A DNA stretch of 64,000 nt, from positions 1-64,000 of the forward strand of contig NZ_QOHO01000072.1 in assembly GCF_003432035.1 (NCBI RefSeq), given 5' to 3'. This DNA comes from Lacrimispora amygdalina. Lineage in GTDB: Bacteria; Bacillota; Clostridia; Lachnospirales; Lachnospiraceae. Below, in pieces: positions 1 to 64,000 of this stretch (positions within the stretch are counted from its first letter, which is position 1; each line of letters begins with the position of its first letter). The notes beneath the pieces were generated by a model. The model searched no databases. It was not told the origin of the DNA and saw only the letters and a program-made list of their open reading frames with translations. A program made the translations under genes and the position numbers.

Positions 1-184
1 AAACGTTATTCTTGCTTATTGTTTCTAAAAGAATTCCATTTTTCAAATCAGTCATTTTCGAATTAAGGTTAGAAATTAAAGAGTTGTATTTACTTTCCAT
101 ATAGCCATTATCTTTAAATGCTCTATATGATTCAGATTTTTTTAAGGGTATTTTTTTTCCATTGCTCCAATAATTTAATTCCAT
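1..184 (-). CDS. Hypothetical protein, C-terminal part outside the window
   Basis: An open frame of 61 codons begins at ATG 184-182 and runs to the window edge without a stop. The start MELNYWSNGKKIPLKKSES is preceded by an AAGGAG site seven to eight bases upstream, which makes translation plausible. The sequence is lysine- and asparagine-rich and clearly more AT-rich than the housekeeping genes to the right, as expected for accessory DNA. No family was recognised. The stretch is too short to say whether it is a phage, toxin or surface gene. Confidence 0.55.
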   Translation of the reverse strand, partial: MELNYWSNGKKIPLKKSESYRAFKDNGYMESKYNSLISNLNSKMTDLKNGILLETISKNNV

Positions 185-207
185 AATAATTCTCCTTCTA
201 TTATTTT

Positions 208-225
208 TTGAATTTGCAAATTCAA
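208..225. promoter_or_regulatory. 18-bp perfect palindrome upstream of the left-edge gene
   Basis: TTGAATTTGCAAATTCAA is its own reverse complement. It lies about 24 bases upstream of the ATG at 184, just before its ribosome site, so it could be an operator for that gene. No regulator can be assigned. The rest of 226-344 is AT-rich and shows nothing else I can name. Confidence 0.35.
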
Positions 226-344
226 TAGTAAGAAAGAAAAATTAATCATATTTGTAAACCTGAAACGTTTCTTTTAGGTCTATGAAGCAGCGGTTGGTTG
301 CCCGAAAATTGCCTGCACATCGGTAGAATTCAGATTTATATTCA

Positions 345-373
345 TTGTAATCCTGTTCATATACGTTTATAAT
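345..373 (+). promoter_or_regulatory. Sigma-A-type promoter of the AraC/GyrI-like regulator
   Basis: TTGTAA (345-350), a 17-base spacer and a perfect TATAAT (368-373). The minus-10 box overlaps the longest possible ATG start at 372, which argues that translation begins further down at 453. Confidence 0.7.
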
Positions 374-452
374 GATATACAAAATCTGTACACACATTGC
401 ACAGCAAACTACGCTTCAATCCCTTATGATAGGAATTACGGAGGAACAACAC

Positions 453-1367
453 ATGAACAGCAGTAAAACTTTTGATGATGTAATACAATACCTTGAAAAA
501 AGCATAATTGACGGTTCTGAAATCGATTATAACGAGATATCCAAAATAGCCCTGAGTCCGGCAGCTTTGTTCCAGCGCATATTTATATTCGTATCAGGTA
601 TCAGTATTGCCGATTATGTAAGAAAGCGAAGATTAACATTAGCTGGATATGATTTGAAAAACAGCGATATTACTGTTTTGGATGCAGCTATAAAGTACGG
701 ATTTCACTCCCATTCTGCCTTTTCACGGGCATTTAAAGAGCACCATGGAATTACGCCATCCGAAGCGAAGTCTGAAACTGCGAAGCTCAATAATTATTTT
801 CCGATTAATTACCTGGAAATGAGATTTATAGGAGGAAAACGAATCATGGCAGATATGAAAAAGATTATTTACAAAGAAACAAAAGAGCGTCTGATGGTAG
901 GTTTGGGCCGTGAAACATCATTTTTTGAGGCGGGAAATGTGTGGAGAGAATTTTTTGAAGGGGATACCATTGGTAAACTGGGTTTTCTCTCTGATTCAAC
1001 ATGTTGTGAAGATATCGACCCTAATGCTGGTATAGGAATGATGTATGATTTTAAAGATATGAATAATTTTGAATTCATTATTGGAGATTTTCTAAAAACA
1101 GATACTGAGATACCGGAAGGTCTGACTGCGAAACATGTTCCAGCAGGATTAACTGCCCATATTCAGATTGAAGGAAGTAATGTTGCAGAAATACTTGATT
1201 CCGCATATTTATTAATCACGGAAGCAATTGAGAAAACTGGTAAACAAATTGATCACGATCATTTTTACTGGTGTGAAGTATACACTAATGAACGTTATTG
1301 TGAGCCTTTAAGCCGGGGCGAAAAGGTTATTATTGATTATATACTGCCAGTCATGGATAACAATTAA
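453..1367 (+). CDS. AraC-family regulator with GyrI-like effector-binding domain
   Basis: A 304-residue transcription regulator. Residues about 10-105 hold an AraC-type double helix-turn-helix (AAIKYGFHSHSAFSRAFKEH is the second recognition motif, followed by the usual GITPSEAK). Residues about 130-304 match the AraC effector-binding/GyrI-like fold, which in relatives such as Rob and BmrR-type proteins binds hydrophobic drugs or other small molecules. The start at 453 is preferred because GGAGG lies eight bases upstream, while the in-frame ATG at 372 lies inside the promoter. The gene is monocistronic and convergent with the his operon. Its target is unknown; no exporter or enzyme lies next to it on this side. 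Confidence 0.85.
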   Translation: MNSSKTFDDVIQYLEKSIIDGSEIDYNEISKIALSPAALFQRIFIFVSGISIADYVRKRRLTLAGYDLKNSDITVLDAAIKYGFHSHSAFSRAFKEHHGITPSEAKSETAKLNNYFPINYLEMRFIGGKRIMADMKKIIYKETKERLMVGLGRETSFFEAGNVWREFFEGDTIGKLGFLSDSTCCEDIDPNAGIGMMYDFKDMNNFEFIIGDFLKTDTEIPEGLTAKHVPAGLTAHIQIEGSNVAEILDSAYLLITEAIEKTGKQIDHDHFYWCEVYTNERYCEPLSRGEKVIIDYILPVMDNN

Positions 1368-1377
1368 ATATGGTGAA

Positions 1378-1432
1378 ATAAAAACAGGTAAACGGTACCT
1401 TAACAGGTTAACCTATCAAGGTACCGTTTACC
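1378..1432 (-). terminator. Rho-independent terminator of the his operon
   Basis: A perfect 15-bp stem (GGTAAACGGTACCTT at 1387-1401 with its complement at 1418-1432). Read on the minus strand it is followed by TGTTTTTATTT, so it ends the histidine operon 10 bases after the hisIE stop. The plus-strand side lacks a T run, so it is a weaker stop for the AraC gene. Confidence 0.85.
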
Positions 1433-1442
1433 CTAGCGACAT

Positions 1443-2732
1443 CTAACGATTTGCCAGTTCCCTGGTAATATCCTCCCAGGTAACACCTTTCTGCGCCATA
1501 AGAACCATCATATGGTAAAGAAAATCAGATATCTCATATTTCACTTCTTCGGAATCAGGGTTTTTCGCAGCAATAATAATCTCTGTCGCCTCTTCCCCCA
1601 GTTTCTTAAGAATCTTATCAATTCCCTTATCAAAAAGATAATTGGTATAGGATCCTTCCTTTGGATTTTCCCTTCGATCAAGAATTACTTCAAATACTTC
1701 CTCAAACACTTTAAGGGGATTGGAATCCTGATACTCCTTCTTTACCAGTTCCTGATAAAAACAGCTTCTGGCACCTGTGTGACAGGCAGCACCAATCTGA
1801 TTTACCTTGGCAAGAAGGGTATCATTGTCGCAATCCAGAGACAGTGATTTTACATACTGATAATGACCGGAAGTTTCACCTTTTAACCAAAGGCTCTGAC
1901 GACTTCTGCTGTAATAGGTCATCAGTCCGGTTTTTAATGTTTTATTAAATGATTCCTCATTCATATATGCAAGCATGAGAACTTCCCCAGTGCGGTAATC
2001 CTGGGTAATAACAGGTATCAGGCCATCTCCGTTTAATTTAAACTCAGAGAATTGTATTGCACTTTCAAAAGTCTCCACTGCAATTCCCTGCATTTTCAGT
2101 TCCTGCTTCAGCTCCATACAGCCGGTTTTTCCATCTGAAATGTCAATAATTCCCACAATGTTTTCTCTTTTTAAAGCATTTGACAGGAAAAACGGATCAT
2201 CTCTAAGTCCTGTAACCAAAAATACTTCTTCCCGTTCAGTAACTGCATCCAGTCCTTCTTCTGTGAGCGAGGTATCTCCTAAGACCATAACAGAGGCTCC
2301 CAGCTGTGCATATTCTTCCGTATGAGACAGATAGGAAATATCCGGTAAATATGCATAAATTTTATCATCTCCAAACCGGTCGGAGGCTTCCTTCATCATA
2401 TCCACATTTTCTTCTATACTCACATCGAGAAAGGCTGCTTTGGCACCGGCATACAGATATTTTTTTACATCTTCCAGACGTTTTACCCTTCCGCCTGCAA
2501 GAACAGGAATATCCGAAACTCTTCCAATCTCTTTCATCAGACCGATGGTGCGCTCATGATCTGCTTCCGTTTCTGAATTGTCATAGAGAAACAGCTCATC
2601 TGCGCCATTATCTCCGAAAAAACAGGCCAGAGAAAGAGGGCGCTCCCCGTAACAGTCTGATAAATCATCAAGTCTCCATGCTTTTCCTTCACGTATTCCG
2701 AAACCTGCAATTAATTTTTTACACTCCATCAT
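1443..2732 (-). CDS. hisIE: HisF-like domain fused to HisIE (phosphoribosyl-AMP cyclohydrolase / phosphoribosyl-ATP pyrophosphatase)
   Basis: Catalyses steps 2 and 3 of histidine synthesis in the cytosol. Residues about 230-330 are HisI, with the zinc-site residues in LDCDND and [10 protein letters not shown]. Residues about 335-429 are HisE, with [13 protein letters not shown]. The first roughly 225 residues resemble the HisF (beta/alpha)8 barrel ([32 protein letters not shown] near its end). The HisF catalytic aspartate expected near the start is replaced ([10 protein letters not shown]), and the second aspartate position is disturbed (YAYLPDISY), so this domain looks inactive. The length of 429 is about twice that of usual HisIE. 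ATG 2732 is chosen because GGGAGG lies just upstream; it overlaps the hisA end by 14 bases. Last gene of the operon. Confidence 0.88.
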
Positions 2733-3471
2733 ACTTTCCTCCCTTGATGTCCTGCAGTTCAAAGGTCTTTACCGCTTCCGAAAGATCAATCCGCTTCTCA
2801 TATAAGGCTTTTCCGATAATTGCACCCTGCACGCCTGCCTCATATAATTGTCTTAAATCTTCCATGGAAGACATACCGCCGGATGCAATCACATCAAGAC
2901 CAGTTTCATCCGTCAGCTTCTTTGTATATGCCACGTTGGGGCCGGAAAGCATTCCATCCCTGGAGATATCCGTATACACAATATGGCGGATTCCGTATTC
3001 CTTCATTTGGGAGCAAAGTCCGGAGGCGGTAATTTCGCTTACTGTTTCCCAGCCTTCTACCGCTACCATTCCGTCTTTTGCATCCACGCCCAACACGATC
3101 CGGTGTGCTCCAAACTTATGAATCATATCCCTGATAAACTCCGGCTGCTTCACCGCTTTGGTCCCGATAATTACCCGGGCAACTCCCAAAGAAAGCATGG
3201 AGGCAATGCCCTCTTCACTGCGGATCCCACCGCCGATCTCAACAGGGATTGAAACCGTATCGACAATCCTTCGTATTACTTCCTCATTAACCGAATGACC
3301 GGCCAGTGCACCGTCCAAATCAACCAGATGAAGATAAGTTGCTCCCTGCGCCTGCCAGAGCGCCGCTATCTCTTCCGGTTTATCTGAATATACGGTAATC
3401 TCTTTAAATTCCCCTTGCTTTAAACGGACACATTGTCCGTTCTTTAAATCGATTGCTGGATAAAGCTGCAT
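2719..3471 (-). CDS. hisA: Phosphoribosylformimino-5-aminoimidazole carboxamide ribotide isomerase
   Basis: HisA isomerises ProFAR to PRFAR, the fourth step of histidine synthesis. The 250-residue length is normal. The barrel carries the first catalytic aspartate in [15 protein letters not shown], the phosphate-binding GGGIRSEEG and the second aspartate region in LGVDAKDG. A second phosphate site is seen in [13 protein letters not shown]. It follows hisB by 11 bases and overlaps hisIE, so it is part of the his transcript. In most operons hisH sits between hisB and hisA; here there is no room for it. Confidence 0.95.
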
Positions 3472-3482
3472 ATGGATTCTCC

Positions 3483-4070
3483 TTATAATGTACCTTTTGT
3501 AGACAAAACTCCGGTAATCCGGGGATCCGGCAAAGTAGCATAGTCAAGTGCCTTGGCAAATGATTTAAATACCCCTTCAATTATATGATGATTGTTATCC
3601 CCTGAAAGCTTTCTGATGTGAAGATTCATTTCTGCAGAATAAGATACGGCGTAGAAAAATTCCTTCACCATCTCTGTTTCAAAATCGCCTACCCGCTCCG
3701 CTGTTAAGGGAACATCAAACCCGAGATAAGGCCGGCCGGATAAATCCACAGCACACAATATTAAAGTCTCATCCATGGGCAGTATCATATTTCCGTAACG
3801 CTTTATGGATTTTTTATCACCAAGTGCTTCCTTAATGGCAGTTCCCAGTACAATTCCCGTATCTTCAATGGTATGGTGGGTATCTACTTCCAAATCTCCT
3901 TTAACCGTCAGTTCCAGATCAAAAAATCCATGACGGGCAAAGCTGTTTAGCATGTGGTCAAAAAAACCGATGTTTGTATGAATGTTGGCAGTTCCGTTTC
4001 CATCAATATTGAACTTCATCTGAATATCGGTTTCCCTGGTTATTCGAGATATCACTGCACTTCGTCCCAT
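3483..4070 (-). CDS. hisB: Imidazoleglycerol-phosphate dehydratase
   Basis: HisB removes water from imidazole glycerol phosphate to give imidazole acetol phosphate. The 195 residues are the usual length of the monofunctional enzyme, with no fused phosphatase domain. The two manganese-binding motifs HHTIED and HHIIEG are both intact, as is the FFDHMLNSFARHG segment. A GGGG ribosome site precedes ATG 4070. The gene is 11 bases after hisD and 11 before hisA. Its substrate is made by HisH and HisF, neither of which is encoded nearby. Confidence 0.96.
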   Translation of the reverse strand: MGRSAVISRITRETDIQMKFNIDGNGTANIHTNIGFFDHMLNSFARHGFFDLELTVKGDLEVDTHHTIEDTGIVLGTAIKEALGDKKSIKRYGNMILPMDETLILCAVDLSGRPYLGFDVPLTAERVGDFETEMVKEFFYAVSYSAEMNLHIRKLSGDNNHHIIEGVFKSFAKALDYATLPDPRITGVLSTKGTL

Positions 4071-4081
4071 AATTTTCCCCT

Positions 4082-5389
4082 TTATTCCTGGATTTGATCC
4101 TCTTCAAACCGTATTTTTACTGAATTGGCATGGGCTGTCAGCTGCTCTGCCTGAGCAAAGAAGTCAATCTCTTTGTAAACATCTGCCAGCGCCTCTTTGG
4201 AATAGTAAATAATACTTGATTTTTTGATAAAGTCATCTACGCTGAGGGCGGAAAAGAATCTCGCCGTGCCATTGGTAGGAAGAACATGATTGGGTCCTGC
4301 GAAATAATCTCCCAAAGGCTCAGAACTGTATTCACCGATGAAAATGGCACCTGCATTATGAATCCTTGTCATATCTTCAAATGGATTCTTCGTTACAATT
4401 TCAAGGTGCTCCGGAGCAATCTCATTGACGGCAGAAACAGCATCCTTCATATTATCCGCCACAAGAATGCAGCCGTAATTGTCCAGTGATTTATTTATGA
4501 TCTCAGATCTGGAAAGTCTGGAAGCCTGCAGTCTCGCTTCTTTCGATACCTTTTCTGCCAGCTCCATACTGGTTGTTACAAGAATTGCAGAAGCCAGTTC
4601 ATCATGCTCTGCCTGAGACAACAGATCCGCAGCCACGAATCTTGGATTTGCGCTTTCATCTGCAAGCACTAAAATCTCGCTGGGACCTGCAATACTGTCA
4701 ATGCTTGCATGACCGTAGACTGCTTTTTTCGCCAGTGCGACAAATATATTGCCGGGACCCACGATTTTATTAACCCTTGGAATGGACTCAGTACCAAAAG
4801 CCAGAGCAGCAATCGCCTGTGCTCCCCCCACCTTATACACTTCTGTTGCCCCTGCAAGATGAGCAGCCGTCAGCGTAACCGGATTCACCTTTCCATCCTT
4901 TCCGGGAGGAGTTACCATAACGATCCGTCCCACTCCTGCCACCATGGCCGGTATAATGTTCATCAGAACAGAAGAAGGATAAGCTGCTTTTCCGCCGGGT
5001 ACATACACACCTGCACTCTCCAGTGCGGTTATCTTCTGGCCGAGAATCGTTCCGTCCGGCTTGCTGTCAAACCAGCTGTACTGCCTCTGTTTTTCATGAA
5101 ACTGACGGATATTATTCATGGATTTTTCCATGACTTCCAAAAGCTTAGGATCAACTGACTTTACAGCTTCTTCGATTTCCTCTTTCGTTACGCGGATATT
5201 GGTCTCGTTCACTTCTGCTTTGTCAAATTCTCTGGTATAGGCAAAAACTGCCTTGTCTCCCTCATCCTTTACCCGATCCACAATCTCCTGTACGGTTTTG
5301 GCATACGTATCGTATTGATTGGGATCTCTCTTTAACAGTCCGGAAAGAATATTCTGTTTGGATGTTTCATCTAATTTTACAATCTTCAT
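4082..5389 (-). CDS. hisD: Histidinol dehydrogenase
   Basis: HisD oxidises L-histidinol to histidine in two NAD-dependent steps, the last reactions of the pathway. The 435 residues match the family. Recognisable parts include [12 protein letters not shown], the [11 protein letters not shown] motif, [15 protein letters not shown] and the catalytic Glu-His pair in [11 protein letters not shown]. Its ATG overlaps the hisG stop as ATGA, which implies coupled translation, and AGGAGG within the hisG end serves as ribosome site. Confidence 0.96.
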
Positions 5390-6036
5390 TGGTTTTCCTC
5401 CTGCAGCAATAGTCTCAAATCCCGAATCAGCTTTGTGATCCTGTCATTTTCCCGCTTCATGCTCACCTGATTGACCACCATGCGGGCAGAAAGAGGGCAA
5501 ATCTCTTCCAGTACCGTAAGCCCGTTCTCCTTTAAGGTTGTTCCCGTCTCCACAATGTCAACGATGACCTCAGACAGACCAACGATGGGAGCCAGCTCAA
5601 TGGAACCGTTCAGCTTAATGATTTCCACAGTCTGATGTTTTTTATTGTAAAAATAATCCTTTGCAATGGCCGGATATTTCGTTGCTACACGGATCCGCTC
5701 ATGGTGCTTTAAAAGTTCACCGGCTGACTGGGGTCCGCAGACGCACATACGGCAGTTTCCGATTCCCAGATTCATGACCTCATAAAGCTTTCTTCCCTCT
5801 TCTAAAATCGTATCCTTCCCAACGATACCGATGTCTGCGGCACCGTATTCCACATAGGTGGGAACATCACTGGCCTTCGCCAGGAAAAACCGGATTTTAA
5901 GCTCTTCATTGGTAAAGATCAGCTTTCGGGAGTCCTTATCTTTCATCTCTTCGCAGGTGATTCCGATCCGCTCGAACATTTCTAGTGACTGCTTGGCCAG
6001 ACGCCCTTTTGCCAGGGCAAATGTCAGATATCTCAT
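5386..6036 (-). CDS. hisG: ATP phosphoribosyltransferase catalytic subunit, short form
   Basis: HisG joins ATP and PRPP, the first and committed step of histidine synthesis. It is the short form of 216 residues without the C-terminal histidine-sensing domain, and such enzymes need HisZ, encoded directly upstream. Family features include the start [13 protein letters not shown], the segment [12 protein letters not shown] and the PRPP loop region [15 protein letters not shown] 6036 is preferred because a G-rich site precedes it; an in-frame ATG at 6048 overlaps the hisZ stop and has no ribosome site. It overlaps hisD by four bases. Confidence 0.94.
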
Positions 6037-6047
6037 ACGTACCCCCA

Positions 6048-7310
6048 TTATTTTAAGTATTCTGAAAGCGGAACCACATCCATACGCTTTAGGTCAAGGT
6101 TTATTACGGTTACCGATATTCCTTCCTGATCCAGATACAATACATTCTTTAAGTCGCGCCGCATGGCATATTCTTTATAAGCCTCCAGGGACCGTTCCGG
6201 TTTCTTGCACTGCAGCTGAACCGGTACCTTTAACTTACGAAAATGGCCGGCCAGAGAAATGGCATTCTCCCTTGACTCCTGCTCATAAAGAATCATGGTG
6301 TTGGTCATGGAAACCTCTGTCTCAATCTTTTGCCTGCTTAAAGCCAGCAAAAGCTCATCCACAGAAATTCCAAATCCCACCGCCGGAGAATCCTTGCCAA
6401 ACTGTTTTAAAAGGCTGTCATACCGGCCCCCGTTTACAATATAATCCCCTGTACCATAGGTATAGGCCTTAAAAATAATTCCGGTATAATACTGATACTG
6501 GCTCAGCATTCCAAGGTCATAAGATACATAATCGGATAGCCCGTAGTGTTCCAGAATCCGGTTCACCTCTTCCAGACGGCTGATGGCTCTTAACGCCCGC
6601 TTATTGGCAGTCAGTTCTCTGGCAGCCTGTATCTGTTCCAAAGACCCAAAAAGCTCGGGAAGCTTTAAAAATACCTGTTTTAGCTCCTGGGAAATGGGCT
6701 GGGCCATGACTAACTCTTCCACACCAAAGTAATTCTTGTTCTCAATCAGTTCCCGAAGAGTCTCTTCCATCTCCTCATCCATACCGGCCTCTTCCAAAAG
6801 CCCTTTAAAGAAATCCACCTCTCCCAGTTCCACCTGAAACTCGGTCAGCCCGGTGGATTTCAGCGCCCAAATCACCATGGCAAGGATTTCTCCGTCTGCA
6901 TCCGGTGAATCATCACCAATTAACTCAACGCCTGTCTGGCTGGCTTCTTTCAGCCTTCCCTGATAGCTGGAATTGTTGATAAAGGTACGTTCCACATAGC
7001 AAAGCCGGATGGGCATATCCTCATCCAGAAAATACTTGGCTGCACATCTGGCGATTGCCGGCGTCTCATCCGGCCGAAGCACCAGAGTGTGATTATCCCG
7101 GTCAAAAAACTTGAACATCTCCTTTGCTTTTACGCTTCCTCTGGACTCATTGAAGATATCAAAAAATTCAAAAGTAGGTGTTTCTATATCCTGATAACCG
7201 CATAAGTGGAATTCTTTCAGCATTTTTTCCTGAATGACTGCTTTTCTCGTACACTCTATTCCATAAATATCCCGGACACCATCCGGCGTATGTAACAGTT
7301 TATTAGCCAT
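6048..7310 (-). CDS. hisZ: ATP phosphoribosyltransferase regulatory subunit
   Basis: HisZ is a histidyl-tRNA-synthetase-like protein without tRNA charging activity. It binds the short HisG and makes the complex active and sensitive to histidine. The 420 residues show the class II core, including [10 protein letters not shown], a motif-2-like region in [17 protein letters not shown] and a histidine-pocket-like [16 protein letters not shown]. The choice of HisZ over HisS rests on its place at the head of the his operon with a short HisG. ATG 7310 is set by GGAGG six bases upstream. First gene of the operon, about 95 bases after the promoter. Confidence 0.9.
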
Positions 7311-7404
7311 AACAACCTCCAACCGTTCAAGAAAATATTTTTCATAGAAAACTATTTTTATTCACTTTCATGTAGTAAAGTGATAATTTAATAACGTGTA
7401 GTTT

Positions 7405-7433
7405 ATTATAGGCGAGAAATATATTCTTGTCAA
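7405..7433 (-). promoter_or_regulatory. Consensus promoter of the his operon
   Basis: On the minus strand TTGACA (7433-7428), a 17-base spacer and TATAAT (7410-7405), a perfect sigma-A match. The minus-35 box overlaps the TGA stop of recU. The leader to hisZ is about 90 bases, too short for a T-box; a small stem of CACTTT and AAAGTG is present in it, but no attenuator is evident. Confidence 0.9.
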
Positions 7434-7963
7434 TCTCTTCTGTCCAAATCTTTTTGAATCAATTCCAGATAGTGAATCAGGATATCTCTGCAGCTTGATA
7501 TTTTCCAGGTTTTATCCAGCTCCTCATAGGTAAAACTTTTTCTTCCCCCTGCCTCCATTCTTTGAAAATAACGTTTAATCTGATCAAAGGGCAGATAATA
7601 AACTTCATTTTTCAAAGTATAGGAAACGATGATAAAAGCAATACCTCCCTGCCTTTCAAATTCTTCCATAAATGCAACCTGATGACTATGAATGTTCTGC
7701 AGCGGAAACGTATCAGACGCACATTCTTTTGCATCAAAACAAACAGGGATTCCCTGAACCGCGCCGATATAATCCACCGTACTTTTCTGATCAAAATAGG
7801 CCAGGGTAATATGCCTGCTATCCTTATCAATGGAGATAGGCGTAATGGGTGTGGGAATTTTCTGAATCAGGGCCAGTCCCTTTTCCCGATAACTGTCATT
7901 GCTCCGGTTAATCAGCTCTTCTAATGTCGAACCTCTTAATCCTCTTGTCTTCCAGGTACCCAT
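7430..7963 (-). CDS. recU: Holliday junction resolvase RecU
   Basis: RecU cuts four-way DNA junctions during recombination and repair in Firmicutes. The 177-residue frame begins MGTWKTRGLRGSTLEELI and carries the nuclease residues in STVDYIGAVQG and FDAKECAS, followed by IHSHQVAFMEEFERQGG. The much longer open frame to 8131 overlaps rluA. ATG 7963, one base after the rluA stop, is the natural start, with AGGAAT inside the rluA end as ribosome site. The pair rluA-recU is therefore probably translated in a coupled way. In Bacillus recU is often next to ponA; that partner is not here. Confidence 0.92.
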   Translation of the reverse strand: MGTWKTRGLRGSTLEELINRSNDSYREKGLALIQKIPTPITPISIDKDSRHITLAYFDQKSTVDYIGAVQGIPVCFDAKECASDTFPLQNIHSHQVAFMEEFERQGGIAFIIVSYTLKNEVYYLPFDQIKRYFQRMEAGGRKSFTYEELDKTWKISSCRDILIHYLELIQKDLDRRD

Positions 7964-7964
7964 C

Positions 7965-8933
7965 TTATTCCTGCCTCCAATCCTTACATATCCCAGCGTA
8001 AATCGGGGGAAGGGGTGCAGTAAACATCTTACCCGAGAGATAAGAAAGGGGTTCCGGCAACTGAGGCAATACCAGCTGATAGGAATGAAGCAGCTGTGAC
8101 TGGACTTTGTAAAGCCTCTTCGCCTCTTCATTTACCTTTTTATCTCCATATTTGTAATCCCCTACGATTGGATGCCCTATGGAAGACAGATGTGCCCTGA
8201 TCTGATGCGTGCGCCCTGTAATCAGTGTTATCCTTAACAGCGTATAATCACCGTAATAATCTAACGGCATATATTCCGTGGAGATTGGCACACTGTCTTT
8301 AAATTCACTGGTACGGACAGTGACCTGATTGTTCTTCTCGTCCTTTGCCAGAAACCCGGTAATCATCTGCATTTCAGCCACATGACCTTTCACCACACAC
8401 TGGTAATACTTGTGAATGGACCTGTCCTTAAATACCTCCGACATTACCTGAAGACCGGCCAGGGATTTTCCCCCGACGACAAGACCGCTGGTATTACGGT
8501 CCAAACGGTTGCAGACAGAAGGGCGGAAACTTTTTAACTGCTCCGTGGACAACTCACCTTTTGAAAGCAGATAATCAATTAAATATTCCACAAGAGATTC
8601 GTCGGAATCCTTTGCTTTTTGAGACAGCATTCCTGCAGGCTTATTAATGAGAATGATGTTTTGATCTTCATATATGATATTTAAATGAACCTTACTTACC
8701 CTGGGAACCTTAACCTGGGAAAATTTTTCAATGGTCTCATCGGAAAGAAATAGTTTGATTTCATCTCCCTGGGAGAGCTTTTCAGAACCGTCGCATTTTT
8801 TCCCATTTAAAGTGATGTTCTTTTTCCGCATCATTTTATAAAGAAAGCTTTTCCCTGCAAGATTTAGATATTTGGACAGCAGCTTGTCAAGCCGCTGCCC
8901 TGCTTCGTTCGTCGATACAATCACAGACTGCAT
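7965..8933 (-). CDS. RluA-family pseudouridine synthase
   Basis: Converts uridine to pseudouridine in rRNA, most likely 23S rRNA as for RluC and RluD; the exact target cannot be told from sequence. The 322 residues have an N-terminal S4 RNA-binding domain (about 10-75) and the RluA catalytic domain. The catalytic aspartate lies in VCNRLDRNTSGLVV, and GRTHQIRAHLSSIGHPIVG is the typical second motif. GAGGG precedes ATG 8933. It is followed at once by recU. Confidence 0.92.
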   Translation of the reverse strand: MQSVIVSTNEAGQRLDKLLSKYLNLAGKSFLYKMMRKKNITLNGKKCDGSEKLSQGDEIKLFLSDETIEKFSQVKVPRVSKVHLNIIYEDQNIILINKPAGMLSQKAKDSDESLVEYLIDYLLSKGELSTEQLKSFRPSVCNRLDRNTSGLVVGGKSLAGLQVMSEVFKDRSIHKYYQCVVKGHVAEMQMITGFLAKDEKNNQVTVRTSEFKDSVPISTEYMPLDYYGDYTLLRITLITGRTHQIRAHLSSIGHPIVGDYKYGDKKVNEEAKRLYKVQSQLLHSYQLVLPQLPEPLSYLSGKMFTAPLPPIYAGICKDWRQE

Positions 8934-8957
8934 AATGGTTCCCTCTTATACTGAATT

Positions 8958-9527
8958 TTACATGGACAGACTCTTTAACAGGGTTACTGCCTGGTCAGAT
9001 CTTCCGTTAGCTTCATTTTTTTCTTTTGGCTTCAGACTGCTTAAACGCTTAAAAAAGGAATTTTCGTCAAAAATTACCTTTACGTTATAATCCAGCTTAT
9101 GCTGGCTCAGCATCTGTTTTATATATCGTTCTGCTTTGTCAGAATCCGCTTTGCCGGCTGTGCAGTAGGCATAGATTTCATCCGGCATAACCAGAATCAC
9201 ATCCATTGGCAGGAGCTGTTCCTTAGACGAAATGATAAGATCATACAAAAGGACTCCTTTTTCTTCATAAGCGGAGGCCTTTTTCTCAAGCATCGGAGAT
9301 AAAGACCGGAACTTGAAGGAGGCAAGCAGAGGGGCGGCAATATTTGCTGCCGGAAGAACGGAAAGGATCGCCATTACAGTTAACGTGTTCTTTAAAGCAG
9401 CATTGCCGGCAAATTTCCTGAGTATCAACTGAATGATGATGAGAACTGCCCCGATCAATACCTTTAACAGTTCTTTCTTTTTATGGTAATCCCGGTAGCC
9501 TGACTGCCCTTTGCTGTATCGTTTCAC
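8958..9527 (-). CDS. Conserved-looking membrane protein of unknown function
   Basis: A 189-residue protein I do not recognise. After a basic start (KRYSKGQSGYRDYHKKKELL) there are two hydrophobic segments at about 21-40 and 47-70, then a soluble region of about 115 residues with a regular alpha/beta look (LLYDLIISSKEQLLPMDVIL; ERYIKQMLSQHKLDYNVKVI). The start is a GTG at 9527 with GAGGG eight bases upstream. It lies 24 bases before rluA on the same strand and 18 bases after the dehydrogenase gene, so it is likely cotranscribed. Its cytosolic domain may bind a ligand or protein, but this is a guess. Confidence 0.7.
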   Translation of the reverse strand: MKRYSKGQSGYRDYHKKKELLKVLIGAVLIIIQLILRKFAGNAALKNTLTVMAILSVLPAANIAAPLLASFKFRSLSPMLEKKASAYEEKGVLLYDLIISSKEQLLPMDVILVMPDEIYAYCTAGKADSDKAERYIKQMLSQHKLDYNVKVIFDENSFFKRLSSLKPKEKNEANGRSDQAVTLLKSLSM

Positions 9528-9545
9528 TTTTGTAACCCTCTTTCT

Positions 9546-10331
9546 TTATCTTCTGTTGTCCACCACCCGCATAAACCCTTTCATGAAACGGAGTATTATG
9601 GAATGAGGAATTGTCTTGGTTAATAGCCGGAAAGCCTTCATCATTGTTCCGTAAACAGAAACCGGCCTCCCCATCATGCTGTCACGAAGTGCCATACGCA
9701 CTACTTTTTTCGGATCAGCCATTACTATTTTTTTATAAAAGGGAATTTTACCGGTTGTTTCGGCGATATCAAAAAATTCCGTTTTGACAGGTCCGGGACA
9801 TACGGCTGTCACAAGGATTCCTTTTGGTTTTAATTCCTCATTCAAGGCCCTGCTGTAACTTAAAACAAAGGCTTTCGTTGCAGCGTAGATGGCAAAACCA
9901 GGCTGGGGCAGAAAAGCTGCAGCAGACGCAAATTGTATAATTCTGCTGTTTTCTGACATATAAGGAAGCACCATATGGGTCACTGCACAAAGCGCTCTGC
10001 AGTTTAAATCCAGCATACCAAGTTCATCATTTAAATTGATGGAACTCACCGCCCCGATCTTTCCATAACCGGCAGCATTGATCAGCAATTTTACTTCTGG
10101 TTTCTCTTCAAATAAAACATCCTGCAGGCTCATCAATCTGCTGTCATCCGTTAAATCTATGGCAAACGTTCTTACCTTTACCGGAACGAGAGATGATAAT
10201 TCCTCCATCCGCTCCTGTCTCCTGGCAATTGCCCAGATTTCGCCGATGCCGCCAAAGCGGTCGGCAATCTGCATGATAAACTCTCTTCCCAAACCGGAAG
10301 ACGCTCCTGTTACGATAGCTACCTTCATCAT
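9546..10331 (-). CDS. Short-chain dehydrogenase/reductase
   Basis: A 261-residue NAD(P)-dependent oxidoreductase of the classical SDR type. The Rossmann nucleotide motif TGASSGLG is near the N-terminus, the structural NAAG motif appears as INAAGYG, and the catalytic Tyr-Lys pair is in YAATKAFVLSYSRAL. A PGPVKTEFF segment follows as in many relatives. The C-terminal region has a hydrophobic, basic stretch typical of the subgroup that acts on lipids or steroids, but the substrate is unknown. ATG 10331 follows GAAGGG; the longer frame would need TTG at 10346. Confidence 0.88.
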   Translation of the reverse strand: MMKVAIVTGASSGLGREFIMQIADRFGGIGEIWAIARRQERMEELSSLVPVKVRTFAIDLTDDSRLMSLQDVLFEEKPEVKLLINAAGYGKIGAVSSINLNDELGMLDLNCRALCAVTHMVLPYMSENSRIIQFASAAAFLPQPGFAIYAATKAFVLSYSRALNEELKPKGILVTAVCPGPVKTEFFDIAETTGKIPFYKKIVMADPKKVVRMALRDSMMGRPVSVYGTMMKAFRLLTKTIPHSIILRFMKGFMRVVDNRR

Positions 10332-10360
10332 GATCCCTTCTTTCAATCAGACATGTGTTA

Positions 10361-12298
10361 TTATTTTTTGGTTGATTTTTTATGGACATTCCGGATGGTC
10401 TTTTTTTTGTGTTCCCGCTGGCCGGCCGGTGGTGCTTGCGTCTTTTTCCCGCTTCCATAATCTTTCCCTGTCTTTCCCCCGGAAAAACCAGGTTTAAAAC
10501 CGGACTTGGGGCGGATGAGGCATTTTTTATCAAAACCGATCAAATCGGTTCTTCCCGCTTTCATAAGTGCTTCTTCTACCAGGTCATAATTTTTCGGATT
10601 CCGGTATTGAATCAATGCCCTCTGCATGGCTTTTTCATGAGGATTGGTAGGAACATAAACCGGTTCCATAGTCCTTGGATCATAGCCCGTGTAATACATG
10701 CAGGTGGAAATGGTGGACGGCGTAGGATAAAAATCCTGGACCTGTTCCGGCATATATCCCAGATCTCTTAAATACTCCGCAAGCTCAATGGCTTCCTTCA
10801 GTCCTGAGCCCGGGTGGGAGGACATTAAGTAAGGAACCAGATACTGTTTTAACCCCAGCCGTCCGTTCATTTCATTATATTCCTTTACGAACCTGCGGTA
10901 AACATCATTTTTTGGTTTTCCCATTCTGGTAAGAACATTGTCCGCCACATGCTCCGGTGCCACCTTTAACTGACCGCTGACATGATATTCACAAAGCTCT
11001 TTTAAGAATTTTTTGCCCGGATCTGCAAGCACGTAATCAAAACGGATTCCTGAACGGATAAACACTTTTTTCACTTTCGGTAAATTTCTTAACTTTCTCA
11101 AAAGCTCAATATAATCGGAATGATCTGCCCTTAAATTTTTACAGGGTTCCGGAAACAGACACTGCTTATTGGGACAGGCGCCTTTTCCGATCTGCTTTTC
11201 ACAGGCCGGATAACGGAAATCCGCAGTCGGACCTCCTACATCATGGATATAGCCCTTAAAATCAGGCTCATTGGTCAGCCATTTTGCCTCCTCTATCAAG
11301 GATTCGTGGCTCCTGGCCTGTATAATCCTTCCCTGATGAAACGTAAGGGCACAGAAACTGCATGCACCGAAACAGCCGCGGTTGCTGATGAGACTGAACT
11401 TAATTTCCCGGATCGCCGGTACTCCGCCCAGTTCTTCATAGGACGGATGATAATTTCTCATGTAAGGCAGGGAATAAACCTGGTCCATCTCCTCAGTCGA
11501 CAGGGGTTTTGCCGGTGGATTCTGGACCACGTATAAATTGTCCTTGTAGGGTTCAACAAGACGCTTTCCGATATAGGGATCTGTATTGCCATACTGGATA
11601 TAGTAACTCTTTGCATATTCCAGCTTGTCTTTTTTCATGCTGTCATAAGACGGCAGAACGAGAGCATCATATACGGATTCCAGGCTGTCTGTCTTATAAA
11701 CAGTGCCCTCTACAAAGGTAATATCCCGGATATCGATTCCGCTGTTTAAGGCATCTGCTATTTCCACAATGGATTTCTCTCCCATTCCATAGGAAATTAA
11801 ATCTGCCTGGGAATCAATTAAAATGGAGTGTTTCAGACGGTCTGACCAGTAATCGTAATGAGCCAGACGTCTTAGGCTGGCTTCGATTCCCCCAATGATA
11901 ACAGGAGCTTTTTTATAAACAGAACGAATAAGATTACAGTAAACCGTAGTTGCATAGTCCGGACGCTTTCCCATCACACCGCCCGGAGTATAGGAGTCCT
12001 GCTGCCGTTTCTTCTTGGAGACGGAATAATGATTCACCATGGAATCCATATTTCCGCCGGAAACCAAAAATCCAAGCCTTGGTTCACCCAGAACAGAAAT
12101 ACTTGATGGATCCTTCCAGTCGGGCTGTGCTATGATTCCTACCTTATATCCATGTGCCTCTAAAAGCCGGCTGATTATGGCGTGACCGAAAGAAGGGTGG
12201 TCTACATAGGCATCTCCTGTTACATAGACAAAGTCACATTGTTTCCACCCCCGGATATTCATATCCGCCCTGGTGATCGGTAGATAGTCGTGCATCAT
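10361..12298 (-). CDS. YgiQ-family radical SAM protein
   Basis: A 645-residue member of the YgiQ family. The iron-sulfur-binding cysteines are in GCFGACSFCAL, about residue 325 onward, preceded by the family-specific N-terminal domain (ITRADMNIRGWKQCDFVYVT; DAYVDHPSFGHAI). The C-terminal 50 residues are a low-complexity Lys/Gly/Ser tail, probably disordered. The biochemical role of the family is not firmly known. Its ATG overlaps the TGA of the phosphatase gene upstream, so translation is probably coupled. Confidence 0.93.
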   Translation of the reverse strand: MMHDYLPITRADMNIRGWKQCDFVYVTGDAYVDHPSFGHAIISRLLEAHGYKVGIIAQPDWKDPSSISVLGEPRLGFLVSGGNMDSMVNHYSVSKKKRQQDSYTPGGVMGKRPDYATTVYCNLIRSVYKKAPVIIGGIEASLRRLAHYDYWSDRLKHSILIDSQADLISYGMGEKSIVEIADALNSGIDIRDITFVEGTVYKTDSLESVYDALVLPSYDSMKKDKLEYAKSYYIQYGNTDPYIGKRLVEPYKDNLYVVQNPPAKPLSTEEMDQVYSLPYMRNYHPSYEELGGVPAIREIKFSLISNRGCFGACSFCALTFHQGRIIQARSHESLIEEAKWLTNEPDFKGYIHDVGGPTADFRYPACEKQIGKGACPNKQCLFPEPCKNLRADHSDYIELLRKLRNLPKVKKVFIRSGIRFDYVLADPGKKFLKELCEYHVSGQLKVAPEHVADNVLTRMGKPKNDVYRRFVKEYNEMNGRLGLKQYLVPYLMSSHPGSGLKEAIELAEYLRDLGYMPEQVQDFYPTPSTISTCMYYTGYDPRTMEPVYVPTNPHEKAMQRALIQYRNPKNYDLVEEALMKAGRTDLIGFDKKCLIRPKSGFKPGFSGGKTGKDYGSGKKTQAPPAGQREHKKKTIRNVHKKSTKK

Positions 12299-12960
12299 GA
12301 TTTAGCTCCATTTCTTTCTAATAGCTGGTAATAGTCATAAATAAAATAATCGGCCAGTTCCCTTTTTTCAGCTTCCAATGCTCTGGAAAATTCGTCGTCA
12401 ATGGCACAGACTGTCATTCCGGCTCTTTTCCCTGCCAGAATTCCTGCCGGAACATCCTCAAATACCAGACAATGTGACGGTAATACTTCCAGTTCCTTTG
12501 CTACCTTTAAATAAATATCCGGAGCTGGCTTTCCTGCCGCAACCTCGCAGGAAGTAGCCACTATCTTAAAATACTTCCCTATTTTTAAAGAATCAATCAC
12601 AGCATCCACCATCTCTCTGCCGTTGCTGGTAGCAATTCCCATATATACGCCCTGTGACGCAAGATATGCCAGATATTCTCCGGCTCCCGGTTTTAAGGGT
12701 ACTTCATTCCTGTATTTATCCAGAGACATATCCGTCCATATCCCCTTGATCACTTCCAGAGATTCCGTCAGTTTAAACCGCTCTTTAAAATAAAAGGCCG
12801 TTTCCGTAAAGCTCATTCCTTCAATCTCTCTTTCTAAATCTTCCGGGCAGGGAATTCCTCTGCTTCCTAAAAACTCTATATCAATGGATTTCCACATCCA
12901 CATGGAATCCACCAGGGTTCCATCCAGATCAAAAATCACTGCTTTTTTCTCATTGAGCAT
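12295..12960 (-). CDS. HAD-superfamily phosphatase/phosphomutase-like hydrolase
   Basis: A 221-residue HAD subfamily IA protein. Motif I is FDLDGTLVDSMW with both aspartates, motif II is ATSNGRE, and motif III/IV are GKPAPDIYL and VFEDVPAGILAGKRAGM. The cap domain lies in residues about 20-90. The closest named relatives are beta-phosphoglucomutase-like and sugar-phosphate phosphatases; the substrate cannot be read from the sequence. ATG 12960 overlaps the end of the pseudouridine synthase gene. The longer start at 12984 has no ribosome site, but the site for 12960 (AGGAAG) is rather distant, so the start is uncertain. Confidence 0.88.
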   Translation of the reverse strand: MLNEKKAVIFDLDGTLVDSMWMWKSIDIEFLGSRGIPCPEDLEREIEGMSFTETAFYFKERFKLTESLEVIKGIWTDMSLDKYRNEVPLKPGAGEYLAYLASQGVYMGIATSNGREMVDAVIDSLKIGKYFKIVATSCEVAAGKPAPDIYLKVAKELEVLPSHCLVFEDVPAGILAGKRAGMTVCAIDDEFSRALEAEKRELADYFIYDYYQLLERNGAKS

Positions 12961-13696
12961 CTTTCGTTTTTTCTTCCTTTCCATGACGCTTTAGCAAGTC
13001 AACCTCTTCTGCCGTAAGCGGGCGGTAATCACCCGGCTGTAAATTTTCATCCAGCTTTAAGCTTCCCATCGAGAGCCGCTTTAAGTATACCACACTGCAC
13101 CCCAGCGCTTCAAACATTCGTTTTACCTGATGGAATTTTCCTTCCCGGATCGTGAGGAGAATAGAGGAAGGATTCCCGTATTCCAGGATTTCAAGACAGG
13201 CAGGCATGGTTAATATCCCGTTTTCCAGCACCACTCCCTCTTCCATGCGTTTCTTTGCATCTGCAGGGATCTCTCCTTCTATTTTTGCATAATACACCTT
13301 ATCCACATGCTTTTTGGGAGACAGGAGCTGATGAGCCAGATCTCCGTCATTGGTAATAAGAAGAAGTCCCTCCGTATCTATATCCAGTCTTCCTACCGGG
13401 AACAAATCTCCCCGTTTTCGATCCGCAATCAAATCTATGACTGTCTGATACCGGTTATCTTCTGTAGCCGATACAACCCCCTGTGGCTTGCACAGCATAT
13501 AATATTCAAATTCAGCATAAGAGATATTTCTCCCGTCAACAGCAATGGTATTCTGGTCCGGTATAATTTTACGTTCCGATTTTTTCTCGGGAATTCCATC
13601 AACTGTAATCCTGCCTTTTCTAGCCATCTCTTTGATCTGACTTCTGGTCCCTTCTCCCATTTCTGTTAAATATTTATCTAATCGGATCTCTTTCAT
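12950..13696 (-). CDS. RsuA-family 16S rRNA pseudouridine synthase
   Basis: A 248-residue RsuA/RluB-type enzyme that makes pseudouridine in rRNA. It has an N-terminal S4 domain (IRLDKYLTEMGEGTRSQIKE) and the catalytic aspartate in PVGRLDIDTEGLLLITNDG. The motif REGKFHQVKRMFEALG is the usual C-terminal signature. No C-terminal extension of the RluB kind is present, which favours an RsuA-like role on 16S rRNA. ATG 13696 overlaps the stop of the methyltransferase gene upstream (TGATG). Confidence 0.9.
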   Translation of the reverse strand: MKEIRLDKYLTEMGEGTRSQIKEMARKGRITVDGIPEKKSERKIIPDQNTIAVDGRNISYAEFEYYMLCKPQGVVSATEDNRYQTVIDLIADRKRGDLFPVGRLDIDTEGLLLITNDGDLAHQLLSPKKHVDKVYYAKIEGEIPADAKKRMEEGVVLENGILTMPACLEILEYGNPSSILLTIREGKFHQVKRMFEALGCSVVYLKRLSMGSLKLDENLQPGDYRPLTAEEVDLLKRHGKEEKTKDAQ

Positions 13697-15060
13697 CACT
13701 GCCACCGCCATCCCGGATAGTATTTATTTTTTAGTGTATCCCCGTTGCCTTTTGCAAATCCCAGGGGGAACCCGTCTACACAGATTAAGCACCAGCCCTT
13801 TTTGCTTCCTTCCGATTCTGTTAAAAAAACAGTCTCTCCCTTTAAATACCGGATTACTCTTTCGTCTTCCTTTTTAAAGGAGATGGTCTGCTTAAATTCT
13901 TCCATTTTTAAAGACTGGGCCAGTGCCTGAGAAGGTTCAAAGCGTTCTTTTTTCATCTCACCAAGGCAAAGACCTGTACGAAGATAACGAAGTTTCCCTC
14001 CATTTTCCGGAAAATATTCCGGAAGATAATAGACACAGTCATTCTTTATCTCAATACGGGAGCTGATGAGAGGTTTTGATATCATGGAAAGAAACTTAGA
14101 AAGTTCCTCAGGAAGTGCTTTTTCCTTTTTACTTCCCCATCTTGACATCTCTGCCGGAACCTGTCTGCTCTTTTTCTTTAAAAGTGCCATAAAATGGCCC
14201 TCTCCCTTAATTTTATGAGGAAACAGACGCAGGCAGCCTGACAGGCCGATCCCGTCTGAGGCTCCCTCAAAAAGCGGCAGTTTCACCAGTTCCATATCCT
14301 CATGATTTTCCAGAATCAGACGGATAATATCTTCATTTTCACAGACAGAGAAGGTACAGGTGGAATACATCATAAGACCGCCGGGAGCCAGCATATCAAC
14401 CGCATGTCCGACAATTTCTTTCTGAATCGCTGCATAGTATTCCGGTCCATGCTCTTCATAGCTTTTCACCATATCTGCGTCTTTGCGGAACATTCCTTCT
14501 CCGGAGCAGGGCGCATCCACAAGAATCTTATTAAAAAAGCTGCCAAATGCCGATTTTAATTTCCGGGGTTCCTCGCTGGTGACACAGATATTTTCTATTC
14601 CCCACAGCTCCAGGTTTTTCAGCAAAGCCCGTGCCCTGGAATTGCTGATATCATTGGATACTAAAATTCCCTTACCCTTCAGTTTTGCACCAAGCTCTGT
14701 GCTTTTGCCTCCCGGCGCAGCACATAGATCCAGAACTTTATCCCCCGGCATAACCGGAAGCATATGAGCTGGTGTCATGGCGCTTGGCTCCTGAAGATAG
14801 TAAAGTCCGGCATAATAATACGGATCTTTCGCAGGACGTTCCTCTCCCTCATAATAAAATCCGTTGTTTACCCAGGCAACAGGATGAAGCTTTAATGATG
14901 TGATCTTAACAAACTCTTCAGGGGAAATCTTTAACGTATTGACACGCAATCCGTAAAGGCGTTCTTCATCAAAGCTTTTTACATAGGCCTCAAATTCTTC
15001 TTCTCCCAGCAAGTCCTTCATTCTGCTTAAAAATTCTTCCGAAATCTTGATTTCTTTCAC
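13696..15060 (-). CDS. RsmB/NOP-family rRNA cytosine-C5 methyltransferase, RsmF-like
   Basis: A 454-residue SAM-dependent enzyme that methylates C5 of cytosine in rRNA. The SAM site is VLDLCAAPGGKST. The two catalytic cysteines are in VDAPCSGEGMFRK and YSTCTFSVCENED. The C-terminal region (about 290-454) has the RsmF-type extension, ending in a PUA-like FPLGFAKGNG segment. It starts with GTG 15060 after GGGAG. It heads a run methyltransferase-rsuA-HAD-ygiQ with overlapping starts and stops, a likely operon for RNA modification. Confidence 0.9.
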   Translation of the reverse strand: MKEIKISEEFLSRMKDLLGEEEFEAYVKSFDEERLYGLRVNTLKISPEEFVKITSLKLHPVAWVNNGFYYEGEERPAKDPYYYAGLYYLQEPSAMTPAHMLPVMPGDKVLDLCAAPGGKSTELGAKLKGKGILVSNDISNSRARALLKNLELWGIENICVTSEEPRKLKSAFGSFFNKILVDAPCSGEGMFRKDADMVKSYEEHGPEYYAAIQKEIVGHAVDMLAPGGLMMYSTCTFSVCENEDIIRLILENHEDMELVKLPLFEGASDGIGLSGCLRLFPHKIKGEGHFMALLKKKSRQVPAEMSRWGSKKEKALPEELSKFLSMISKPLISSRIEIKNDCVYYLPEYFPENGGKLRYLRTGLCLGEMKKERFEPSQALAQSLKMEEFKQTISFKKEDERVIRYLKGETVFLTESEGSKKGWCLICVDGFPLGFAKGNGDTLKNKYYPGWRWQ

Positions 15061-15103
15061 TTTTTTACTCCCATTTTATCTCTATGTAAGCAATCTTAAT
15101 ATA

Positions 15104-15913
15104 CTAATATGAATATTTCAACCGGTATTTCTCCAGATATTTTAATATCCAGTAGGGGTTTACACTCATCTCTTCGTTGTGGTCCGTCCGGATATAGATT
15201 CCAAGGTGAAGGTGTACGTCGAAATTCCCTGTGGTACCTTCCACCTTGCTGTATCCGGTATCTCCCATGAATCCCAGCAGCTCTCCCGCATTCACCTTAT
15301 CCCCTTTTTTCCATTCTCTGCTGTAACCATAGAGATGGGCATAATATAAATATGCCCCACCCGGAGCCCGTATCCCCAGCCGCCAGCCGCCTTTTTCCAG
15401 CCAGCCCACCTTTTCCACCACTCCGTCACTGATACTGATAATGGGATAGGTTCCCCTGGGTTTCGTATTTCCCATCACGTCACAGCCTTCATGTCCCCGT
15501 TCTCCGCCATAAGAGCGGCTTTCCATCCAGCCATTTTGAAATTTTACATCAGGAAAGCCGGGATTGGAATTTTCAGGAACCGGAAAATATTTTAAGTCAC
15601 CCAGTATGGTTTCATAGGCCTTCTTTAATTTCCGGTATTCTGCAGGCTTCACCTTTAAAATTCTGCCGGTATGAACAGTTGAATCCTTCACCTTTGTTAA
15701 ATCATACTGGTGCTCCACCATCAGGGAAGTGAGGGTATCATAGTCGATCTCCTTTAAGTCTGCCACTATCTTCCCCAGCTCCATACTTCTAAAATCATCA
15801 CTCTCCCATGTGTAGGCATTCAGCTGATAGAACGTCGGATTATTATAAAGATAATCAATCATGGTCACATGAAATACGGAAAGGATCAGGATTAAAAAAA
15901 CAATCACCATCAT
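15104..15913 (-). CDS. Membrane-anchored M23 (LytM-type) metallopeptidase
   Basis: A 269-residue protein with one N-terminal hydrophobic segment (VIVFLILILSVFHVTMI) and a C-terminal M23 domain from about residue 140. The zinc ligands are seen in GHEGCDVMG (His and Asp) and the final HLHLG. It therefore probably cuts peptidoglycan cross-links outside the cytoplasmic membrane; in spore formers similar proteins serve engulfment or cortex work. The start is divergent from ylbJ with about 50 bases between the two, so both may share a regulatory region. Confidence 0.87.
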   Translation of the reverse strand: MMVIVFLILILSVFHVTMIDYLYNNPTFYQLNAYTWESDDFRSMELGKIVADLKEIDYDTLTSLMVEHQYDLTKVKDSTVHTGRILKVKPAEYRKLKKAYETILGDLKYFPVPENSNPGFPDVKFQNGWMESRSYGGERGHEGCDVMGNTKPRGTYPIISISDGVVEKVGWLEKGGWRLGIRAPGGAYLYYAHLYGYSREWKKGDKVNAGELLGFMGDTGYSKVEGTTGNFDVHLHLGIYIRTDHNEEMSVNPYWILKYLEKYRLKYSY

Positions 15914-15965
15914 ATCAATCTTGCCTTCTCAATATAATTGTATAAAACAATCTATTCAGGTGCGT

Positions 15966-16889
15966 ATGAAAAAATCCTTTTTCCGCCTTCTTTCTGTAGC
16001 CGCGCTTTTTCTGCTGCTCCTTTTTCATGATACCGCATTTGAAGGAGCCAGAAGCGGACTGATTCTCTGGGGCAGCGTGGTAGTCCCCACACTTCTCCCG
16101 TTTATGATCTGTTCCAATGTAATTGTTGCCCTAAATGCCATTCATATACTGATTCTTCCGGTCAGGCAGCTTCTGCACCGTTTCTTTTGCCTGTCAGATG
16201 CCGGGTGTTATGCCTTAATCTCCGGTTTGCTCTGCGGTTATCCCATGGGTGCCAAAACCTGCAGCGAATTTATGGATGAAAACCGGATCACACAAAAAGA
16301 AGGAAAATACTTATTAGCTGTCTGCAATCACCCCAGTCCGATGTTTCTTTTAGGATATGCAGCCTCTGGTCTGCCAAAGACGGTACCGGTCTGGATTCTT
16401 CTGCTTTGCATCTATGTCCCGGTGATACCGGTAGCCCTTGCAGCCCGATTCTTCTATCAGGTGGAACGTCCGTTTGGCTCTATGCCGGTTTCAAACGAAT
16501 CGGTAAAATCCTTTGATGAGAGTCTCATGGATTCCTGTGAGGTTATGGTGAAAATCGGCGGATATATTATGCTTTTTTCTATCCTGGCATTTTATATAAC
16601 GAAACTTTCTTTCCTCCGTGTGGAATATAAAGCGGTCATTCTTGGATTTGTGGAAATCACCACAGGAATCCAGGCTGTTTCCCATGTGTTTTCCGGTACT
16701 TTGGGAGGATTATGGATCAGCGCTGTTACCGCCTTCGGTGGGGTATCCGGTGTCTTTCAGACAAAGAGTGTCATAAAAAATGCCGGATTATCCATCCGGC
16801 ACTATGTAGCATGGAAAGCAATACATACTCTCCTGACAATCCTACTGTTTATTCTCCTGACCCGTTTTGTGGTCCTTCTGCCGTCATAA
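15966..16889 (+). CDS. ylbJ: YlbJ-like sporulation integral membrane protein
   Basis: A 307-residue protein with about eight hydrophobic segments and the nucleoside-recognition (Gate) type motifs SGLLCGYPMGAKTCSE and WGSVVVPTLLPFMI. In Bacillus YlbJ is a mother-cell membrane protein made under sigma-E and needed for spore maturation; the Bacillus form is longer. ATG 15966 follows AGGTG; the ATG at 15921 has no ribosome site. It is one of few plus-strand genes here. Its last 41 bases overlap the end of the convergent gene at 16849. Confidence 0.85.
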   Translation: MKKSFFRLLSVAALFLLLLFHDTAFEGARSGLILWGSVVVPTLLPFMICSNVIVALNAIHILILPVRQLLHRFFCLSDAGCYALISGLLCGYPMGAKTCSEFMDENRITQKEGKYLLAVCNHPSPMFLLGYAASGLPKTVPVWILLLCIYVPVIPVALAARFFYQVERPFGSMPVSNESVKSFDESLMDSCEVMVKIGGYIMLFSILAFYITKLSFLRVEYKAVILGFVEITTGIQAVSHVFSGTLGGLWISAVTAFGGVSGVFQTKSVIKNAGLSIRHYVAWKAIHTLLTILLFILLTRFVVLLPS

Positions 16890-17427
16890 CAGCCCCTGTC
16901 AGTTCCTGACGGTTTGAAGAAACAATATCATAGCTTGACTGCATGGAAGTCATAAAAGCGTCAAAACGCCCCTGTGCGCCCTCCATAGAGTGACTGATTA
17001 TGGTCTGCAGACTCTTTAACATATCATCTGTATACTGAACAGAGCTTTGACGGATGCCGTTCGCATCGGCAACTGCCTGTTCAACGATCTGCTGTGCCTG
17101 AACCTGAGCCTGTTCAATAATCTCATTGGCCTGGGCGTACGCTTTCTGCATAATCTCGTGTTCATTCACCAGTTCATTGGTCTGGGCATTGGCCTGGGCC
17201 AGAATGGAATCGGCCTGCTGACGTGCTTCGCCCATGATGGCATCCCTGTTGCTGATAATCTTCTGGTACTGCTTGATCTCATCCGGAATCCGAAGGCGCA
17301 GTTCCACCAGCAGCTCTTCCAGTTCATCTCTGTTAACCACAATCTTGCTGTTAGAAAGGGGCTGGTACTTACAACTGTCAATATATTCTTCGATTTCACC
17401 GATTAACTGTTCAATTCTGCTCATCAT
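16849..17427 (-). CDS. Coiled-coil protein of the V-ATPase-subunit-H / DivIVA-like type
   Basis: A 192-residue protein, nearly all helical, with long Ala/Gln/Glu heptads at about 65-150 (RQQADSILAQANAQTNELV; ANEIIEQAQVQAQQIVEQAV). It has no membrane segment or enzyme motif. The heptad style resembles ATP synthase subunit H and DivIVA-family proteins, which is often the name given by similarity only. Its true role is unknown; a cell-division or envelope scaffold is possible. It follows coaD by 19 bases. Its end overlaps ylbJ on the other strand. Confidence 0.75.
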   Translation of the reverse strand: MMSRIEQLIGEIEEYIDSCKYQPLSNSKIVVNRDELEELLVELRLRIPDEIKQYQKIISNRDAIMGEARQQADSILAQANAQTNELVNEHEIMQKAYAQANEIIEQAQVQAQQIVEQAVADANGIRQSSVQYTDDMLKSLQTIISHSMEGAQGRFDAFMTSMQSSYDIVSSNRQELTGAVMTAEGPQNGSGE

Positions 17428-17446
17428 AATACGGACACTCCTTGCT

Positions 17447-17935
17447 TTATTTCGTTCTGTCTTCTATTTTCTTCCTCACACGTTCTGCAATATTCTCAGG
17501 CACAAACGCGCTTATCTCACCGCCATAAGAGGCAATCTCCTTCACAATGCTGGAACTTAAATAAGAATACTTTAAATTCGTTGTCAGAAACACAGTATCC
17601 ACCTCTGGCGCAATTACCCGGTTTGTCTGTGCAATCTGTAATTCGTATTCAAAATCCGTTACAGCGCGAAGCCCGCGGATTACCGCATCCGCCTGATTGG
17701 CTCGTACAAAATCTATCATCAGCCCACCGAATGATTTCACTTCTACATTATCAAAATCACTGGTCAGGCTCTTTAACATATTAACACGTTCTTCTACAGA
17801 AAACAACGGAGTTTTTGAATTATTATTTAAAACTCCGATAATTAAATGGTCACACATTCTTGCCGAGCGCTCAATGATATCAAGATGACCAAACGTCACC
17901 GGATCAAAGCTTCCCGGATATACTGCTTTTCTCAT
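17447..17935 (-). CDS. coaD: Phosphopantetheine adenylyltransferase
   Basis: CoaD transfers AMP from ATP to 4'-phosphopantetheine, the step before last in coenzyme A synthesis. The 162 residues are the standard length. The nucleotidyltransferase motif with its histidines is in [19 protein letters not shown], and the C-terminal helix motif appears as [24 protein letters not shown] site precedes ATG 17935. It follows rsmD by 18 bases, the common rsmD-coaD pair. Confidence 0.96.
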
Positions 17936-17953
17936 ATTGTATCTTCCTTTTGT

Positions 17954-18517
17954 TTATTCTTTTCCTGTTCTTTCAACAAACACATGCTTATTTGTTTTGT
18001 AAGTTTTCTCTTTCACAATTTCATAGCCCATAGACTTTAGATAATCAAAATCCGTATCCAGGGAAGCTTCGATAATGATGGTGGTTTCTTCCCCGATCAG
18101 GGATGAATCTCTAAAATATTCCAGGACTCTTTTTTCCCATTCCATGCGGTAAGGGGGATCCATAAATACAACATCAAATTCATAATCTTTCCCTTCCAGC
18201 CGCTTCAGTGCAGTCAGGACATCGCAGTTCATCACTACCGCATCAGGTTCCAGCCGGGTGGTCTTTAAATTCTCCCGGATGCATTCTGCAGCTTTTGGAT
18301 TTTGCTCCACCATAACTGCCAGCTTAGCGCCTCTGCTTAAGGCCTCTATTCCGATCGCACCGCTTCCGGAGAATAAATCCAGAAAACAGCAGTCCATAAT
18401 ACTGTCATGAATCATATTAAAAAGTGTTTCTTTTATTCTGTCTGTAGTCGGTCTCGTATCCAGACCGTCTATTGTCTTTAATATAAGCCTTCTGGCTTTT
18501 CCGGCAATTACTCTCAT
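17954..18517 (-). CDS. rsmD: 16S rRNA (guanine(966)-N2)-methyltransferase RsmD
   Basis: Methylates G966 of 16S rRNA using SAM. The 187 residues begin MRVIAGKARR, typical of RsmD. The SAM site is LDLFSGSGAIGIEALSRGA and the catalytic motif is VVFMDPPYRM (the family has D/N-PPY). ATG 18517 follows GAGGAAG; the longer frame to 18577 runs into the upstream terminator region and is not supported. Cotranscribed with coaD. Confidence 0.94.
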   Translation of the reverse strand: MRVIAGKARRLILKTIDGLDTRPTTDRIKETLFNMIHDSIMDCCFLDLFSGSGAIGIEALSRGAKLAVMVEQNPKAAECIRENLKTTRLEPDAVVMNCDVLTALKRLEGKDYEFDVVFMDPPYRMEWEKRVLEYFRDSSLIGEETTIIIEASLDTDFDYLKSMGYEIVKEKTYKTNKHVFVERTGKE

Positions 18518-18579
18518 ATACAGCTTCCTCACATTATTTTTCCAGATTATTATAGTATGAATACGTAAATTATACAACC

Positions 18580-18640
18580 AAAAAAAGAAAGGAGCTGCAG
18601 CTCCTTCGTAATCGAATTGATGATTACCGGCTGCAGCTCC
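18580..18640 (-). terminator. Terminator of the SASP gene
   Basis: A long stem pairs GGAGCTGCAG (18591-18600) with CTGCAGCTCC (18631-18640), with an inner GTAATC/GATTAC stem. The 3' arm alone (GGAGCTGCAGCTCC read on minus) is also self-complementary. On the minus strand it is followed by TTTCTTTTTTT, a good U run for the SASP transcript. Confidence 0.85.
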
Positions 18641-18657
18641 TTTTGAATTGTTACAGA

Positions 18658-18861
18658 TTATTTTCCTGCAATCTGTCTTTCATAGGCTTCGATCATTTTC
18701 TTAACCATATATCCGCCTACGGAACCATTCTGTGCGGAAGTTAAGTTACCGTTATAACCATTGGTTAACGGTACTCCTAATTCGTTCGCTACTTCCATTT
18801 TGAAACGATCCATTGCTTCTTTTGCCTCTGGTACATTTGTAGTGTTAGATTTTCCTGACAT
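18658..18861 (-). CDS. Alpha/beta-type small acid-soluble spore protein
   Basis: A 67-residue DNA-binding protein that coats and protects DNA in the dormant spore. It shows the two SASP blocks: MDRFKMEVANELGVPL, which contains the germination-protease region, and NGSVGGYMVKKMIEAYE. ATG 18861 follows GGAGG at nine bases. A CATAATA box at 18934-18940 on the minus strand resembles a sigma-G minus-10 element, but I could not pair it with a minus-35 at the right distance. The leader holds a small hairpin (CACCATG/CATGGTG, 18888-18915). Monocistronic with its own terminator. Confidence 0.93.
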   Translation of the reverse strand: MSGKSNTTNVPEAKEAMDRFKMEVANELGVPLTNGYNGNLTSAQNGSVGGYMVKKMIEAYERQIAGK

Positions 18862-19039
18862 AATTAAATGCCTCCTTTTCATCTATTCACCATGTCAAAA
18901 CTTTTTTTCATGGTGTGTTTTGTGCTACATTCCTATTATGGCTTTAATAGGGTGAAATACACTAGAAGGTTTTTCGTAAAATGTTATTTTCAGGAAAAAT
19001 ATGAACCACTTCAAATTAGTTATAATGCAGCAATGAAAA

Positions 19040-19654
19040 TCAGTCACTGCTGAGTATCTTTTCGATATTTGTTTTGACCAGCTGGAAAGCAACCTCATTC
19101 ATACCGCTGTTTATAATTACGTCGGCCATAGGCTTTGTCGGTTCAACATAAAGATAATGCATAGGTTTTACCGTGGTTAAATACTGCTCCACAACGCCTT
19201 CAATATCCCTTCCCCGCTCCTTCACGTCGCGGATTACCCGGCGTAAAATTCTCTCATCGGCATCAGCCTCAACAAAGATCTTAATATCAAACATATTTCT
19301 TAAACGTTCATCTGCAAATACTAAAATTCCTTCAACTAAAATAACCTTTTTGGGCGCTACTTTAACGAACTTGTCAGAACGGTTGTGTCTGGAATAATCA
19401 TAAACCGGACAATCCACCGTTTCCCCGCTTCGCAGTGCAGCCAGCTGTTCCAGTAAAAGTTCTGTCTCAAATGCTTCCGGATGATCGTAATTCATCTTTT
19501 TTCTTTCTTCAAAAGGAACCCCATCCTGTCGTTTATAATAATTATCATGGTAAAGAACTGCTATATTATCACAAAACGCTTCTTTCAGCCGGTTGGTAAA
19601 TGTTGACTTTCCTGAACCGGTACCTCCGGCAATTCCTATTATAACACAATTCAT
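19040..19654 (-). CDS. udk: Uridine kinase
   Basis: Phosphorylates uridine and cytidine in the pyrimidine salvage pathway. The 204 residues have the P-loop GIAGGTGSGKSTF at the N-terminus, YHDNYYKRQDGVPFEER around the substrate pocket, and RRVIRDVKERGRDIEGV as lid region. It belongs to the P-loop uridine kinase/phosphoribulokinase family. ATG 19654 is supported by GGAGG about ten bases upstream. It has its own promoter at 19699-19727. Confidence 0.93.
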   Translation of the reverse strand: MNCVIIGIAGGTGSGKSTFTNRLKEAFCDNIAVLYHDNYYKRQDGVPFEERKKMNYDHPEAFETELLLEQLAALRSGETVDCPVYDYSRHNRSDKFVKVAPKKVILVEGILVFADERLRNMFDIKIFVEADADERILRRVIRDVKERGRDIEGVVEQYLTTVKPMHYLYVEPTKPMADVIINSGMNEVAFQLVKTNIEKILSSD

Positions 19655-19698
19655 CTTCCGCAATCCTCCACTTATCTGGTCCTGTTCACACAAAACTT

Positions 19699-19727
19699 AT
19701 TCTATCAGAAAGACCGGATGAATTCAA
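19699..19727 (-). promoter_or_regulatory. Promoter of udk
   Basis: On the minus strand TTGAAT (19727-19722), 17 bases, TAGAAT (19704-19699). Spacing and distance to ATG 19654 (about 45 bases) fit a sigma-A promoter. Confidence 0.7.
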
Positions 19728-19751
19728 TGGTTTTCCTGCCTGTATCTGCTT

Positions 19752-20405
19752 TTATCCTTTTATCTCATTATAGTAATTTGCCAGAGTCACAGTCACATAG
19801 GGATACACATAAATATAAGCCAGACAGCAGGTGATCATTGCAAGTAAATGCCAAAGGATAAAGGAGAGACTTAAAACAAAAAATTCCCATAAACGTCCGT
19901 CCATCATATCTTTACTCTCTTCTATACACTGGAAAATACCTTTATCCGGATTTTCTACCATAATAAAAATTGCCTGGGAATACCGTAATGCAGCAATTAT
20001 ACCAGGAATAATAAGCAGAATGGACCAGAGAGTGATAAATAAGCCCATCATAAAGGAAAGCCCCAATGCCTTAAGCAAATAGGGGGTACTGGAAAATAAA
20101 TCTCCATAAGACATGGATTCATCACGTTTTGCCACTTTTAAACAGTAAGACAGATAACCAAAATCCAGCAGTGTGCTTAAAATAAAATATATTAAAAAGA
20201 AAATAATACTAAATATAATATATGGCCGCCACTGGTCAAGACCTGCCTGACTGTTTTCAAGTATCTTCTGCCATTTATCCAGAAAAAGCTGGATTACCGA
20301 TAAAACCGTAAGAATCACTCCCATAATGACAGTAACCAGGTACGGGTTTATGAGTGCCTGCTTCATGGCACTCTTAGCATCTGCTTTTAAAGCTTCTCTA
20401 TTCAT
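19752..20405 (-). CDS. DUF975 family integral membrane protein
   Basis: A 217-residue protein with four to five hydrophobic segments (about 20-40, 66-90, 112-135, 170-200) and the family's N-terminal signature NREALKADAKSAMKQ. Other family traits are SLLIIPGIIAALRYSQA-like residues after a long helix and CIEESKDMMDGRLWEFF. The function of DUF975 proteins is not known; they sit in the cytoplasmic membrane. GGAGG precedes ATG 20405. It lies 36 bases after recG, so probably in the same transcript. Confidence 0.88.
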   Translation of the reverse strand: MNREALKADAKSAMKQALINPYLVTVIMGVILTVLSVIQLFLDKWQKILENSQAGLDQWRPYIIFSIIFFLIYFILSTLLDFGYLSYCLKVAKRDESMSYGDLFSSTPYLLKALGLSFMMGLFITLWSILLIIPGIIAALRYSQAIFIMVENPDKGIFQCIEESKDMMDGRLWEFFVLSLSFILWHLLAMITCCLAYIYVYPYVTVTLANYYNEIKG

Positions 20406-20441
20406 ACCGTTACCTCCTTTTCGATACTTTTATTTAAATTA

Positions 20442-22493
20442 TTAAAGATTCAGTCTGTCGTAACTTTTCTCCAGATATTCACTGAGCTTTCTGGCAAGTT
20501 CTGCATTCTCATCTTTTTCCAGATCAGGATCATCCGAAAAAATATGCTTTACTTCCTCTGACACTGTTTTTAACAGATTGGCATCAGTAAAAATATCCCC
20601 CAGCTTAAATTCCATCTCACCGCTTTGCCGTATTCCGAATATATCGCCGGGTCCTCTTAATTTTAAATCTTCCGAAGCAATGAAAAAGCCGTCATTGGAC
20701 CGGTTTAGTATATCCAGCCGTTCCTTCGTCCCATCCTGATCCGAGCCATTCACTAAAATGCAGTAAGACTGATATTTGCCTCGCCCTACCCTGCCTCTCA
20801 ACTGATGAAGCTGGGCCAGCCCGAAGCGTTCCGCATTCTCAATCATCATTACCGTAGCATTTGGCACATTAACTCCGACTTCGACTACGGTAGTAGAAAC
20901 AAGAACTGAGATTTCGCCGGCTGCAAACCGTTCCATAATATTGTTTTTTTCTTTTGCTTTCATTTTGCCATGAAGATATTCGATACTGATTCCTGGAAGA
21001 GCTTTTTTTAACGCAGCAGTGTAGTCCACCACATTCTCCGCTTCTATCATCTCACTTGCTTCAACCATGGGGCAGATCACATAAGCCTGTCGTCCGGCGG
21101 CAACTTCCTTTTTTATAAAATCATAAGCCTTTTTCCGGTACCCGGTATCCACCACACAGTTCTTTATAGGAAGTCGATTGGCAGGAAGTTCATCAATTAC
21201 GGAAATGTCCAGATCACCGTAAACAATGATGGCAAGAGTTCTTGGTATGGGGGTCGCGCTCATAACCATTACATGGGGTTCCTCTCCCTTTTTCCCAAGC
21301 AGTTCTCTCTGCCCCACACCGAACCGGTGCTGCTCATCTGTGATAACCAGAGCTAGATTATCATAGATAACCTTATCCTGAATGAGAGCGTGGGTTCCTA
21401 TTATGATATCGGCTTCATGGGCCGCTATTTTTTCATAAGCAATTCTTTTTTCCTTCGCAGTCATGGAACCGGTAACGAGAATTGGCACCTTATTAATCTG
21501 GTATTTTAAGAAAAGCTCTGTCATGGATTCATAATGCTGCCTGGCAAGAACCTCCGTGGGTACCATCAAAGCACCCTGACAGCCGTTATAAGCCGTCTGC
21601 AGCAATGCCAGTATGGCTATGATGGTTTTTCCCGATCCAACATCTCCCTGCACCAGACGGTTCATAACCAGACCGCCCGTTATGTCTGCATAGACCTCAT
21701 CAAGAACCTTCTGCTGGGCACCTGTCAGGGAATAAGGCAGTCTGGCCTGAAATGCTTTTACCTCCTCTGACAACCGGATTGTATAAGGACTGGTTCTGTT
21801 CTCTCTTCCGTCTTTCAAGCGCCTGACAGCCATTAAAAATAGAAAAAACTCGTCAAAAACCAGTCTTTTTCTGGCAAATAAAAGTTCTTTCCTGTCTGTG
21901 GGAAAATGAATATGTTCAATTGCAAAATTGTATTCTGCCAGTTCATGCTTCATTCGCAGCTTCGCAGGCAGATAATCCCTGCTCATAAGGCGGACACTGA
22001 GCGCCTGCTTCTGTGCCCTGACAATGGTTTTATTGCTCAGGCCCTTCGTCTGGCCGTAAACAGGCTGCATGGAATGAATGATCTCCTCATAAGCCTCCGC
22101 TGTATACACTTCCGGCTGCTCCATGATTAGCCGGCCGCTTTTCTTAATGACTTTTCCCCGAAAAACAGCCCGCATCCCTGCCTTTAAGGTAGAATGAAGA
22201 TAGGGCATGTTATACCAGATCAGCTGGAGGGTGCCGGATCCATCTCTTAAAACAGCTGTGACAACCTGTACGCGGCTGTAACGTTTCACATCTGGTGTCC
22301 TTTCAAGCATTCCGCACACTGTCATGACTGTATCCGGTCTGATTTCAGCTATAGGTGAGGGTTCCTCATACGTATCATATGCCCGTGGATAATATTCCAG
22401 AAGATCTTCTATGGTATTCACTCCGATCTTTTGAAACAGTTTTCCGGTTTTTTCTCCAATTCCTTTCAGTGTTTCAATGGGTTTCTGATTCAT
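20442..22493 (-). CDS. recG: ATP-dependent DNA helicase RecG
   Basis: RecG unwinds and reverses stalled replication forks and branched recombination intermediates. The 683 residues are full length. They hold the N-terminal wedge/OB domain (PDTVMTVCGMLERTPDVK), Walker A GDVGSGKTIIA, the DEQHRFG motif for Walker B, VMSATPIPRTLA and the C-terminal helicase motifs GVNVPNATVMMIENAERFG and QLRGRVGRG. The start at 22493 has AGGAAAGA upstream. Confidence 0.97.
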   Translation of the reverse strand: MNQKPIETLKGIGEKTGKLFQKIGVNTIEDLLEYYPRAYDTYEEPSPIAEIRPDTVMTVCGMLERTPDVKRYSRVQVVTAVLRDGSGTLQLIWYNMPYLHSTLKAGMRAVFRGKVIKKSGRLIMEQPEVYTAEAYEEIIHSMQPVYGQTKGLSNKTIVRAQKQALSVRLMSRDYLPAKLRMKHELAEYNFAIEHIHFPTDRKELLFARKRLVFDEFFLFLMAVRRLKDGRENRTSPYTIRLSEEVKAFQARLPYSLTGAQQKVLDEVYADITGGLVMNRLVQGDVGSGKTIIAILALLQTAYNGCQGALMVPTEVLARQHYESMTELFLKYQINKVPILVTGSMTAKEKRIAYEKIAAHEADIIIGTHALIQDKVIYDNLALVITDEQHRFGVGQRELLGKKGEEPHVMVMSATPIPRTLAIIVYGDLDISVIDELPANRLPIKNCVVDTGYRKKAYDFIKKEVAAGRQAYVICPMVEASEMIEAENVVDYTAALKKALPGISIEYLHGKMKAKEKNNIMERFAAGEISVLVSTTVVEVGVNVPNATVMMIENAERFGLAQLHQLRGRVGRGKYQSYCILVNGSDQDGTKERLDILNRSNDGFFIASEDLKLRGPGDIFGIRQSGEMEFKLGDIFTDANLLKTVSEEVKHIFSDDPDLEKDENAELARKLSEYLEKSYDRLNL

Positions 22494-22533
22494 TCTTTCC
22501 TGCGCCTCCTTTCATTTTGAATCTCAGAATATC

Positions 22534-22567
22534 AAAAACCGGGCAGACTTAAGTCACGTCTGCCCGG
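22534..22567 (-). terminator. Terminator after the DAK-domain gene
   Basis: A perfect 10-bp GC-rich stem (CCGGGCAGAC at 22539-22548 with GTCTGCCCGG at 22558-22567) followed on the minus strand by TTTTTGATATT. It separates the DAK gene from recG. Confidence 0.85.
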
Positions 22568-22590
22568 AATCATACAGTCCTGACTCCTTT

Positions 22591-24261
22591 TTATTCTACG
22601 GAAATCAGATAATAGTAAATCGGCTGACTGCCGGAATGAAGTTCCACTTCACAATTTGAGAACTGTTCTTCTGCTTTTTCCTTCAGGACAGCAGCATCTT
22701 CCCCGCTCACATCCCTGCCGTAATAAATGGTAATGAGTTCTGATTCTTCCTCTACCATGGCTTCCAGCGTTTTAAGCGCAGTGGCTTCAATCTCTTCTCC
22801 AACAGCAAGAATTCCATGGTCTCCCAAAGCCATGATATCGCCCTCTTTGATTTCTATATCATCAATCGTAGTGTTGCGGACTGCATAAGTAATCTGTCCG
22901 GTCTTTACACGAGCCATTTCTTCCGTCATGTTTGCTTCATTCTCCTCGGGAGATAAATCAGGTGCAAAATTAATAATTGCAGTGATTCCCTGAGGAATTG
23001 TCCTGGAAGGAATCACGATAACCTTCTTATCCTCTACCAGACTCTTCGCCTGCTCTGCAGCCAGAATAATGTTCTTGTTGTTCGGCAGGATGTAGATTGT
23101 ATCTGCATTCACCTGGTCGATGGCGTTTAACATATCCTCAGTACTGGGATTCATGGTCTGACCGCCCTGGATTAAATAATCCGCTCCGATACCGCGAAAG
23201 ATTTCATCAAGGCCTTCCCCTGCAGATACGGAGATAAAGCCGTATTGCTTTCTTGGCTCAGACTTCTTTTCTTCCGCCTTCTGTTGTACAGCCAGTTTTT
23301 CTGATTCTTTAATCAGCCTTTCGTGATGCTCTTCCCTCATGTTGTCAATCTTCATGCGGGATAAGGAACCAAGAGTAAGAGCCTTTTGAATGGCAAGCCC
23401 CGGATCATTGGTATGAACGTGAACTTTTACAATATCATCATCGGATACAACTACCAGGGAATCTCCTATGGATTCCAAGTACCCTTTGAATTCCTGCTCT
23501 GTTTTTTCATTATATGGCTTTTCTAAATTAACAATAAATTCTGTACAATATCCGAATTTAATATCTGCTTCTTTCAGGGCAATTCCTTCAGCGCTTTTAA
23601 CCGGCTCCACACGTCCTGCGGCTTCCACCGTAAGATCAACTTCCTTACCGGTAAGGAAATTAAAAGCCCCCTTTACCACCTGCATCAGTCCCTGACCGCC
23701 GGAATCCACGACACCCGCCTGCTTTAATACCGGAAGCATCTCCGGAGTCTGGCTTAATACATAATCGCCCTGTTCAATGACCTGATTGCAGAATTCAATG
23801 ATATCCTCTGTTTCCGTCACCAGCTCAGCAGCTCTTTCTGCCATACCTCTCGCGACCGTCAGTATAGTGCCCTCTTTGGGTTTCATAACGGCCTTATAGG
23901 CTGTCTCAGTGGCTCTGACAAAGGAATTAGCCAAAATAGTAACTGTCACCTGTTCAGCGGAGGCGATCTCTTTCGTAAATCCTCGGAACAACTGGGATAA
24001 GATTACGCCGGAGTTTCCCCTTGCGCCTCTTAAAGAACCGGAAGAAATTGCCTTTGACAGAGATTCCATGGTTGGATTCTCAATGGCAGCCACCTCTTTC
24101 GCAGCTGACATAATGGTCATAGTCATGTTTGTCCCGGTATCTCCATCCGGAACCGGAAAAACATTCAATTCATTAATCCAGTCCTTTTTGGCTTCCAGTT
24201 CTTTTGCACCTGCTAAAAATGCTTTCTGCAGCATCTTTGCGTCTATATACTTCATACCCAC
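22591..24261 (-). CDS. DAK2-domain fatty acid kinase-like protein (FakA / YloV family)
   Basis: A 556-residue protein with a DhaL/DAK2 ATP-binding domain at residues about 10-200 (FPVPDGDTGTNMTMT binds magnesium-ATP; SLRGARGNSGVILSQ). The middle and C-terminal parts are the FakA domain (about 230-556). FakA works with a FakB lipid carrier to phosphorylate fatty acids for phospholipid synthesis; no fakB is in the window. It starts at GTG 24261, nine bases after GGAGG, or at the ATG two codons later. It is preceded at 14 bases by the Asp23 gene, the usual arrangement in Firmicutes. Confidence 0.92.
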   Translation of the reverse strand: MGMKYIDAKMLQKAFLAGAKELEAKKDWINELNVFPVPDGDTGTNMTMTIMSAAKEVAAIENPTMESLSKAISSGSLRGARGNSGVILSQLFRGFTKEIASAEQVTVTILANSFVRATETAYKAVMKPKEGTILTVARGMAERAAELVTETEDIIEFCNQVIEQGDYVLSQTPEMLPVLKQAGVVDSGGQGLMQVVKGAFNFLTGKEVDLTVEAAGRVEPVKSAEGIALKEADIKFGYCTEFIVNLEKPYNEKTEQEFKGYLESIGDSLVVVSDDDIVKVHVHTNDPGLAIQKALTLGSLSRMKIDNMREEHHERLIKESEKLAVQQKAEEKKSEPRKQYGFISVSAGEGLDEIFRGIGADYLIQGGQTMNPSTEDMLNAIDQVNADTIYILPNNKNIILAAEQAKSLVEDKKVIVIPSRTIPQGITAIINFAPDLSPEENEANMTEEMARVKTGQITYAVRNTTIDDIEIKEGDIMALGDHGILAVGEEIEATALKTLEAMVEEESELITIYYGRDVSGEDAAVLKEKAEEQFSNCEVELHSGSQPIYYYLISVE

Positions 24262-24275
24262 AGGTAGTTTCCTCC

Positions 24276-24632
24276 TTAATCAATCACTCTTACGCCTTCG
24301 ACAAAGATGTTAATCTTATCTACCGTCATACCGGTGAATTCTTCTACTTTGTATTTTACATTTTCAATCAGATTATCCGCTACTGCAGAAATACTGATTC
24401 CATATGCTACGATTACATGAAAATCAATGGTGATATGGTTGTCCTGAATCATTACATTAATTCCATGTGTCAGTCCTTCCCGTTTTAAAAGCTTAACGAG
24501 TCCGTCCTTCATGCTGACAGCCGCCATACCGACAATACCGAAGCACTCAACTGCGGTGGTTCCGGCGTACATAGCGATAACATCAGGGCTTACCTGGATT
24601 TCGCCCAGTTTATTATTGATATAACCCTTCAT
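24276..24632 (-). CDS. Asp23/Gls24 family envelope-stress protein
   Basis: A 118-residue member of the Asp23 family (YloU type). It shows the typical start LGEIQVSPDVIAMYAGTTA and the region ITIDFHVIVAYGISISAVA followed by VKYKVEEFTGMTVDKINIFV. Asp23 proteins are peripheral membrane proteins linked to cell-envelope stress. The gene always travels with the DAK gene in these genomes, which suggests a link to lipid metabolism. A TATAAT box lies on the minus strand at 24670-24665, but its minus-35 is poor. Confidence 0.9.
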   Translation of the reverse strand: MKGYINNKLGEIQVSPDVIAMYAGTTAVECFGIVGMAAVSMKDGLVKLLKREGLTHGINVMIQDNHITIDFHVIVAYGISISAVADNLIENVKYKVEEFTGMTVDKINIFVEGVRVID

Positions 24633-24711
24633 AGTCTCTACCTCCGTTCTTTCTGTCTGTTATGATTATACATTATTTTTCCAAAAAAAGAAACAAATTT
24701 TTAATTTTCAC

Positions 24712-24740
24712 TTGCAAATCGCTGTAATTTCTGTTATCAT
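24712..24740 (+). promoter_or_regulatory. Promoter of rpmB
   Basis: TTGCAA (24712-24717), 17 bases, TATCAT (24735-24740). It points into rpmB, whose ATG is 60 bases further on. Confidence 0.75.
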
Positions 24741-24801
24741 ACACTTGTTGTGGATTTTTCAACCATTAAAAAATCCAAGTTACTTTTAAGGAGGTGCAAT
24801 C

Positions 24802-24987
24802 ATGGCTAAATGTGCAATTTGTGAAAAGGCTGCTCACTTTGGCAACGCAGTGAGCCATTCCCATAGAAGATCCAATAAGATGTGGAAAGCAAATGTAAAG
24901 TCCGTTAAAGTTAAAGTAACAGGCGGCGCTAAGAAGATGTACGTATGTACTTCCTGTTTAAGATCCGGATTAGTTGAAAGAGCTTAA
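24802..24987 (+). CDS. rpmB: 50S ribosomal protein L28
   Basis: A 61-residue structural protein of the large ribosomal subunit. It is the zinc-binding form, with Cys pairs in KCAICEKA and YVCTSCLRS, and the characteristic HSHRRSNKMW motif. GGAGG lies nine bases before ATG 24802. It is a single-gene unit with its own promoter and terminator, divergent from the Asp23 gene. Confidence 0.97.
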   Translation: MAKCAICEKAAHFGNAVSHSHRRSNKMWKANVKSVKVKVTGGAKKMYVCTSCLRSGLVERA

Positions 24988-24996
24988 TCGTAGGAA

Positions 24997-25031
24997 ACTC
25001 CTGACTGGTAGCAGTCAGGAGTATTTTTTTT
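24997..25031 (+). terminator. Terminator of rpmB
   Basis: Perfect 11-bp stem (ACTCCTGACTG at 24997-25007, complement at 25012-25022) with a four-base loop, followed by ATTTTTTTTAT. Confidence 0.92.
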
Positions 25032-25089
25032 ATAGCTATGAGACCCGGTTAATCCAATCGGGTCTCAATAATAGCAACAGTATTTGCTG

Positions 25090-25227
25090 TCAGCAGCAAA
25101 ACAGATTATATCCCAGTACCAGACATCCAATTATAAACAGAATTGTAACGATCGTTGCCGGGATAAACAGTAGGATTGCCATACCTGCTCCAAAACAGAA
25201 CAGCATAAGTCCGCATACTCTTCTCAT
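25090..25227 (-). CDS. 45-residue hydrophobic small membrane protein
   Basis: A short frame starting MRRVCGLMLFCFGAGMAILL and ending in YNLFCC. GAGGG lies six bases before ATG 25227. After three N-terminal residues almost the whole peptide is hydrophobic, with a Pro near the middle, so it may form one long or two short membrane helices. Four cysteines are present, two at the very C-terminus. It follows gerW on the same strand by 56 bases. An 8-bp inverted repeat (GAGACCCG/CGGGTCTC, 25040-25066) lies just after its stop but has no U run. I recall similar small peptides in related clostridia, but the function is unknown. Confidence 0.55.
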   Translation of the reverse strand: MRRVCGLMLFCFGAGMAILLFIPATIVTILFIIGCLVLGYNLFCC

Positions 25228-25283
25228 AATATCCCTCAATCCATTCAGGCTATATATAATATCCTATGCGGCTTATCCCTTTC

Positions 25284-25694
25284 TTATTCTTCGGCTTTTT
25301 CTTTCTCTGCAGCCGCAGCCATCTCCTCTGCTACTTTTATTGCTTCCGGTGACACCTCTTTATTCCCGGATGTGAATTTGTTGACGAAATCCGGAACCAT
25401 GTCAAGTATCTTTGTCACTGCATCCTGCTGCTTGATATTCACCAGCTTTGTCACACCGTTTTGAATAATCAGTATGGCACTTGGGCTCATCTTCGCATGC
25501 ATTCCTCCGGCACCCTTCTCTTTCGCATTTTCAGAAAAGGATCCGGCAGCCATTCCGCAGGTTACATCCACCAAAGGCAGAATAATGGTGTCATCCACCT
25601 TCACTGCATCTCCTACAACTGTTTTTGTCGCTACAAAGGCATCCATACCTTTAAACAATGCCTCTACTGTAGACGTAAAATAATTATCTGCCAT
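25284..25694 (-). CDS. gerW: GerW/YtfJ family sporulation protein
   Basis: A 136-residue protein of the YtfJ family. Its central part has the glycine-rich motif CGMAAGSFSENAKEKGAGGM and KMSPSAILIIQNG. In Bacillus GerW (YtfJ) is made in the forespore and is needed for spores to germinate normally with certain nutrients. The C-terminus is Ala/Glu-rich. GGAGG precedes ATG 25694. The DUF2953 gene lies 16 bases upstream, the same pairing as Bacillus ytfI-ytfJ. Confidence 0.92.
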   Translation of the reverse strand: MADNYFTSTVEALFKGMDAFVATKTVVGDAVKVDDTIILPLVDVTCGMAAGSFSENAKEKGAGGMHAKMSPSAILIIQNGVTKLVNIKQQDAVTKILDMVPDFVNKFTSGNKEVSPEAIKVAEEMAAAAEKEKAEE

Positions 25695-25710
25695 GAACGT
25701 AATTCCTCCT

Positions 25711-26634
25711 TTAACGAAGCCATCTCTTTAACAGAGTTCTGAAGTTTTTATCAAGAAGCATACGTAAACCAATCATCAGGACCGTTCCAAGACGAATTCG
25801 TCCCCGAAATGTGCCTTCTGCGGTAAAAACGGACCGGTCAAAAACCGGATACAGATCCCAGTACTTATGAAAGAACGGATACAGCAGGCTGGCCGCCATA
25901 AGTGCCTGTCCGGTCAGACCGGGATCTTCAAATCCAAATGTCACGTTACCATGCCCCTTTATAGGGAAAATATGTCTTACCAGACGTTTCCCCTGTCTGT
26001 AAAGCAGCTTTGCAGTCTTCTGATTTTCGCTGTTGGAAAGAAAAGTCTGAATTTCATCTTTCTTCTCTTTCATGTTTCTCAGTGTAACACAAATTCTGTT
26101 GTATAAATACTTAATTCTTTCCAGTATATGGATTAATTTCTTCTTTATCTTACGAAATAATGCCTGCAGCCAGGACTCTTTTTCTACTTGTTCTGTTCGT
26201 ACTGTTTGTTCTGTTTCTTTTATATCTTTCTGTACAGACTGGCTGTTCTCTGACTCTCCCCGGACCGTTTTTTTTACATCCCGCCCCAATTGTCTCGCTT
26301 CCTTTACGGTTTCCGGCTCCTTTATTTCCATGGCCTGAACCATAATTTCCTCAGCTTCTTTCAGTTCCTCATCCATCTTTTTCGGTCTCATCATGGGAAT
26401 TCCAAACAGGCGGACTGCAATCAGAACTTCTTCTTCATACCGGACCGTAACTGAGAGGATATGTAGCAGCCAGGAAATTTTCATGTTTCCCTTCACTTTT
26501 TTAAAATAAGATCCTTCTCCGCGGTAACGGACCGGTACGAACAGTACCAGTACAACTGCCAGAAGAATGAGTCCTAAAAGAATCAGGATCAGCAGTCCCA
26601 ACAGTTTTAAAATAAATAAAATTATATGAAGCAT
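25711..26634 (-). CDS. DUF2953 family membrane-associated protein (YtfI-like)
   Basis: A 307-residue protein with one strong N-terminal hydrophobic segment (HIILFILKLLGLLILILLG and on to about residue 30), the motif VPVRYRGEG, and then a mainly soluble region. The middle (about 80-200) is charged and variable. The C-terminal part contains the family motif GHGNVTFGFEDPGLTGQALM. Function is unknown, but the link to gerW suggests a sporulation role. ATG 26634 is preferred; a GTG two codons earlier overlaps the GAGG ribosome site. Confidence 0.85.
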   Translation of the reverse strand: MLHIILFILKLLGLLILILLGLILLAVVLVLFVPVRYRGEGSYFKKVKGNMKISWLLHILSVTVRYEEEVLIAVRLFGIPMMRPKKMDEELKEAEEIMVQAMEIKEPETVKEARQLGRDVKKTVRGESENSQSVQKDIKETEQTVRTEQVEKESWLQALFRKIKKKLIHILERIKYLYNRICVTLRNMKEKKDEIQTFLSNSENQKTAKLLYRQGKRLVRHIFPIKGHGNVTFGFEDPGLTGQALMAASLLYPFFHKYWDLYPVFDRSVFTAEGTFRGRIRLGTVLMIGLRMLLDKNFRTLLKRWLR

Positions 26635-26648
26635 GAACACCTCACATC

Positions 26649-26969
26649 TTACCGGCTTCTATTTAAAAAATCAGACAGATGAAACCCTTCTGTTTTCCGG
26701 TATAAGTCATGAATCACACGTCCGGCTACTTCCAGAGCTTCCCAGTAATCAGCGGCAATGCCGACTATGAAGAAGTCTTTTTCCTTATAAAATGGGGATA
26801 TTATTTCAGCAGCTGGATAGATATCAAGTATATTATTCCCATTTGAGGCGGGTGTAATCACATAAATATCCAAACCTGGTTTCCCCTTCCTGATTCCCTG
26901 AATGATACGGTAACGTTTCTTTTTTGCTTTATCTCCGACGTATAAACGGTTATACCAGCTTATTTTCAT
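26649..26969 (-). CDS. Hypothetical protein, 106 residues
   Basis: A small soluble protein I do not recognise. It is basic at the start (KAKKKRYRIIQGIRKGKPG) and then has alternating strands and helices (LDIYVITPASNGNNILDIY; FFIVGIAADYWEALEVAGRV). No membrane segment or catalytic motif is visible. Its ATG lies 20 bases inside the end of the larger unknown gene upstream, so the two are probably translationally coupled and may act together. It is followed by the DUF2953 gene after 14 bases. Confidence 0.7.
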   Translation of the reverse strand: MKISWYNRLYVGDKAKKKRYRIIQGIRKGKPGLDIYVITPASNGNNILDIYPAAEIISPFYKEKDFFIVGIAADYWEALEVAGRVIHDLYRKTEGFHLSDFLNRSR

Positions 26970-28290
26970 AATCCATCAGCTCTTCCAATAATTCCATGCA
27001 TGTTTCTTTTTCAGCCTGATCCAGGCAGCTGCTAAGACTGCCCTTCATGTATTCCTGGATTTCGTCTATCGAATTAAAGTAAACTGGCAGATCCGATAAA
27101 ATCTTAGCCATAACTGCACGAACCACCGGCTTTGGTGCATCTGCAAAAAGCTGGTCCAGTTCATGGATATAAGCTTCTGCTTCCTGATCCAGAAAGGCCT
27201 TATCTACAACTGTGTTTTCATCACCGGACAGAGTATTCCCCTCTTTTCCCGGAATCATCAGTTCTGCAAAACTGCTTCCAGACAACAGTCTGTCCACATT
27301 CATAGAACGGATAAAGTCCGGATCATCAGCGGACTGTTCCTCTTCCTTAAGGACTTCTACTTTTAAATACCGTTCATAATAAGTTTCCTGCCTGCCCTCC
27401 AGCTGAGTCAGCTGGTCAAGAAATTCCTCTTCCGTGATGGAAAAATCTTCCTGATTAAATTTAGCCAGAATGCTGCTTAATACAGAGCGGTAAAAAGCTT
27501 CCTCACTGACATCAATCACAGCATCCGGCCGGGCATACATAAGTACACACAAATCATTGATCAGATCCTGAATCATCACGTAATAACCGGATTCAGCCGT
27601 AAGAACCTGGCTTGCATAGGCCAATTTTGCCGCAGCCTCTTCATAACCTTCAAAGATCATGTTCCGGTAATCCATATGCTTAAACTGCTGCAAAATTTCA
27701 AAAATCTCCTTGTGACCATCTTCCATCCCTTCAGGAAGAGAAACCATGGACTCCGTCCGGAGGGTATACATCATGTCACGGAGATTCTCCCTCGGAGAGC
27801 CGATATAAACGGAAAGCCCTTCCATAAGAAGGCTGTAAAACTTCTGTTTAGTCAGACGAACAGGAAGCTGACCGATTATCTGTTTGATTCGTCCGTTCAT
27901 AACAGCGGAATCATTGGTACCAGTTATAAATTCCAGCAGCTTTTTTAAAAATACGTCTTCTCCTGCACTGGTAATACCGGAAGGAGTAAATTTACGTTCC
28001 ATTCGGTTTAAAATATACTCGTAAATCTGAAAACAGTCTGCAAAGGATGTCAGCACCTCCACTTCATGAGTGATATCTTTTCTCAGTGCCAGCAGATCCT
28101 TTTGCGCTTCTCTGCCGGAGATATAATCACCCATAAGGCCGTTTAACTGTCTTAAGTAAGCAGCTATATCCTGGGATTGTGGTTCTTCTTCTGCAACGGT
28201 CTCCAATAATGTATAGTAATTTAAGACAAGCCTCACATAAGAATACTGATAAGCAGCAGTCATCTGCTTTTTCATTAAACGGGTTTCCAC
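26950..28290 (-). CDS. Hypothetical protein, 446 residues, all-helical and acidic
   Basis: A large, mostly helical, acidic cytosolic protein with no domain I can name. It lacks transmembrane segments and obvious catalytic motifs. It is rich in Glu, Leu and Tyr throughout, for example YYTLLETVAEEEPQSQDIAA and YIHELDQLFADAPKPVVRAV. It starts with GTG 28290, eight bases after GAGAGGAG; an in-frame ATG five codons later is possible. It lies 24 bases after cinA and overlaps the small gene at 26649, so it is in the cinA-to-gerW run. Confidence 0.72.
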   Translation of the reverse strand: METRLMKKQMTAAYQYSYVRLVLNYYTLLETVAEEEPQSQDIAAYLRQLNGLMGDYISGREAQKDLLALRKDITHEVEVLTSFADCFQIYEYILNRMERKFTPSGITSAGEDVFLKKLLEFITGTNDSAVMNGRIKQIIGQLPVRLTKQKFYSLLMEGLSVYIGSPRENLRDMMYTLRTESMVSLPEGMEDGHKEIFEILQQFKHMDYRNMIFEGYEEAAAKLAYASQVLTAESGYYVMIQDLINDLCVLMYARPDAVIDVSEEAFYRSVLSSILAKFNQEDFSITEEEFLDQLTQLEGRQETYYERYLKVEVLKEEEQSADDPDFIRSMNVDRLLSGSSFAELMIPGKEGNTLSGDENTVVDKAFLDQEAEAYIHELDQLFADAPKPVVRAVMAKILSDLPVYFNSIDEIQEYMKGSLSSCLDQAEKETCMELLEELMDYENKLV

Positions 28291-28314
28291 GCGTTGTCTC
28301 CTCTCGGGGGGTTA

Positions 28315-29559
28315 TTAATGGTAATTGGACAGGATGGATCTCCTTAAGAAATCCAGGGCCTTCACTACGGACTGTTCCCTGATTTTCTCACGGTTTCCTT
28401 TAAAGTGGTATTCCTCCACCTTTACCTTGTCCTTCATATAGCAGGCAATATATACAAGTCCGACAGGCTTTTCACCTTCTGCATCCGGCCCGGCAATCCC
28501 GGTCACTGCAATGCATGCATCTGCATCTGTTGCAAACACACCTCCGGTTGCCATCTCTTTGGCTGTCTGTTCACTGACTGCCCCATATTTTTTTAAAGTA
28601 CCTTTACTGACATCCAAATATTTTCTTTTCGCCTTGTTGGAATAAGTGATAAATCCCTCCCGGAATACCTCTGAAGCACCAGGAACATTAACCAGTCTTC
28701 CAGCAATCAGACCGCCTGTACAGGATTCTGCCGTTGTAACAGTCAGCTCATATTTCTTTAAAAGCCGGACAACTGCCATCTCAAGAGTTTCCTCTTCCTT
28801 GGTTGTATATACAGCATTTTCAAACCGGTTTTTAATCTCTTTGACAACAGGCTTAAGCAGATTTTTAGCAGCTTCCTCGTTGTCTGCCTTTGCTGTCACT
28901 CTTAAATGTACCTCTGCCGTTTTTGCATAAGTGGCAATGGTGGGATTGGTCTGAGTGTTGATTAAATCAATCAGCTTATCTTCTACCTGGCTTTCGCCGT
29001 AACCGCATATTTTAATCATCTGAGAGCGGATTACTTCCGGCTGACGGTTTTGCAGATATGGGAATACCTGCTCTGTAAATAATGGTTTTAACTCGTTGGG
29101 AGGTCCCGGAAGAAGAATGGCAGTCTTTCCGTTCTTCTCCATAATAAGCCCCGGAGCAGTTCCGTTGCTGTTGTCAAGTACGGTTGACCCCTGAGGTACC
29201 ATGGCCTGCTTCCAGTTGTTATCCGGTATATCTTTATATATACTGTTTTTAAAATATTTTTCGATCCGTTCTCTGGTATGCGCATCCTCTGCCAGTTCAA
29301 ATCCCATCACTTCTGCGCATACTTCCTTAGTCAGATCATCTTCTGTCGGCCCAAGACCTCCGGTAAGAATTACCACATCAGAACGGCTGAGTGCTGTTTC
29401 AAGTGCCGCTGAAAGGCGCTCCCTGTTATCTCCAACCGTTACCTGGTGATACATGGAAAGCCCTAAAAGGGCACATTTTTCCGCGAGATACTGGGTGTTT
29501 GTATTAACAATGTTTCCGAGAAGAATCTCTGTTCCAACCGATATCAGTTCAACAATCAT
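28315..29559 (-). CDS. cinA: CinA-family protein (competence/damage-inducible protein A)
   Basis: A 414-residue two-domain protein. The N-terminal MoCF-like domain (about 1-170; VGTEILLGNIVNTNTQYLAE, ILTGGLGPTEDDLTKE) has been linked to ADP-ribose pyrophosphatase activity in relatives. The C-terminal CinA domain (about 255-414; VTTAESCTGGLIAGRLVNV, CIAVTGIAGPDAEGEKPVG) is a nicotinamide mononucleotide deamidase type. It therefore probably serves pyridine nucleotide salvage. It follows pgsA by two bases. recA, its usual partner in other Firmicutes, is not in the window. Confidence 0.93.
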   Translation of the reverse strand: MIVELISVGTEILLGNIVNTNTQYLAEKCALLGLSMYHQVTVGDNRERLSAALETALSRSDVVILTGGLGPTEDDLTKEVCAEVMGFELAEDAHTRERIEKYFKNSIYKDIPDNNWKQAMVPQGSTVLDNSNGTAPGLIMEKNGKTAILLPGPPNELKPLFTEQVFPYLQNRQPEVIRSQMIKICGYGESQVEDKLIDLINTQTNPTIATYAKTAEVHLRVTAKADNEEAAKNLLKPVVKEIKNRFENAVYTTKEEETLEMAVVRLLKKYELTVTTAESCTGGLIAGRLVNVPGASEVFREGFITYSNKAKRKYLDVSKGTLKKYGAVSEQTAKEMATGGVFATDADACIAVTGIAGPDAEGEKPVGLVYIACYMKDKVKVEEYHFKGNREKIREQSVVKALDFLRRSILSNYH

Positions 29560-29561
29560 GA

Positions 29562-30104
29562 TTACATACTCCCTTCCATAAGAACGCGATAATTTTTTGC
29601 TATATAATCAACAAGAGAAACCACAGTGAGTACTGCAGCAATCCAGATAAATGCATTGGTAACAATGGACAGCGCAGGTATATTTAAAATCAGAAGCACC
29701 GACATCACCATCTGGGAAACAGTCTTAAACTTCCCCCAATAGCTTGCGGCAATAACAACGCCATTATCAGAAGCAACCAGACGGAAACCGCTGATAATAA
29801 ATTCACGGCTGATAATTACAATAACAATCCAGGCAGGAAGCTGTCCCAGGGCAGTAAAACATATAAGACCGGCACATACCAGAAGCTTATCTGCAAGAGG
29901 ATCCATAAATTTTCCAAAATTTGTAACAAGACCATACTTTCTTGCAATCTTACCATCCAGCATATCCGTAAAGCTGGCAACTATAAATACAGCAGCAGCT
30001 ATATAGCGGTAAGTAACATTGGTACCGCCGTCAAGCAGAAGAAACAGAACAAAAAACGGAATCATGATAACTCTTAAAATAGTCAGTTTATTCGGTAAAT
30101 TCAT
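29562..30104 (-). CDS. pgsA: CDP-diacylglycerol--glycerol-3-phosphate 3-phosphatidyltransferase
   Basis: PgsA makes phosphatidylglycerol phosphate, the first step to phosphatidylglycerol and cardiolipin, in the cytoplasmic membrane. The 180 residues have four or more membrane helices and the complete CDP-alcohol phosphotransferase motif in DMLDGKIARKYGLVTNFGKF followed by MDPLADK. Its ATG lies inside the end of rimO (17-base overlap) with AGGAGAG as ribosome site. The order rimO-pgsA-cinA is common in Firmicutes. Confidence 0.95.
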   Translation of the reverse strand: MNLPNKLTILRVIMIPFFVLFLLLDGGTNVTYRYIAAAVFIVASFTDMLDGKIARKYGLVTNFGKFMDPLADKLLVCAGLICFTALGQLPAWIVIVIISREFIISGFRLVASDNGVVIAASYWGKFKTVSQMVMSVLLILNIPALSIVTNAFIWIAAVLTVVSLVDYIAKNYRVLMEGSM

Positions 30105-31428
30105 CTTCCAACTCTCCTATTAAATCATACTCCATCGCTCCGGTAACACGGATCTTTGCAAAATCCCCAGACATCAGTTCCTCGCCTGTCTGTACAAAAA
30201 TCATTCCATCCACTCCCGGACCATCCATATAGGTTCTTGCCACATAAGCATTCTCATCAGCAACTTTTCCTTCTATCATCACTTCCAGTGTTTTTCCAAC
30301 CATTGACTGGGAATGATCTATGGATATTTCCTGCTGAAGCTCCATAATCGCATCCCGGCGTTCCTCTTTGATCTCCTGGGGTACCTGATCAGGAAACTCT
30401 GCAGCCGGGGTATCCTCTTCTGCAGAATAGGCAAATACACCCAGACGTTCAAACTCCATCTCATCCACGAAGTCCATCAGCTCTTCATGGTCTTCTTCTG
30501 TCTCTCCCGGAAATCCGGAAATAAGAGTCGTTCTCAGTGCAATATCAGGAATTTCTGCACGAAGTCTGTTAATGATATCCTTCAGCTGCTCTTTGGATGT
30601 TCTTCTTCCCATGCGTTTTAAAATACGGTCACTTGCATGCTGAATCGGCATATCTAGATAACGGCAGATTTTATCCTCTTCTTTTATTACCGCAATCAGT
30701 TCGTCCGTAATCTCCTCCGGATAGCAGTACTGGACGCGGATCCACTGAATACCTGATATTTTACAAAGCTTTTTTAATAAATCAGGAAGGGATTTTTTAC
30801 CATATAAGTCCACACCGTACAAAGTCGTCTCCTGAGCCACTAAAATCAGCTCCTTTACCCCCTTCTCTGCCAGCTTCTCAGCTTCCTTCACCAGATTTTC
30901 CATGGGAACACTTCGATAGTTTCCTCTTAAAGCAGGTATGATGCAGTAAGTACAATGCTTGTCACAGCCTTCAGCAATTTTTAAAAACGCGTAATGGCCT
31001 CCGGTGGTAAGGATTCTGTCTGTTTCCGTCTCAGGAAGCAGGTCCAGATCATGGAAACAGCTTACCGGTTCTTCACCGCCCAGTGCACCCTTTAAAACAT
31101 TGGATATCTCATCATAGGTAGAGGTTCCCAAAATACCATCCACTTCCGGAATCTCATCAATAATCTCCTGCTTATAACGCTGCGCCAGACAACCGGTGAC
31201 GATTAGTGCCTTACAATTACCGTCTGTCTTTCTCTGAGCCATCTCCAGAATGGTATTGACGCTTTCTTCCTTGGCATCGCCGATAAAACAGCAGGTATTG
31301 ATTACAATGACATCCGCTTCATACTCGTCATCTGTAAAGGTATACCCGTCTCTATTTAAAAGGCCTAACATCATCTCCGTATCAACCAGATTCTTATCAC
31401 AGCCCAGTGAAATGCATAATAACTTCAT
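30088..31428 (-). CDS. rimO: Ribosomal protein S12 methylthiotransferase RimO
   Basis: RimO is a radical SAM enzyme that adds a methylthio group to an aspartate of ribosomal protein S12. The 446 residues have the N-terminal methylthiotransferase domain with its three cysteines (SLGCDKNLVD, INTCCFIGDAKEES, VTGCLAQRY), the radical SAM cysteines in EGCDKHCTYCIIPALRG, and a C-terminal TRAM domain. ATG 31428 follows AGGAG; the longer frame covers the upstream hairpin and is not supported. Confidence 0.95.
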   Translation of the reverse strand: MKLLCISLGCDKNLVDTEMMLGLLNRDGYTFTDDEYEADVIVINTCCFIGDAKEESVNTILEMAQRKTDGNCKALIVTGCLAQRYKQEIIDEIPEVDGILGTSTYDEISNVLKGALGGEEPVSCFHDLDLLPETETDRILTTGGHYAFLKIAEGCDKHCTYCIIPALRGNYRSVPMENLVKEAEKLAEKGVKELILVAQETTLYGVDLYGKKSLPDLLKKLCKISGIQWIRVQYCYPEEITDELIAVIKEEDKICRYLDMPIQHASDRILKRMGRRTSKEQLKDIINRLRAEIPDIALRTTLISGFPGETEEDHEELMDFVDEMEFERLGVFAYSAEEDTPAAEFPDQVPQEIKEERRDAIMELQQEISIDHSQSMVGKTLEVMIEGKVADENAYVARTYMDGPGVDGMIFVQTGEELMSGDFAKIRVTGAMEYDLIGELEDEFTE

Positions 31429-31457
31429 GTTTAAACTCCTGTCGTTCTTTTTTCCTG

Positions 31458-31491
31458 AAAGAAAAGGCCATCTACCCAAACGGAGACGGCC
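31458..31491 (-). terminator. Probable weak terminator after rpoZ
   Basis: An 8-bp stem with one G-U pair (31466-31473 with 31484-31491) followed on the minus strand by TTTTCTTTC. It lies between rpoZ and rimO. Confidence 0.55.
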
Positions 31492-31497
31492 CTCTTC

Positions 31498-31752
31498 CTA
31501 ATTATCGTCTTCTTCTGTTGCGTCCGCTTCGCTTAAAATCTTCACTTTGCCCTCATATAACTCTTCTACGGCAACTGAAAGCGGCTTCTTGCCGGCTCCC
31601 GGAATCTCAGTATCAGAGCCTCCGATGATCTGTCTTGCTCTCTTTGCTGCGGCAATTACAATAGAATAACGGCTCTGTACAACCGGAGCATCTCCCGGCT
31701 CAACCTCACTGTTTACTACATTAATCAAATCTGAATAAGATGGATGTAACAT
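31498..31752 (-). CDS. rpoZ: DNA-directed RNA polymerase omega subunit
   Basis: The small omega subunit helps assemble RNA polymerase. The 84-residue protein has the usual core SRYSIVIAAAKRARQIIGG and KPLSVAVEELYEGKVKI, plus an acidic C-terminal tail. GGGG precedes ATG 31752. It follows gmk by 26 bases, part of the conserved yicC-gmk-rpoZ group. Confidence 0.94.
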   Translation of the reverse strand: MLHPSYSDLINVVNSEVEPGDAPVVQSRYSIVIAAAKRARQIIGGSDTEIPGAGKKPLSVAVEELYEGKVKILSEADATEEDDN

Positions 31753-31778
31753 CTTCCATTCCCCTTTCTCAATCGAAT

Positions 31779-32399
31779 TTATATATTTTTTAATTCTTCC
31801 CGGATCTGGGATAAAAATGCCATATTGTTGGAAGCGCGTTTATGCTGTACCTGAATCATAAGATGCATCTCTTCCACGCATGTGTCGATCTCATCATTAA
31901 TCAGAATATAATCATACGCTTCCATGCCCTGTGCTTCTTCAGCCGCCCTGCGCAGCCGGGCATTAATCACTTCCATGCTTTCCGTACCTCTGCCGATCAG
32001 ACGTCGTTTTAACTCTTGTGCATTAGGAGGCATGACGAACAGCAGGATGGCTTCCGGAAACCGTTCCTTTACTTTCAGAGCTCCCTGGATTTCTATTTCG
32101 AGAATAACATCTTTCCCCATTTTCATCTGGTTTAAAACATATTCCTTGGGAGTGCCGTAAGAATGATTGACGTACTGAGCGTACTCAATCAGTTCTTCCT
32201 TTTCAATCATATTTTTAAAATGTTCTTCTGTAACAAAAAAATATTCTTTTCCATCCACTTCGCCCGCTCTGGGTGCCCGGGTGGTAGCTGAAATGGACAG
32301 CGCATAATTATTATACCGGTTCAGCAGCGCTTTCATAAGTGTGCCCTTTCCGGCACCGGAAAAACCGGATACAACTACCAGCATGCCATGCTCGTTCAT
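31779..32399 (-). CDS. gmk: Guanylate kinase
   Basis: Phosphorylates GMP to GDP. The 206 residues have the P-loop SGFSGAGKGTLMKAL, the GMP-binding SATTRAPRAGEVDGKEYFFV and the motif VILEIEIQGALKVKE. It lies 12 bases after yicC. In many clostridia a remA gene sits between these two; there is no space for it here. Confidence 0.96.
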   Translation of the reverse strand: MNEHGMLVVVSGFSGAGKGTLMKALLNRYNNYALSISATTRAPRAGEVDGKEYFFVTEEHFKNMIEKEELIEYAQYVNHSYGTPKEYVLNQMKMGKDVILEIEIQGALKVKERFPEAILLFVMPPNAQELKRRLIGRGTESMEVINARLRRAAEEAQGMEAYDYILINDEIDTCVEEMHLMIQVQHKRASNNMAFLSQIREELKNI

Positions 32400-32411
32400 A
32401 CTGCGATTCTC

Positions 32412-33290
32412 CTACTCAATATTCTGGATCTGCTCCCGTACTTTTTCTATTTCGGTCTTTAATATAATTGCCTTGTCTGACACCTCTAAATCACTGGCCT
32501 TAGAAAGAATGGTATTGGCTTCCCGGTTCATCTCCTGAGCGATGAAATCCAGTTTTCTGCCCACAATTCCCCCTGCCTCCAGTTCAGACCGTGTATGTTC
32601 AATGTGGCTTCTTAACCGGACCGTCTCTTCATCCACACAGATCTTATCCGCATAAATGGTAACTTCTGCAGCAATTCTTCCTTCATCAATGGCAGCTCCT
32701 GCCAGAAGTTCTTTCACCTTATCTTCCAGTTTGGCCCGATATTCCACAAGAATCTTTGGAGATCTTTCTTCAATAAATTCAAGAATATCATTCATCAGGG
32801 TCAGCTTTCCAAGGAGGTCCGCCTTTAAATTTTCGCCTTCTGTTAATCTTGTTTCCACAAAACGTTTTGCAGCTTCCTCTACTGTTTCTGAAAGAAGCTT
32901 CCACATCTGATCCTCATCTTCCGGTACTTCTTCCATAATAAGTACTTCCGGACATCTGGCGAGTGCAGAAACCTTGATATCGTTCTGAATTCCGAACTGC
33001 TCTTCCATCTTTGCAAAATATCCCATGTATTCAGCAGCCAGCGCACTGTTATACTTTAAACACATCTTGTTTTCTGTATAATCTTCATAACTGATAAAAA
33101 CGTCTACTTTTCCGCGCTGAATATAATTCTTTAACAGATTCCTGATTCCTGCTTCAAAGAAATTAAACTTTTTCGGCATCTTTATGCTTAAATCCAAATA
33201 TCTGTGATTTACAGCCTTCATCTCGACGGAAATTTTATATTCATCCGTGACGGTTTCGTACCTGCCGAAACCTGTCATGCTCTTAATCAT
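32412..33290 (-). CDS. yicC: YicC/YloC family endoribonuclease
   Basis: A 292-residue member of the YicC family, whose E. coli and Bacillus members have been reported as endoribonucleases. It shows the conserved start MIKSMTGFGRYE, EMKAVNHRYLDLSIKMP and the C-terminal block GRKLDFIAQEMNREANTI with SKASDLEVSD. ATG 33290 follows GAGAGG; the longer frame begins inside the minus-10 region of the promoter. First gene of the group with gmk and rpoZ. Confidence 0.93.
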   Translation of the reverse strand: MIKSMTGFGRYETVTDEYKISVEMKAVNHRYLDLSIKMPKKFNFFEAGIRNLLKNYIQRGKVDVFISYEDYTENKMCLKYNSALAAEYMGYFAKMEEQFGIQNDIKVSALARCPEVLIMEEVPEDEDQMWKLLSETVEEAAKRFVETRLTEGENLKADLLGKLTLMNDILEFIEERSPKILVEYRAKLEDKVKELLAGAAIDEGRIAAEVTIYADKICVDEETVRLRSHIEHTRSELEAGGIVGRKLDFIAQEMNREANTILSKASDLEVSDKAIILKTEIEKVREQIQNIE

Positions 33291-33324
33291 TACAAATGCC
33301 TCTCTTTCGCCATAGATATAAACC

Positions 33325-33353
33325 ATTATAAGTCATAATAAAAAACAAGTCAA
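33325..33353 (-). promoter_or_regulatory. Promoter of yicC-gmk-rpoZ
   Basis: On the minus strand TTGACT (33353-33348), 17 bases, TATAAT (33330-33325). It is back to back with the rqcH promoter; the two minus-35 boxes are about 12 bases apart. Confidence 0.85.
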
Positions 33354-33365
33354 ATGGTTTTAAAT

Positions 33366-33394
33366 TTTACAGAACACAGTTTCTGTGATATACT
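33366..33394 (+). promoter_or_regulatory. Promoter of rqcH
   Basis: TTTACA (33366-33371), 17 bases, TATACT (33389-33394). A small CACAG/CTGTG inverted repeat lies in the spacer. Confidence 0.75.
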
Positions 33395-33430
33395 ATCTTC
33401 ATCTAAAAACCTTACCGGAGGACTCAAACA

Positions 33431-35173
33431 ATGGCATTAGATGGAATTGTTATGGCAAATCTCACGGCAGAAATGAAAGACCGGCTGGAAGGCGGAAAGA
33501 TCTCTAAAATCGCCCAGCCGGAAAAAGATGAACTGCTGTTTACTGTTAAAAATCAAAAAAATACATGGAAGCTTTTAATTTCTGCCAGTGCCAGTTTACC
33601 ACTGGTTTATTTTACGGAAAACAACAAGCAGAGCCCCTTAACTGCGCCCAATTTCTGCATGCTTTTAAGGAAGCATATCGGCAATGGACGTATTATGAAA
33701 ATCAGCCAGCCGGGTCTGGAAAGAATCCTCTGCATGGAAATCGAACATCTGGATGAATTAGGTGACAGACGAACAAAAAAACTTATGATAGAGATCATGG
33801 GCAAACACAGCAACATCATCTTCTGCAATGAAGAAGATATGATCCTGGACAGTATTAAGCACATATCTGCCCAGGTCAGTTCTGTGCGTGAAGTTCTGCC
33901 TGGAAGAAAATATTTCATACCCCAGACCATGGACAAAAAAGATCCGCTGACGATTACAGAAGAAGAATTTATTGCAGTTCTGAAGCACGCGGCTGCGCCG
34001 GTACAGAAGAGCCTTTATTTAAACTTAACCGGTATCAGTCCCATTATCGGCCATGAACTGTGTCATCTGGCATCCATAGATGGAGATCATTCCGCCAATG
34101 AACTGACAGAAACGGAGCTTTTGCACTTATACCGCATGTTTACCTTTATGATAGAAGATATTAAAAAAGGATCTTTTAAACCAAATATTATCTATAAAAA
34201 TGAAGAGCCGGTTGAATTTGCAGCCGTGCCGCTCACCTGCTATGAAGGCAGTGATTATGAAGCGAAAACATTCGAATCCATCAGTACTCTTTTGGAAACC
34301 TACTATGCGACTAAGAATGCAGTGACAAGAATCCGCCAGAAATCAGTGGATTTAAGGAAGATTGTTCAGACAGCCCTGGAACGCAACTACAAAAAATACG
34401 ATTTGCAGGAAAAGCAGCTGAAAGATACGGAGAAAAAGGATAAGTACAAAATATACGGGGAGCTTTTAAATACCTATGGTTATGAGCTGACAGGCGGTGA
34501 AAAGCAGCTAACCTGCCTGAACTACTATACCAATGAGGACATTACCATTCCACTGGATGACCAGCTGTCCGCCAGGGAAAACTCCCAGAAGTATTTTGAC
34601 AAATACAACAAAATGAAACGAACGTTTGAAGCTGTCACAGGACAGATAAACGAGACCAGACAGGAAATCGAACATCTGGAGTCCATCAGCGCCGCACTTG
34701 ATATCGCCCTGCTGGAAGAAGATCTTGTTCAGATAAAAGAAGAACTGATGGAGTATGGATACGTCAAACATCGAAAAAGCGGAGACAAAAAGCCGAAAGT
34801 CACCAGCAAGCCCTTCCATTATATTTCATCCGATGGATTTCATATGTATGTTGGCAAGAACAACTATCAAAATGAAGAACTGACCTTTAAAGTTGCAAGC
34901 GGTAATGACTGGTGGTTTCATGCCAAAGGAATCCCTGGTTCTCATGTGATCGTTAAATCAGAAGGAAAAGAGCTTCCAGACCGGACCTTTGAAGAAGCCG
35001 GAGCCCTGGCAGCATACTATTCTAAGGGAAAAGACAACGATAAGGTTGAGGTGGATTATATTCAGAAAAAACAAATCAAAAAAGTTGCAGGAGCAGCTCC
35101 CGGGTTTGTGATCTATCATACCAATTATTCTATGGTTGCGGAACCGGGTATTCGATCGGAGGAATTAAAATGA
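33431..35173 (+). CDS. rqcH: NFACT-family ribosome quality-control protein RqcH (Rqc2/FbpA homolog)
   Basis: A 580-residue NFACT protein. RqcH binds large ribosomal subunits with stalled nascent chains and recruits tRNA-Ala so that C-terminal alanine tails are added for degradation. The N-terminal NFACT-N domain (about 1-270) has ALDGIVMANLTAEM and NFCMLLRKHIGNGRI. A coiled coil spans about 290-440. The C-terminal NFACT-R domain has VGKNNYQNEELTF and NDWWFHAKGIPGSHVIVK. It is monocistronic with promoter and terminator. Older names refer to a fibronectin-binding role. Confidence 0.94.
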   Translation: MALDGIVMANLTAEMKDRLEGGKISKIAQPEKDELLFTVKNQKNTWKLLISASASLPLVYFTENNKQSPLTAPNFCMLLRKHIGNGRIMKISQPGLERILCMEIEHLDELGDRRTKKLMIEIMGKHSNIIFCNEEDMILDSIKHISAQVSSVREVLPGRKYFIPQTMDKKDPLTITEEEFIAVLKHAAAPVQKSLYLNLTGISPIIGHELCHLASIDGDHSANELTETELLHLYRMFTFMIEDIKKGSFKPNIIYKNEEPVEFAAVPLTCYEGSDYEAKTFESISTLLETYYATKNAVTRIRQKSVDLRKIVQTALERNYKKYDLQEKQLKDTEKKDKYKIYGELLNTYGYELTGGEKQLTCLNYYTNEDITIPLDDQLSARENSQKYFDKYNKMKRTFEAVTGQINETRQEIEHLESISAALDIALLEEDLVQIKEELMEYGYVKHRKSGDKKPKVTSKPFHYISSDGFHMYVGKNNYQNEELTFKVASGNDWWFHAKGIPGSHVIVKSEGKELPDRTFEEAGALAAYYSKGKDNDKVEVDYIQKKQIKKVAGAAPGFVIYHTNYSMVAEPGIRSEELK

Positions 35174-35209
35174 TCTGAATTTTAAGATTTACAGATATAA
35201 CGCAGACTT

Positions 35210-35240
35210 CGGACCCTGAGGGGTCCGTTTTCTCTATTTT
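35210..35240 (+). terminator. Terminator of rqcH
   Basis: CGGACCC TGAG GGGTCCG (35210-35227) followed by TTTTCTCTATTTT. It marks the left border of the agr island. Confidence 0.88.
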
Positions 35241-35290
35241 CGCAAAAAGAAGCGTTAATTTCAGATTTCACATCTGCTTTACAACGCTTC
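35241..35290 (-). terminator. Terminator at the left end of the agr region
   Basis: GAAGCGTT (35249-35256) pairs with AACGCTTC (35283-35290), and an inner CAGAT/ATCTG stem extends the hairpin. On the minus strand it is followed by TTTTTGCG. It lies 13 bases after the stop of the small gene at 35303 and so supports real transcription of that gene. Confidence 0.75.
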
Positions 35291-35302
35291 ATTTATTAAT
35301 AC

Positions 35303-35497
35303 TTAAATTTCTAACATTTCTATAATGTTCTTTCTTTCTGGTATAGTTGTTATTATTTCAATGCAATATTCTTCCGGGATGATCCCCCTCATGTTATGTT
35401 TTGGTAATATACTTATTTTTTCAATTGCATTATTTCCAATAATATCTGGTTTCTTTTTTTCCATCTTTAAAATTTTTATAAATAAATTTTCTCTCAT
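35303..35497 (-). CDS. 64-residue hypothetical protein next to agrD
   Basis: A small, Ile- and Lys-rich protein starting MRENLFIKILKMEKKKPDII and ending TTIPERKNIIEMLEI. One cysteine is present; there is no signal peptide or membrane helix and no family I know. AGGAG lies eight bases before ATG 35497, a promoter-like pair lies at 35552-35580 and a terminator follows the stop, so it looks like a real one-gene unit. The open frame on the opposite strand has no ribosome site. Its place directly after agrBD suggests it may belong to the quorum-sensing locus, but nothing in its sequence shows how. Confidence 0.5.
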   Translation of the reverse strand: MRENLFIKILKMEKKKPDIIGNNAIEKISILPKHNMRGIIPEEYCIEIITTIPERKNIIEMLEI

Positions 35498-35551
35498 ATA
35501 CCTTTCTCCTAACTTTGTCATCTGCTTACTTAGGAAAAAAAACTACATGCC

Positions 35552-35580
35552 AATATAAAAAACGTTATATAATACGTAAA
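35552..35580 (-). promoter_or_regulatory. Possible promoter of the 64-residue gene
   Basis: On the minus strand TTTACG (35580-35575), 17 bases, TATATT (35557-35552). The spacer holds AACGTTTTTTATA, which is repeated in inverted form near 35684-35695. Confidence 0.45.
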
Positions 35581-35617
35581 TCTGCTGCCTTTTAATAGAT
35601 ACCGAAAGACAGCAGAT
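35580..35617 (-). terminator. Hairpin after agrD, possible terminator
   Basis: ATCTGCTGCCTTT (35580-35592) pairs with AAAGACAGCAGAT (35605-35617) with one G-U pair on the minus strand. The following U run is short, so termination may be partial. It lies about 125 bases after the agrD stop and directly before the next promoter. Confidence 0.45.
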
Positions 35618-35742
35618 ACTCCCCTTTTTGTATAAGAAAAAACAATGTCTTCCTATACTATATGCTTTTTCACTAAACAACGTTTTTATAATTCGTTGAA
35701 TTACTCATACCGGAATTTCTGATGATGTCTTCTTTTCTAAAA

Positions 35743-35883
35743 TTACTTTGCATTGCGCATCTTTAACACTTCTTCCGGAATTTTTCTTTCATAAACTCCA
35801 GCCGGAATGCTTCTCCCTACAGAATTAAGAGATACTTTAACTAATGCTTTCTGCAATTCTTTTACTACTTCCTTTTTCATCAT
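35743..35883 (-). CDS. agrD: AgrD-like autoinducer peptide precursor without cysteine
   Basis: A 46-residue peptide overlapping the end of agrB in another frame, with GGAG seven bases before its ATG. It has an AgrD layout: a helical basic N-terminus (MMKKEVVKELQKALVKV), a short core (NSVGRSIPAGV) and a charged C-terminal recognition tail (YERKIPEEVLKM) that compares well with the DEVEVPKEL-type tails of known AgrD proteins. There is no cysteine. The ring residue would have to be Ser25, giving a lactone such as SIPAG or SIPAGV, as in the serine-lactone signal of Staphylococcus intermedius. The position and length fit AgrD strongly; the processed product is inference. Confidence 0.72.
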   Translation of the reverse strand: MMKKEVVKELQKALVKVSLNSVGRSIPAGVYERKIPEEVLKMRNAK

Positions 35884-36448
35884 CCTCAATCTCCTTTTTA
35901 TTTGTTTTGTTTTTAGGAAATAACGTTAGTATTTCCAAAACAACCGGATAAATAAGTAGTTCTCTCAGTGACGGATTCAGATATGCAACCGTCATGATAA
36001 GAGTTAAAACAGCAATAGAATACAGTTTCTTTTTCAGAATATCTTTTGGAGTAAAATATTCTATGTTAATGGTCCTTGGTGCAAAAAACAAAATAACGAT
36101 TAATGAAATAATATAGATGTATGGCAACAGGGAAAGTCCGATTGGTAAATATGTATGTCCGGTTAATGATACAACCCATATTAGCAGCATACTAAGCCCA
36201 CATCCAGTTCCCGTTCTTGCATGTACCCCGCCAGCCTGCAACCTGAGTCCACAGAAAGCTGATAATATAAGAAGAGTCTCCAGTCCTTTTCCAATCATAA
36301 TTCCTATGGTCTGAATGAATAAAAACTTTACAATATTATCCAATAACAGTTCAATTCCATATTGAATTACATCGCTTTCTTCTTTACTTTTGGGACTGAT
36401 TTCATTCATCCAACTATTAAGCATTAATGCCATTTTATCTATGCCCAT
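35837..36448 (-). CDS. agrB: AgrB-type membrane peptidase processing the autoinducer
   Basis: A 203-residue integral membrane cysteine protease with about five hydrophobic segments. AgrB cuts off the AgrD C-terminal tail and closes the ring. The catalytic His and Cys are both present with the usual spacing in LQAGGVHARTGTGCGL. A GLRLQAGG stretch matches the family motif before the histidine. The C-terminus is charged and overlaps agrD by 47 bases. A GGTGG-type ribosome site precedes ATG 36448. It is divergent from agrC, unlike staphylococcal agr, in which all four genes are in one operon. Confidence 0.92.
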   Translation of the reverse strand: MGIDKMALMLNSWMNEISPKSKEESDVIQYGIELLLDNIVKFLFIQTIGIMIGKGLETLLILSAFCGLRLQAGGVHARTGTGCGLSMLLIWVVSLTGHTYLPIGLSLLPYIYIISLIVILFFAPRTINIEYFTPKDILKKKLYSIAVLTLIMTVAYLNPSLRELLIYPVVLEILTLFPKNKTNKKEIEDDEKGSSKRIAESIS

Positions 36449-36484
36449 TTTTCCACCACCATTTAACCATATATTACCATAACT

Positions 36485-36532
36485 TTAAGATAAAAAATAT
36501 TTTTGCAATTATCGTTGTGTATTTTATCTTAA
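36485..36532. promoter_or_regulatory. 11-bp inverted repeat between agrB and agrC
   Basis: TTAAGATAAAA (36485-36495) and TTTTATCTTAA (36522-36532) are exact complements 26 bases apart. The left half overlaps the place where the agrB minus-35 would lie (a TAATAT minus-10 is at 36476-36471 on the minus strand, with a poor minus-35). It may be a binding site for the LytTR regulator or a dimeric repressor. Confidence 0.45.
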
Positions 36533-36565
36533 GCGTCAAACATGGGGATTTTTCATACAATTAGC

Positions 36566-36594
36566 TTTACTTTCTATTTCCAACAAGGTACAAT
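36566..36594 (+). promoter_or_regulatory. Promoter of agrC-agrA
   Basis: TTTACT (36566-36571), 17 bases, TACAAT (36589-36594). The agrC ATG at 36624 follows GAGGTG. Confidence 0.65.
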
Positions 36595-36623
36595 AATAGT
36601 ATTTACTAGCGAGGTGAGACACC

Positions 36624-37937
36624 ATGACATATTTTATCTATACCTTTACAGGAGGTCTTTGTAATTATTTCTCCTGCGTTAATTTGCTGCCCAAAAAACT
36701 CTCTGTATTAAAAAGCTTTCTTTTATTTTTATATGCTTTCGGATCTCTTTTTCTCTTTAATCATGTTTATGGGCAGGCTGGTACTTTTATTACACTTACA
36801 GGTATACTGATAATTGTATGTATTATAACAAAAAACGATTATCTAAGCCTGGGGTGTTATTTGTTCGGATATCTATATATCATTGCATTTAATTATCTGT
36901 TTATGTACATTGCAGGCGAAGTACTTAAAATGGATATGATATCTATGCTTAAACATGATATCATGAACATTGCTTTTTCATGTTTATACTGTGTATATTG
37001 TGGAGTTACAACTAAATTAATCGGAATATTTATTCATAAAAAATTAAATATCTCCAAATATCTGACGAACCAGCATATGCTTAAAGCTATACTAATCGAC
37101 TTGTTTCTTTTGGTGTTTTTCTTTGTTTTTAATTTTTCATATGGTGAACGTTTAGGATATAATTATGGTGTAATCGCACTTAATGGAATTATCTTTTTAT
37201 TGCTGTTCTCTATTACTGTTTTTCTAATGTATTCTATTTATAAAGTAACCATGGGAGAACAAGCTTATAAATTTCGTATGGCACAGTACGAAAATCTGCA
37301 GAGCTATACAGAGAAGCTGGAGAACTCTTACGGCATAATGCGAAAATTTAAACATGATTATATGAATATACTCAGTACGATGAGTGGCTTTATGGAAGAA
37401 AATGACATGGATGGATTAATTGAATATTATGAAAAAAGAGTTCTTCCTATCAGTCACTCATTTTCGGAATCAGATACAAAACTGGGTGCTCTCTCAAAAA
37501 TCAAAGATACCGCCATGAAAAGTCTGCTATCATCGAAATTTATTTATACGATGGAGATTGGTATTAATTTAAAAATCGAATTAACTGAAATAATTGACGA
37601 TCTGGTCATGGATACTCTTGATCTTTCAAGAATTATTGGGATTTTTTTAGACAATTCTATAGAAGCAGCTATGGATACAAATGAAAAAGAATTATATTAC
37701 TGCATGTTTTATAGGGACAATGACCTTTACATAATTATACGAAATACTTCTCTCCCTCTAAGTCATGCAATCTCACAACTTTGCAGCCACGGCATATCCA
37801 CAAAAGGGGAAGACCGCGGAGTAGGACTTTATAACGTATCTCTCATACTAAGCAACTATAACAATATTATCTGGGATACTACTTACGAAGAACCTTACTT
37901 TACTCAGAAACTGATTCTTAGAAAAGGTGTAAAATAG
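36624..37937 (+). CDS. agrC: AgrC-like sensor histidine kinase
   Basis: A 437-residue receptor for the peptide signal. The first 215 residues hold about six to seven membrane helices, as in AgrC. A coiled linker follows, then the phosphoacceptor histidine in MRKFKHDYMNIL (close to the FRHDYxNIL motif of AgrC), and a GHKL ATPase with the N box IIGIFLDNSIEAAMD and G-type box STKGEDRGVGLYNV. It is in an operon with the regulator nine bases downstream. Base composition is AT-rich compared with the flanking housekeeping genes. Confidence 0.9.
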   Translation: MTYFIYTFTGGLCNYFSCVNLLPKKLSVLKSFLLFLYAFGSLFLFNHVYGQAGTFITLTGILIIVCIITKNDYLSLGCYLFGYLYIIAFNYLFMYIAGEVLKMDMISMLKHDIMNIAFSCLYCVYCGVTTKLIGIFIHKKLNISKYLTNQHMLKAILIDLFLLVFFFVFNFSYGERLGYNYGVIALNGIIFLLLFSITVFLMYSIYKVTMGEQAYKFRMAQYENLQSYTEKLENSYGIMRKFKHDYMNILSTMSGFMEENDMDGLIEYYEKRVLPISHSFSESDTKLGALSKIKDTAMKSLLSSKFIYTMEIGINLKIELTEIIDDLVMDTLDLSRIIGIFLDNSIEAAMDTNEKELYYCMFYRDNDLYIIIRNTSLPLSHAISQLCSHGISTKGEDRGVGLYNVSLILSNYNNIIWDTTYEEPYFTQKLILRKGVK

Positions 37938-37946
37938 GTGTTATAA

Positions 37947-38687
37947 ATGATTCATATATATCTTTGTGAAGATGATAAAAGACAATTAAAAAGATGGAAA
38001 GATATTATTGAAAAATATTTGTTAATGAATTCTACAGAATCTATTCTTTACTGCACTGCCTCGAATCCGGAGGAACTTTTATCATATAGGAAAAAGTCAG
38101 GTATTACAGGTCTGTATTTTCTTGATATTGATTTACAGGCCAGACAAAACGGAATTGAACTGGCTCAGGAAATACGAAGATATGATCCTCGTGGTTACAT
38201 TGTTTTTGTTACAACCCACAGTGAAATGGCTATTCTTACGTTTCAATATAAAGTGGAAGCAATGGACTTTATTGTAAAGGATGAACCCAAAACTCTGCCG
38301 GATCAAATCTGTGCCTGCGTACGGAATGCAGAAGCAAACTATAAAAACCAGCTAAATGTATCAAACCGGCTGTTATCTGTAAAAATTGATAAATCATCTC
38401 TTATTCTGGACCAGAATGATATAATTGCAGTAACAACCGGAGAAGATTATCATAAAATTATGATACATACGAAATCGGGAGTTAAACAAATAACCGGCAC
38501 TTTAAAAGAGCTGAACGCAATACTAAACTCTGCCTTTTGTCAATGCAGCCGCTCTGTTATAGTAAATTTAAAGCATGTAAGTAAATATTCCAGAGAAAAT
38601 GCCATGCTGATTATGGATAATAAAGAATCTTATCCTGTATCTTTTCGTATGATGGGGAAGGTACAGAAAGCGTTAAATAATTTATAG
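37947..38687 (+). CDS. agrA: AgrA-like LytTR response regulator
   Basis: A 246-residue regulator. The receiver domain (about 1-125) has the acidic pair in YLCEDDKRQL, the phosphoacceptor aspartate in YFLDIDLQARQNG and the conserved Thr and Lys in VFVTTHSE and DFIVKDEP. The LytTR DNA-binding domain (about 140-246) has the usual order of strands with TGEDYHKIMIHT and QCSRSVIVNLKHV. It should be phosphorylated by AgrC and then switch on agrB-agrD and other targets. Translation probably starts from ATG 37947. Confidence 0.92.
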   Translation: MIHIYLCEDDKRQLKRWKDIIEKYLLMNSTESILYCTASNPEELLSYRKKSGITGLYFLDIDLQARQNGIELAQEIRRYDPRGYIVFVTTHSEMAILTFQYKVEAMDFIVKDEPKTLPDQICACVRNAEANYKNQLNVSNRLLSVKIDKSSLILDQNDIIAVTTGEDYHKIMIHTKSGVKQITGTLKELNAILNSAFCQCSRSVIVNLKHVSKYSRENAMLIMDNKESYPVSFRMMGKVQKALNNL

Positions 38688-38694
38688 TTTTTTC

Positions 38695-38722
38695 AAAAAA
38701 GCCGGATTTAATCCGGCTTTTT
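38695..38722. terminator. Bidirectional terminator between agrA and ilvA
   Basis: AAAAAGCCGGAT (38696-38707), TTA loop, ATCCGGCTTTTT (38711-38722). It has T runs on both strands and serves the convergent agrA and ilvA transcripts. It is the right border of the agr island. Confidence 0.92.
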
Positions 38723-38727
38723 CATTC

Positions 38728-39951
38728 TTAATCTCCGTATGTCCCCTTGGATTTTACCAGCTTTGGCCGATAACCCTGAGAAGTAAGCGCAGCCATAATG
38801 GCGTTCTTATGATCTGTTCCAAATGCTTCCAGGGTAATCCTTAATTCCACTGCCGTATTACGGTTAATGCTGATAAACTGGTTATGTTCCAGGCGGATGA
38901 CATTGCCCTGCTCTTTTGCAAGAAGGGCGGACACCTTTGCCAGCTCTCCCGGCTTATCAGGAAGCAGTATTGATACGGTAAAGATACGGTCTCTTTGTAT
39001 CAGTCCAAGCTGTACGATGGAAGCCATGGTGATCACATCCATGTTTCCTCCGCTTAAAATAGATACAATTTTTTTGTTGTCTACATCGATATGCTTTAAA
39101 GCAGCAACAGTAAGCAGACCGGAATTTTCTACCACCATCTTATGGTTTTCCATCATATCAAGGAATGCTACAATGAGTTCTGAATCTTCAATTGTTATAA
39201 TACTGTCCACATTTTCCTGGATGTATGGGAAAAGCTTGTCACCCGGACATTTTACTGCAGTGCCATCTGCAATGGTATTGACACTGGGAAGAGATACCAC
39301 TTTTCCCTGGCGAATTGATTCCTGCATACAGTTTGCGCCTGCAGGCTCCACACCAATTACTTTAATCTTTGGATTTAACATCTTTGCCAGTACGGAAACT
39401 CCTGTGCAAAGACCGCCTCCGCCGATTGGAACCAGAATATAATCAACAGTCGGAAGCTCTTTGATGATTTCCATGGCTATGGTACCCTGACCGGTTGCCA
39501 CATCTAAATCATTAAAAGGATGTACAAAGGTAAGCCCTCTCTCCTCTGCAAGCTTATAAGCATGGCTGCAGGCCTCGTCAAAGACATCTCCCTCTAAAAT
39601 TACTTCAGCACCGTATCCTTTCGTCCGGTTAACCTTCATCAGGGGTGTTGTTGTAGGCATGACAATGGTAGCGGGAATTCCGGCAAGCTTAGCTGCATAG
39701 GCAACACCCTGAGCATGATTGCCGGCAGAGGCGGTAATCAAACCTTTGGATTTTTCTTCCTCTGTCAGAGTGCTGATTTTATAGTAAGCGCCTCTTACCT
39801 TATAAGCCCCGGTATACTGCATGTTTTCCGGCTTAAAGTACACCTTATTTCCAGTCTGAGCGGAAAAATACTCACTGTAAATAAGTTTCGTTTCCAGGGT
39901 GACCTTGCCAACGACTTCTGATGCTTCCTCAAACTTTTCCAATGTCAACAT
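38728..39951 (-). CDS. ilvA: Threonine ammonia-lyase
   Basis: A PLP enzyme that deaminates threonine to 2-oxobutyrate, for isoleucine synthesis or threonine breakdown. The 407 residues include the PLP lysine in YTGAYKVRGAYYKI, the phosphate-binding glycine loop VPIGGGGLCTGV and a single C-terminal ACT domain (about 325-400; FTVSILLPDKPGELAKVSAL). The one-ACT, 400-residue form is seen in both catabolic and biosynthetic enzymes, so I do not assign the role. It begins three bases after ftsY, an unusual but close pairing. Confidence 0.92.
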   Translation of the reverse strand: MLTLEKFEEASEVVGKVTLETKLIYSEYFSAQTGNKVYFKPENMQYTGAYKVRGAYYKISTLTEEEKSKGLITASAGNHAQGVAYAAKLAGIPATIVMPTTTPLMKVNRTKGYGAEVILEGDVFDEACSHAYKLAEERGLTFVHPFNDLDVATGQGTIAMEIIKELPTVDYILVPIGGGGLCTGVSVLAKMLNPKIKVIGVEPAGANCMQESIRQGKVVSLPSVNTIADGTAVKCPGDKLFPYIQENVDSIITIEDSELIVAFLDMMENHKMVVENSGLLTVAALKHIDVDNKKIVSILSGGNMDVITMASIVQLGLIQRDRIFTVSILLPDKPGELAKVSALLAKEQGNVIRLEHNQFISINRNTAVELRITLEAFGTDHKNAIMAALTSQGYRPKLVKSKGTYGD

Positions 39952-39954
39952 AAT

Positions 39955-40896
39955 TTACGCCTCTTCTTTCTCTTCTACGTGAAACAATGCATTTACAAAT
40001 TCTTCTGCATTGAATTTCTGCAAGTCATCAATTTTCTCCCCGACGCCAATATATTTCACCGGGATTCCCAGCTCGGATTGAATTGCCACCGCAATTCCCC
40101 CCTTAGCCGTACCATCCAGCTTGGTAAGTATAATTCCGGTAATGTCTGCCACTTCCATGAATTGTTTCGCCTGTACAAGAGCGTTCTGTCCGGTAGTTCC
40201 ATCTAAAACCACAAGAGTTTCCCGATATGCTTCCGGATATTCCTTATCAATGATCCGATTGATCTTTTTCAGTTCTTCCATCAGGTTCTTTTTATTGTGG
40301 AGACGTCCTGCCGTATCACAGATCAATACGTCTGCCTGCCTGGATTTTGCCGCAGCAACCGCATCATATACAACTGCAGCCGGATCAGAACCTTCCTGTT
40401 GGGCAATAATATCAACATTCGCCCTCCTCGCCCATTCTGTCAGCTGTTCAATCGCTGCTGCACGGAATGTATCAGCTGCTGCAACAATGACTTTCTTACC
40501 ATCATCCTTCAGCTGTCCTGCCAGCTTACCAACAGAAGTGGTTTTTCCAACTCCGTTTACTCCGATAATTAATAAAACAGAGCGGCGTTTTTCGAATTCA
40601 TAGGCATTTTCACCCAGGTCCATCTGGTCCATGATACTATCCATAAGAAGCTGCTTGCATTCTGACGGATCCTTAATGTTTTTTTCCTTTACCTTTTTTC
40701 TTAAGTCTTCCACAATTGACGTCGTAGTCTGGATGCCCAGATCACCCATGATCAGAATTTCTTCAATTTCTTCATAAAACTCGTCATCAATGGCCGAAAA
40801 ACCGTTGAAAATGGAATCCACACCTGCGATAATATTATCTCTCGTTTTTTGCAGTCCAGCTACCAGTTTTCCAAAGAATCCCTTTTTTTCTCCCAT
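39955..40896 (-). CDS. ftsY: Signal recognition particle receptor FtsY
   Basis: The membrane-side SRP receptor GTPase that delivers ribosomes making membrane proteins. The 313-residue form lacks the long acidic A domain of E. coli FtsY. The G domain has GVNGVGKTTSVGKLAG (G1), ADTFRAAAIEQL, CDTAGRLHNK (G3) and LTKLDGTAKGG (G4). It lies 11 bases after smc in the usual smc-ftsY order. Confidence 0.97.
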   Translation of the reverse strand: MGEKKGFFGKLVAGLQKTRDNIIAGVDSIFNGFSAIDDEFYEEIEEILIMGDLGIQTTTSIVEDLRKKVKEKNIKDPSECKQLLMDSIMDQMDLGENAYEFEKRRSVLLIIGVNGVGKTTSVGKLAGQLKDDGKKVIVAAADTFRAAAIEQLTEWARRANVDIIAQQEGSDPAAVVYDAVAAAKSRQADVLICDTAGRLHNKKNLMEELKKINRIIDKEYPEAYRETLVVLDGTTGQNALVQAKQFMEVADITGIILTKLDGTAKGGIAVAIQSELGIPVKYIGVGEKIDDLQKFNAEEFVNALFHVEEKEEA

Positions 40897-40907
40897 TGTC
40901 GGCCTCC

Positions 40908-43900
40908 TTAACTTTCTAAATCTTCTTCGATCAGATTAACAGATACAAGCGTCGAAACGCCTTTTTCCTGCATGGTAATACCATACAGACGGTCAGCGGA
41001 TACCATGGTACCGCGTCTGTGGGTAATAACTATAAACTGTGTAAATTTTGTCAGCTTATGCAAATATTTTGCAAAACGATCAACATTGGAGTCATCAAGC
41101 GCAGCCTCAATTTCGTCAAGAAGACAGAACGGGGATGGCTTTAGATTCTGAATTGCAAAAAGCAGCGCAATTGCTGTCAGCGCCTTTTCCCCTCCGGAAA
41201 GCTGCATCATATTCTGCAGTTTTTTTCCGGGCGGCTGGGAAACTATCTGTATTCCTGCCTCAAGGATATCTTCATCCTCTACAAGTTCAAGTGCACCGCG
41301 CCCTCCTCCGAACAGTTCCTTAAAGACTTTGTCAAATTCCACTCTGATTTCCCGGAATTTTTCCTCAAACTGTTTGCGCATTCCTGTATCCAGCTCATCG
41401 ATAATTTTTAATAAGGTTCCCTCTGCAGTGATAAGATCATCATGCTGGGTTTTCATAAATTCATAACGCTCTGATACTTCCTTATAATCCTCAATGGCGT
41501 TTACATTTACATTACCGAGCTTGCGGATCTCTTCCTTTAAGGATCCTATCATTTTTTTAATATCCGGCAGAGAAGTCCACTCTTCATTCCTTAAAGCCTC
41601 AGCTTTTGAAAACGTCAGTTCATATTCATTCCACATGTAGTTTACATGGTTTTCCATACGTTCTTCCATTTTTTCCTTCTGGCTCTGGAGGCGGAACAGT
41701 TCCTTATCCAGCAGGCTGATGCGCTGAGTAAGTTCCTCCCGTTTTTGAAACAGTTCTTTCTGCTCTTTCGATTTCGCTTCTTTTTTAGCCAGCTTCTCAC
41801 TAATTGCCTGATCCAGTGTTTCTCTGGCTGAACTGATTTCCGTCATTCGGGCTTTGATGGATTCAATTTCCTTCTGTTTTTCTTCTATGATCAGACCGGA
41901 ACCGCTAGTTCCCTGAGACAGTTTTAACAGTTCCTCTTCCAGCCTGCTTATTTCATCCTTCACACGCCGGATATTTTCCAGCTCAAAATCATCCTTTTGC
42001 TTCAGACCCGAAGCCGTTAACTGTGCTTCTGATAAATCTTTGGAGAACTTTTCCCTGTCAGCTCTTGCTTTCTCAAGATCGGCATTCAGACCTTCCAGTT
42101 CACTGTCTATTTCCCCGCTTCTGGCTGCCAGTTTTTCCACTGCAAGAATCAGATCCTGCCTGTTTTCTCCGATCTCTTTTTTCTGAACCTCCAGCTGGGT
42201 ATTTTCCAGTTCTAAATCCCCATAGGACTCTACAATTTCAGCTTTTTTATCTTCAATCCTGTGCAGATTTATTTTAACCGTATTCTGTCTTAAATAAAGC
42301 TTCTGCTTTTCACTCCGGATCGTTTCAAGTTCTTCCCTGCATTCACTTAAGAGACCTTCATTCATAACCAGTTCTGTCTCAATCTGTCCGGTTTCTTTCA
42401 GTGCCTTTTCACAGGCGGCCTCCAGTTCCTCCATCTCGCGCTTTCTTCCCAGTAAGTTACTGGTATTCTTAAAAGCACCTCCTGTCATGGAACCGCCTGC
42501 ACTTAAAAGTTCGCCTTCCAGAGTTACAATTCTTAAAGTGTACTGGAATTTCTTCGCAAGGGCAATTGCATGGTCAATGGTATCCACAACAACCACTCTG
42601 CCAAGAAGATAATTCATCAGTCCCTCGTACTGGCTGTCTGCCTCAACCAGAGAATTGGCAAGTCCCAGAACTCCCGGTTCGTTAAGTGCTTTCTCCTGAT
42701 TGAAGCCATTCTTGTTACCAATACTGGTAAGAGGGAGAAATGTGGCTCTGCCGTATTTGTTTTTCTTTAAATACTCGATCAGCTGCTTTGCTGTCTGGTC
42801 CGAGTCGGTAACAACATTCTGAATGCTTCCGCCCAGTGCCGTTTCAATGGCAACCTCATACTTTTTTGAAACAGTAATCAGATCCGCAACAACACCATGG
42901 ATACCCCGTATCCGGTCCTTCACTTCCATGACCCGGCGGATGCTGCCGCCATATCCTTCATACCGCTCTGCCAGATTACGAAGGGATTCCAGCTTGGTGG
43001 AACAGGTATGGTACTCCTGCTGTCTGTCATTTAAGTTTTTCCCAAGCCGTTTTACTTCACGCTCCAGTTCCTCCGCTCTGCTTTCACTTTGTTCCTGAAG
43101 TTCATTGTACTTAAGAATACCGGTATCGATCTCATCCGATTCTTTTTGAAGCACCAGAAGCTGCTGATCCTGTTCTGACTCATCGCTTTTATATTTTAGA
43201 AGCTTTTGAAGAACTTCAGACCTTCGTACATTTACCTGCTCCAGCATGGTTTCATAACGCTGCTGTTTGGCATTTAAGGCAGCCTTTTCATTAAGGAGCT
43301 CTATAATACTTCCTTTTCCGGATTCAATCCTTTGTTCCAGAAGACGAATTTTTTCATCCTCTGCAGCAAGTACCGCCTCACCCTGTTTCAGCTGATCTAA
43401 TGCAGCTTTTACAGACTCGGCAATAACAGAACGTTCCTCTTCATAGGAAGCCGCCTGGGACTGTTTCATATCTATCTCGGAGTGAATGGATCTCACCCTG
43501 CCTGCAATATGCTCCGCATTCATCTGTTCCGTATTGATCTGCTCTTTCAAAACATTAATACGGCCCTGCAGATTTCCTGTTTCAATTTCAGAATTGTTTT
43601 TTTCATTGCGGCTTACTAAAATAGATTCATCCAGTTGGGATAAATATGTATCGAGGGTCTCATATTGCTCTCTTATGCCTTCTGATGTGTTTTTTGCATC
43701 ATCCAGATCGCGGCTGACGATCACTTCTTTCTCATCCACTTCTTTCATCTGGAGCCGCAGCCCTTCTGTCTCCATCAGGAACTGATTTACATCATACTTT
43801 TTCAGTTCTTCCTTTAATCTTAAATACTCTTTCGCAGCCTCAGACTGCTTTGCCAAAGGGCCGACCTGTTTTTCCAGCTCTGAAAGAATATCGCTGACGC

Positions 43901-44468
43901 GTACCAGATTCTGCTTTTCATCCTCCAGCTTTTTCTGGGCGATGGATTTGCGGCGTTTAAACTTGACAATTCCGGCTGCCTCATCAAAAAGCTCCCTGCG
44001 CTCTTCCGGTTTACCGCTTAAAATCTTGTCAATCTGGCCCTGTCCGATTATAGAATAACCTTCCTTGCCGATTCCGGTATCATAAAAAAGTTCATTAATA
44101 TCCTTTAAGCGGCAGGCGCTTCCATTGATCATGTACTCACTCTCGCCGGACCGGTAAACTCTTCTTGAAACAGTCACCTGATCATAATCAATGGATAAGT
44201 GATGATCGGAATTGTCTAGCGTTATGGCTACATAGGCAAATCCCTGGGGTTTTCTCAGCTCTGTTCCTGAAAAAATAACATCCTGCATACTGGAACTTCT
44301 TAACTGTTTTACTTTCTGTTCACCCAGTACCCAGCGCACCGCATCAGCAACATTGCTCTTACCGCTTCCGTTGGGGCCCACAATGCCTGTTATTCCGTTA
44401 TGAAATTCGAATACTATTTTATTGGCAAAAGATTTAAACCCCTGAATCTCTATACTTTTTAAATACAT
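40908..44468 (-). CDS. smc: Chromosome segregation protein SMC
   Basis: The 1186-residue SMC ATPase that, with ScpA and ScpB, organises the chromosome. Walker A is GPNGSGKSNVADAVRWVLG, the hinge is at about 510-660 (GVVADLITVSKKYEVAIETA), long coiled coils lie on both sides, and the C-terminal signature and Walker B are LSGGEKALTAIALLFA and PFCLLDEIEAALDD. The ATG at 44468 has only a GGAG one base away, too close for a normal site. A 17-codon upstream frame starting at ATG 44487 overlaps it, so coupling is possible. Confidence 0.96.
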   Translation of the reverse strand: MYLKSIEIQGFKSFANKIVFEFHNGITGIVGPNGSGKSNVADAVRWVLGEQKVKQLRSSSMQDVIFSGTELRKPQGFAYVAITLDNSDHHLSIDYDQVTVSRRVYRSGESEYMINGSACRLKDINELFYDTGIGKEGYSIIGQGQIDKILSGKPEERRELFDEAAGIVKFKRRKSIAQKKLEDEKQNLVRVSDILSELEKQVGPLAKQSEAAKEYLRLKEELKKYDVNQFLMETEGLRLQMKEVDEKEVIVSRDLDDAKNTSEGIREQYETLDTYLSQLDESILVSRNEKNNSEIETGNLQGRINVLKEQINTEQMNAEHIAGRVRSIHSEIDMKQSQAASYEEERSVIAESVKAALDQLKQGEAVLAAEDEKIRLLEQRIESGKGSIIELLNEKAALNAKQQRYETMLEQVNVRRSEVLQKLLKYKSDESEQDQQLLVLQKESDEIDTGILKYNELQEQSESRAEELEREVKRLGKNLNDRQQEYHTCSTKLESLRNLAERYEGYGGSIRRVMEVKDRIRGIHGVVADLITVSKKYEVAIETALGGSIQNVVTDSDQTAKQLIEYLKKNKYGRATFLPLTSIGNKNGFNQEKALNEPGVLGLANSLVEADSQYEGLMNYLLGRVVVVDTIDHAIALAKKFQYTLRIVTLEGELLSAGGSMTGGAFKNTSNLLGRKREMEELEAACEKALKETGQIETELVMNEGLLSECREELETIRSEKQKLYLRQNTVKINLHRIEDKKAEIVESYGDLELENTQLEVQKKEIGENRQDLILAVEKLAARSGEIDSELEGLNADLEKARADREKFSKDLSEAQLTASGLKQKDDFELENIRRVKDEISRLEEELLKLSQGTSGSGLIIEEKQKEIESIKARMTEISSARETLDQAISEKLAKKEAKSKEQKELFQKREELTQRISLLDKELFRLQSQKEKMEERMENHVNYMWNEYELTFSKAEALRNEEWTSLPDIKKMIGSLKEEIRKLGNVNVNAIEDYKEVSERYEFMKTQHDDLITAEGTLLKIIDELDTGMRKQFEEKFREIRVEFDKVFKELFGGGRGALELVEDEDILEAGIQIVSQPPGKKLQNMMQLSGGEKALTAIALLFAIQNLKPSPFCLLDEIEAALDDSNVDRFAKYLHKLTKFTQFIVITHRRGTMVSADRLYGITMQEKGVSTLVSVNLIEEDLES

Positions 44469-44507
44469 ACTCCACGCTGACAGCCATCACCAGCTGCCCT
44501 TTCTTTA

Positions 44508-44577
44508 CCTTATTATTGTCCATGCTTTTTGGACATAAAGGGATACCCGAAGGGTGTTACCTTATTATTGTCCACGC
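44508..44577. repeat. 51-bp repeat unit, one full and one partial copy, downstream of rnc
   Basis: A full copy at 44508-44559 differs at two positions from the copies at 45265-45366. A partial copy at 44560-44577 carries the last codons and TAA of rnc (Gly-Gln-stop). Each full unit contains two short inverted repeats: TGTCCA/TGGACA and ACCC/GGGT. Confidence 0.85.
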
Positions 44578-45251
44578 AGCTTCAGAATTCCATGATAAGC
44601 CGCCACCTGTTCCGCAGCCTTCTTGGTTCTTCCGGTTCCCTGTCCGATAGGTTTATTCCCGATTTTTACCTGAGTCTCAAAAATCTTATTATGATCCGGA
44701 CCTTCTTCCCTTAAGAGTTCGTAAGTCAGTGCCTCCTCTGTCTGGCTCTGAACAATCTCCTGCAAGATAGTCTTGCTATCATAAAAGAGCTGCTTATGTT
44801 CCAGATCATTCATGATGAATCGAAGGATAAACTCTTTTGCATTAGCAAAACCACCGTCCAGATAAATGGCTCCTATCAGTGCTTCCATCGCATCTGAAAC
44901 AATCGAAGCTCTTCCTCTGCCGCCGGTTGACTCTTCGCCCCGGCCAAGTAGAAGATATTCTCCAAGCTTTATCACTTCCGCACAATATGCAAGTGTCGGT
45001 TCACAAACAATGCTCGCCCGGATCTTGGTTAAATCGCCTTCCGGCTTTTGAGGATACTTATGATACAGACAATCACTGGAAACAACCTCCAGTACCGAAT
45101 CACCTAAGAACTCAAGTCTCTCATTGCACTCTGTCTTATTCATACGGTGTTCATTGGCATAGGAGCTGTGGGTCATGGCCTGTGTCATAAGATGCTTGTC
45201 TGAAAAACGGTAACCAATCCGTTCTTCCAGTTCTTTTATATTTCTGCTCAT
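44565..45251 (-). CDS. rnc: Ribonuclease III
   Basis: Cuts double-stranded RNA in rRNA precursors and regulatory duplexes. The 228 residues have the catalytic signature ERLEFLGDSVLEVVSSD, the second acidic site in DAMEALIGAIYLDGG, and a C-terminal double-stranded RNA-binding domain (about 155-225; PIGQGTGRTKKAAEQVAAYH). The last residues Gly-Gln and the stop lie within a copy of the 51-bp repeat. AGAGGAA precedes ATG 45251; more copies of the repeat lie directly upstream in the leader. Confidence 0.95.
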   Translation of the reverse strand: MSRNIKELEERIGYRFSDKHLMTQAMTHSSYANEHRMNKTECNERLEFLGDSVLEVVSSDCLYHKYPQKPEGDLTKIRASIVCEPTLAYCAEVIKLGEYLLLGRGEESTGGRGRASIVSDAMEALIGAIYLDGGFANAKEFILRFIMNDLEHKQLFYDSKTILQEIVQSQTEEALTYELLREEGPDHNKIFETQVKIGNKPIGQGTGRTKKAAEQVAAYHGILKLRGQ

Positions 45252-45264
45252 CTCATTCCTCTTT

Positions 45265-45376
45265 CCTTATTATTGTCCATGCTTTTTGGACATAAAGGGG
45301 TACCCGCAGGGTGTTCCTTATTATTGTCCATGCTTTTTGGACATAAAGGGGTACCCGCAGGGTGTTTCTTATTATT
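45265..45376. repeat. Two tandem 51-bp repeats plus a partial copy upstream of rnc
   Basis: Identical copies at 45265-45315 and 45316-45366, then a short third start (TCTTATTATT) to 45376. Unit begins CCTTATTATTGTCCATGC and ends CCCGCAGGGTGTT on the plus strand. They lie between the acpP terminator and the rnc ribosome site. No ORF is present in them. Confidence 0.9.
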
Positions 45377-45384
45377 CCCCTATT

Positions 45385-45429
45385 ATGAAAGAAGGTGCTG
45401 CGGTCAGACCAAACGGTCTTAGCAGCACC
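45385..45429 (-). terminator. Terminator of acpP
   Basis: GGTGCTGC (45394-45401) pairs with GCAGCACC (45422-45429) and an inner AGACC/GGTCT stem closes a small loop. The U run on the minus strand is short (TTCTTTC). Confidence 0.75.
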
Positions 45430-45437
45430 CACATCTA

Positions 45438-45668
45438 TTAATTTAATGCATTCTTGACCTGTTCTACTGCGTCGCTGACACTTACAATATTCTCTGCCAC
45501 TTCAGTCGGAATCTCAATATCAAATTCCTCCTCAATGCCCATAACGATCTGGAACACATCAAGGGAGTCAGCACCAAGATCATCCACGAATGTGGAGTTC
45601 ATAGTAACCTCCTCCGGCTCAATATTTAATACCTCTGCAATAATTTTCTGTAATTTTTCAAATTCCAT
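45438..45668 (-). CDS. acpP: Acyl carrier protein
   Basis: The 76-residue carrier of growing acyl chains in fatty acid synthesis. The serine that receives 4'-phosphopantetheine is in [16 protein letters not shown]. The protein is acidic and helical as usual. AGGAAGG lies before ATG 45668. It follows plsX by 19 bases and is in the common plsX-acpP-rnc-smc order. Confidence 0.97.
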
Positions 45669-45687
45669 TTGTTTTCCTTCCTCTCTC

Positions 45688-46704
45688 CTATTCTTGATTT
45701 TCTTCTTTCATTTTAAGACTTTCTCTTATCTTATCATTAATTCCCTGTTCTTTGAAAGTTACGCATTGAAGTATGGAGTTTTTTACTTCTGCTGCTTTTG
45801 AATTCCCATGAGTCTTTACTACCAGACCATTCAGTCCTAAAAGCGGAGCACCGCCATATCCGGATGAATCAAATGATTTTAAAGTCTCCTTTAAAGCAGG
45901 CTTTACAAGCAGAGCACCGATCTTACTCCTGAAACTACTCATCATACCACTCTTTACCTTGTTAATCAAGGTCGCGCCCACTCCTTCATACAGCTTCAGG
46001 ATTACATTGCCCACAAATGCCTCACATACTATGACATCTGCACCGCCATGCGGAATCTCTCTGGCCTCAATGCTTCCGGTAAAATGAATATCCTTACAAT
46101 CCTTTAACAGCGGAAATGTCTCTTTCACTAACGCATTTCCCTTTTCTTCCTCTGCGCCGATATTGACAATGGCAACTGTTGGATTCTTAATGCCCACAAC
46201 ATGCTCCATATAAAGGGAGCCCATTCGGGCAAACTGTACCAGATGAGAGGGTCTGGCATCCACATTAGCGCCGCAGTCTATCAGCAGGGAAACGCCTTTT
46301 TCTGTTGGAATAAGGGGTGCAAGCGGTGGTCTTTCAACACCCTTGATCCGTCCGACTATCACCTGTCCGCCAACCAGTATGGCGCCTGAGCTACCGGCCG
46401 ATACAAACGCATCCGCCTCCTTTTGTTTTACCAGATTCATTCCCACAACGATGGAAGAATCTTTCTTCTTACGTATGGCGTTAACCGGAGGTTCTTCCGT
46501 CTCGATTACCTCTGTCGCATTCACAATCTGTATCTGTTCCTTATGAAACTTGTACTTTTCAAGTTCTTTAGATATCATCTGTTCCTGCCCTACTAAGAGA
46601 ACCCGGATCTCTTTATTCGCGTTTACCGCCTCTACGGCACCTGCTACCGTCTGTACTGGTGCATAGTCACCGCCCATGGCATCCACAGCTACTTTTATCA
46701 TCAT
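45688..46704 (-). CDS. plsX: Phosphate acyltransferase PlsX
   Basis: Makes acyl-phosphate from acyl-ACP for phospholipid synthesis. The 338 residues begin [16 protein letters not shown] and have [17 protein letters not shown] and [20 protein letters not shown], all typical of PlsX. AGGGG precedes ATG 46704. The usual upstream neighbour rpmF is missing; a MATE gene with its own terminator is there instead. The 100-base upstream region is very AT-rich with two TATACTA words 12 bases apart, but no clear FapR operator. Confidence 0.94.
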
Positions 46705-46796
46705 GATTCCCCTTTCAAGTGTTTCCTAAGATAATCTATTACATAATATACTAAATATTATACTATAAATCAATAATAAATTAAGAATTTTAAAAC

Positions 46797-46820
46797 CAAT
46801 AAAAACGGTCTTAGCAGACC
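46797..46820 (-). terminator. Terminator overlapping the MATE stop codon
   Basis: On the minus strand GGTCT GCTA AGACC followed by GTTTTTATT. The stop codon TAA (46813-46811) lies inside the hairpin. Confidence 0.7.
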
Positions 46821-48157
46821 AGCTTTTTCTCAACCTTTTTTATTACGTAAACATAGGATATTCCAGTAAACAACGCCGCGCTGAGCCATGCCGCAGGATC
46901 ACAGGCACAAGCAAGCGGAAAGCTTAACAGCTTCATTGCAAGCGTTGCCGTAACCAGTCTGGCGGCCAGTTCTACTACACCGCCAAGCATGGGAAGCAAT
47001 CCATATCCGCATCCCTGCATGGTATTGCGGAAAATAAAAATGGTTCCGAGGGGAATATAAAAAGCTGCACACAAATAGCTGTAGGTTTTTGCCCATGGAA
47101 GAATCTCTGCAAGATCAACATTGCCGGAGAAAAACAGCCTTAATGCATAGGGAAGTCCCAGTACAACGACAATCGAGCATACAACTGCGTAAATTACTTC
47201 TGTTGTCAAAGCAAGACGGACACCCCGTCTGATTCTTCCGATATCTCCCTTTCCATAGTTCTGCCCTGAATAAGTAGCCATGGTTTGTCCCATTGCGATC
47301 ATCCCCTGAATCACCATGCTTTGGAATTTATTGGCCGCAGTATTTGATGCCACTGCTACAGAACCAAACAGATTCACTGCCGACTGCATAATCATGGTGC
47401 CTGATGCAGTAATCCCAAACTGTAAAGCCATGGGAATGCCAACGGAAAGCTGGATTTTCGTATCATACTCATGAAGTTTCCAATGGTGCCTTTCCGGAGT
47501 AAGAACAGGCATTTTTCTTGTAATGTAAATAATACATAAAAAAGCAGCAGTTCCCTGAGATACGTTGGTGGCCCATGCCGCTCCTGCAACGCCCATTTTA
47601 AAATTGATGACAAAAATCAAATCCAGCATTATATTCAAGCATGCTGAAAATACGAGAAACACAAGAGGTATCCGGCTGTTCCCTACAGAACGGAGAAAAG
47701 AAGAAAACAGATTATAAAATACATTTGCGAAAATGCCGATACAAATGATAGAAATATAAGTATATGCATCTTCCATAATATTCTGGGGAGTATTCATAAT
47801 TCTTAAAAGAGTCCTCATGAAGGTCAGACTGATTAATGTCATGAATCCGATCACAAATATGGATAGTATAATTCCATTTGCTACAGATCTCCTTGTTCCG
47901 TTTTCATCGCCTGCCCCGAACCTCTGGCTGGTTAGAACCGTAAATCCCGTACTCATGCCTTGTGAAAAACCAATTACCAGGAACATAATGGTTCCGGTAG
48001 ATCCCACGGCAGCCAGTGCATCCGGTCCCACAAAACGGCCTACGATAATCGTATCCACCATATTGTAAAACTGCTGAAAAATGTTTCCGATTAAAAGCGG
48101 AAGTGTAAATTTTAATATGATGGGAAGCGGATTGCCTCTCGTCATGTCGGTCTCCAT
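46811..48157 (-). CDS. MATE-family multidrug/metabolite exporter
   Basis: A 448-residue integral membrane transporter with twelve predicted helices in two halves. The start shows the family block LPLLIGNIFQQFYNMVDTI and GPDALAAVGSTG, and the second half begins near SVGIPMALQFGITASGTM. Such proteins export drugs or small metabolites using sodium or proton gradients; the substrate cannot be told. No regulator is next to it. It lies between plsX and the sugar operon, both on the same strand but separated by terminators. Confidence 0.9.
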   Translation of the reverse strand: METDMTRGNPLPIILKFTLPLLIGNIFQQFYNMVDTIIVGRFVGPDALAAVGSTGTIMFLVIGFSQGMSTGFTVLTSQRFGAGDENGTRRSVANGIILSIFVIGFMTLISLTFMRTLLRIMNTPQNIMEDAYTYISIICIGIFANVFYNLFSSFLRSVGNSRIPLVFLVFSACLNIMLDLIFVINFKMGVAGAAWATNVSQGTAAFLCIIYITRKMPVLTPERHHWKLHEYDTKIQLSVGIPMALQFGITASGTMIMQSAVNLFGSVAVASNTAANKFQSMVIQGMIAMGQTMATYSGQNYGKGDIGRIRRGVRLALTTEVIYAVVCSIVVVLGLPYALRLFFSGNVDLAEILPWAKTYSYLCAAFYIPLGTIFIFRNTMQGCGYGLLPMLGGVVELAARLVTATLAMKLLSFPLACACDPAAWLSAALFTGISYVYVIKKVEKKLVC

Positions 48158-48276
48158 AATCTTTCACCCTTTGCCTGTTTATTATTCTGCCATACTTTAC
48201 CATATGGCACAGACGTATTTTACCATGTTATCATTCACTTGTCACGGCCCTTTTCAAACTGTTTTAACTTCTTTTA

Positions 48277-48327
48277 CAAAAAAACTGCTGCCAGAAACCG
48301 GTTCACCGGGGAATCTGGCAGCAGTTT
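48277..48327 (-). terminator. Terminator of the rbs-type operon
   Basis: A 14-bp perfect stem (AAACTGCTGCCAGA at 48282-48295 with its complement at 48314-48327), inner CCGG/CCGG pairing, and a run of seven T on the minus strand. It lies 14 bases after the rbsB stop. Confidence 0.92.
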
Positions 48328-48340
48328 GTATCTGTATATT

Positions 48341-49360
48341 TTATTCTTTTGTAACCAGCCCGTTTACATTTTCAGAGGTAACCAGTTCATTATCCAGGAT
48401 AACATATTTCTCTACGCTTTTACCCTCAAGGTAATCATAAGCGGTTTTTAAAATAGCTTTTCCAAGGAAAAACGGAGGCTCTGCTATGGTAGCTTCTACC
48501 TTTCCCCCTTTGATTGCTTCAATGGTGTCATCAATGGCGTCACAGCCTATCATGGTGATTTCATCTAAGCGGCCTGCCGCCTCAATTGCTTCCAAAGCTC
48601 CCAGAAGCATCTCATCATTTGCCGCATACAATCCGTCAATGTGATCATTTGCCTGTAAAATATTTTCCATTACACTCATACCCTTTGCACGGTCAAAATC
48701 TGCCACCTGGCAAGCCACAATTTTCATATCCGGATGCTGGCTTATGATTTCATTAAATCCCTTGGAACGGTTCTGGGCTACATTGGTGCCCATAATTCCC
48801 TGAAGCTCTACGATATTACCTTTTCCGCCCAGCGTATCTGCCAGATACTGTCCTGCCAGCTTTCCTGATTTAATGGCATCATATCCGATATGAGAAACCA
48901 CCTCTCCTCCACTGGCTTCCCGGTCCATGGTAAGCACCGGTATTCCGGCTTTGTTGCAGTCTTCAATGGATGAAACAATGGCATCAGAATCACATGTATC
49001 AATAATAATGCAGTCAGGTTTCTTAGTTATGAGATTTTCTACGTCTTTCATCTGGGTAGCCGGGTCATCCTGGGCATCTGTAATGTATAATTCCACACCC
49101 AGTTCATCAGCTGCCTTTTGTACCCCATCCTTTACATCCACAAAGAACGGATTGGTCTGTGTATTCATTGCCAGACCGATTACATATTTTTTCTTTGATC
49201 CCCCATCTGTTTTTGCTGTGGTTTCCTCTGGCTTTGCTGTGGCCGCTTCGGTCTGAGCTGTTTCCTTTGCAGTCTCCGGCGCTGTTTCGGTGCTGCATCC
49301 GGCGAGAGAAAATACAATCAATCCTGCCATCATTGTTGCTGCAATTCTTTTTTTCATCAT
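48341..49360 (-). CDS. rbsB: Ribose-type ABC transporter substrate-binding lipoprotein
   Basis: A 339-residue sugar-binding lipoprotein. The signal peptide ends in the lipobox SLAGC (Cys22), then follows a Thr/Glu/Ala-rich linker to about residue 57 and the periplasmic-binding protein type 1 fold (KKYVIGLAMNTQTNPFFVDV; IGYDAIKSGKLAGQYLAD). It delivers a pentose to RbsC/RbsA at the outer face of the membrane. The last gene of the operon, 44 bases after rbsC, placed before the terminator. Ribose or deoxyribose is the likely ligand from context. Confidence 0.9.
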   Translation of the reverse strand: MMKKRIAATMMAGLIVFSLAGCSTETAPETAKETAQTEAATAKPEETTAKTDGGSKKKYVIGLAMNTQTNPFFVDVKDGVQKAADELGVELYITDAQDDPATQMKDVENLITKKPDCIIIDTCDSDAIVSSIEDCNKAGIPVLTMDREASGGEVVSHIGYDAIKSGKLAGQYLADTLGGKGNIVELQGIMGTNVAQNRSKGFNEIISQHPDMKIVACQVADFDRAKGMSVMENILQANDHIDGLYAANDEMLLGALEAIEAAGRLDEITMIGCDAIDDTIEAIKGGKVEATIAEPPFFLGKAILKTAYDYLEGKSVEKYVILDNELVTSENVNGLVTKE

Positions 49361-49403
49361 AATTCTTCCCTTCCCTTCTCAAATACATTAAAATAGTTTC
49401 TAT

Positions 49404-50366
49404 TTATTCCGCTTTCGCAGATAAATCCTTCACCTTTTTATCCACCAGCACGGCAATCAGCACTACAGATCCTTTTACTATACTGGTTGCATGAGGGTTG
49501 ACATTCATAAGGGTGAGGATGTTATCTATGATCCCCATAATCATGGCACCCACTACGGTTGGCAGTACAAATCCCGTTCCTCCGCTTAAGCTGGTTCCTC
49601 CAAGGATAACCGCTGCTATCGCATCCATTTCGATTCCCTGTCCGCTTGTAGACTGAGCCGATCCAAGTCTTGCTGTCAATACAACAGCAGCAACACCGCT
49701 TAAAAATCCATTGATAATATAAGCTGTCCATTCTGTCCGTTTCACGGATATGCCTGATAAACGGGCTGCTTCCCGGTTTCCCCCAAGAGCATAAATGCTT
49801 CTTCCAAACCGGGTCTGTGTCAGAATGTAATGTGCTGCCAGAAAAAGGATTATGAGAATAATCACAGGAACCGGCACTCCTAAAACAGAACCTTTCCCAA
49901 TAAATTTATAGGCATCCGATTTTACGGGAATCGGAGAGCCCTTTGTATAGATCAGAACACAGCCTCTCAGCAAAGTCATTGTCCCCAGCGTTGCAATAAA
50001 TGGAGGAATCCCGCAGTGAGAAATAAAAAAACCGTTAGCTGTACCGCAGGCAGTTCCTATGGCAACTGCTGTTATAACCGCAAGGAACGTATTGCCGGTT
50101 GAAGCCAGTACCCCTGACGCAATGACACCGGAAAGTCCCAGAATAGAACCAACAGATAAGTCAATCCCACCGGTAAGGATTACGAAGGTCATACCGCATC
50201 CAATTATCCCGGCAACAGTAACCTGTTTGAACACATTAAACAAATTCGAAATATTTAAAAAGCTTTTTGATAAAAATGCAGCAAACAGGCAAATGATAAG
50301 TAATATTAAAACCGACCGGTAAATATTGATCTGGTTGATCAATTGTTTCTTAGCTTTCTGATTCAT
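49404..50366 (-). CDS. rbsC: Ribose-type ABC transporter permease
   Basis: A 320-residue membrane protein with about ten hydrophobic segments. It has the BPD_transp_2 motifs VILTGGIDLSVGSILGLSG and GRSIYALGGNREAARLSGI, the latter the ATPase-contact loop, and ILGGTSLSGGTGFVLPTVVG. It forms the channel of the CUT2-type importer. ATG 50366 lies inside the end of rbsA with GAGGG as ribosome site, so the two are coupled. Confidence 0.93.
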   Translation of the reverse strand: MNQKAKKQLINQINIYRSVLILLIICLFAAFLSKSFLNISNLFNVFKQVTVAGIIGCGMTFVILTGGIDLSVGSILGLSGVIASGVLASTGNTFLAVITAVAIGTACGTANGFFISHCGIPPFIATLGTMTLLRGCVLIYTKGSPIPVKSDAYKFIGKGSVLGVPVPVIILIILFLAAHYILTQTRFGRSIYALGGNREAARLSGISVKRTEWTAYIINGFLSGVAAVVLTARLGSAQSTSGQGIEMDAIAAVILGGTSLSGGTGFVLPTVVGAMIMGIIDNILTLMNVNPHATSIVKGSVVLIAVLVDKKVKDLSAKAE

Positions 50367-51861
50367 TTTCCCTCACCCCTCCAGATGCATGTGCTAATAT
50401 TATTTCCTGATTCATGTCCGTTCCTGAGCTCTCCAATACCATACGTCCCTCCCGCATGACAATTACGCGGTCACTGACTCCGATCAGCTCCGGCAAATCT
50501 GTGGAAACCATAAGAATACTTTTTCCTTTTTCAGTCAGTTGGTTTATTATCGCATAAATTTCTGCCTTAGCCCCAACATCCACTCCCCTTGTGGGTTCAT
50601 TGAGAATGAGAATATCAGAATCTGCTTCCAGCACCTTTGCAAAGACAATCTTCTGCTGATTGCCTCCGCTTAACTTCCCAGCCAGCTGGGAGGGTGAACT
50701 GATCCGGATATTCAGCGATTTCACCTGATGACTGACCCGCTCCATCTCCAGTCTGGTGTTAAGATGAATTCCTTTTGTCAGCTTCTTTAAAGATGACATG
50801 GAAATATTTTCCCGGATGCTTCTTACTAAAACCAGTCCCTCCTGCTTCCTGTCATCCGAAACAAAACCAATTCCGGATTTCAGCGCTTTTACAGGTGCAG
50901 AGCAGTCTTTTCTCTCCCCATGTACCCAGAGTTCACCGCTTTCCATTGGTATGGCGCCATATAATATTTTTGATAATTCAATTGCTCCTGATCCTAAAAG
51001 CCCGGTTATACCAAGGATTTCCCCTTTATGAAGCCTCAGACTCATATCATGAACATTCCGGCTGTTAATATTTTTTGCTTCAAATACTACCTCCTGCGGC
51101 TTGTAATTACGGACAGGATACAGATTAGAAACATTTCTTCCTACCATCATGGACACTACATCATCATAATCGGTCTCACCAATCTTTTTCGAAGCGACAT
51201 ATCTTCCATCCCGAAACACCGTCAGACGATCTGAAATTTTAAAAATCTCATCCATGCGGTGGGAAATATAGATAATTGCAATTCCCTTCTTTTTAAGTTC
51301 TTCAATAATTCCAAACAGTATTTTGATTTCTTCCCCGGCCAGCGCAGCCGTCGGCTCATCCATGATGATGATTCTGGCGCCTATTGTGAGGCACTTGGCA
51401 ATCTCTGTCATCTGGGCTTCGGCAACAGAAAGATTCTTCACTTTGGTCCTTGAACTGAATTTCAGGCCCAGATGGTCCAAATTATCCTGTGCCTCTTTAA
51501 AAAGCTTATCCCAGTCCACCTTCTTGAAGTGGTTTACCGGAAGCCTCCCAAGAAACATGTTTTCAGCAACCGATAATTCAGGCACCATATTAAATTCCTG
51601 GTAGATCATGGCAATTCCTGATTTTTCTGCATCCCTGGCTGAGTGAAATACCACTTTTTCTCCATTTAAATACATGGCACCGGATGTATAGGGCTGAGCC
51701 CCTGCGATAATTTTCATCAGAGTGGATTTTCCAGCTCCGTTTTCTCCGCACAGAGCATGAACCTCGCCCTCATAGATTTCCAGATGGACGCCGTCAAGAG
51801 CTTTTACACCAGGAAAAGTCTTAACGATTGATTCCAGTTTCAGAATTAACCTTCCTCCCAT
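50350..51861 (-). CDS. rbsA: Ribose-type ABC transporter ATP-binding protein
   Basis: A 503-residue double ATPase of the CUT2 family. The first half has an intact Walker A (CGENGAGKSTLMKIIAGAQP) and Walker B (IIIMDEPTAAL). The second half has the degenerate P-loop GITGLLGSGAIELSK and the signature LSGGNQQKIVFAKVLEAD with LILNEPTRGVDVGAK, typical for RbsA. It powers import with RbsC and RbsB. It follows rbsD by 27 bases. Confidence 0.95.
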   Translation of the reverse strand: MGGRLILKLESIVKTFPGVKALDGVHLEIYEGEVHALCGENGAGKSTLMKIIAGAQPYTSGAMYLNGEKVVFHSARDAEKSGIAMIYQEFNMVPELSVAENMFLGRLPVNHFKKVDWDKLFKEAQDNLDHLGLKFSSRTKVKNLSVAEAQMTEIAKCLTIGARIIIMDEPTAALAGEEIKILFGIIEELKKKGIAIIYISHRMDEIFKISDRLTVFRDGRYVASKKIGETDYDDVVSMMVGRNVSNLYPVRNYKPQEVVFEAKNINSRNVHDMSLRLHKGEILGITGLLGSGAIELSKILYGAIPMESGELWVHGERKDCSAPVKALKSGIGFVSDDRKQEGLVLVRSIRENISMSSLKKLTKGIHLNTRLEMERVSHQVKSLNIRISSPSQLAGKLSGGNQQKIVFAKVLEADSDILILNEPTRGVDVGAKAEIYAIINQLTEKGKSILMVSTDLPELIGVSDRVIVMREGRMVLESSGTDMNQEIILAHASGGVRENESES

Positions 51862-51888
51862 TTAATTTCCCCTTCCCCTCGCCTGGTC

Positions 51889-52287
51889 TCAATATGCACA
51901 TCCTGAGATCAGAATTACATTGGTATAACCGGTAAACTCACCTGTAAGAATAATTGCTTTTGCTCCTTCTGTCATTTTTTTTAATTCCTTGTGAGGAATA
52001 TACTCTACAGGAATTCCCTCCGGCAAAAGAGCCAGGGCTTTTTTATGCAGCTCCCCGCTTACAACAAGAGCTTCCTCAGCAAAAACAGCCTTTTCCGTTA
52101 CCATATACTTTTCAATCTCTTCAAGAACCTCTAGGTAGGACGGACTTCCCTGCTTCCAGCCTAAATCCACCCGCTCCACTCCCTTAGGGACAGGCAGGCC
52201 GGCGTCTGCGATTACAAGCATATCCATGTGTCTGATTTCCGCCATAATTCTTGATAGCTGCGGATGCAAAATTCCTGTCTTTAACAT
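51889..52287 (-). CDS. rbsD: D-ribose pyranase
   Basis: A 132-residue mutarotase that interconverts pyranose and furanose forms so that the kinase gets the right form. It has the family start MLKTGILHPQLSRIMAEI, the catalytic His-Asp region IRHMDMLVIADAGLPVP and the C-terminal TGEFTGYTNVILISG with active-site tyrosine and asparagine. It overlaps the rbsK end by seven bases, so translation is coupled. Confidence 0.94.
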   Translation of the reverse strand: MLKTGILHPQLSRIMAEIRHMDMLVIADAGLPVPKGVERVDLGWKQGSPSYLEVLEEIEKYMVTEKAVFAEEALVVSGELHKKALALLPEGIPVEYIPHKELKKMTEGAKAIILTGEFTGYTNVILISGCAY

Positions 52288-53225
52288 TGCAGTCCCTCCG
52301 TTTCATGAAGTTGAATAAACGCATCGATTTCTGACCGTTCCGGCATTGCCGGTGTTGTTCCGATTCTCTGTACGGAAATGGCCGCCAGCGCATTGGCAAA
52401 CTTCGCAGCTTCCCATAGATCTTTTCCTTCTGCCAGGGCAGCCGCAAGACCGCCGTTGAATGCGTCTCCTGCTCCTGTGGTGTCCACCGCATCTACCCGA
52501 TAGGCGGGTATTAACCCTCTTCTTTCATTTGTTGCAATATAAACACCTTTGCTTCCCATCGTGATAAGCACATTTCTGACTCCCTTTTCCAGAAAATAGT
52601 CCGCTGCTCTTCCGGCACTCTCTTCACCTTCTACTTGGATTCCGGTAAGTATCCCGGCCTCTACCTCATTGGGAGTGATCAGTTCCACCCGGCTTAATAT
52701 GCTGTCACTGACGGGTTGTACAGGTGCTGTATTTAAAATGATTTTAACTCCTTTGCTGTATGCCATTTCTACCGCCTTCTCAACGGAAGAAATGTTTGTT
52801 TCCAGCTGAATCAGCAGATAATCCGACTGGTCCAGCAGGTCTGAGATGGATTCCACCTCCTCATCGGAAATCGTATCACAGGCACCTAAGATCACTGCAA
52901 TTTCATTCTGGCTGGTATTCTCATCTACCATGATTAATGCAGTGCCAGTCTCAGTCTGTTCGCTGCGAAATACCCTTTTTGTATCCATCCCAAGTCCGGT
53001 CATTGTCTGAATGGCAAGATCTGCCAAGGTGTCATTGCCAATCTTTGTTACCATTGTTACCTCTGCACCTGCCTTATGGGCAGCTACCGCCTGGTTAAAC
53101 CCCTTTCCGCCGGGGCCCATTTTAAACAGACTTCCCTTTACCGTTTCCCCCGGCACAGGCAGATGGGGACATCTTCCCATCAGATCTACAACAAAACTCC
53201 CAAATACCGTTATTTTCTTACCCAT
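52281..53225 (-). CDS. rbsK: Ribokinase-family sugar kinase (ribokinase or deoxyribokinase)
   Basis: A 314-residue PfkB-family kinase. The sugar-binding motif is MGPGGKGFNQAVAAHKAG and the catalytic base is in VDTTGAGDAFNGGLAAAL. It phosphorylates C5 of ribose or 2-deoxyribose. Deoxyribokinases are close relatives, and with deoC immediately upstream that activity is a real alternative. ATG 53225 is preferred; an ATG two codons earlier overlaps the AGGAG ribosome site. Confidence 0.88.
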   Translation of the reverse strand: MGKKITVFGSFVVDLMGRCPHLPVPGETVKGSLFKMGPGGKGFNQAVAAHKAGAEVTMVTKIGNDTLADLAIQTMTGLGMDTKRVFRSEQTETGTALIMVDENTSQNEIAVILGACDTISDEEVESISDLLDQSDYLLIQLETNISSVEKAVEMAYSKGVKIILNTAPVQPVSDSILSRVELITPNEVEAGILTGIQVEGEESAGRAADYFLEKGVRNVLITMGSKGVYIATNERRGLIPAYRVDAVDTTGAGDAFNGGLAAALAEGKDLWEAAKFANALAAISVQRIGTTPAMPERSEIDAFIQLHETEGLQC

Positions 53226-53242
53226 AAGCATCTCCTTTCTCT

Positions 53243-53878
53243 TTACAGCAGCGAAACTCCATTTCCAGCACCAATCCGGTCTGCTCCTGCTGACAGCATG
53301 GCTCTGGCCTCCTCCGGTGTACGAATGCCGCCGCTTGCCTTGACTTTCATTTTCTCTCCCACTGTCTTCTTCATGAGGGTAACATCTTCTGCCAATGCCC
53401 CTCCGGTACTAAAACCGGTAGACGTTTTCACAAAATGTGCACCGGCCTCCATGGAAAGTTCACAGGCTTTTACTATTTCATCCTTTGTCAGAAGACAATT
53501 TTCAAGAATTACTTTTACTGTTCTTGCGTGACAGGCTTCAACAACTGCTTTAATATCAGCCCGGACAAGGTCATAATTCCTATCTTTCAGGGCACCGATA
53601 TTGATTACCATATCCACTTCATCTGCTCCTGCTTTTACTGCCTCTGCCGCTTCAAAAGCTTTGGCAGTTGTCAGCATGGCTCCCAATGGAAAACCCACCA
53701 CACAGCATACAGCCACGCTGCTGTCCTTTAGTTCCTGCGCTGCCAGAGGTACGTGGCAGGTGTTTACACAGACAGATGCAAATCCATATTCTTTTGCCTC
53801 CTGACAATATCTTCTGATTATTTCTGCCCCGGCATCTGCCTTCAGCATTGTATGGTCAATCATGTTTGCTATGTTCAT
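53243..53878 (-). CDS. deoC: Deoxyribose-phosphate aldolase
   Basis: Splits 2-deoxyribose 5-phosphate into glyceraldehyde 3-phosphate and acetaldehyde. The 211-residue enzyme has the Schiff-base lysine in [14 protein letters not shown], the proton-relay lysine in [13 protein letters not shown] and the start [13 protein letters not shown] 53878 follows GGAGG by six bases. It is the first gene after the operator at 53899-53918, so it leads the sugar operon. Confidence 0.95.
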
Positions 53879-53898
53879 ATCCATCCTCCGTAATTTTT

Positions 53899-53918
53899 AT
53901 ATGTAACCGGTTACATAT
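53899..53918. promoter_or_regulatory. 20-bp palindromic LacI-type operator before deoC
   Basis: ATATGTAACCGGTTACATAT is a perfect palindrome between lacI and deoC. Its core TGTAACCGGTTACA is repeated upstream of lacI. The core also fits the cre consensus TGWNANCGNTNWCA, so CcpA could bind as well. Confidence 0.85.
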
Positions 53919-53948
53919 CAGGGTAAAAATAAACTGCCTGCCTGCAGC

Positions 53949-54962
53949 CTATTTTATCTTTTCTGAACCGCGAAGCTCCATCTGATATGGAACAAAGATC
54001 TTGCGTCCTGAGCTTTTGCTTTCCTTACGGGTCAGTTTGTCAATCAGCATTTCCATCGCCAGATATCCCTGATTCCTTGCGTCCCTGTCAATCGTTGAAA
54101 GGCTATAATCAATGATTTTCAGGGATTCAATCTGATCAAATCCTACTATGGAGATATCCCTGCCAATTTTCAGTTTATGCTCCGTTAAATATTTGAGCAC
54201 ACCCAGGCTGGTCTGGTTGTTGGAAGCAAAAATGGCAGTGGGCGGATCCGGCAGCTCCAGTAATTCCTTCGTCCTCTCATATGCTTTCATGATCTTAAAA
54301 TCACCTGATACGATATATTCCTCTCTTAGTCCAATCCCATGATCCCTAAGAGCTGATTTGTATCCGTTCAGACGGTCTTTTCCCGGCATAGAGGTGTTGG
54401 GCCCCGTTATCACTGCAATCTTCTTATGTCCATTCTGAATTAAAGCTTCCACAGCTTTATATGCTGCTTCATGGTTCTCCACAAATACCCCATCCAGAAT
54501 GGAATTTCTGATGTTGCGGTCAACTAATACAACTGGAATTCCTTTGTTTTCAAATTGGATCAGCTTATCCCTGGTCACCTCATCAAGCTCCGAAATGGGA
54601 GTAATCAAAAGCCCCGAAAGTCTCTGGCTTTCTGCCATCATAAGACATTGATGTTCTCTTTCCGGCAGCTCTCCGGTATCAAACAAAACAATATTGTACT
54701 GGTTATTGGCAGCCCTTTCCCCTATTCCGCTTATAATGCCTGAAAAAAACTCATTGGCAATATCCGGGACAATCACTCCTATACTGGAAGAATCACGTAT
54801 ACTGAGACTTCTGGCTATGGCATTGGGTACGAATTCTGCCTCTTCAATTGCTGCTAATACTTTTTGCTTTGTTTCCTCTTTCACATATCCGGATTCATTA
54901 ATTACTCTGGAAACAGTTGCGGAAGAAACACCTGCTTTTCTTGCTATATCCCGTATGTTCAT
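53949..54962 (-). CDS. LacI-family transcription regulator of the sugar operon
   Basis: A 337-residue repressor. The N-terminal helix-turn-helix and hinge are in IRDIARKAGVSSATVSRVIN and the effector domain (about 60-337) is a periplasmic-binding-protein-like fold. The effector is probably the imported pentose or its phosphate. It lies 70 bases upstream of deoC. Identical 14-bp palindromes stand in front of both lacI and deoC, so it most likely represses itself and the deoC-rbs operon. Confidence 0.92.
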   Translation of the reverse strand: MNIRDIARKAGVSSATVSRVINESGYVKEETKQKVLAAIEEAEFVPNAIARSLSIRDSSSIGVIVPDIANEFFSGIISGIGERAANNQYNIVLFDTGELPEREHQCLMMAESQRLSGLLITPISELDEVTRDKLIQFENKGIPVVLVDRNIRNSILDGVFVENHEAAYKAVEALIQNGHKKIAVITGPNTSMPGKDRLNGYKSALRDHGIGLREEYIVSGDFKIMKAYERTKELLELPDPPTAIFASNNQTSLGVLKYLTEHKLKIGRDISIVGFDQIESLKIIDYSLSTIDRDARNQGYLAMEMLIDKLTRKESKSSGRKIFVPYQMELRGSEKIK

Positions 54963-54977
54963 TTCAAACTCTCCTTG

Positions 54978-54991
54978 TGTAACCGGTTACA
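54978..54991. promoter_or_regulatory. Second LacI-type operator, in front of lacI
   Basis: TGTAACCGGTTACA, same core as at 53902-53915. It lies between the lacI minus-10 box and its ribosome site, covering the probable start point. Confidence 0.85.
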
Positions 54992-54997
54992 TGTATA

Positions 54998-55026
54998 ATA
55001 TTAACACAAATATTATTAAATGTAAA
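54998..55026 (-). promoter_or_regulatory. Promoter of lacI
   Basis: On the minus strand TTTACA (55026-55021), 17 bases, TAATAT (55003-54998), directly before the operator. Confidence 0.65.
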
Positions 55027-55065
55027 GTTTTTTTATAACATTTCACAATATCAATTAATAGACAT

Positions 55066-55105
55066 GTAAAAAAACGGATCCTGCTCACGCAAGTCCGTTT
55101 TTTTT
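55066..55105. terminator. Terminator after the GH3 gene
   Basis: AAAAAAACGGA (55068-55078) pairs with TCCGTTTTTTT (55094-55104), with inner CCTGC/GCAAG pairing. T runs are present on both strands; it ends the minus-strand xyloside operon. Confidence 0.85.
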
Positions 55106-55119
55106 CTGATCAGTGAAAA

Positions 55120-57210
55120 TCAAATTTCTGCCGTCAGCTTTACCGGCTTACATCCCATAAGCTGTATGCTGGTTTCATCCGGCTGGCTGAAGCCTACATA
55201 TAATTCGATTCTGTTTCCGTCTTTTATGTATTCTCCCTTCTCATTTACAACCATAAAAGCACGCTGATCCAGCTTTATTTTTACACTCTTTTTCTCCCCG
55301 CAATCCAGCTTCACCCTTTTAAATCCACAGAGTCTGGGATTAAGAGGCGCAAATTCTGAATCCATAACCTTTACATAGACCTGGATAACCTCTTCAATAG
55401 CCCGGCCACCGGTGTTCTCAGCTGCAGCCTCCACTTCCATATCTTCCATGTTTAAATTAGCCTCAGTCATCGCCGCCCGCCCGTAGGTCAGACCATATCC
55501 AAAGGGATACTGGGGCTTACGTTCTATATAACGGTAGGTTCTGTTCTTCATGGAGTAATCCGTAAATTCAGGCAGATCATTTTCCGGGTCATAAAACGTC
55601 ACACATAATTTTCCTGATGGGGAGTAAAGGCCGAACAGGATCTCTGCAAACGCCTTTCCTCCTCTTGCTCCCGGATACCATGCCTGTATAATGGCATCAT
55701 ATTTTTCCTTGGCAATGCTTAAGTCAATATCACTGCCTGCCATCATGCACAACACAACCGGAGTACCGGTTTCAGACAGTGCCTCCATTAATTTTCTCTG
55801 AGGTTCCGGAAGCAGCAGTGACTCCTTATCTCCTGAAGCGTACTGGTTCCCCTGATCTCCCTCTTCCCCCTCCAGAAGTTCATTCAGACCCAGACACAAA
55901 ACAACCACATCACTGTGTTCTGCTACAATTAACGCTTCTGAGATACGGTCATGGTCAAATGCCAGATTTTCTGTCTTTGGCCCGCTGATATTACAGCCTT
56001 CCGAATAGAGCACTCTGATTTCATCCTTTGCAAACGCCTTTATTCCCTCGAGAATTGTAATGTACTCGGATGAAGTCCCATGGTAATTCCCAATAAGCGC
56101 CGCCCTGCTGTCTGCATTGGGTCCAATTACCCCGATCGTTTTCACGGATCCTTTATCCAAAGGAAGGATCCCGTTATTCTTTAGCAGAACCATACTCTCT
56201 CTGGCAGCGCGTTCTGAAAGTTCCAGATGCTTCTTGCACTCCACCATCTCATAAGGAATGGTATCAAATTCGTTTTCATCAAACAGTCCCAGCAGATATC
56301 TGGTAGTAAACAGGCGTGTGCAGGATTCTGTAATCGTTTCCTCACTTACCAGCCCATGCTCATATGCGTTTAATATATGAAGATAGGTATTGCCGCAGTT
56401 TAAATCACAGCCGGCATTTAATGCCATGGCTGCAGAAGTTTTTGCGTCAGGACTGATTAAATGGCGTTCATGAAAATCACGGATTGCCCAGCAATCCGAA
56501 ACAAAATGTCCCTCAAATCCCCACTCTCCTCTTAAAATATCCTGCATTAAAGCTTTGCTGGCACAACAGGGTTCGCCGTTCGTCCGGTTATATGCACCCA
56601 TAACAGCTTCAGATTTTCCTTCCTTTACTGCTGCTTCAAATGCAGGCAGATATGTTTCTCTTAAATCCTTCAAGGAAACTTCCGCATTAAATTCATGTCG
56701 AAGAGCTTCAGGACCGGAATGAACAGCAAAATGTTTTACACAGGCTGCCGCTTTCATCGTCTCTTTCTCTCCCTGGAGTCCTTTTATGTAAGCAACTCCA
56801 AGCCGGCTGCTTAAATAAGGGTCTTCCCCGTAAGTCTCCTGTCCTCTGCCCCATCTGGGATCCCGGAATATATTAACGTTCGGTGACCAGAATGTCAGTC
56901 CTTTATAAATATCCCTGTCATTGTGTGTGGCAAACGCATTGTATTTGGCTCTTCCTTCTTCTGCAATGACCTGTGCAATTTCATGCACCAGCTCCTCGTC
57001 AAAAGCTGCCGCCATACCAATGGCCTGAGGAAAACTGGTTGCTGTACCGGCTCTTGCTACACCATGAAGCGCTTCATTCCACCAGTTATAAGCTGGTATA
57101 CCCAGTCTGCGTATAGGCGGTGCATCATATCGCAACTGGCTTGCCTTCTCTTCTAATGTCATATTTGCTACTAACTGTTCCGCTCTTTTTCGCGCTTCTT
57201 TCCGATTCAC
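55120..57210 (-). CDS. Glycoside hydrolase family 3, probable beta-xylosidase
   Basis: A 696-residue cytosolic GH3 enzyme with no signal peptide. The nucleophile is Asp239 in HFVSDCWAIRDFH; SDC rather than SDW after the strand is typical of beta-xylosidases. The conserved Lys-His pair is in CVKHFAVHSGP (159-160). The alpha/beta sandwich follows at about 340-560 and a fibronectin-III-like C-terminal domain at about 600-690. It would cut imported xylo-oligosaccharides. GTG 57210 lies nine bases after AGGAGG. Last gene of the ABC operon, 28 bases after the second permease. Confidence 0.88.
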   Translation of the reverse strand: MNRKEARKRAEQLVANMTLEEKASQLRYDAPPIRRLGIPAYNWWNEALHGVARAGTATSFPQAIGMAAAFDEELVHEIAQVIAEEGRAKYNAFATHNDRDIYKGLTFWSPNVNIFRDPRWGRGQETYGEDPYLSSRLGVAYIKGLQGEKETMKAAACVKHFAVHSGPEALRHEFNAEVSLKDLRETYLPAFEAAVKEGKSEAVMGAYNRTNGEPCCASKALMQDILRGEWGFEGHFVSDCWAIRDFHERHLISPDAKTSAAMALNAGCDLNCGNTYLHILNAYEHGLVSEETITESCTRLFTTRYLLGLFDENEFDTIPYEMVECKKHLELSERAARESMVLLKNNGILPLDKGSVKTIGVIGPNADSRAALIGNYHGTSSEYITILEGIKAFAKDEIRVLYSEGCNISGPKTENLAFDHDRISEALIVAEHSDVVVLCLGLNELLEGEEGDQGNQYASGDKESLLLPEPQRKLMEALSETGTPVVLCMMAGSDIDLSIAKEKYDAIIQAWYPGARGGKAFAEILFGLYSPSGKLCVTFYDPENDLPEFTDYSMKNRTYRYIERKPQYPFGYGLTYGRAAMTEANLNMEDMEVEAAAENTGGRAIEEVIQVYVKVMDSEFAPLNPRLCGFKRVKLDCGEKKSVKIKLDQRAFMVVNEKGEYIKDGNRIELYVGFSQPDETSIQLMGCKPVKLTAEI

Positions 57211-57237
57211 TAATCTTTCCTCCTGAAAATTTATGTC

Positions 57238-58092
57238 TTATCCCTTTACTGCTCCCGTCGTAAGTCCGTCTACAATCTGGTTGCTGAATATACTGTAAAC
57301 AACAATCGTCGGTGCAATCGCTATAATAATTGCCGCAAACATCTGAACATAGTTTGTGGCATAGGGACCTACAAAGTAAGTCAAAGTGACAGGAAGAGTT
57401 TTTTTTGCAATGTCAGATATAAATACCATGGCCAGCAACAGCTCATTCCAGTTGCCTACAAATGTCATAATACCCGCAACAAACATCCCCACTCTGGAGA
57501 GCGGCAGTCCAATTGTGATAAAACATCCATAGATGGAGCAGCCATCAATACATGCTGCTTCAAATATCTCATTGGGCATGCTTTTAAAGAATCCTGTCAT
57601 TAAAAAGATTGTCATTGGAAGGGAAAACGTAATATATGGAATGATCAAACCAATCAGCTGATTCGTTAAATGCCAGTTGGAAAAGCGGACAAAAAGCGGT
57701 ATCAGTACACAATGTACCGGTATCATCATTCCAATCAGGAAATACTGCATCATATATTTAAGAAAACCCAGCCTCATTCTGGCAATGGCGAATGCCGCCA
57801 TGGATCCGATCAGCAGACTGATTACCAATGCGCTGGAACATACAATAACGGAATTTAAGGTGGCAACCCCTAACTGACCGTTGGTCCATGCAAAGATGTA
57901 GTTCCCCAGCTGAAGAACACTGGGAGGTGTAAATGGCGAAGTCAGCACTTCCCTGTTAGACTTTAAAGAAACACTCAGCATCCACACCAGCGGAAGTAAA
58001 TAAACAAGAGCCAGCGCAAGAAGCAATACATATAAAAATACATTGGCTGCAGTAATCTTTTTCTTTTCTTTCTGGTTATCTTCTATTCTCAT
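57238..58092 (-). CDS. Carbohydrate ABC transporter permease, MalG/AraQ type
   Basis: A 284-residue membrane protein with six hydrophobic segments. The ATPase-contact (EAA) loop is EIFEAACIDGCSIYGCFITI followed by GLPLSR. The C-terminus ends GLTTGAVKG, typical for CUT1 permeases. It pairs with the permease gene just upstream. No ATPase gene is in the operon; CUT1 systems in Firmicutes often share one MsmK-like ATPase encoded elsewhere. GGGGGAGG precedes ATG 58092. Confidence 0.92.
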   Translation of the reverse strand: MRIEDNQKEKKKITAANVFLYVLLLALALVYLLPLVWMLSVSLKSNREVLTSPFTPPSVLQLGNYIFAWTNGQLGVATLNSVIVCSSALVISLLIGSMAAFAIARMRLGFLKYMMQYFLIGMMIPVHCVLIPLFVRFSNWHLTNQLIGLIIPYITFSLPMTIFLMTGFFKSMPNEIFEAACIDGCSIYGCFITIGLPLSRVGMFVAGIMTFVGNWNELLLAMVFISDIAKKTLPVTLTYFVGPYATNYVQMFAAIIIAIAPTIVVYSIFSNQIVDGLTTGAVKG

Positions 58093-58105
58093 TATTTTCC
58101 TCCCC

Positions 58106-58993
58106 CTAAGACTCGTAGGTTTCTACTTTTATGCATTTACTAATGAGGAATGTGGCTAAAAGGCATAAAATGAGCAGTACCATGGAAATCGCACTGGCAT
58201 AACCATATTTGTAATATTTGAATCCCTGTGTATATAAATGGGTAGCAAGCACATCAGTCCGATGGTTTGGTCCTCCCTGTGTCATATTGTAAATCAGATC
58301 AAAAAACTTAAGAGAACCGATGCAGTTCAAAGAAAGAGTTGTCACCAGCATAGGCTTGATTAATGGAAGCGTTATAAAACGGAATGACTGTCCTTTGGAC
58401 GCGCCGTCAATATAGGAAGCCTCATAGATGTCTCTTGATATCCCGCTGATCTGAGCCATATAAAGCATCATATTCTGACCCGCGTACTGCCACAAAGCTA
58501 CAAATCCGATCACCCACATGGGGAGAGGGATGAATCCTTTGGTGTTAAACAGCCAGTTAGGTCCCTGGATACCAAATGTGCTCAAAAGATTATTAATGCC
58601 TATTTTCGGATTGAAAAGAAACGCCCATAAAAGACCAAGCGCAGCTGATGAAAGAACGCAGGGCAGGTAATAGATATTTTTAAATAAGTTCCTGCCAGCC
58701 TTAATATTTGTCAGTAAAACCGCCAGAAATAAACCGATAATCTGCTGGGTAATACCAGAGAAAAGCATAAAAAAAATGGAGTTTTTTAAAGCGATCTTCA
58801 TAGTCTCGTCACTGGTGAATAAATCTATGTAATTTTTCAATCCGACAAAGTCCGGTTTCGTCAGTCCCGTATAATTACACAGGGAATAGTAGATAACCTG
58901 GATAATCGGAACAAATAAAATCAGAGTGAATAAAAGGAATGCCGGCGCAATAAAAACCAAAGCCGCTTTCTTATCCTCCAATAGCCTGTTCAT
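58106..58993 (-). CDS. Carbohydrate ABC transporter permease, MalF/UgpA type
   Basis: A 295-residue membrane protein with six hydrophobic segments and a large loop. The start RLLEDKKAALVFIAPAFLLF is typical of the family, and the EAA loop is YEASYIDGASKGQSFRFITL. It forms the heterodimeric channel with the downstream permease. ATG 58993 follows GAGAGG by eight bases; the longer frame to 59047 has no ribosome site. Confidence 0.92.
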   Translation of the reverse strand: MNRLLEDKKAALVFIAPAFLLFTLILFVPIIQVIYYSLCNYTGLTKPDFVGLKNYIDLFTSDETMKIALKNSIFFMLFSGITQQIIGLFLAVLLTNIKAGRNLFKNIYYLPCVLSSAALGLLWAFLFNPKIGINNLLSTFGIQGPNWLFNTKGFIPLPMWVIGFVALWQYAGQNMMLYMAQISGISRDIYEASYIDGASKGQSFRFITLPLIKPMLVTTLSLNCIGSLKFFDLIYNMTQGGPNHRTDVLATHLYTQGFKYYKYGYASAISMVLLILCLLATFLISKCIKVETYES

Positions 58994-59066
58994 ATGGCTG
59001 CCTCTCTTTCTATAATAAGGGTATGCAAAGGTGTTTATGCTTCGCATACCCTCATCATCCTGTCAA

Positions 59067-60428
59067 TTATTTTTTCCGGACATTCTTATCATAGAAATCC
59101 TGTACCTTCTGAAGTGCCTGTTCCGGCGTAGCGTTTCCAAGGAATACATCCACCATGGCAGCATCAAATGTATCTCCTGCTTATACGCTTGCCAGTGATT
59201 CGTTATAGAATCCCAATGTTCCCGTTACGTTCTTTAAGATGTCATTAATATAAGCAAACTGCTTTGGAGCCTTATCATAATCAATGGCAACCTTGGTAAC
59301 CGGAATCTTGCCGGCAACTTCTGCCGTATATTTCTGAGCTGTGTCATCGGTGAACATCTTCATAAGTGCAAGGGCTGCTTCTTTATGCTTTGTAGTTGAA
59401 CTCATAACAAGATTATCAGTTTTTACGATCATACGGTTTGGATCTGAACCGCCTTCAATAGCCGGGAACTGGAATACGCCGCATTTGTCTTCAAATTCCG
59501 GATTATTTCCGTTGATCTGAGCAATCGCCCATGATCCCTGTACCAGCATAGCTGCGTCTCCATTATAGAAGTTTGCAGTTGCCTGATCGTTGGAATCTCC
59601 GGCTGCTGTATCCTGGAAATACTGGGAAAGTTCTTTTAATTTCGTTGCTGCATCAAGGAAAGTCGGACTGGTCCAGTCAAGTGTGCCTGCATTTACTCCA
59701 ACCAGATTATCCGGGCCGCCTTCACGGTCACAGAGATAACCGGCTATCATGGACAAGCACCATGCAGTACCTGCAGAACAGGATATTGGAGTATAACCGG
59801 CTTCTTTAATCTTTTTACATGCTGCAAGCAGTTCATCGTAGGTTTTCGGCACCTCAACTCCTGCCTTTTTAAATATATCCGTATTGTAAAATACACAGGC
59901 TGCTGCAAAGTTTGTAGGAATTGCCATTATCTTACCGTCATATGTAATACGTTCAAAGATACCGTCTGTAAAATTACCATACCACTGTGATTCCTGGTTC
60001 TTTAGAATATCGGTTAAATCTGCCGCTGCACCAGACTCCACATACTGAGTTAAATTAGGTCCGGGATTGCAGATAAATACATCAGGTGTATTGCCTGAAG
60101 TAACTAACGCATTCAATTTTGTCGGATATTCCTCCAGATTTGTAGTCACAACATTACAGTAATATTTCCCCTTATACTGTTCATTAAACCGGTCTATAAC
60201 CTGTTTATAGCCTTTGCTGATTAAATCTTCCGTTGCATTTAAGTCATCCCAGAACATCCATGTTATCTGCTCTTCCTTACCTGTTGCAGTAACAGAACCG
60301 GAAGTGGTCTCTGCGGCTGCGCCAGATGATCCGGCACCTCCACTGGTATCAGTCGATACCCCACAACCGGAAAGTGACCCCAATACAAGTGCTGCTGCCA
60401 GAACCCCCGAAACAAATCTCTTTACCAT
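59067..60428 (-). pseudogene. ABC transporter sugar-binding lipoprotein interrupted by an in-frame TAA
   Basis: A CUT1-type extracellular binding protein. Its signal peptide ends in the lipobox SLSGC, followed by a Ser/Gly/Ala/Thr linker and the binding domain (QITWMFWDDLNATEDLISKG; GDAAMLVQGSWAIAQINGN). Translation stops at TAA 59183-59181 after 415 residues. The same frame continues for 37 more codons (MVDVFLGNATPEQALQKVQD and on) to TAA 59069-59067, and this piece looks like the normal C-terminal end of such proteins (PEQAL-type final helix). So a single base change seems to have cut 8 percent from the C-terminus. Whether the shortened protein works, or the stop is a sequence error, is open. 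ATG 60428 follows AAGGAGG. Confidence 0.8.
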
Positions 60429-60755
60429 ACCTTTCCTCCTTAACAATCTTTGCATTTTTTGTAGCGTTAATGATATGCTATAACTCTATCAGAATTCTGT
60501 CCGGTTTTCTTTATAATTATTGCCTCTCTATTACTAATTATTGCTATTATAATATTTTGTTCATACTTTTCTTTTAAACGTAATATACATAATACACTTT
60601 TTACATTCCTGTTTTTTGTATCATTTAACTATTAAAAAAATAAAATATGCCTGTTTTTGTATTTTATATTGATATTTAGCGGAGTATATTTTATAATTTT
60701 TCTAATAACAAAAGCAATTATTCATTGTCATTAACAAATACTGGGAGGACTTACT
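60429..60755. other. 327-bp divergent regulatory region
   Basis: A very AT-rich stretch between the binding-protein gene and the AraC gene. On the plus strand it holds the AraC promoter at 60669-60697. A good minus-strand sigma-A promoter for the ABC operon was not found, which would fit a promoter that depends on the AraC activator. No ORF with a ribosome site is present. Confidence 0.5.
60669..60697 (+). promoter_or_regulatory. Promoter of the AraC regulator
   Basis: TTGATA (60669-60674), 17 bases, TATAAT (60692-60697), about 60 bases before the TTG start. Confidence 0.75.
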
Positions 60756-61616
60756 TTGATTGAAAATCTGAAAGGAACTCATGAGACTGTAAATTACAAA
60801 GAATATACCAACATCCGTTTGTACGACAACACCCAGGCAGAAGACTATCCTTCCCACTGGCATACTCCGCTTGAAATCATCATGCCTCTTACCGGCAAAT
60901 ACACCATCGTTTTGAGCACACATAGCATCGACTTAAAACCAGGTGATATTATTCTAATCTGCCCGGGGGTTATTCACGCATTAAAGGCGCCGAAATCAGG
61001 ACGCCGGATTATTTTTCAGGCTGAGCTTCCCATGTTTCACGAGATCAAAGAACTGGAATCCATACTCACGCTGCTTAATCCTACGTTTCTCGTCACACCG
61101 GAGCTTTACCCCTCTATCCATGAACGGCTCTATCAGTACACATTGGAAATTATGGAAGAATACAGAAAAGACATGCCCCTTACAGAAACAAAGATCTATT
61201 CCAGACTCCTGGAGATGTTTGCTCTCATCGGACGCAACCATACCCAGCAGGTCAGTTCTCTGGATATCGGCAATATCCAGCAAAAGAAATATGCAGAGAA
61301 ATTTATTTATATCTGCAATTACATCAGCAGCCACTGTACGGAAGAATTAACCCTGGAGGAAGTCGCCTCTCTCCTTGGCTTCAGTAAATACCATTTTTCC
61401 CGCCTGTTTAAACAGTTTGCTAATATTTCTTTTTATAAATATGTAAATAAAAAGCGGATTGCCGTTGCCGAAACGCTGTTAATTAATCCCCAGCTGTCCG
61501 TTACCGAGGTAGCACTGCGTTCCGGCTTTTCCAGCCCCTCCGCTTTTATACGTATGTTTAAAATCATTAAATCCTGCACTCCTACAGAATTCCGTCAGAT
61601 GTATATACAGGATTAA
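60756..61616 (+). CDS. AraC-family regulator of the xyloside locus
   Basis: A 286-residue regulator with an N-terminal cupin sugar-sensing domain (SHWHTPLEIIMPLTGKYTI; LKPGDIILICPGVIHAL) and a C-terminal AraC double helix-turn-helix (about 185-284; SLLGFSKYHFSRLFKQF and SGFSSPSAFIRMFKI). It is divergent from the ABC operon and convergent with the GH43 gene, so it most likely activates both when xylo-oligosaccharides are present. The start is TTG 60756, seven bases after GGGAGG; no ATG fits. Its stop overlaps that of the GH43 gene. Confidence 0.88.
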   Translation: MIENLKGTHETVNYKEYTNIRLYDNTQAEDYPSHWHTPLEIIMPLTGKYTIVLSTHSIDLKPGDIILICPGVIHALKAPKSGRRIIFQAELPMFHEIKELESILTLLNPTFLVTPELYPSIHERLYQYTLEIMEEYRKDMPLTETKIYSRLLEMFALIGRNHTQQVSSLDIGNIQQKKYAEKFIYICNYISSHCTEELTLEEVASLLGFSKYHFSRLFKQFANISFYKYVNKKRIAVAETLLINPQLSVTEVALRSGFSSPSAFIRMFKIIKSCTPTEFRQMYIQD

Positions 61617-63136
61617 TCTGCAAACTCTGCATGAAGCGGCCCAAAAACAGCCGAACGGCCGGAAGCTTTGTGTACGGCAGATGCATAAACGCCCACAGTA
61701 CAGCCGGTGAATCCTCCGGCTTTTTGCGAACAGAGATCTTTAATATCCAAAGGCTGTCCCATAATCTGTTTATCTATCTCAACAGAAAGTATCTGGCCTT
61801 GTCCACGCAGCCGGATCTGATGAATGCAGCCGGCAACCTCCGTTCTGCTCCATTCCTCCTGTTCATTTCCTTTCCTGATTACAGTAACCGCTTCCAGCCG
61901 TCCTTCCCTTTCACGAATAATGGCTTTTACATAATGCATTTCATTATAAAAATAGAGAAGTCCTGACTCCTCAGTTCCATCCGGTTCCGACTCCATAGTA
62001 ACCTGTATATCGAACGTCCTGGATAAAAGCCGGATTCCAATATAGGCCGGTACTGATAAATCTTCCATCGTATCAGGCAGAAAAGGGAGATGCAGCCTGC
62101 CATCCGCCATCTTTGCAGGCAGCCGGGCAGGATGGTCCCTTAAACCAACGCAGCGCATATCCAGGGGTTCTGTCCACTCAATATCCGCGGCAGGCAGCAA
62201 AACTTTCTGCTCATTATCAGAAGCGGATATTTCCAGACAATCAGGGACCCTTCCCATACCCGGACTTACCACGGGCCAGCCATCTTCCCATGTCACATCT
62301 GCAAGAAATGTTTCCCGTCCCAGCTCAGCACATCCGTTTAACGGTCTTGTTCCAAGCATCACCATAAACCATTCTCCAGCCGCTGTTTCAATCAGATCTC
62401 CATGTCCGATACTCTGCACCGGGTAAGTGTGTCCCAGATGACGGTGCGTCAGAATGGGATTATTGGGGCATGATTCGTATGGACCATAAAGGCTTTTGCT
62501 TCGCGCAACCGCCACGCTGTGATTAAACTCAGTACCGCCCTCTGCAAGAAGCAGATAATACATCGGACCGATCCGGTAAAGATGGGGTCCCTCTGCCCAT
62601 ATCGTCCGCTTCATGCTTCCATCAAATAAAACAACCGGTTTCTTCACAAGCCGTTTTTCTTTTAAGTCAAGTTCCTGAATCCATATCTCACAATCTCCAT
62701 AATAAGCCGGATGTTCCTTTGTCCGCTGTCCGATATAATAGCAGGTATCTTCTTCGAAATACAGACTGGGATCAATTCCCGGCGCATCCGTGAGGAAAAC
62801 GGGATCTGACCATGGTCCTTTGGGGTCTTCGGCTGTAACATAGAAATTTCCGCCACCGGATACATTGGTGGCGATTACATAAAACAAACCTTTGTGGTAC
62901 CTGATTGTGGGAGCATAAATTCCTTTGGAAATATGGGCTCCGTCAAGGCGAAGCTGCTCCTTCCGCTCCAGAACATGTCCGATTAAAATCCAGTTTTTCA
63001 GGTCACAGCTTCGAAATACAGGGATACCAGGTGCATATGCAAAGGTAGAATGAACCATGTAGTAATTATCTAAAACCCTGCATATGGATGGATCAGGATA
63101 AAACCCTTTTTGTATTGGATTGGTTATTTTTATCAT
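61613..63136 (-). CDS. Glycoside hydrolase family 43 (beta-xylosidase / alpha-L-arabinofuranosidase)
   Basis: A 507-residue cytosolic GH43 enzyme. The five-bladed propeller (about 1-300) has the general base Asp15 in GFYPDPSICR, the pKa-tuning Asp in APGIDPSLYF and the catalytic acid Glu in TIWAEGPHLYRIG. A C-terminal beta-sandwich (about 320-507; FDIQVTMESEPDGTEESG) is usual in xylosidase-type members. It removes xylose or arabinose from short xylan pieces. It lies nine bases after the esterase gene. The stops of this gene and araC share TTAA. Confidence 0.9.
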   Translation of the reverse strand: MIKITNPIQKGFYPDPSICRVLDNYYMVHSTFAYAPGIPVFRSCDLKNWILIGHVLERKEQLRLDGAHISKGIYAPTIRYHKGLFYVIATNVSGGGNFYVTAEDPKGPWSDPVFLTDAPGIDPSLYFEEDTCYYIGQRTKEHPAYYGDCEIWIQELDLKEKRLVKKPVVLFDGSMKRTIWAEGPHLYRIGPMYYLLLAEGGTEFNHSVAVARSKSLYGPYESCPNNPILTHRHLGHTYPVQSIGHGDLIETAAGEWFMVMLGTRPLNGCAELGRETFLADVTWEDGWPVVSPGMGRVPDCLEISASDNEQKVLLPAADIEWTEPLDMRCVGLRDHPARLPAKMADGRLHLPFLPDTMEDLSVPAYIGIRLLSRTFDIQVTMESEPDGTEESGLLYFYNEMHYVKAIIREREGRLEAVTVIRKGNEQEEWSRTEVAGCIHQIRLRGQGQILSVEIDKQIMGQPLDIKDLCSQKAGGFTGCTVGVYASAVHKASGRSAVFGPLHAEFAD

Positions 63137-63145
63137 GACGGCCTC

Positions 63146-64000
63146 CTAAATGATCACTGCAGCGAAAGGCTTTACAGGAAGATCAGCTTCGTTAAATAAA
63201 TTAACTTCACAGTATCCCTCTTTTGCAAATTTAATTTCAACCGGCTCCTCTGACAGCGCTTCAAAAACAAGCAGTAAATCCTGATCCAGTCTGAATTCCT
63301 TTACGATCCTTGAAATACCGTCCTGCTCTGCACGCAGGCTCTTAATAAAGTTTCCCTTAATATGTAGTTTTTCTCCTGTATGGGAAAAATGCAGACGGAT
63401 CCGGTTTCCTTCCCGTTCTCCACCCATAAATTCCGGAGATTCACATAAGATATCTTCCCCATAGATCAATCCCCTTGCTAAAAGAGCCAGACGCTCTCCC
63501 ACTTCCTTCTTCTTTTTCGGATGAATATCCTCATACATTCCCAGATCCATAATGGATATCATGCCTGTTCCCGGTACGTTTTTCGATACCCATTCCTGGC
63601 TTTCTCTCACCACCGGATAATCCTCTCCCCCGATGCCAAGCCATTTACCAAAAGGCGCCAGCTGAACAAAGAGAAACGGCAGTTCGTCCTGCCATAAATC
63701 TCTCCAGCAACGGATTAAAGCAGAAAAGGTTTTATCATAAATTTCCCCATGTCCGGCATCGGATTCCCCCTGATACCATAAAACTCCCTTCACGGAAAAA
63801 GGAGCAAGATTTTTCAGCATCATTTCATACAATCCCGATGGACGGTAGTGATGGTAAGGCCCCATAGGCAGAACCGGTGCATCGGCAGTCTCAAGCATCC
63901 ACCGCTCCTGGTCCTGCTCATTCATGCCATACATCATCGCTCTCCACGCAATCTGATGAGGATAGGAATCCTCATACTCCCAGGCTTTTCGGCTGCACCG
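63146..64000 (-). CDS. Sialate O-acetylesterase-like carbohydrate esterase, N-terminus outside the window
   Basis: A partial gene; the frame stays open through the right edge (284 residues visible, including WEYEDSYPHQIAWRAM before the first internal ATG at 63937). It matches the SASA/SGNH esterase family, with GVLWYQGESDAG and the C-terminal catalytic Asp-Ile-His in YEDIHPKKKKEVGER. The nucleophile block is beyond the edge. A jelly-roll-like C-terminus follows at about the last 90 residues. Family members act on acetylated sialic acid or on acetylxylan; next to GH43 and GH3 xylosidases a xylan deacetylase is the better guess. Confidence 0.85.
   Translation of the reverse strand, partial: RCSRKAWEYEDSYPHQIAWRAMMYGMNEQDQERWMLETADAPVLPMGPYHHYRPSGLYEMMLKNLAPFSVKGVLWYQGESDAGHGEIYDKTFSALIRCWRDLWQDELPFLFVQLAPFGKWLGIGGEDYPVVRESQEWVSKNVPGTGMISIMDLGMYEDIHPKKKKEVGERLALLARGLIYGEDILCESPEFMGGEREGNRIRLHFSHTGEKLHIKGNFIKSLRAEQDGISRIVKEFRLDQDLLLVFEALSEEPVEIKFAKEGYCEVNLFNEADLPVKPFAAVII

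Follow-up and report, generated by a model that had tools for sequence, protein, structure and literature searches.

Quorum-sensing systems of the agr type have been described in several groups of bacteria, and the accounts summarized here reflect the available portions of the cited papers. For C. acetobutylicum and its relatives, AIPs with six-membered cysteine rings were predicted, the agrBD and agrCA genes form separate operons, and the synthetic peptide R6T0 is active in C. acetobutylicum (PMC10301443). Separate agrBD and agrCA units, as well as a LanM-like neighbor gene, are reported for C. acetobutylicum and other clostridial agr loci (PMC10301443, PMC12312760). The AIPs listed in the latter source include CVLVTL, RIPT[STGFF], GBAP, and the C. 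difficile signal NSA[SSWVA], and the lactone AIP of S. pseudintermedius has been described separately (PMC3673130).

We analyzed a 64,000-nt stretch of the Lacrimispora amygdalina genome (contig NZ_QOHO01000072.1, hereafter the window), in which a divergent agr locus probably encodes a working quorum-sensing circuit with a serine-based six-residue lactone as its signal, as judged from the sequence and its relatives. With the C. acetobutylicum system (CVLVTL, R6T0), as presented in the accessible part of its description, the locus shares the six-residue register, the separate agrBD and agrCA units, and the AgrB, AgrC, and AgrA components, but C. acetobutylicum has a cysteine thiolactone ring, whereas Lacrimispora has Ser at this position and a basic residue ahead of it. 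The comparison is one of register, layout, and components, the AgrB and AgrC trees described below being built from the loci fetched in this analysis. The same replacement of Cys by Ser in a lactone is found in RIPT[STGFF] of S. intermedius and S. pseudintermedius, which differs in having a five-residue ring, a four-residue tail, and an agrBDCA locus. The Fsr system of E. faecalis, with the signal GBAP (QN[SPNIFGQWM]), also has a Ser lactone, AgrB-type processing, and an AgrC/AgrA-type receptor, but its ring comprises nine residues and fsrD lies inside fsrB (for both systems, available text of PMC12312760 and PMC3673130). Finally, the C. difficile agr2 signal NSA[SSWVA] is likewise clostridial and is listed with Ser at the ring position, but differs in its five-residue register (PMC12312760, in part).

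An original prediction made on this DNA had drawn the parallel with S. intermedius, had described the signal class as apparently unusual, and had pointed out the divergent layout. The parallel holds for the serine lactone, but the closest relatives have the six-residue register and not the five-residue lactone. As for the signal class, the six-residue register was already known with Cys (PMC10301443, in the part available), and members of the window's family mostly have Ser in it; the divergent layout is present, and separate units are known in clostridia (PMC12312760 and PMC10301443, likewise). Serine lactones, six-residue cysteine rings (in C. acetobutylicum), and separate agrBD and agrCA units are thus each known singly, and their combination was not found in the open-access literature. 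The evidence for novelty is weak because the search covered open-access papers only; it brought up neither a description of AIPs with six-residue serine rings nor one of agr in Lacrimispora, and the available parts of PMC10626739 and PMC8748961 contained nothing on serine rings.

The divergent locus and its cysteine-free AgrD

The completeness of the system claimed in the original prediction was confirmed: agrC and agrA run along the plus strand, pointing away from agrD and agrB on the minus strand, and all four genes are intact (Table 1). The catalytic residues of the AgrB family, His76 and Cys83, are invariant in all nine sequences of alignment A2. AgrC and AgrA contain the GHKL kinase and LytTR regulator domains, respectively, with Pfam scores above the cut-offs, and residues His244 and Asn344 are present in AgrC. 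The best NCBIfam matches of the two proteins, both below the model cut-offs, are to AgrC (190 bits; cut-off 500) and AgrA (153 bits; cut-off 400).

Table 1. Features of the agr locus and its downstream region (window positions)
Feature	Position	Strand	Remarks
Gene of conserved 64-aa protein, downstream of agrD	35303..35497	-	RBS AGGAG
Conserved CCGGTATGAGT ... GAAAAAGC element in the agrD/64-aa gene spacer	35664..35713	-	
agrD	35743..35883	-	ATG at 35883, stop ends at 35743; 46 aa; ribosome-binding site AAGGAG
Predicted ring Ser25-Ile-Pro-Ala-Gly-Val30	35794..35811	-	Predicted from the tail Pro36 register and comparison with 67 other AgrDs
agrB, membrane peptidase/cyclase	35837..36448	-	PF04647, 91.5 bits (cut-off 23)
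Divergent agrB/agrC promoter region	36449..36623	.	CGT-centred repeats at 36513 and 36534, 21-nt period
agrC, sensor kinase of the six-residue-register lineage	36624..37937	+	GHKL domain, 47.6 bits
agrA, LytTR response regulator	37947..38687	+	Receiver and LytTR domains (Pfam); Asp60
Terminator-like hairpin after agrA	38696..38722	+	

As had been noticed earlier, agrD overlaps agrB (by 47 nt) and its product has no Cys in any of the 46 residues, so that the core lacks the Cys of a thiolactone AIP. The charged, Pro-bearing tail YERKIPEEVL is conserved across the genus and identifies the protein as a small AgrD adjoining agrB. Searches against Pfam, NCBIfam, and PHROGs models gave no match for AgrD, and the hydrophobic moment of its leader, which in an AgrD is expected to be amphipathic, was reached in 374 of 2000 shuffles and is not significant; both results count against the circuit proposed below. 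Three serines (Ser18, Ser21, and Ser25) are present; Ser25, singled out in the original prediction, appears the likeliest ring nucleophile and is kept throughout the genus. Because Pro36 stands 11 residues past Ser25, the tail register is best read as predicting a six-residue lactone, Ser25-Val30 (SIPAGV), versus the usual five-residue ring. The ring end had been left open between Gly29 and Val30, and the relatives favor the latter.

AgrD matches were detected in all 25 genomes of Lacrimispora, which the NCBI taxonomy places in Lachnospiraceae. Among 8 AgrB relatives from named genomes, the best match is that of L. amygdalina, at 88%. In each of the 25 AgrDs (24 read by pattern, L038 directly) the core Ser is retained, the core has no Cys, and Lys or Arg stands ahead of the Ser; the one Cys of L035 is located in the C-terminal tail. 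The core preceding YER varies little in the 24 proteins read, [IF]-P-[AV]-[GTAL]-[VIM], and the core Ser codon of the 24 genes read by codon varies silently between AGC (12) and AGT (12). The presence of AgrD in every genome of the genus, together with its conserved core, makes the observation more than a chance one and rules out a decayed gene. All 23 genus loci showing both agrB and agrC (L020-L042) have them divergent. A phage or plasmid origin was rejected: the phage collection contained no AgrD match, and AgrB matched only three plasmid records, across 36% of its length and at 29.7-31.1%.

LytTR regulators bind 9-nt repeats spaced by about 12 nt, and we take the CGT-centred repeats between agrB and agrC to be AgrA/LytTR-like. 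In the alignment of this intergenic region from 24 genus loci, the first CGT is conserved in 23 and the second in all 24. A promoter-like sequence of agrC, TTTACT-17-TACAAT, is located at 36566-36594, in a stretch where promoter-like sites overall occur at chance level (20 found versus 19.7 expected).

Ring register among related AgrD proteins

For family-level searches the family was taken as Lachnospiraceae. When 299 family genomes were searched for AgrD, 12 had matches, the own genome included; besides the window copy, six of these are AgrDs adjoining agrC/agrA, with the core VGK[SC]. The remaining five are not: one sits amid other genes, three fall within long reading frames, and one contains stops. 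The weak matches of a further search included both AgrDs of various types and chance hits. An AgrB-based search matched 54 of 329 genomes, and AgrC profile A3, with no more than 4 or 5 candidates scored per genome, matched at least 58 of 397 family genomes and at least 38 of 291 class genomes (the sets are partly shared); part of the places located in these searches was fetched. AgrD was recognized at 6 of 7 loci in one batch, 13 of 20 in the next (in one case on another contig), and 16 of 40 and 27 of 40 in the last two; adding the window, L274, and four AgrDs of the own genome brought the total to 68, of which 58 had AgrC and 66 had AgrB in the fetched stretch. Loci without a recognized AgrD were dropped, including 24 of the 40 fetched by AgrC score, a loss that counts against the six-residue reading. 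Registers were assigned with the tail Pro set as +5, counted from the first residue past the ring; manual assignment or correction was used for L047, L048, L112 (the least sure, with a tail one residue shorter), L113, L116, L224, L247, and L264, and L044 was relabelled ambiguous.

The 68 proteins fall into groups that differ in the position of the putative nucleophile. In the window's lineage (30 AgrDs with AgrC scores of at least 170 bits) position -6 is Ser in 18, Cys in 9, and Leu, Lys, or Ala in one each, Ser or Cys thus accounting for 27 of 30, and position -5 is filled by 11 kinds of residues. In the other lineage (28 AgrDs with AgrC below 100 bits) position -5 is invariably Cys (22) or Ser (6). 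Classified by locus, the upper group contains 16 Ser-6, 8 Cys-6, one Ser-5 (L192), one Cys-5 (L200), one with neither (L223, Cys at -7), and three ambiguous loci (L044, Ser-6/Cys-5; L189, Ser at both positions; L213, Cys at both); the exceptions and the ambiguous loci count against the preferred reading. The lower group contains 21 Cys-5, 6 Ser-5, and one Cys-5/-6 locus. Where no AgrC was detected (ten loci), AgrD is Cys-5 (8) or Ser-5 (2). The ratio of six- to five-residue registers among unambiguous rows is 24:2 in the upper and 0:27 in the lower group (Fisher p 4e-13, a value that ignores relatedness, with the first group found partly with window-class profiles and the limits set post hoc). 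The limits of 170 and 100 bits were picked after the gap had been seen (the interval from 81 to 173 bits contained no rows), and the AgrC scoring model had been built with 7 of the 30 upper rows (the window and L043-L048). Divided by family, the 20 upper rows from the window's own family have mostly Ser at -6 (17, against one Cys, L047), and the ten from other families mostly Cys (8, e.g., CFGFGF, CAFLVL, and CFWWAI; Ser in one).

The register shift follows the descent of AgrB and AgrC. Two register changes suffice on the AgrC tree (55 rows, ambiguous ones omitted), where the two groups are split at 97/95. The AgrB tree (64 rows, ambiguous ones omitted) also requires two, and a supported clade (99/91) unites 35 five-register rows; rows with the six-residue register do not make up a single clade, five-register L192, L200, and L259 being interspersed, which counts against the preferred reading. 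The window AgrB clusters with rows of the Ser-6 type at 90/89, which is under the starred level. The window is placed in the six-residue-register lineage by the Ser25-Pro36 spacing, the AgrC split, and this AgrB grouping. The putative nucleophile itself has changed within the lineage: G142 (L047) has Cys for Ser at -6 inside a clade otherwise composed of Ser rows (100/98), and G570 (L227) has Ser for Cys and is sister to three Cys rows (100/100). This interchange, together with the position of Ser, suggests that the signal is a serine lactone. The Ser codon is AGY in 13 of 16 Ser-6 AgrDs and TCN in 8 of 9 Ser-5 AgrDs, a difference that is not decisive on descent from Cys because AGY and TCY are each one step from TGY.

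Proposed circuit and alternative readings

In the proposed circuit, AgrB would recognize the charged tail YERKIPEEVL and cut between Val30 and Tyr31 using Cys83 and His76, the acyl group being moved onto the side-chain oxygen of Ser25 to form the six-residue lactone Ser-Ile-Pro-Ala-Gly-Val. A second protease would trim the leader, perhaps close to the conserved Lys/Arg24, and the ring would retain little or nothing of it as a tail. AgrC would sense this signal and phosphorylate AgrA, which may act at the shared agrB/agrC promoter in a positive loop and perhaps also on the downstream 64-aa gene.

A cut by AgrB after Gly29 would instead yield the five-residue lactone SIPAG, of the usual size and as in S. 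pseudintermedius. According to the tail Pro register such a cut is one residue too early. Five-residue rings are the norm, a Gly end is seen in the predicted Cys rings of L004 and L249, and Ser-5 AgrDs occur in the same family (6 of 28 in the other lineage). Against this reading, 9 of the 30 AgrDs that share the window's AgrC lineage have Cys at -6, and six-residue rings were published for C. acetobutylicum (PMC10301443, available part). We regard SIPAG as an improbable signal. A different objection to the six-residue lactone is chemical, since lactone analogues of five-residue AIPs are sometimes unstable or weak, according to the accessible text of PMC11297923. The Ser lactone might be an intermediate, a cut after Lys/Arg24 being followed by an O-to-N ester shift to a head-to-tail cyclic hexapeptide, the actual signal. 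The basic residue ahead of -6, found in 19 of the lineage's 30 AgrDs (14 Lys and 5 Arg) and throughout the genus, would fit such a cut, although the cut after Arg24 is itself putative. In the same source, thiolactone AIPs that lack a tail undergo rearrangement into homodetic peptides, and 22 h sufficed for 48% of a five-residue lactone analogue to rearrange and 36% to hydrolyse; the lactone thus shifts much more slowly than the thiolactone, which has a half-life of 1.3 min. On balance the cyclic hexapeptide seems unlikely.

The original prediction named a cysteine-bearing agrD elsewhere, the true substrate of this AgrB, as a finding that would overturn it; the small ORF adjoining agrB would then be a relic. 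By PF04647 the own genome has six agrB genes, this one included, and four of the five others do adjoin a Cys-bearing agrD (CAWAH/HQPE, CGYIY/YQPE, CILTI/HQPE, and CFFIG/YQPK), but each of these AgrDs has an agrB of its own beside it. No AgrD was found beside the fifth (L005), and a class profile search of the genome found no second AgrD of the window's class, the next match having E 1.9. The ORF, its core, and its position beside agrB are kept genus-wide, which makes a relic very hard to credit.

Returning to the six-residue serine lactone, the chances appear evenly balanced that it represents a Lachnospiraceae-wide agr lineage in which AgrB makes such lactones in place of thiolactones, ring size passes down together with AgrB and AgrC, and the nucleophile switches between Cys and Ser. 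Lacrimispora species differ little in the signal core, so it may serve as a genus-wide rather than a strain-specific call. If the reading is correct, the signals of a widespread bacterial family belong to a class chemically undescribed so far, and the paired AgrB enzymes would show one enzyme family changing both ring size and nucleophile. A search for a core Cys would overlook this whole class, whose precursor the three model collections also missed; the predictions, the SIPAGV lactone and its species variants, are exact and can be synthesized.

Region downstream of agrD

The first motif of the conserved element, CCGGTATGAGT, occurs in 18 of 25 genus loci, and the whole CCGGTATGAGT ... GAAAAAGC pattern once in the own genome. 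The element was rejected as a known RNA: nothing in Rfam reached the gathering score at any of nine loci, and no unusual folding energy was seen in the four sequences tried of 15 aligned. Elsewhere in the window, two sub-threshold Rfam matches cover the end of agrA and its terminator.

The 64-aa protein matches nothing in Pfam, NCBIfam, or PHROGs, and its fold prediction (mean pLDDT 54) was of no use. Among 199 other family genomes it has one weak partial match (G022, E 0.003). Its gene, on the same strand as agrD, is present in all 25 genus genomes, with two copies in G305, and is possibly a companion or an output of the agr circuit.

Conserved sequences downstream of agrD

The gene of a 64-aa protein (see table) was found in all 25 Lacrimispora genomes, and a single weak, partial match to its product was detected among 199 other genomes of the family, taken to be Lachnospiraceae. 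This protein is possibly an output or a partner of the agr circuit. A conserved element, present 3' of agrD in 18 of the 25 Lacrimispora loci, consists of two motifs flanking a variable, hairpin-like middle. No Rfam family matched it at the gathering score, and its folding energy was not unusual in the four sequences examined.

Features on the 3' side of agrD
Feature	Window position	Strand	Location
Gene of 64-aa protein	35303-35497	-	downstream of agrD
Conserved element CCGGTATGAGT ... GAAAAAGC	35664-35713	-	after agrD

Residue preceding the AgrB catalytic histidine

Tyr or Phe directly precedes the catalytic His in 32 of the 38 AgrB proteins outside the upper AgrC group, the 30 loci whose AgrC scores at least 170 bits in the window-class model, and in 4 of the 18 AgrBs read, out of 30, within that group. 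The residue at this position might bear on ring size.

Variation in agr gene arrangement

In four of the fetched loci (L043, L047, L117, and L125), agrB lies on the opposite strand between agrC and agrA, while agrD is still divergent from agrC. In genome G250, a serine AgrD adjoins agrC and agrA at two loci, L046 (contig 2) and L111 (contig 18). No agrB is present in the 11.5-kb stretch at either locus, and the sole agrB match in this genome at E <= 1e-6 is located on a different contig. Finally, an AgrB ORF of 249 aa in genome G144 (L059, 892-1638) has an AgrD-like C-terminal end (GGLPCVLVFHEAKVPNAL) and is an apparent agrB-agrD fusion.
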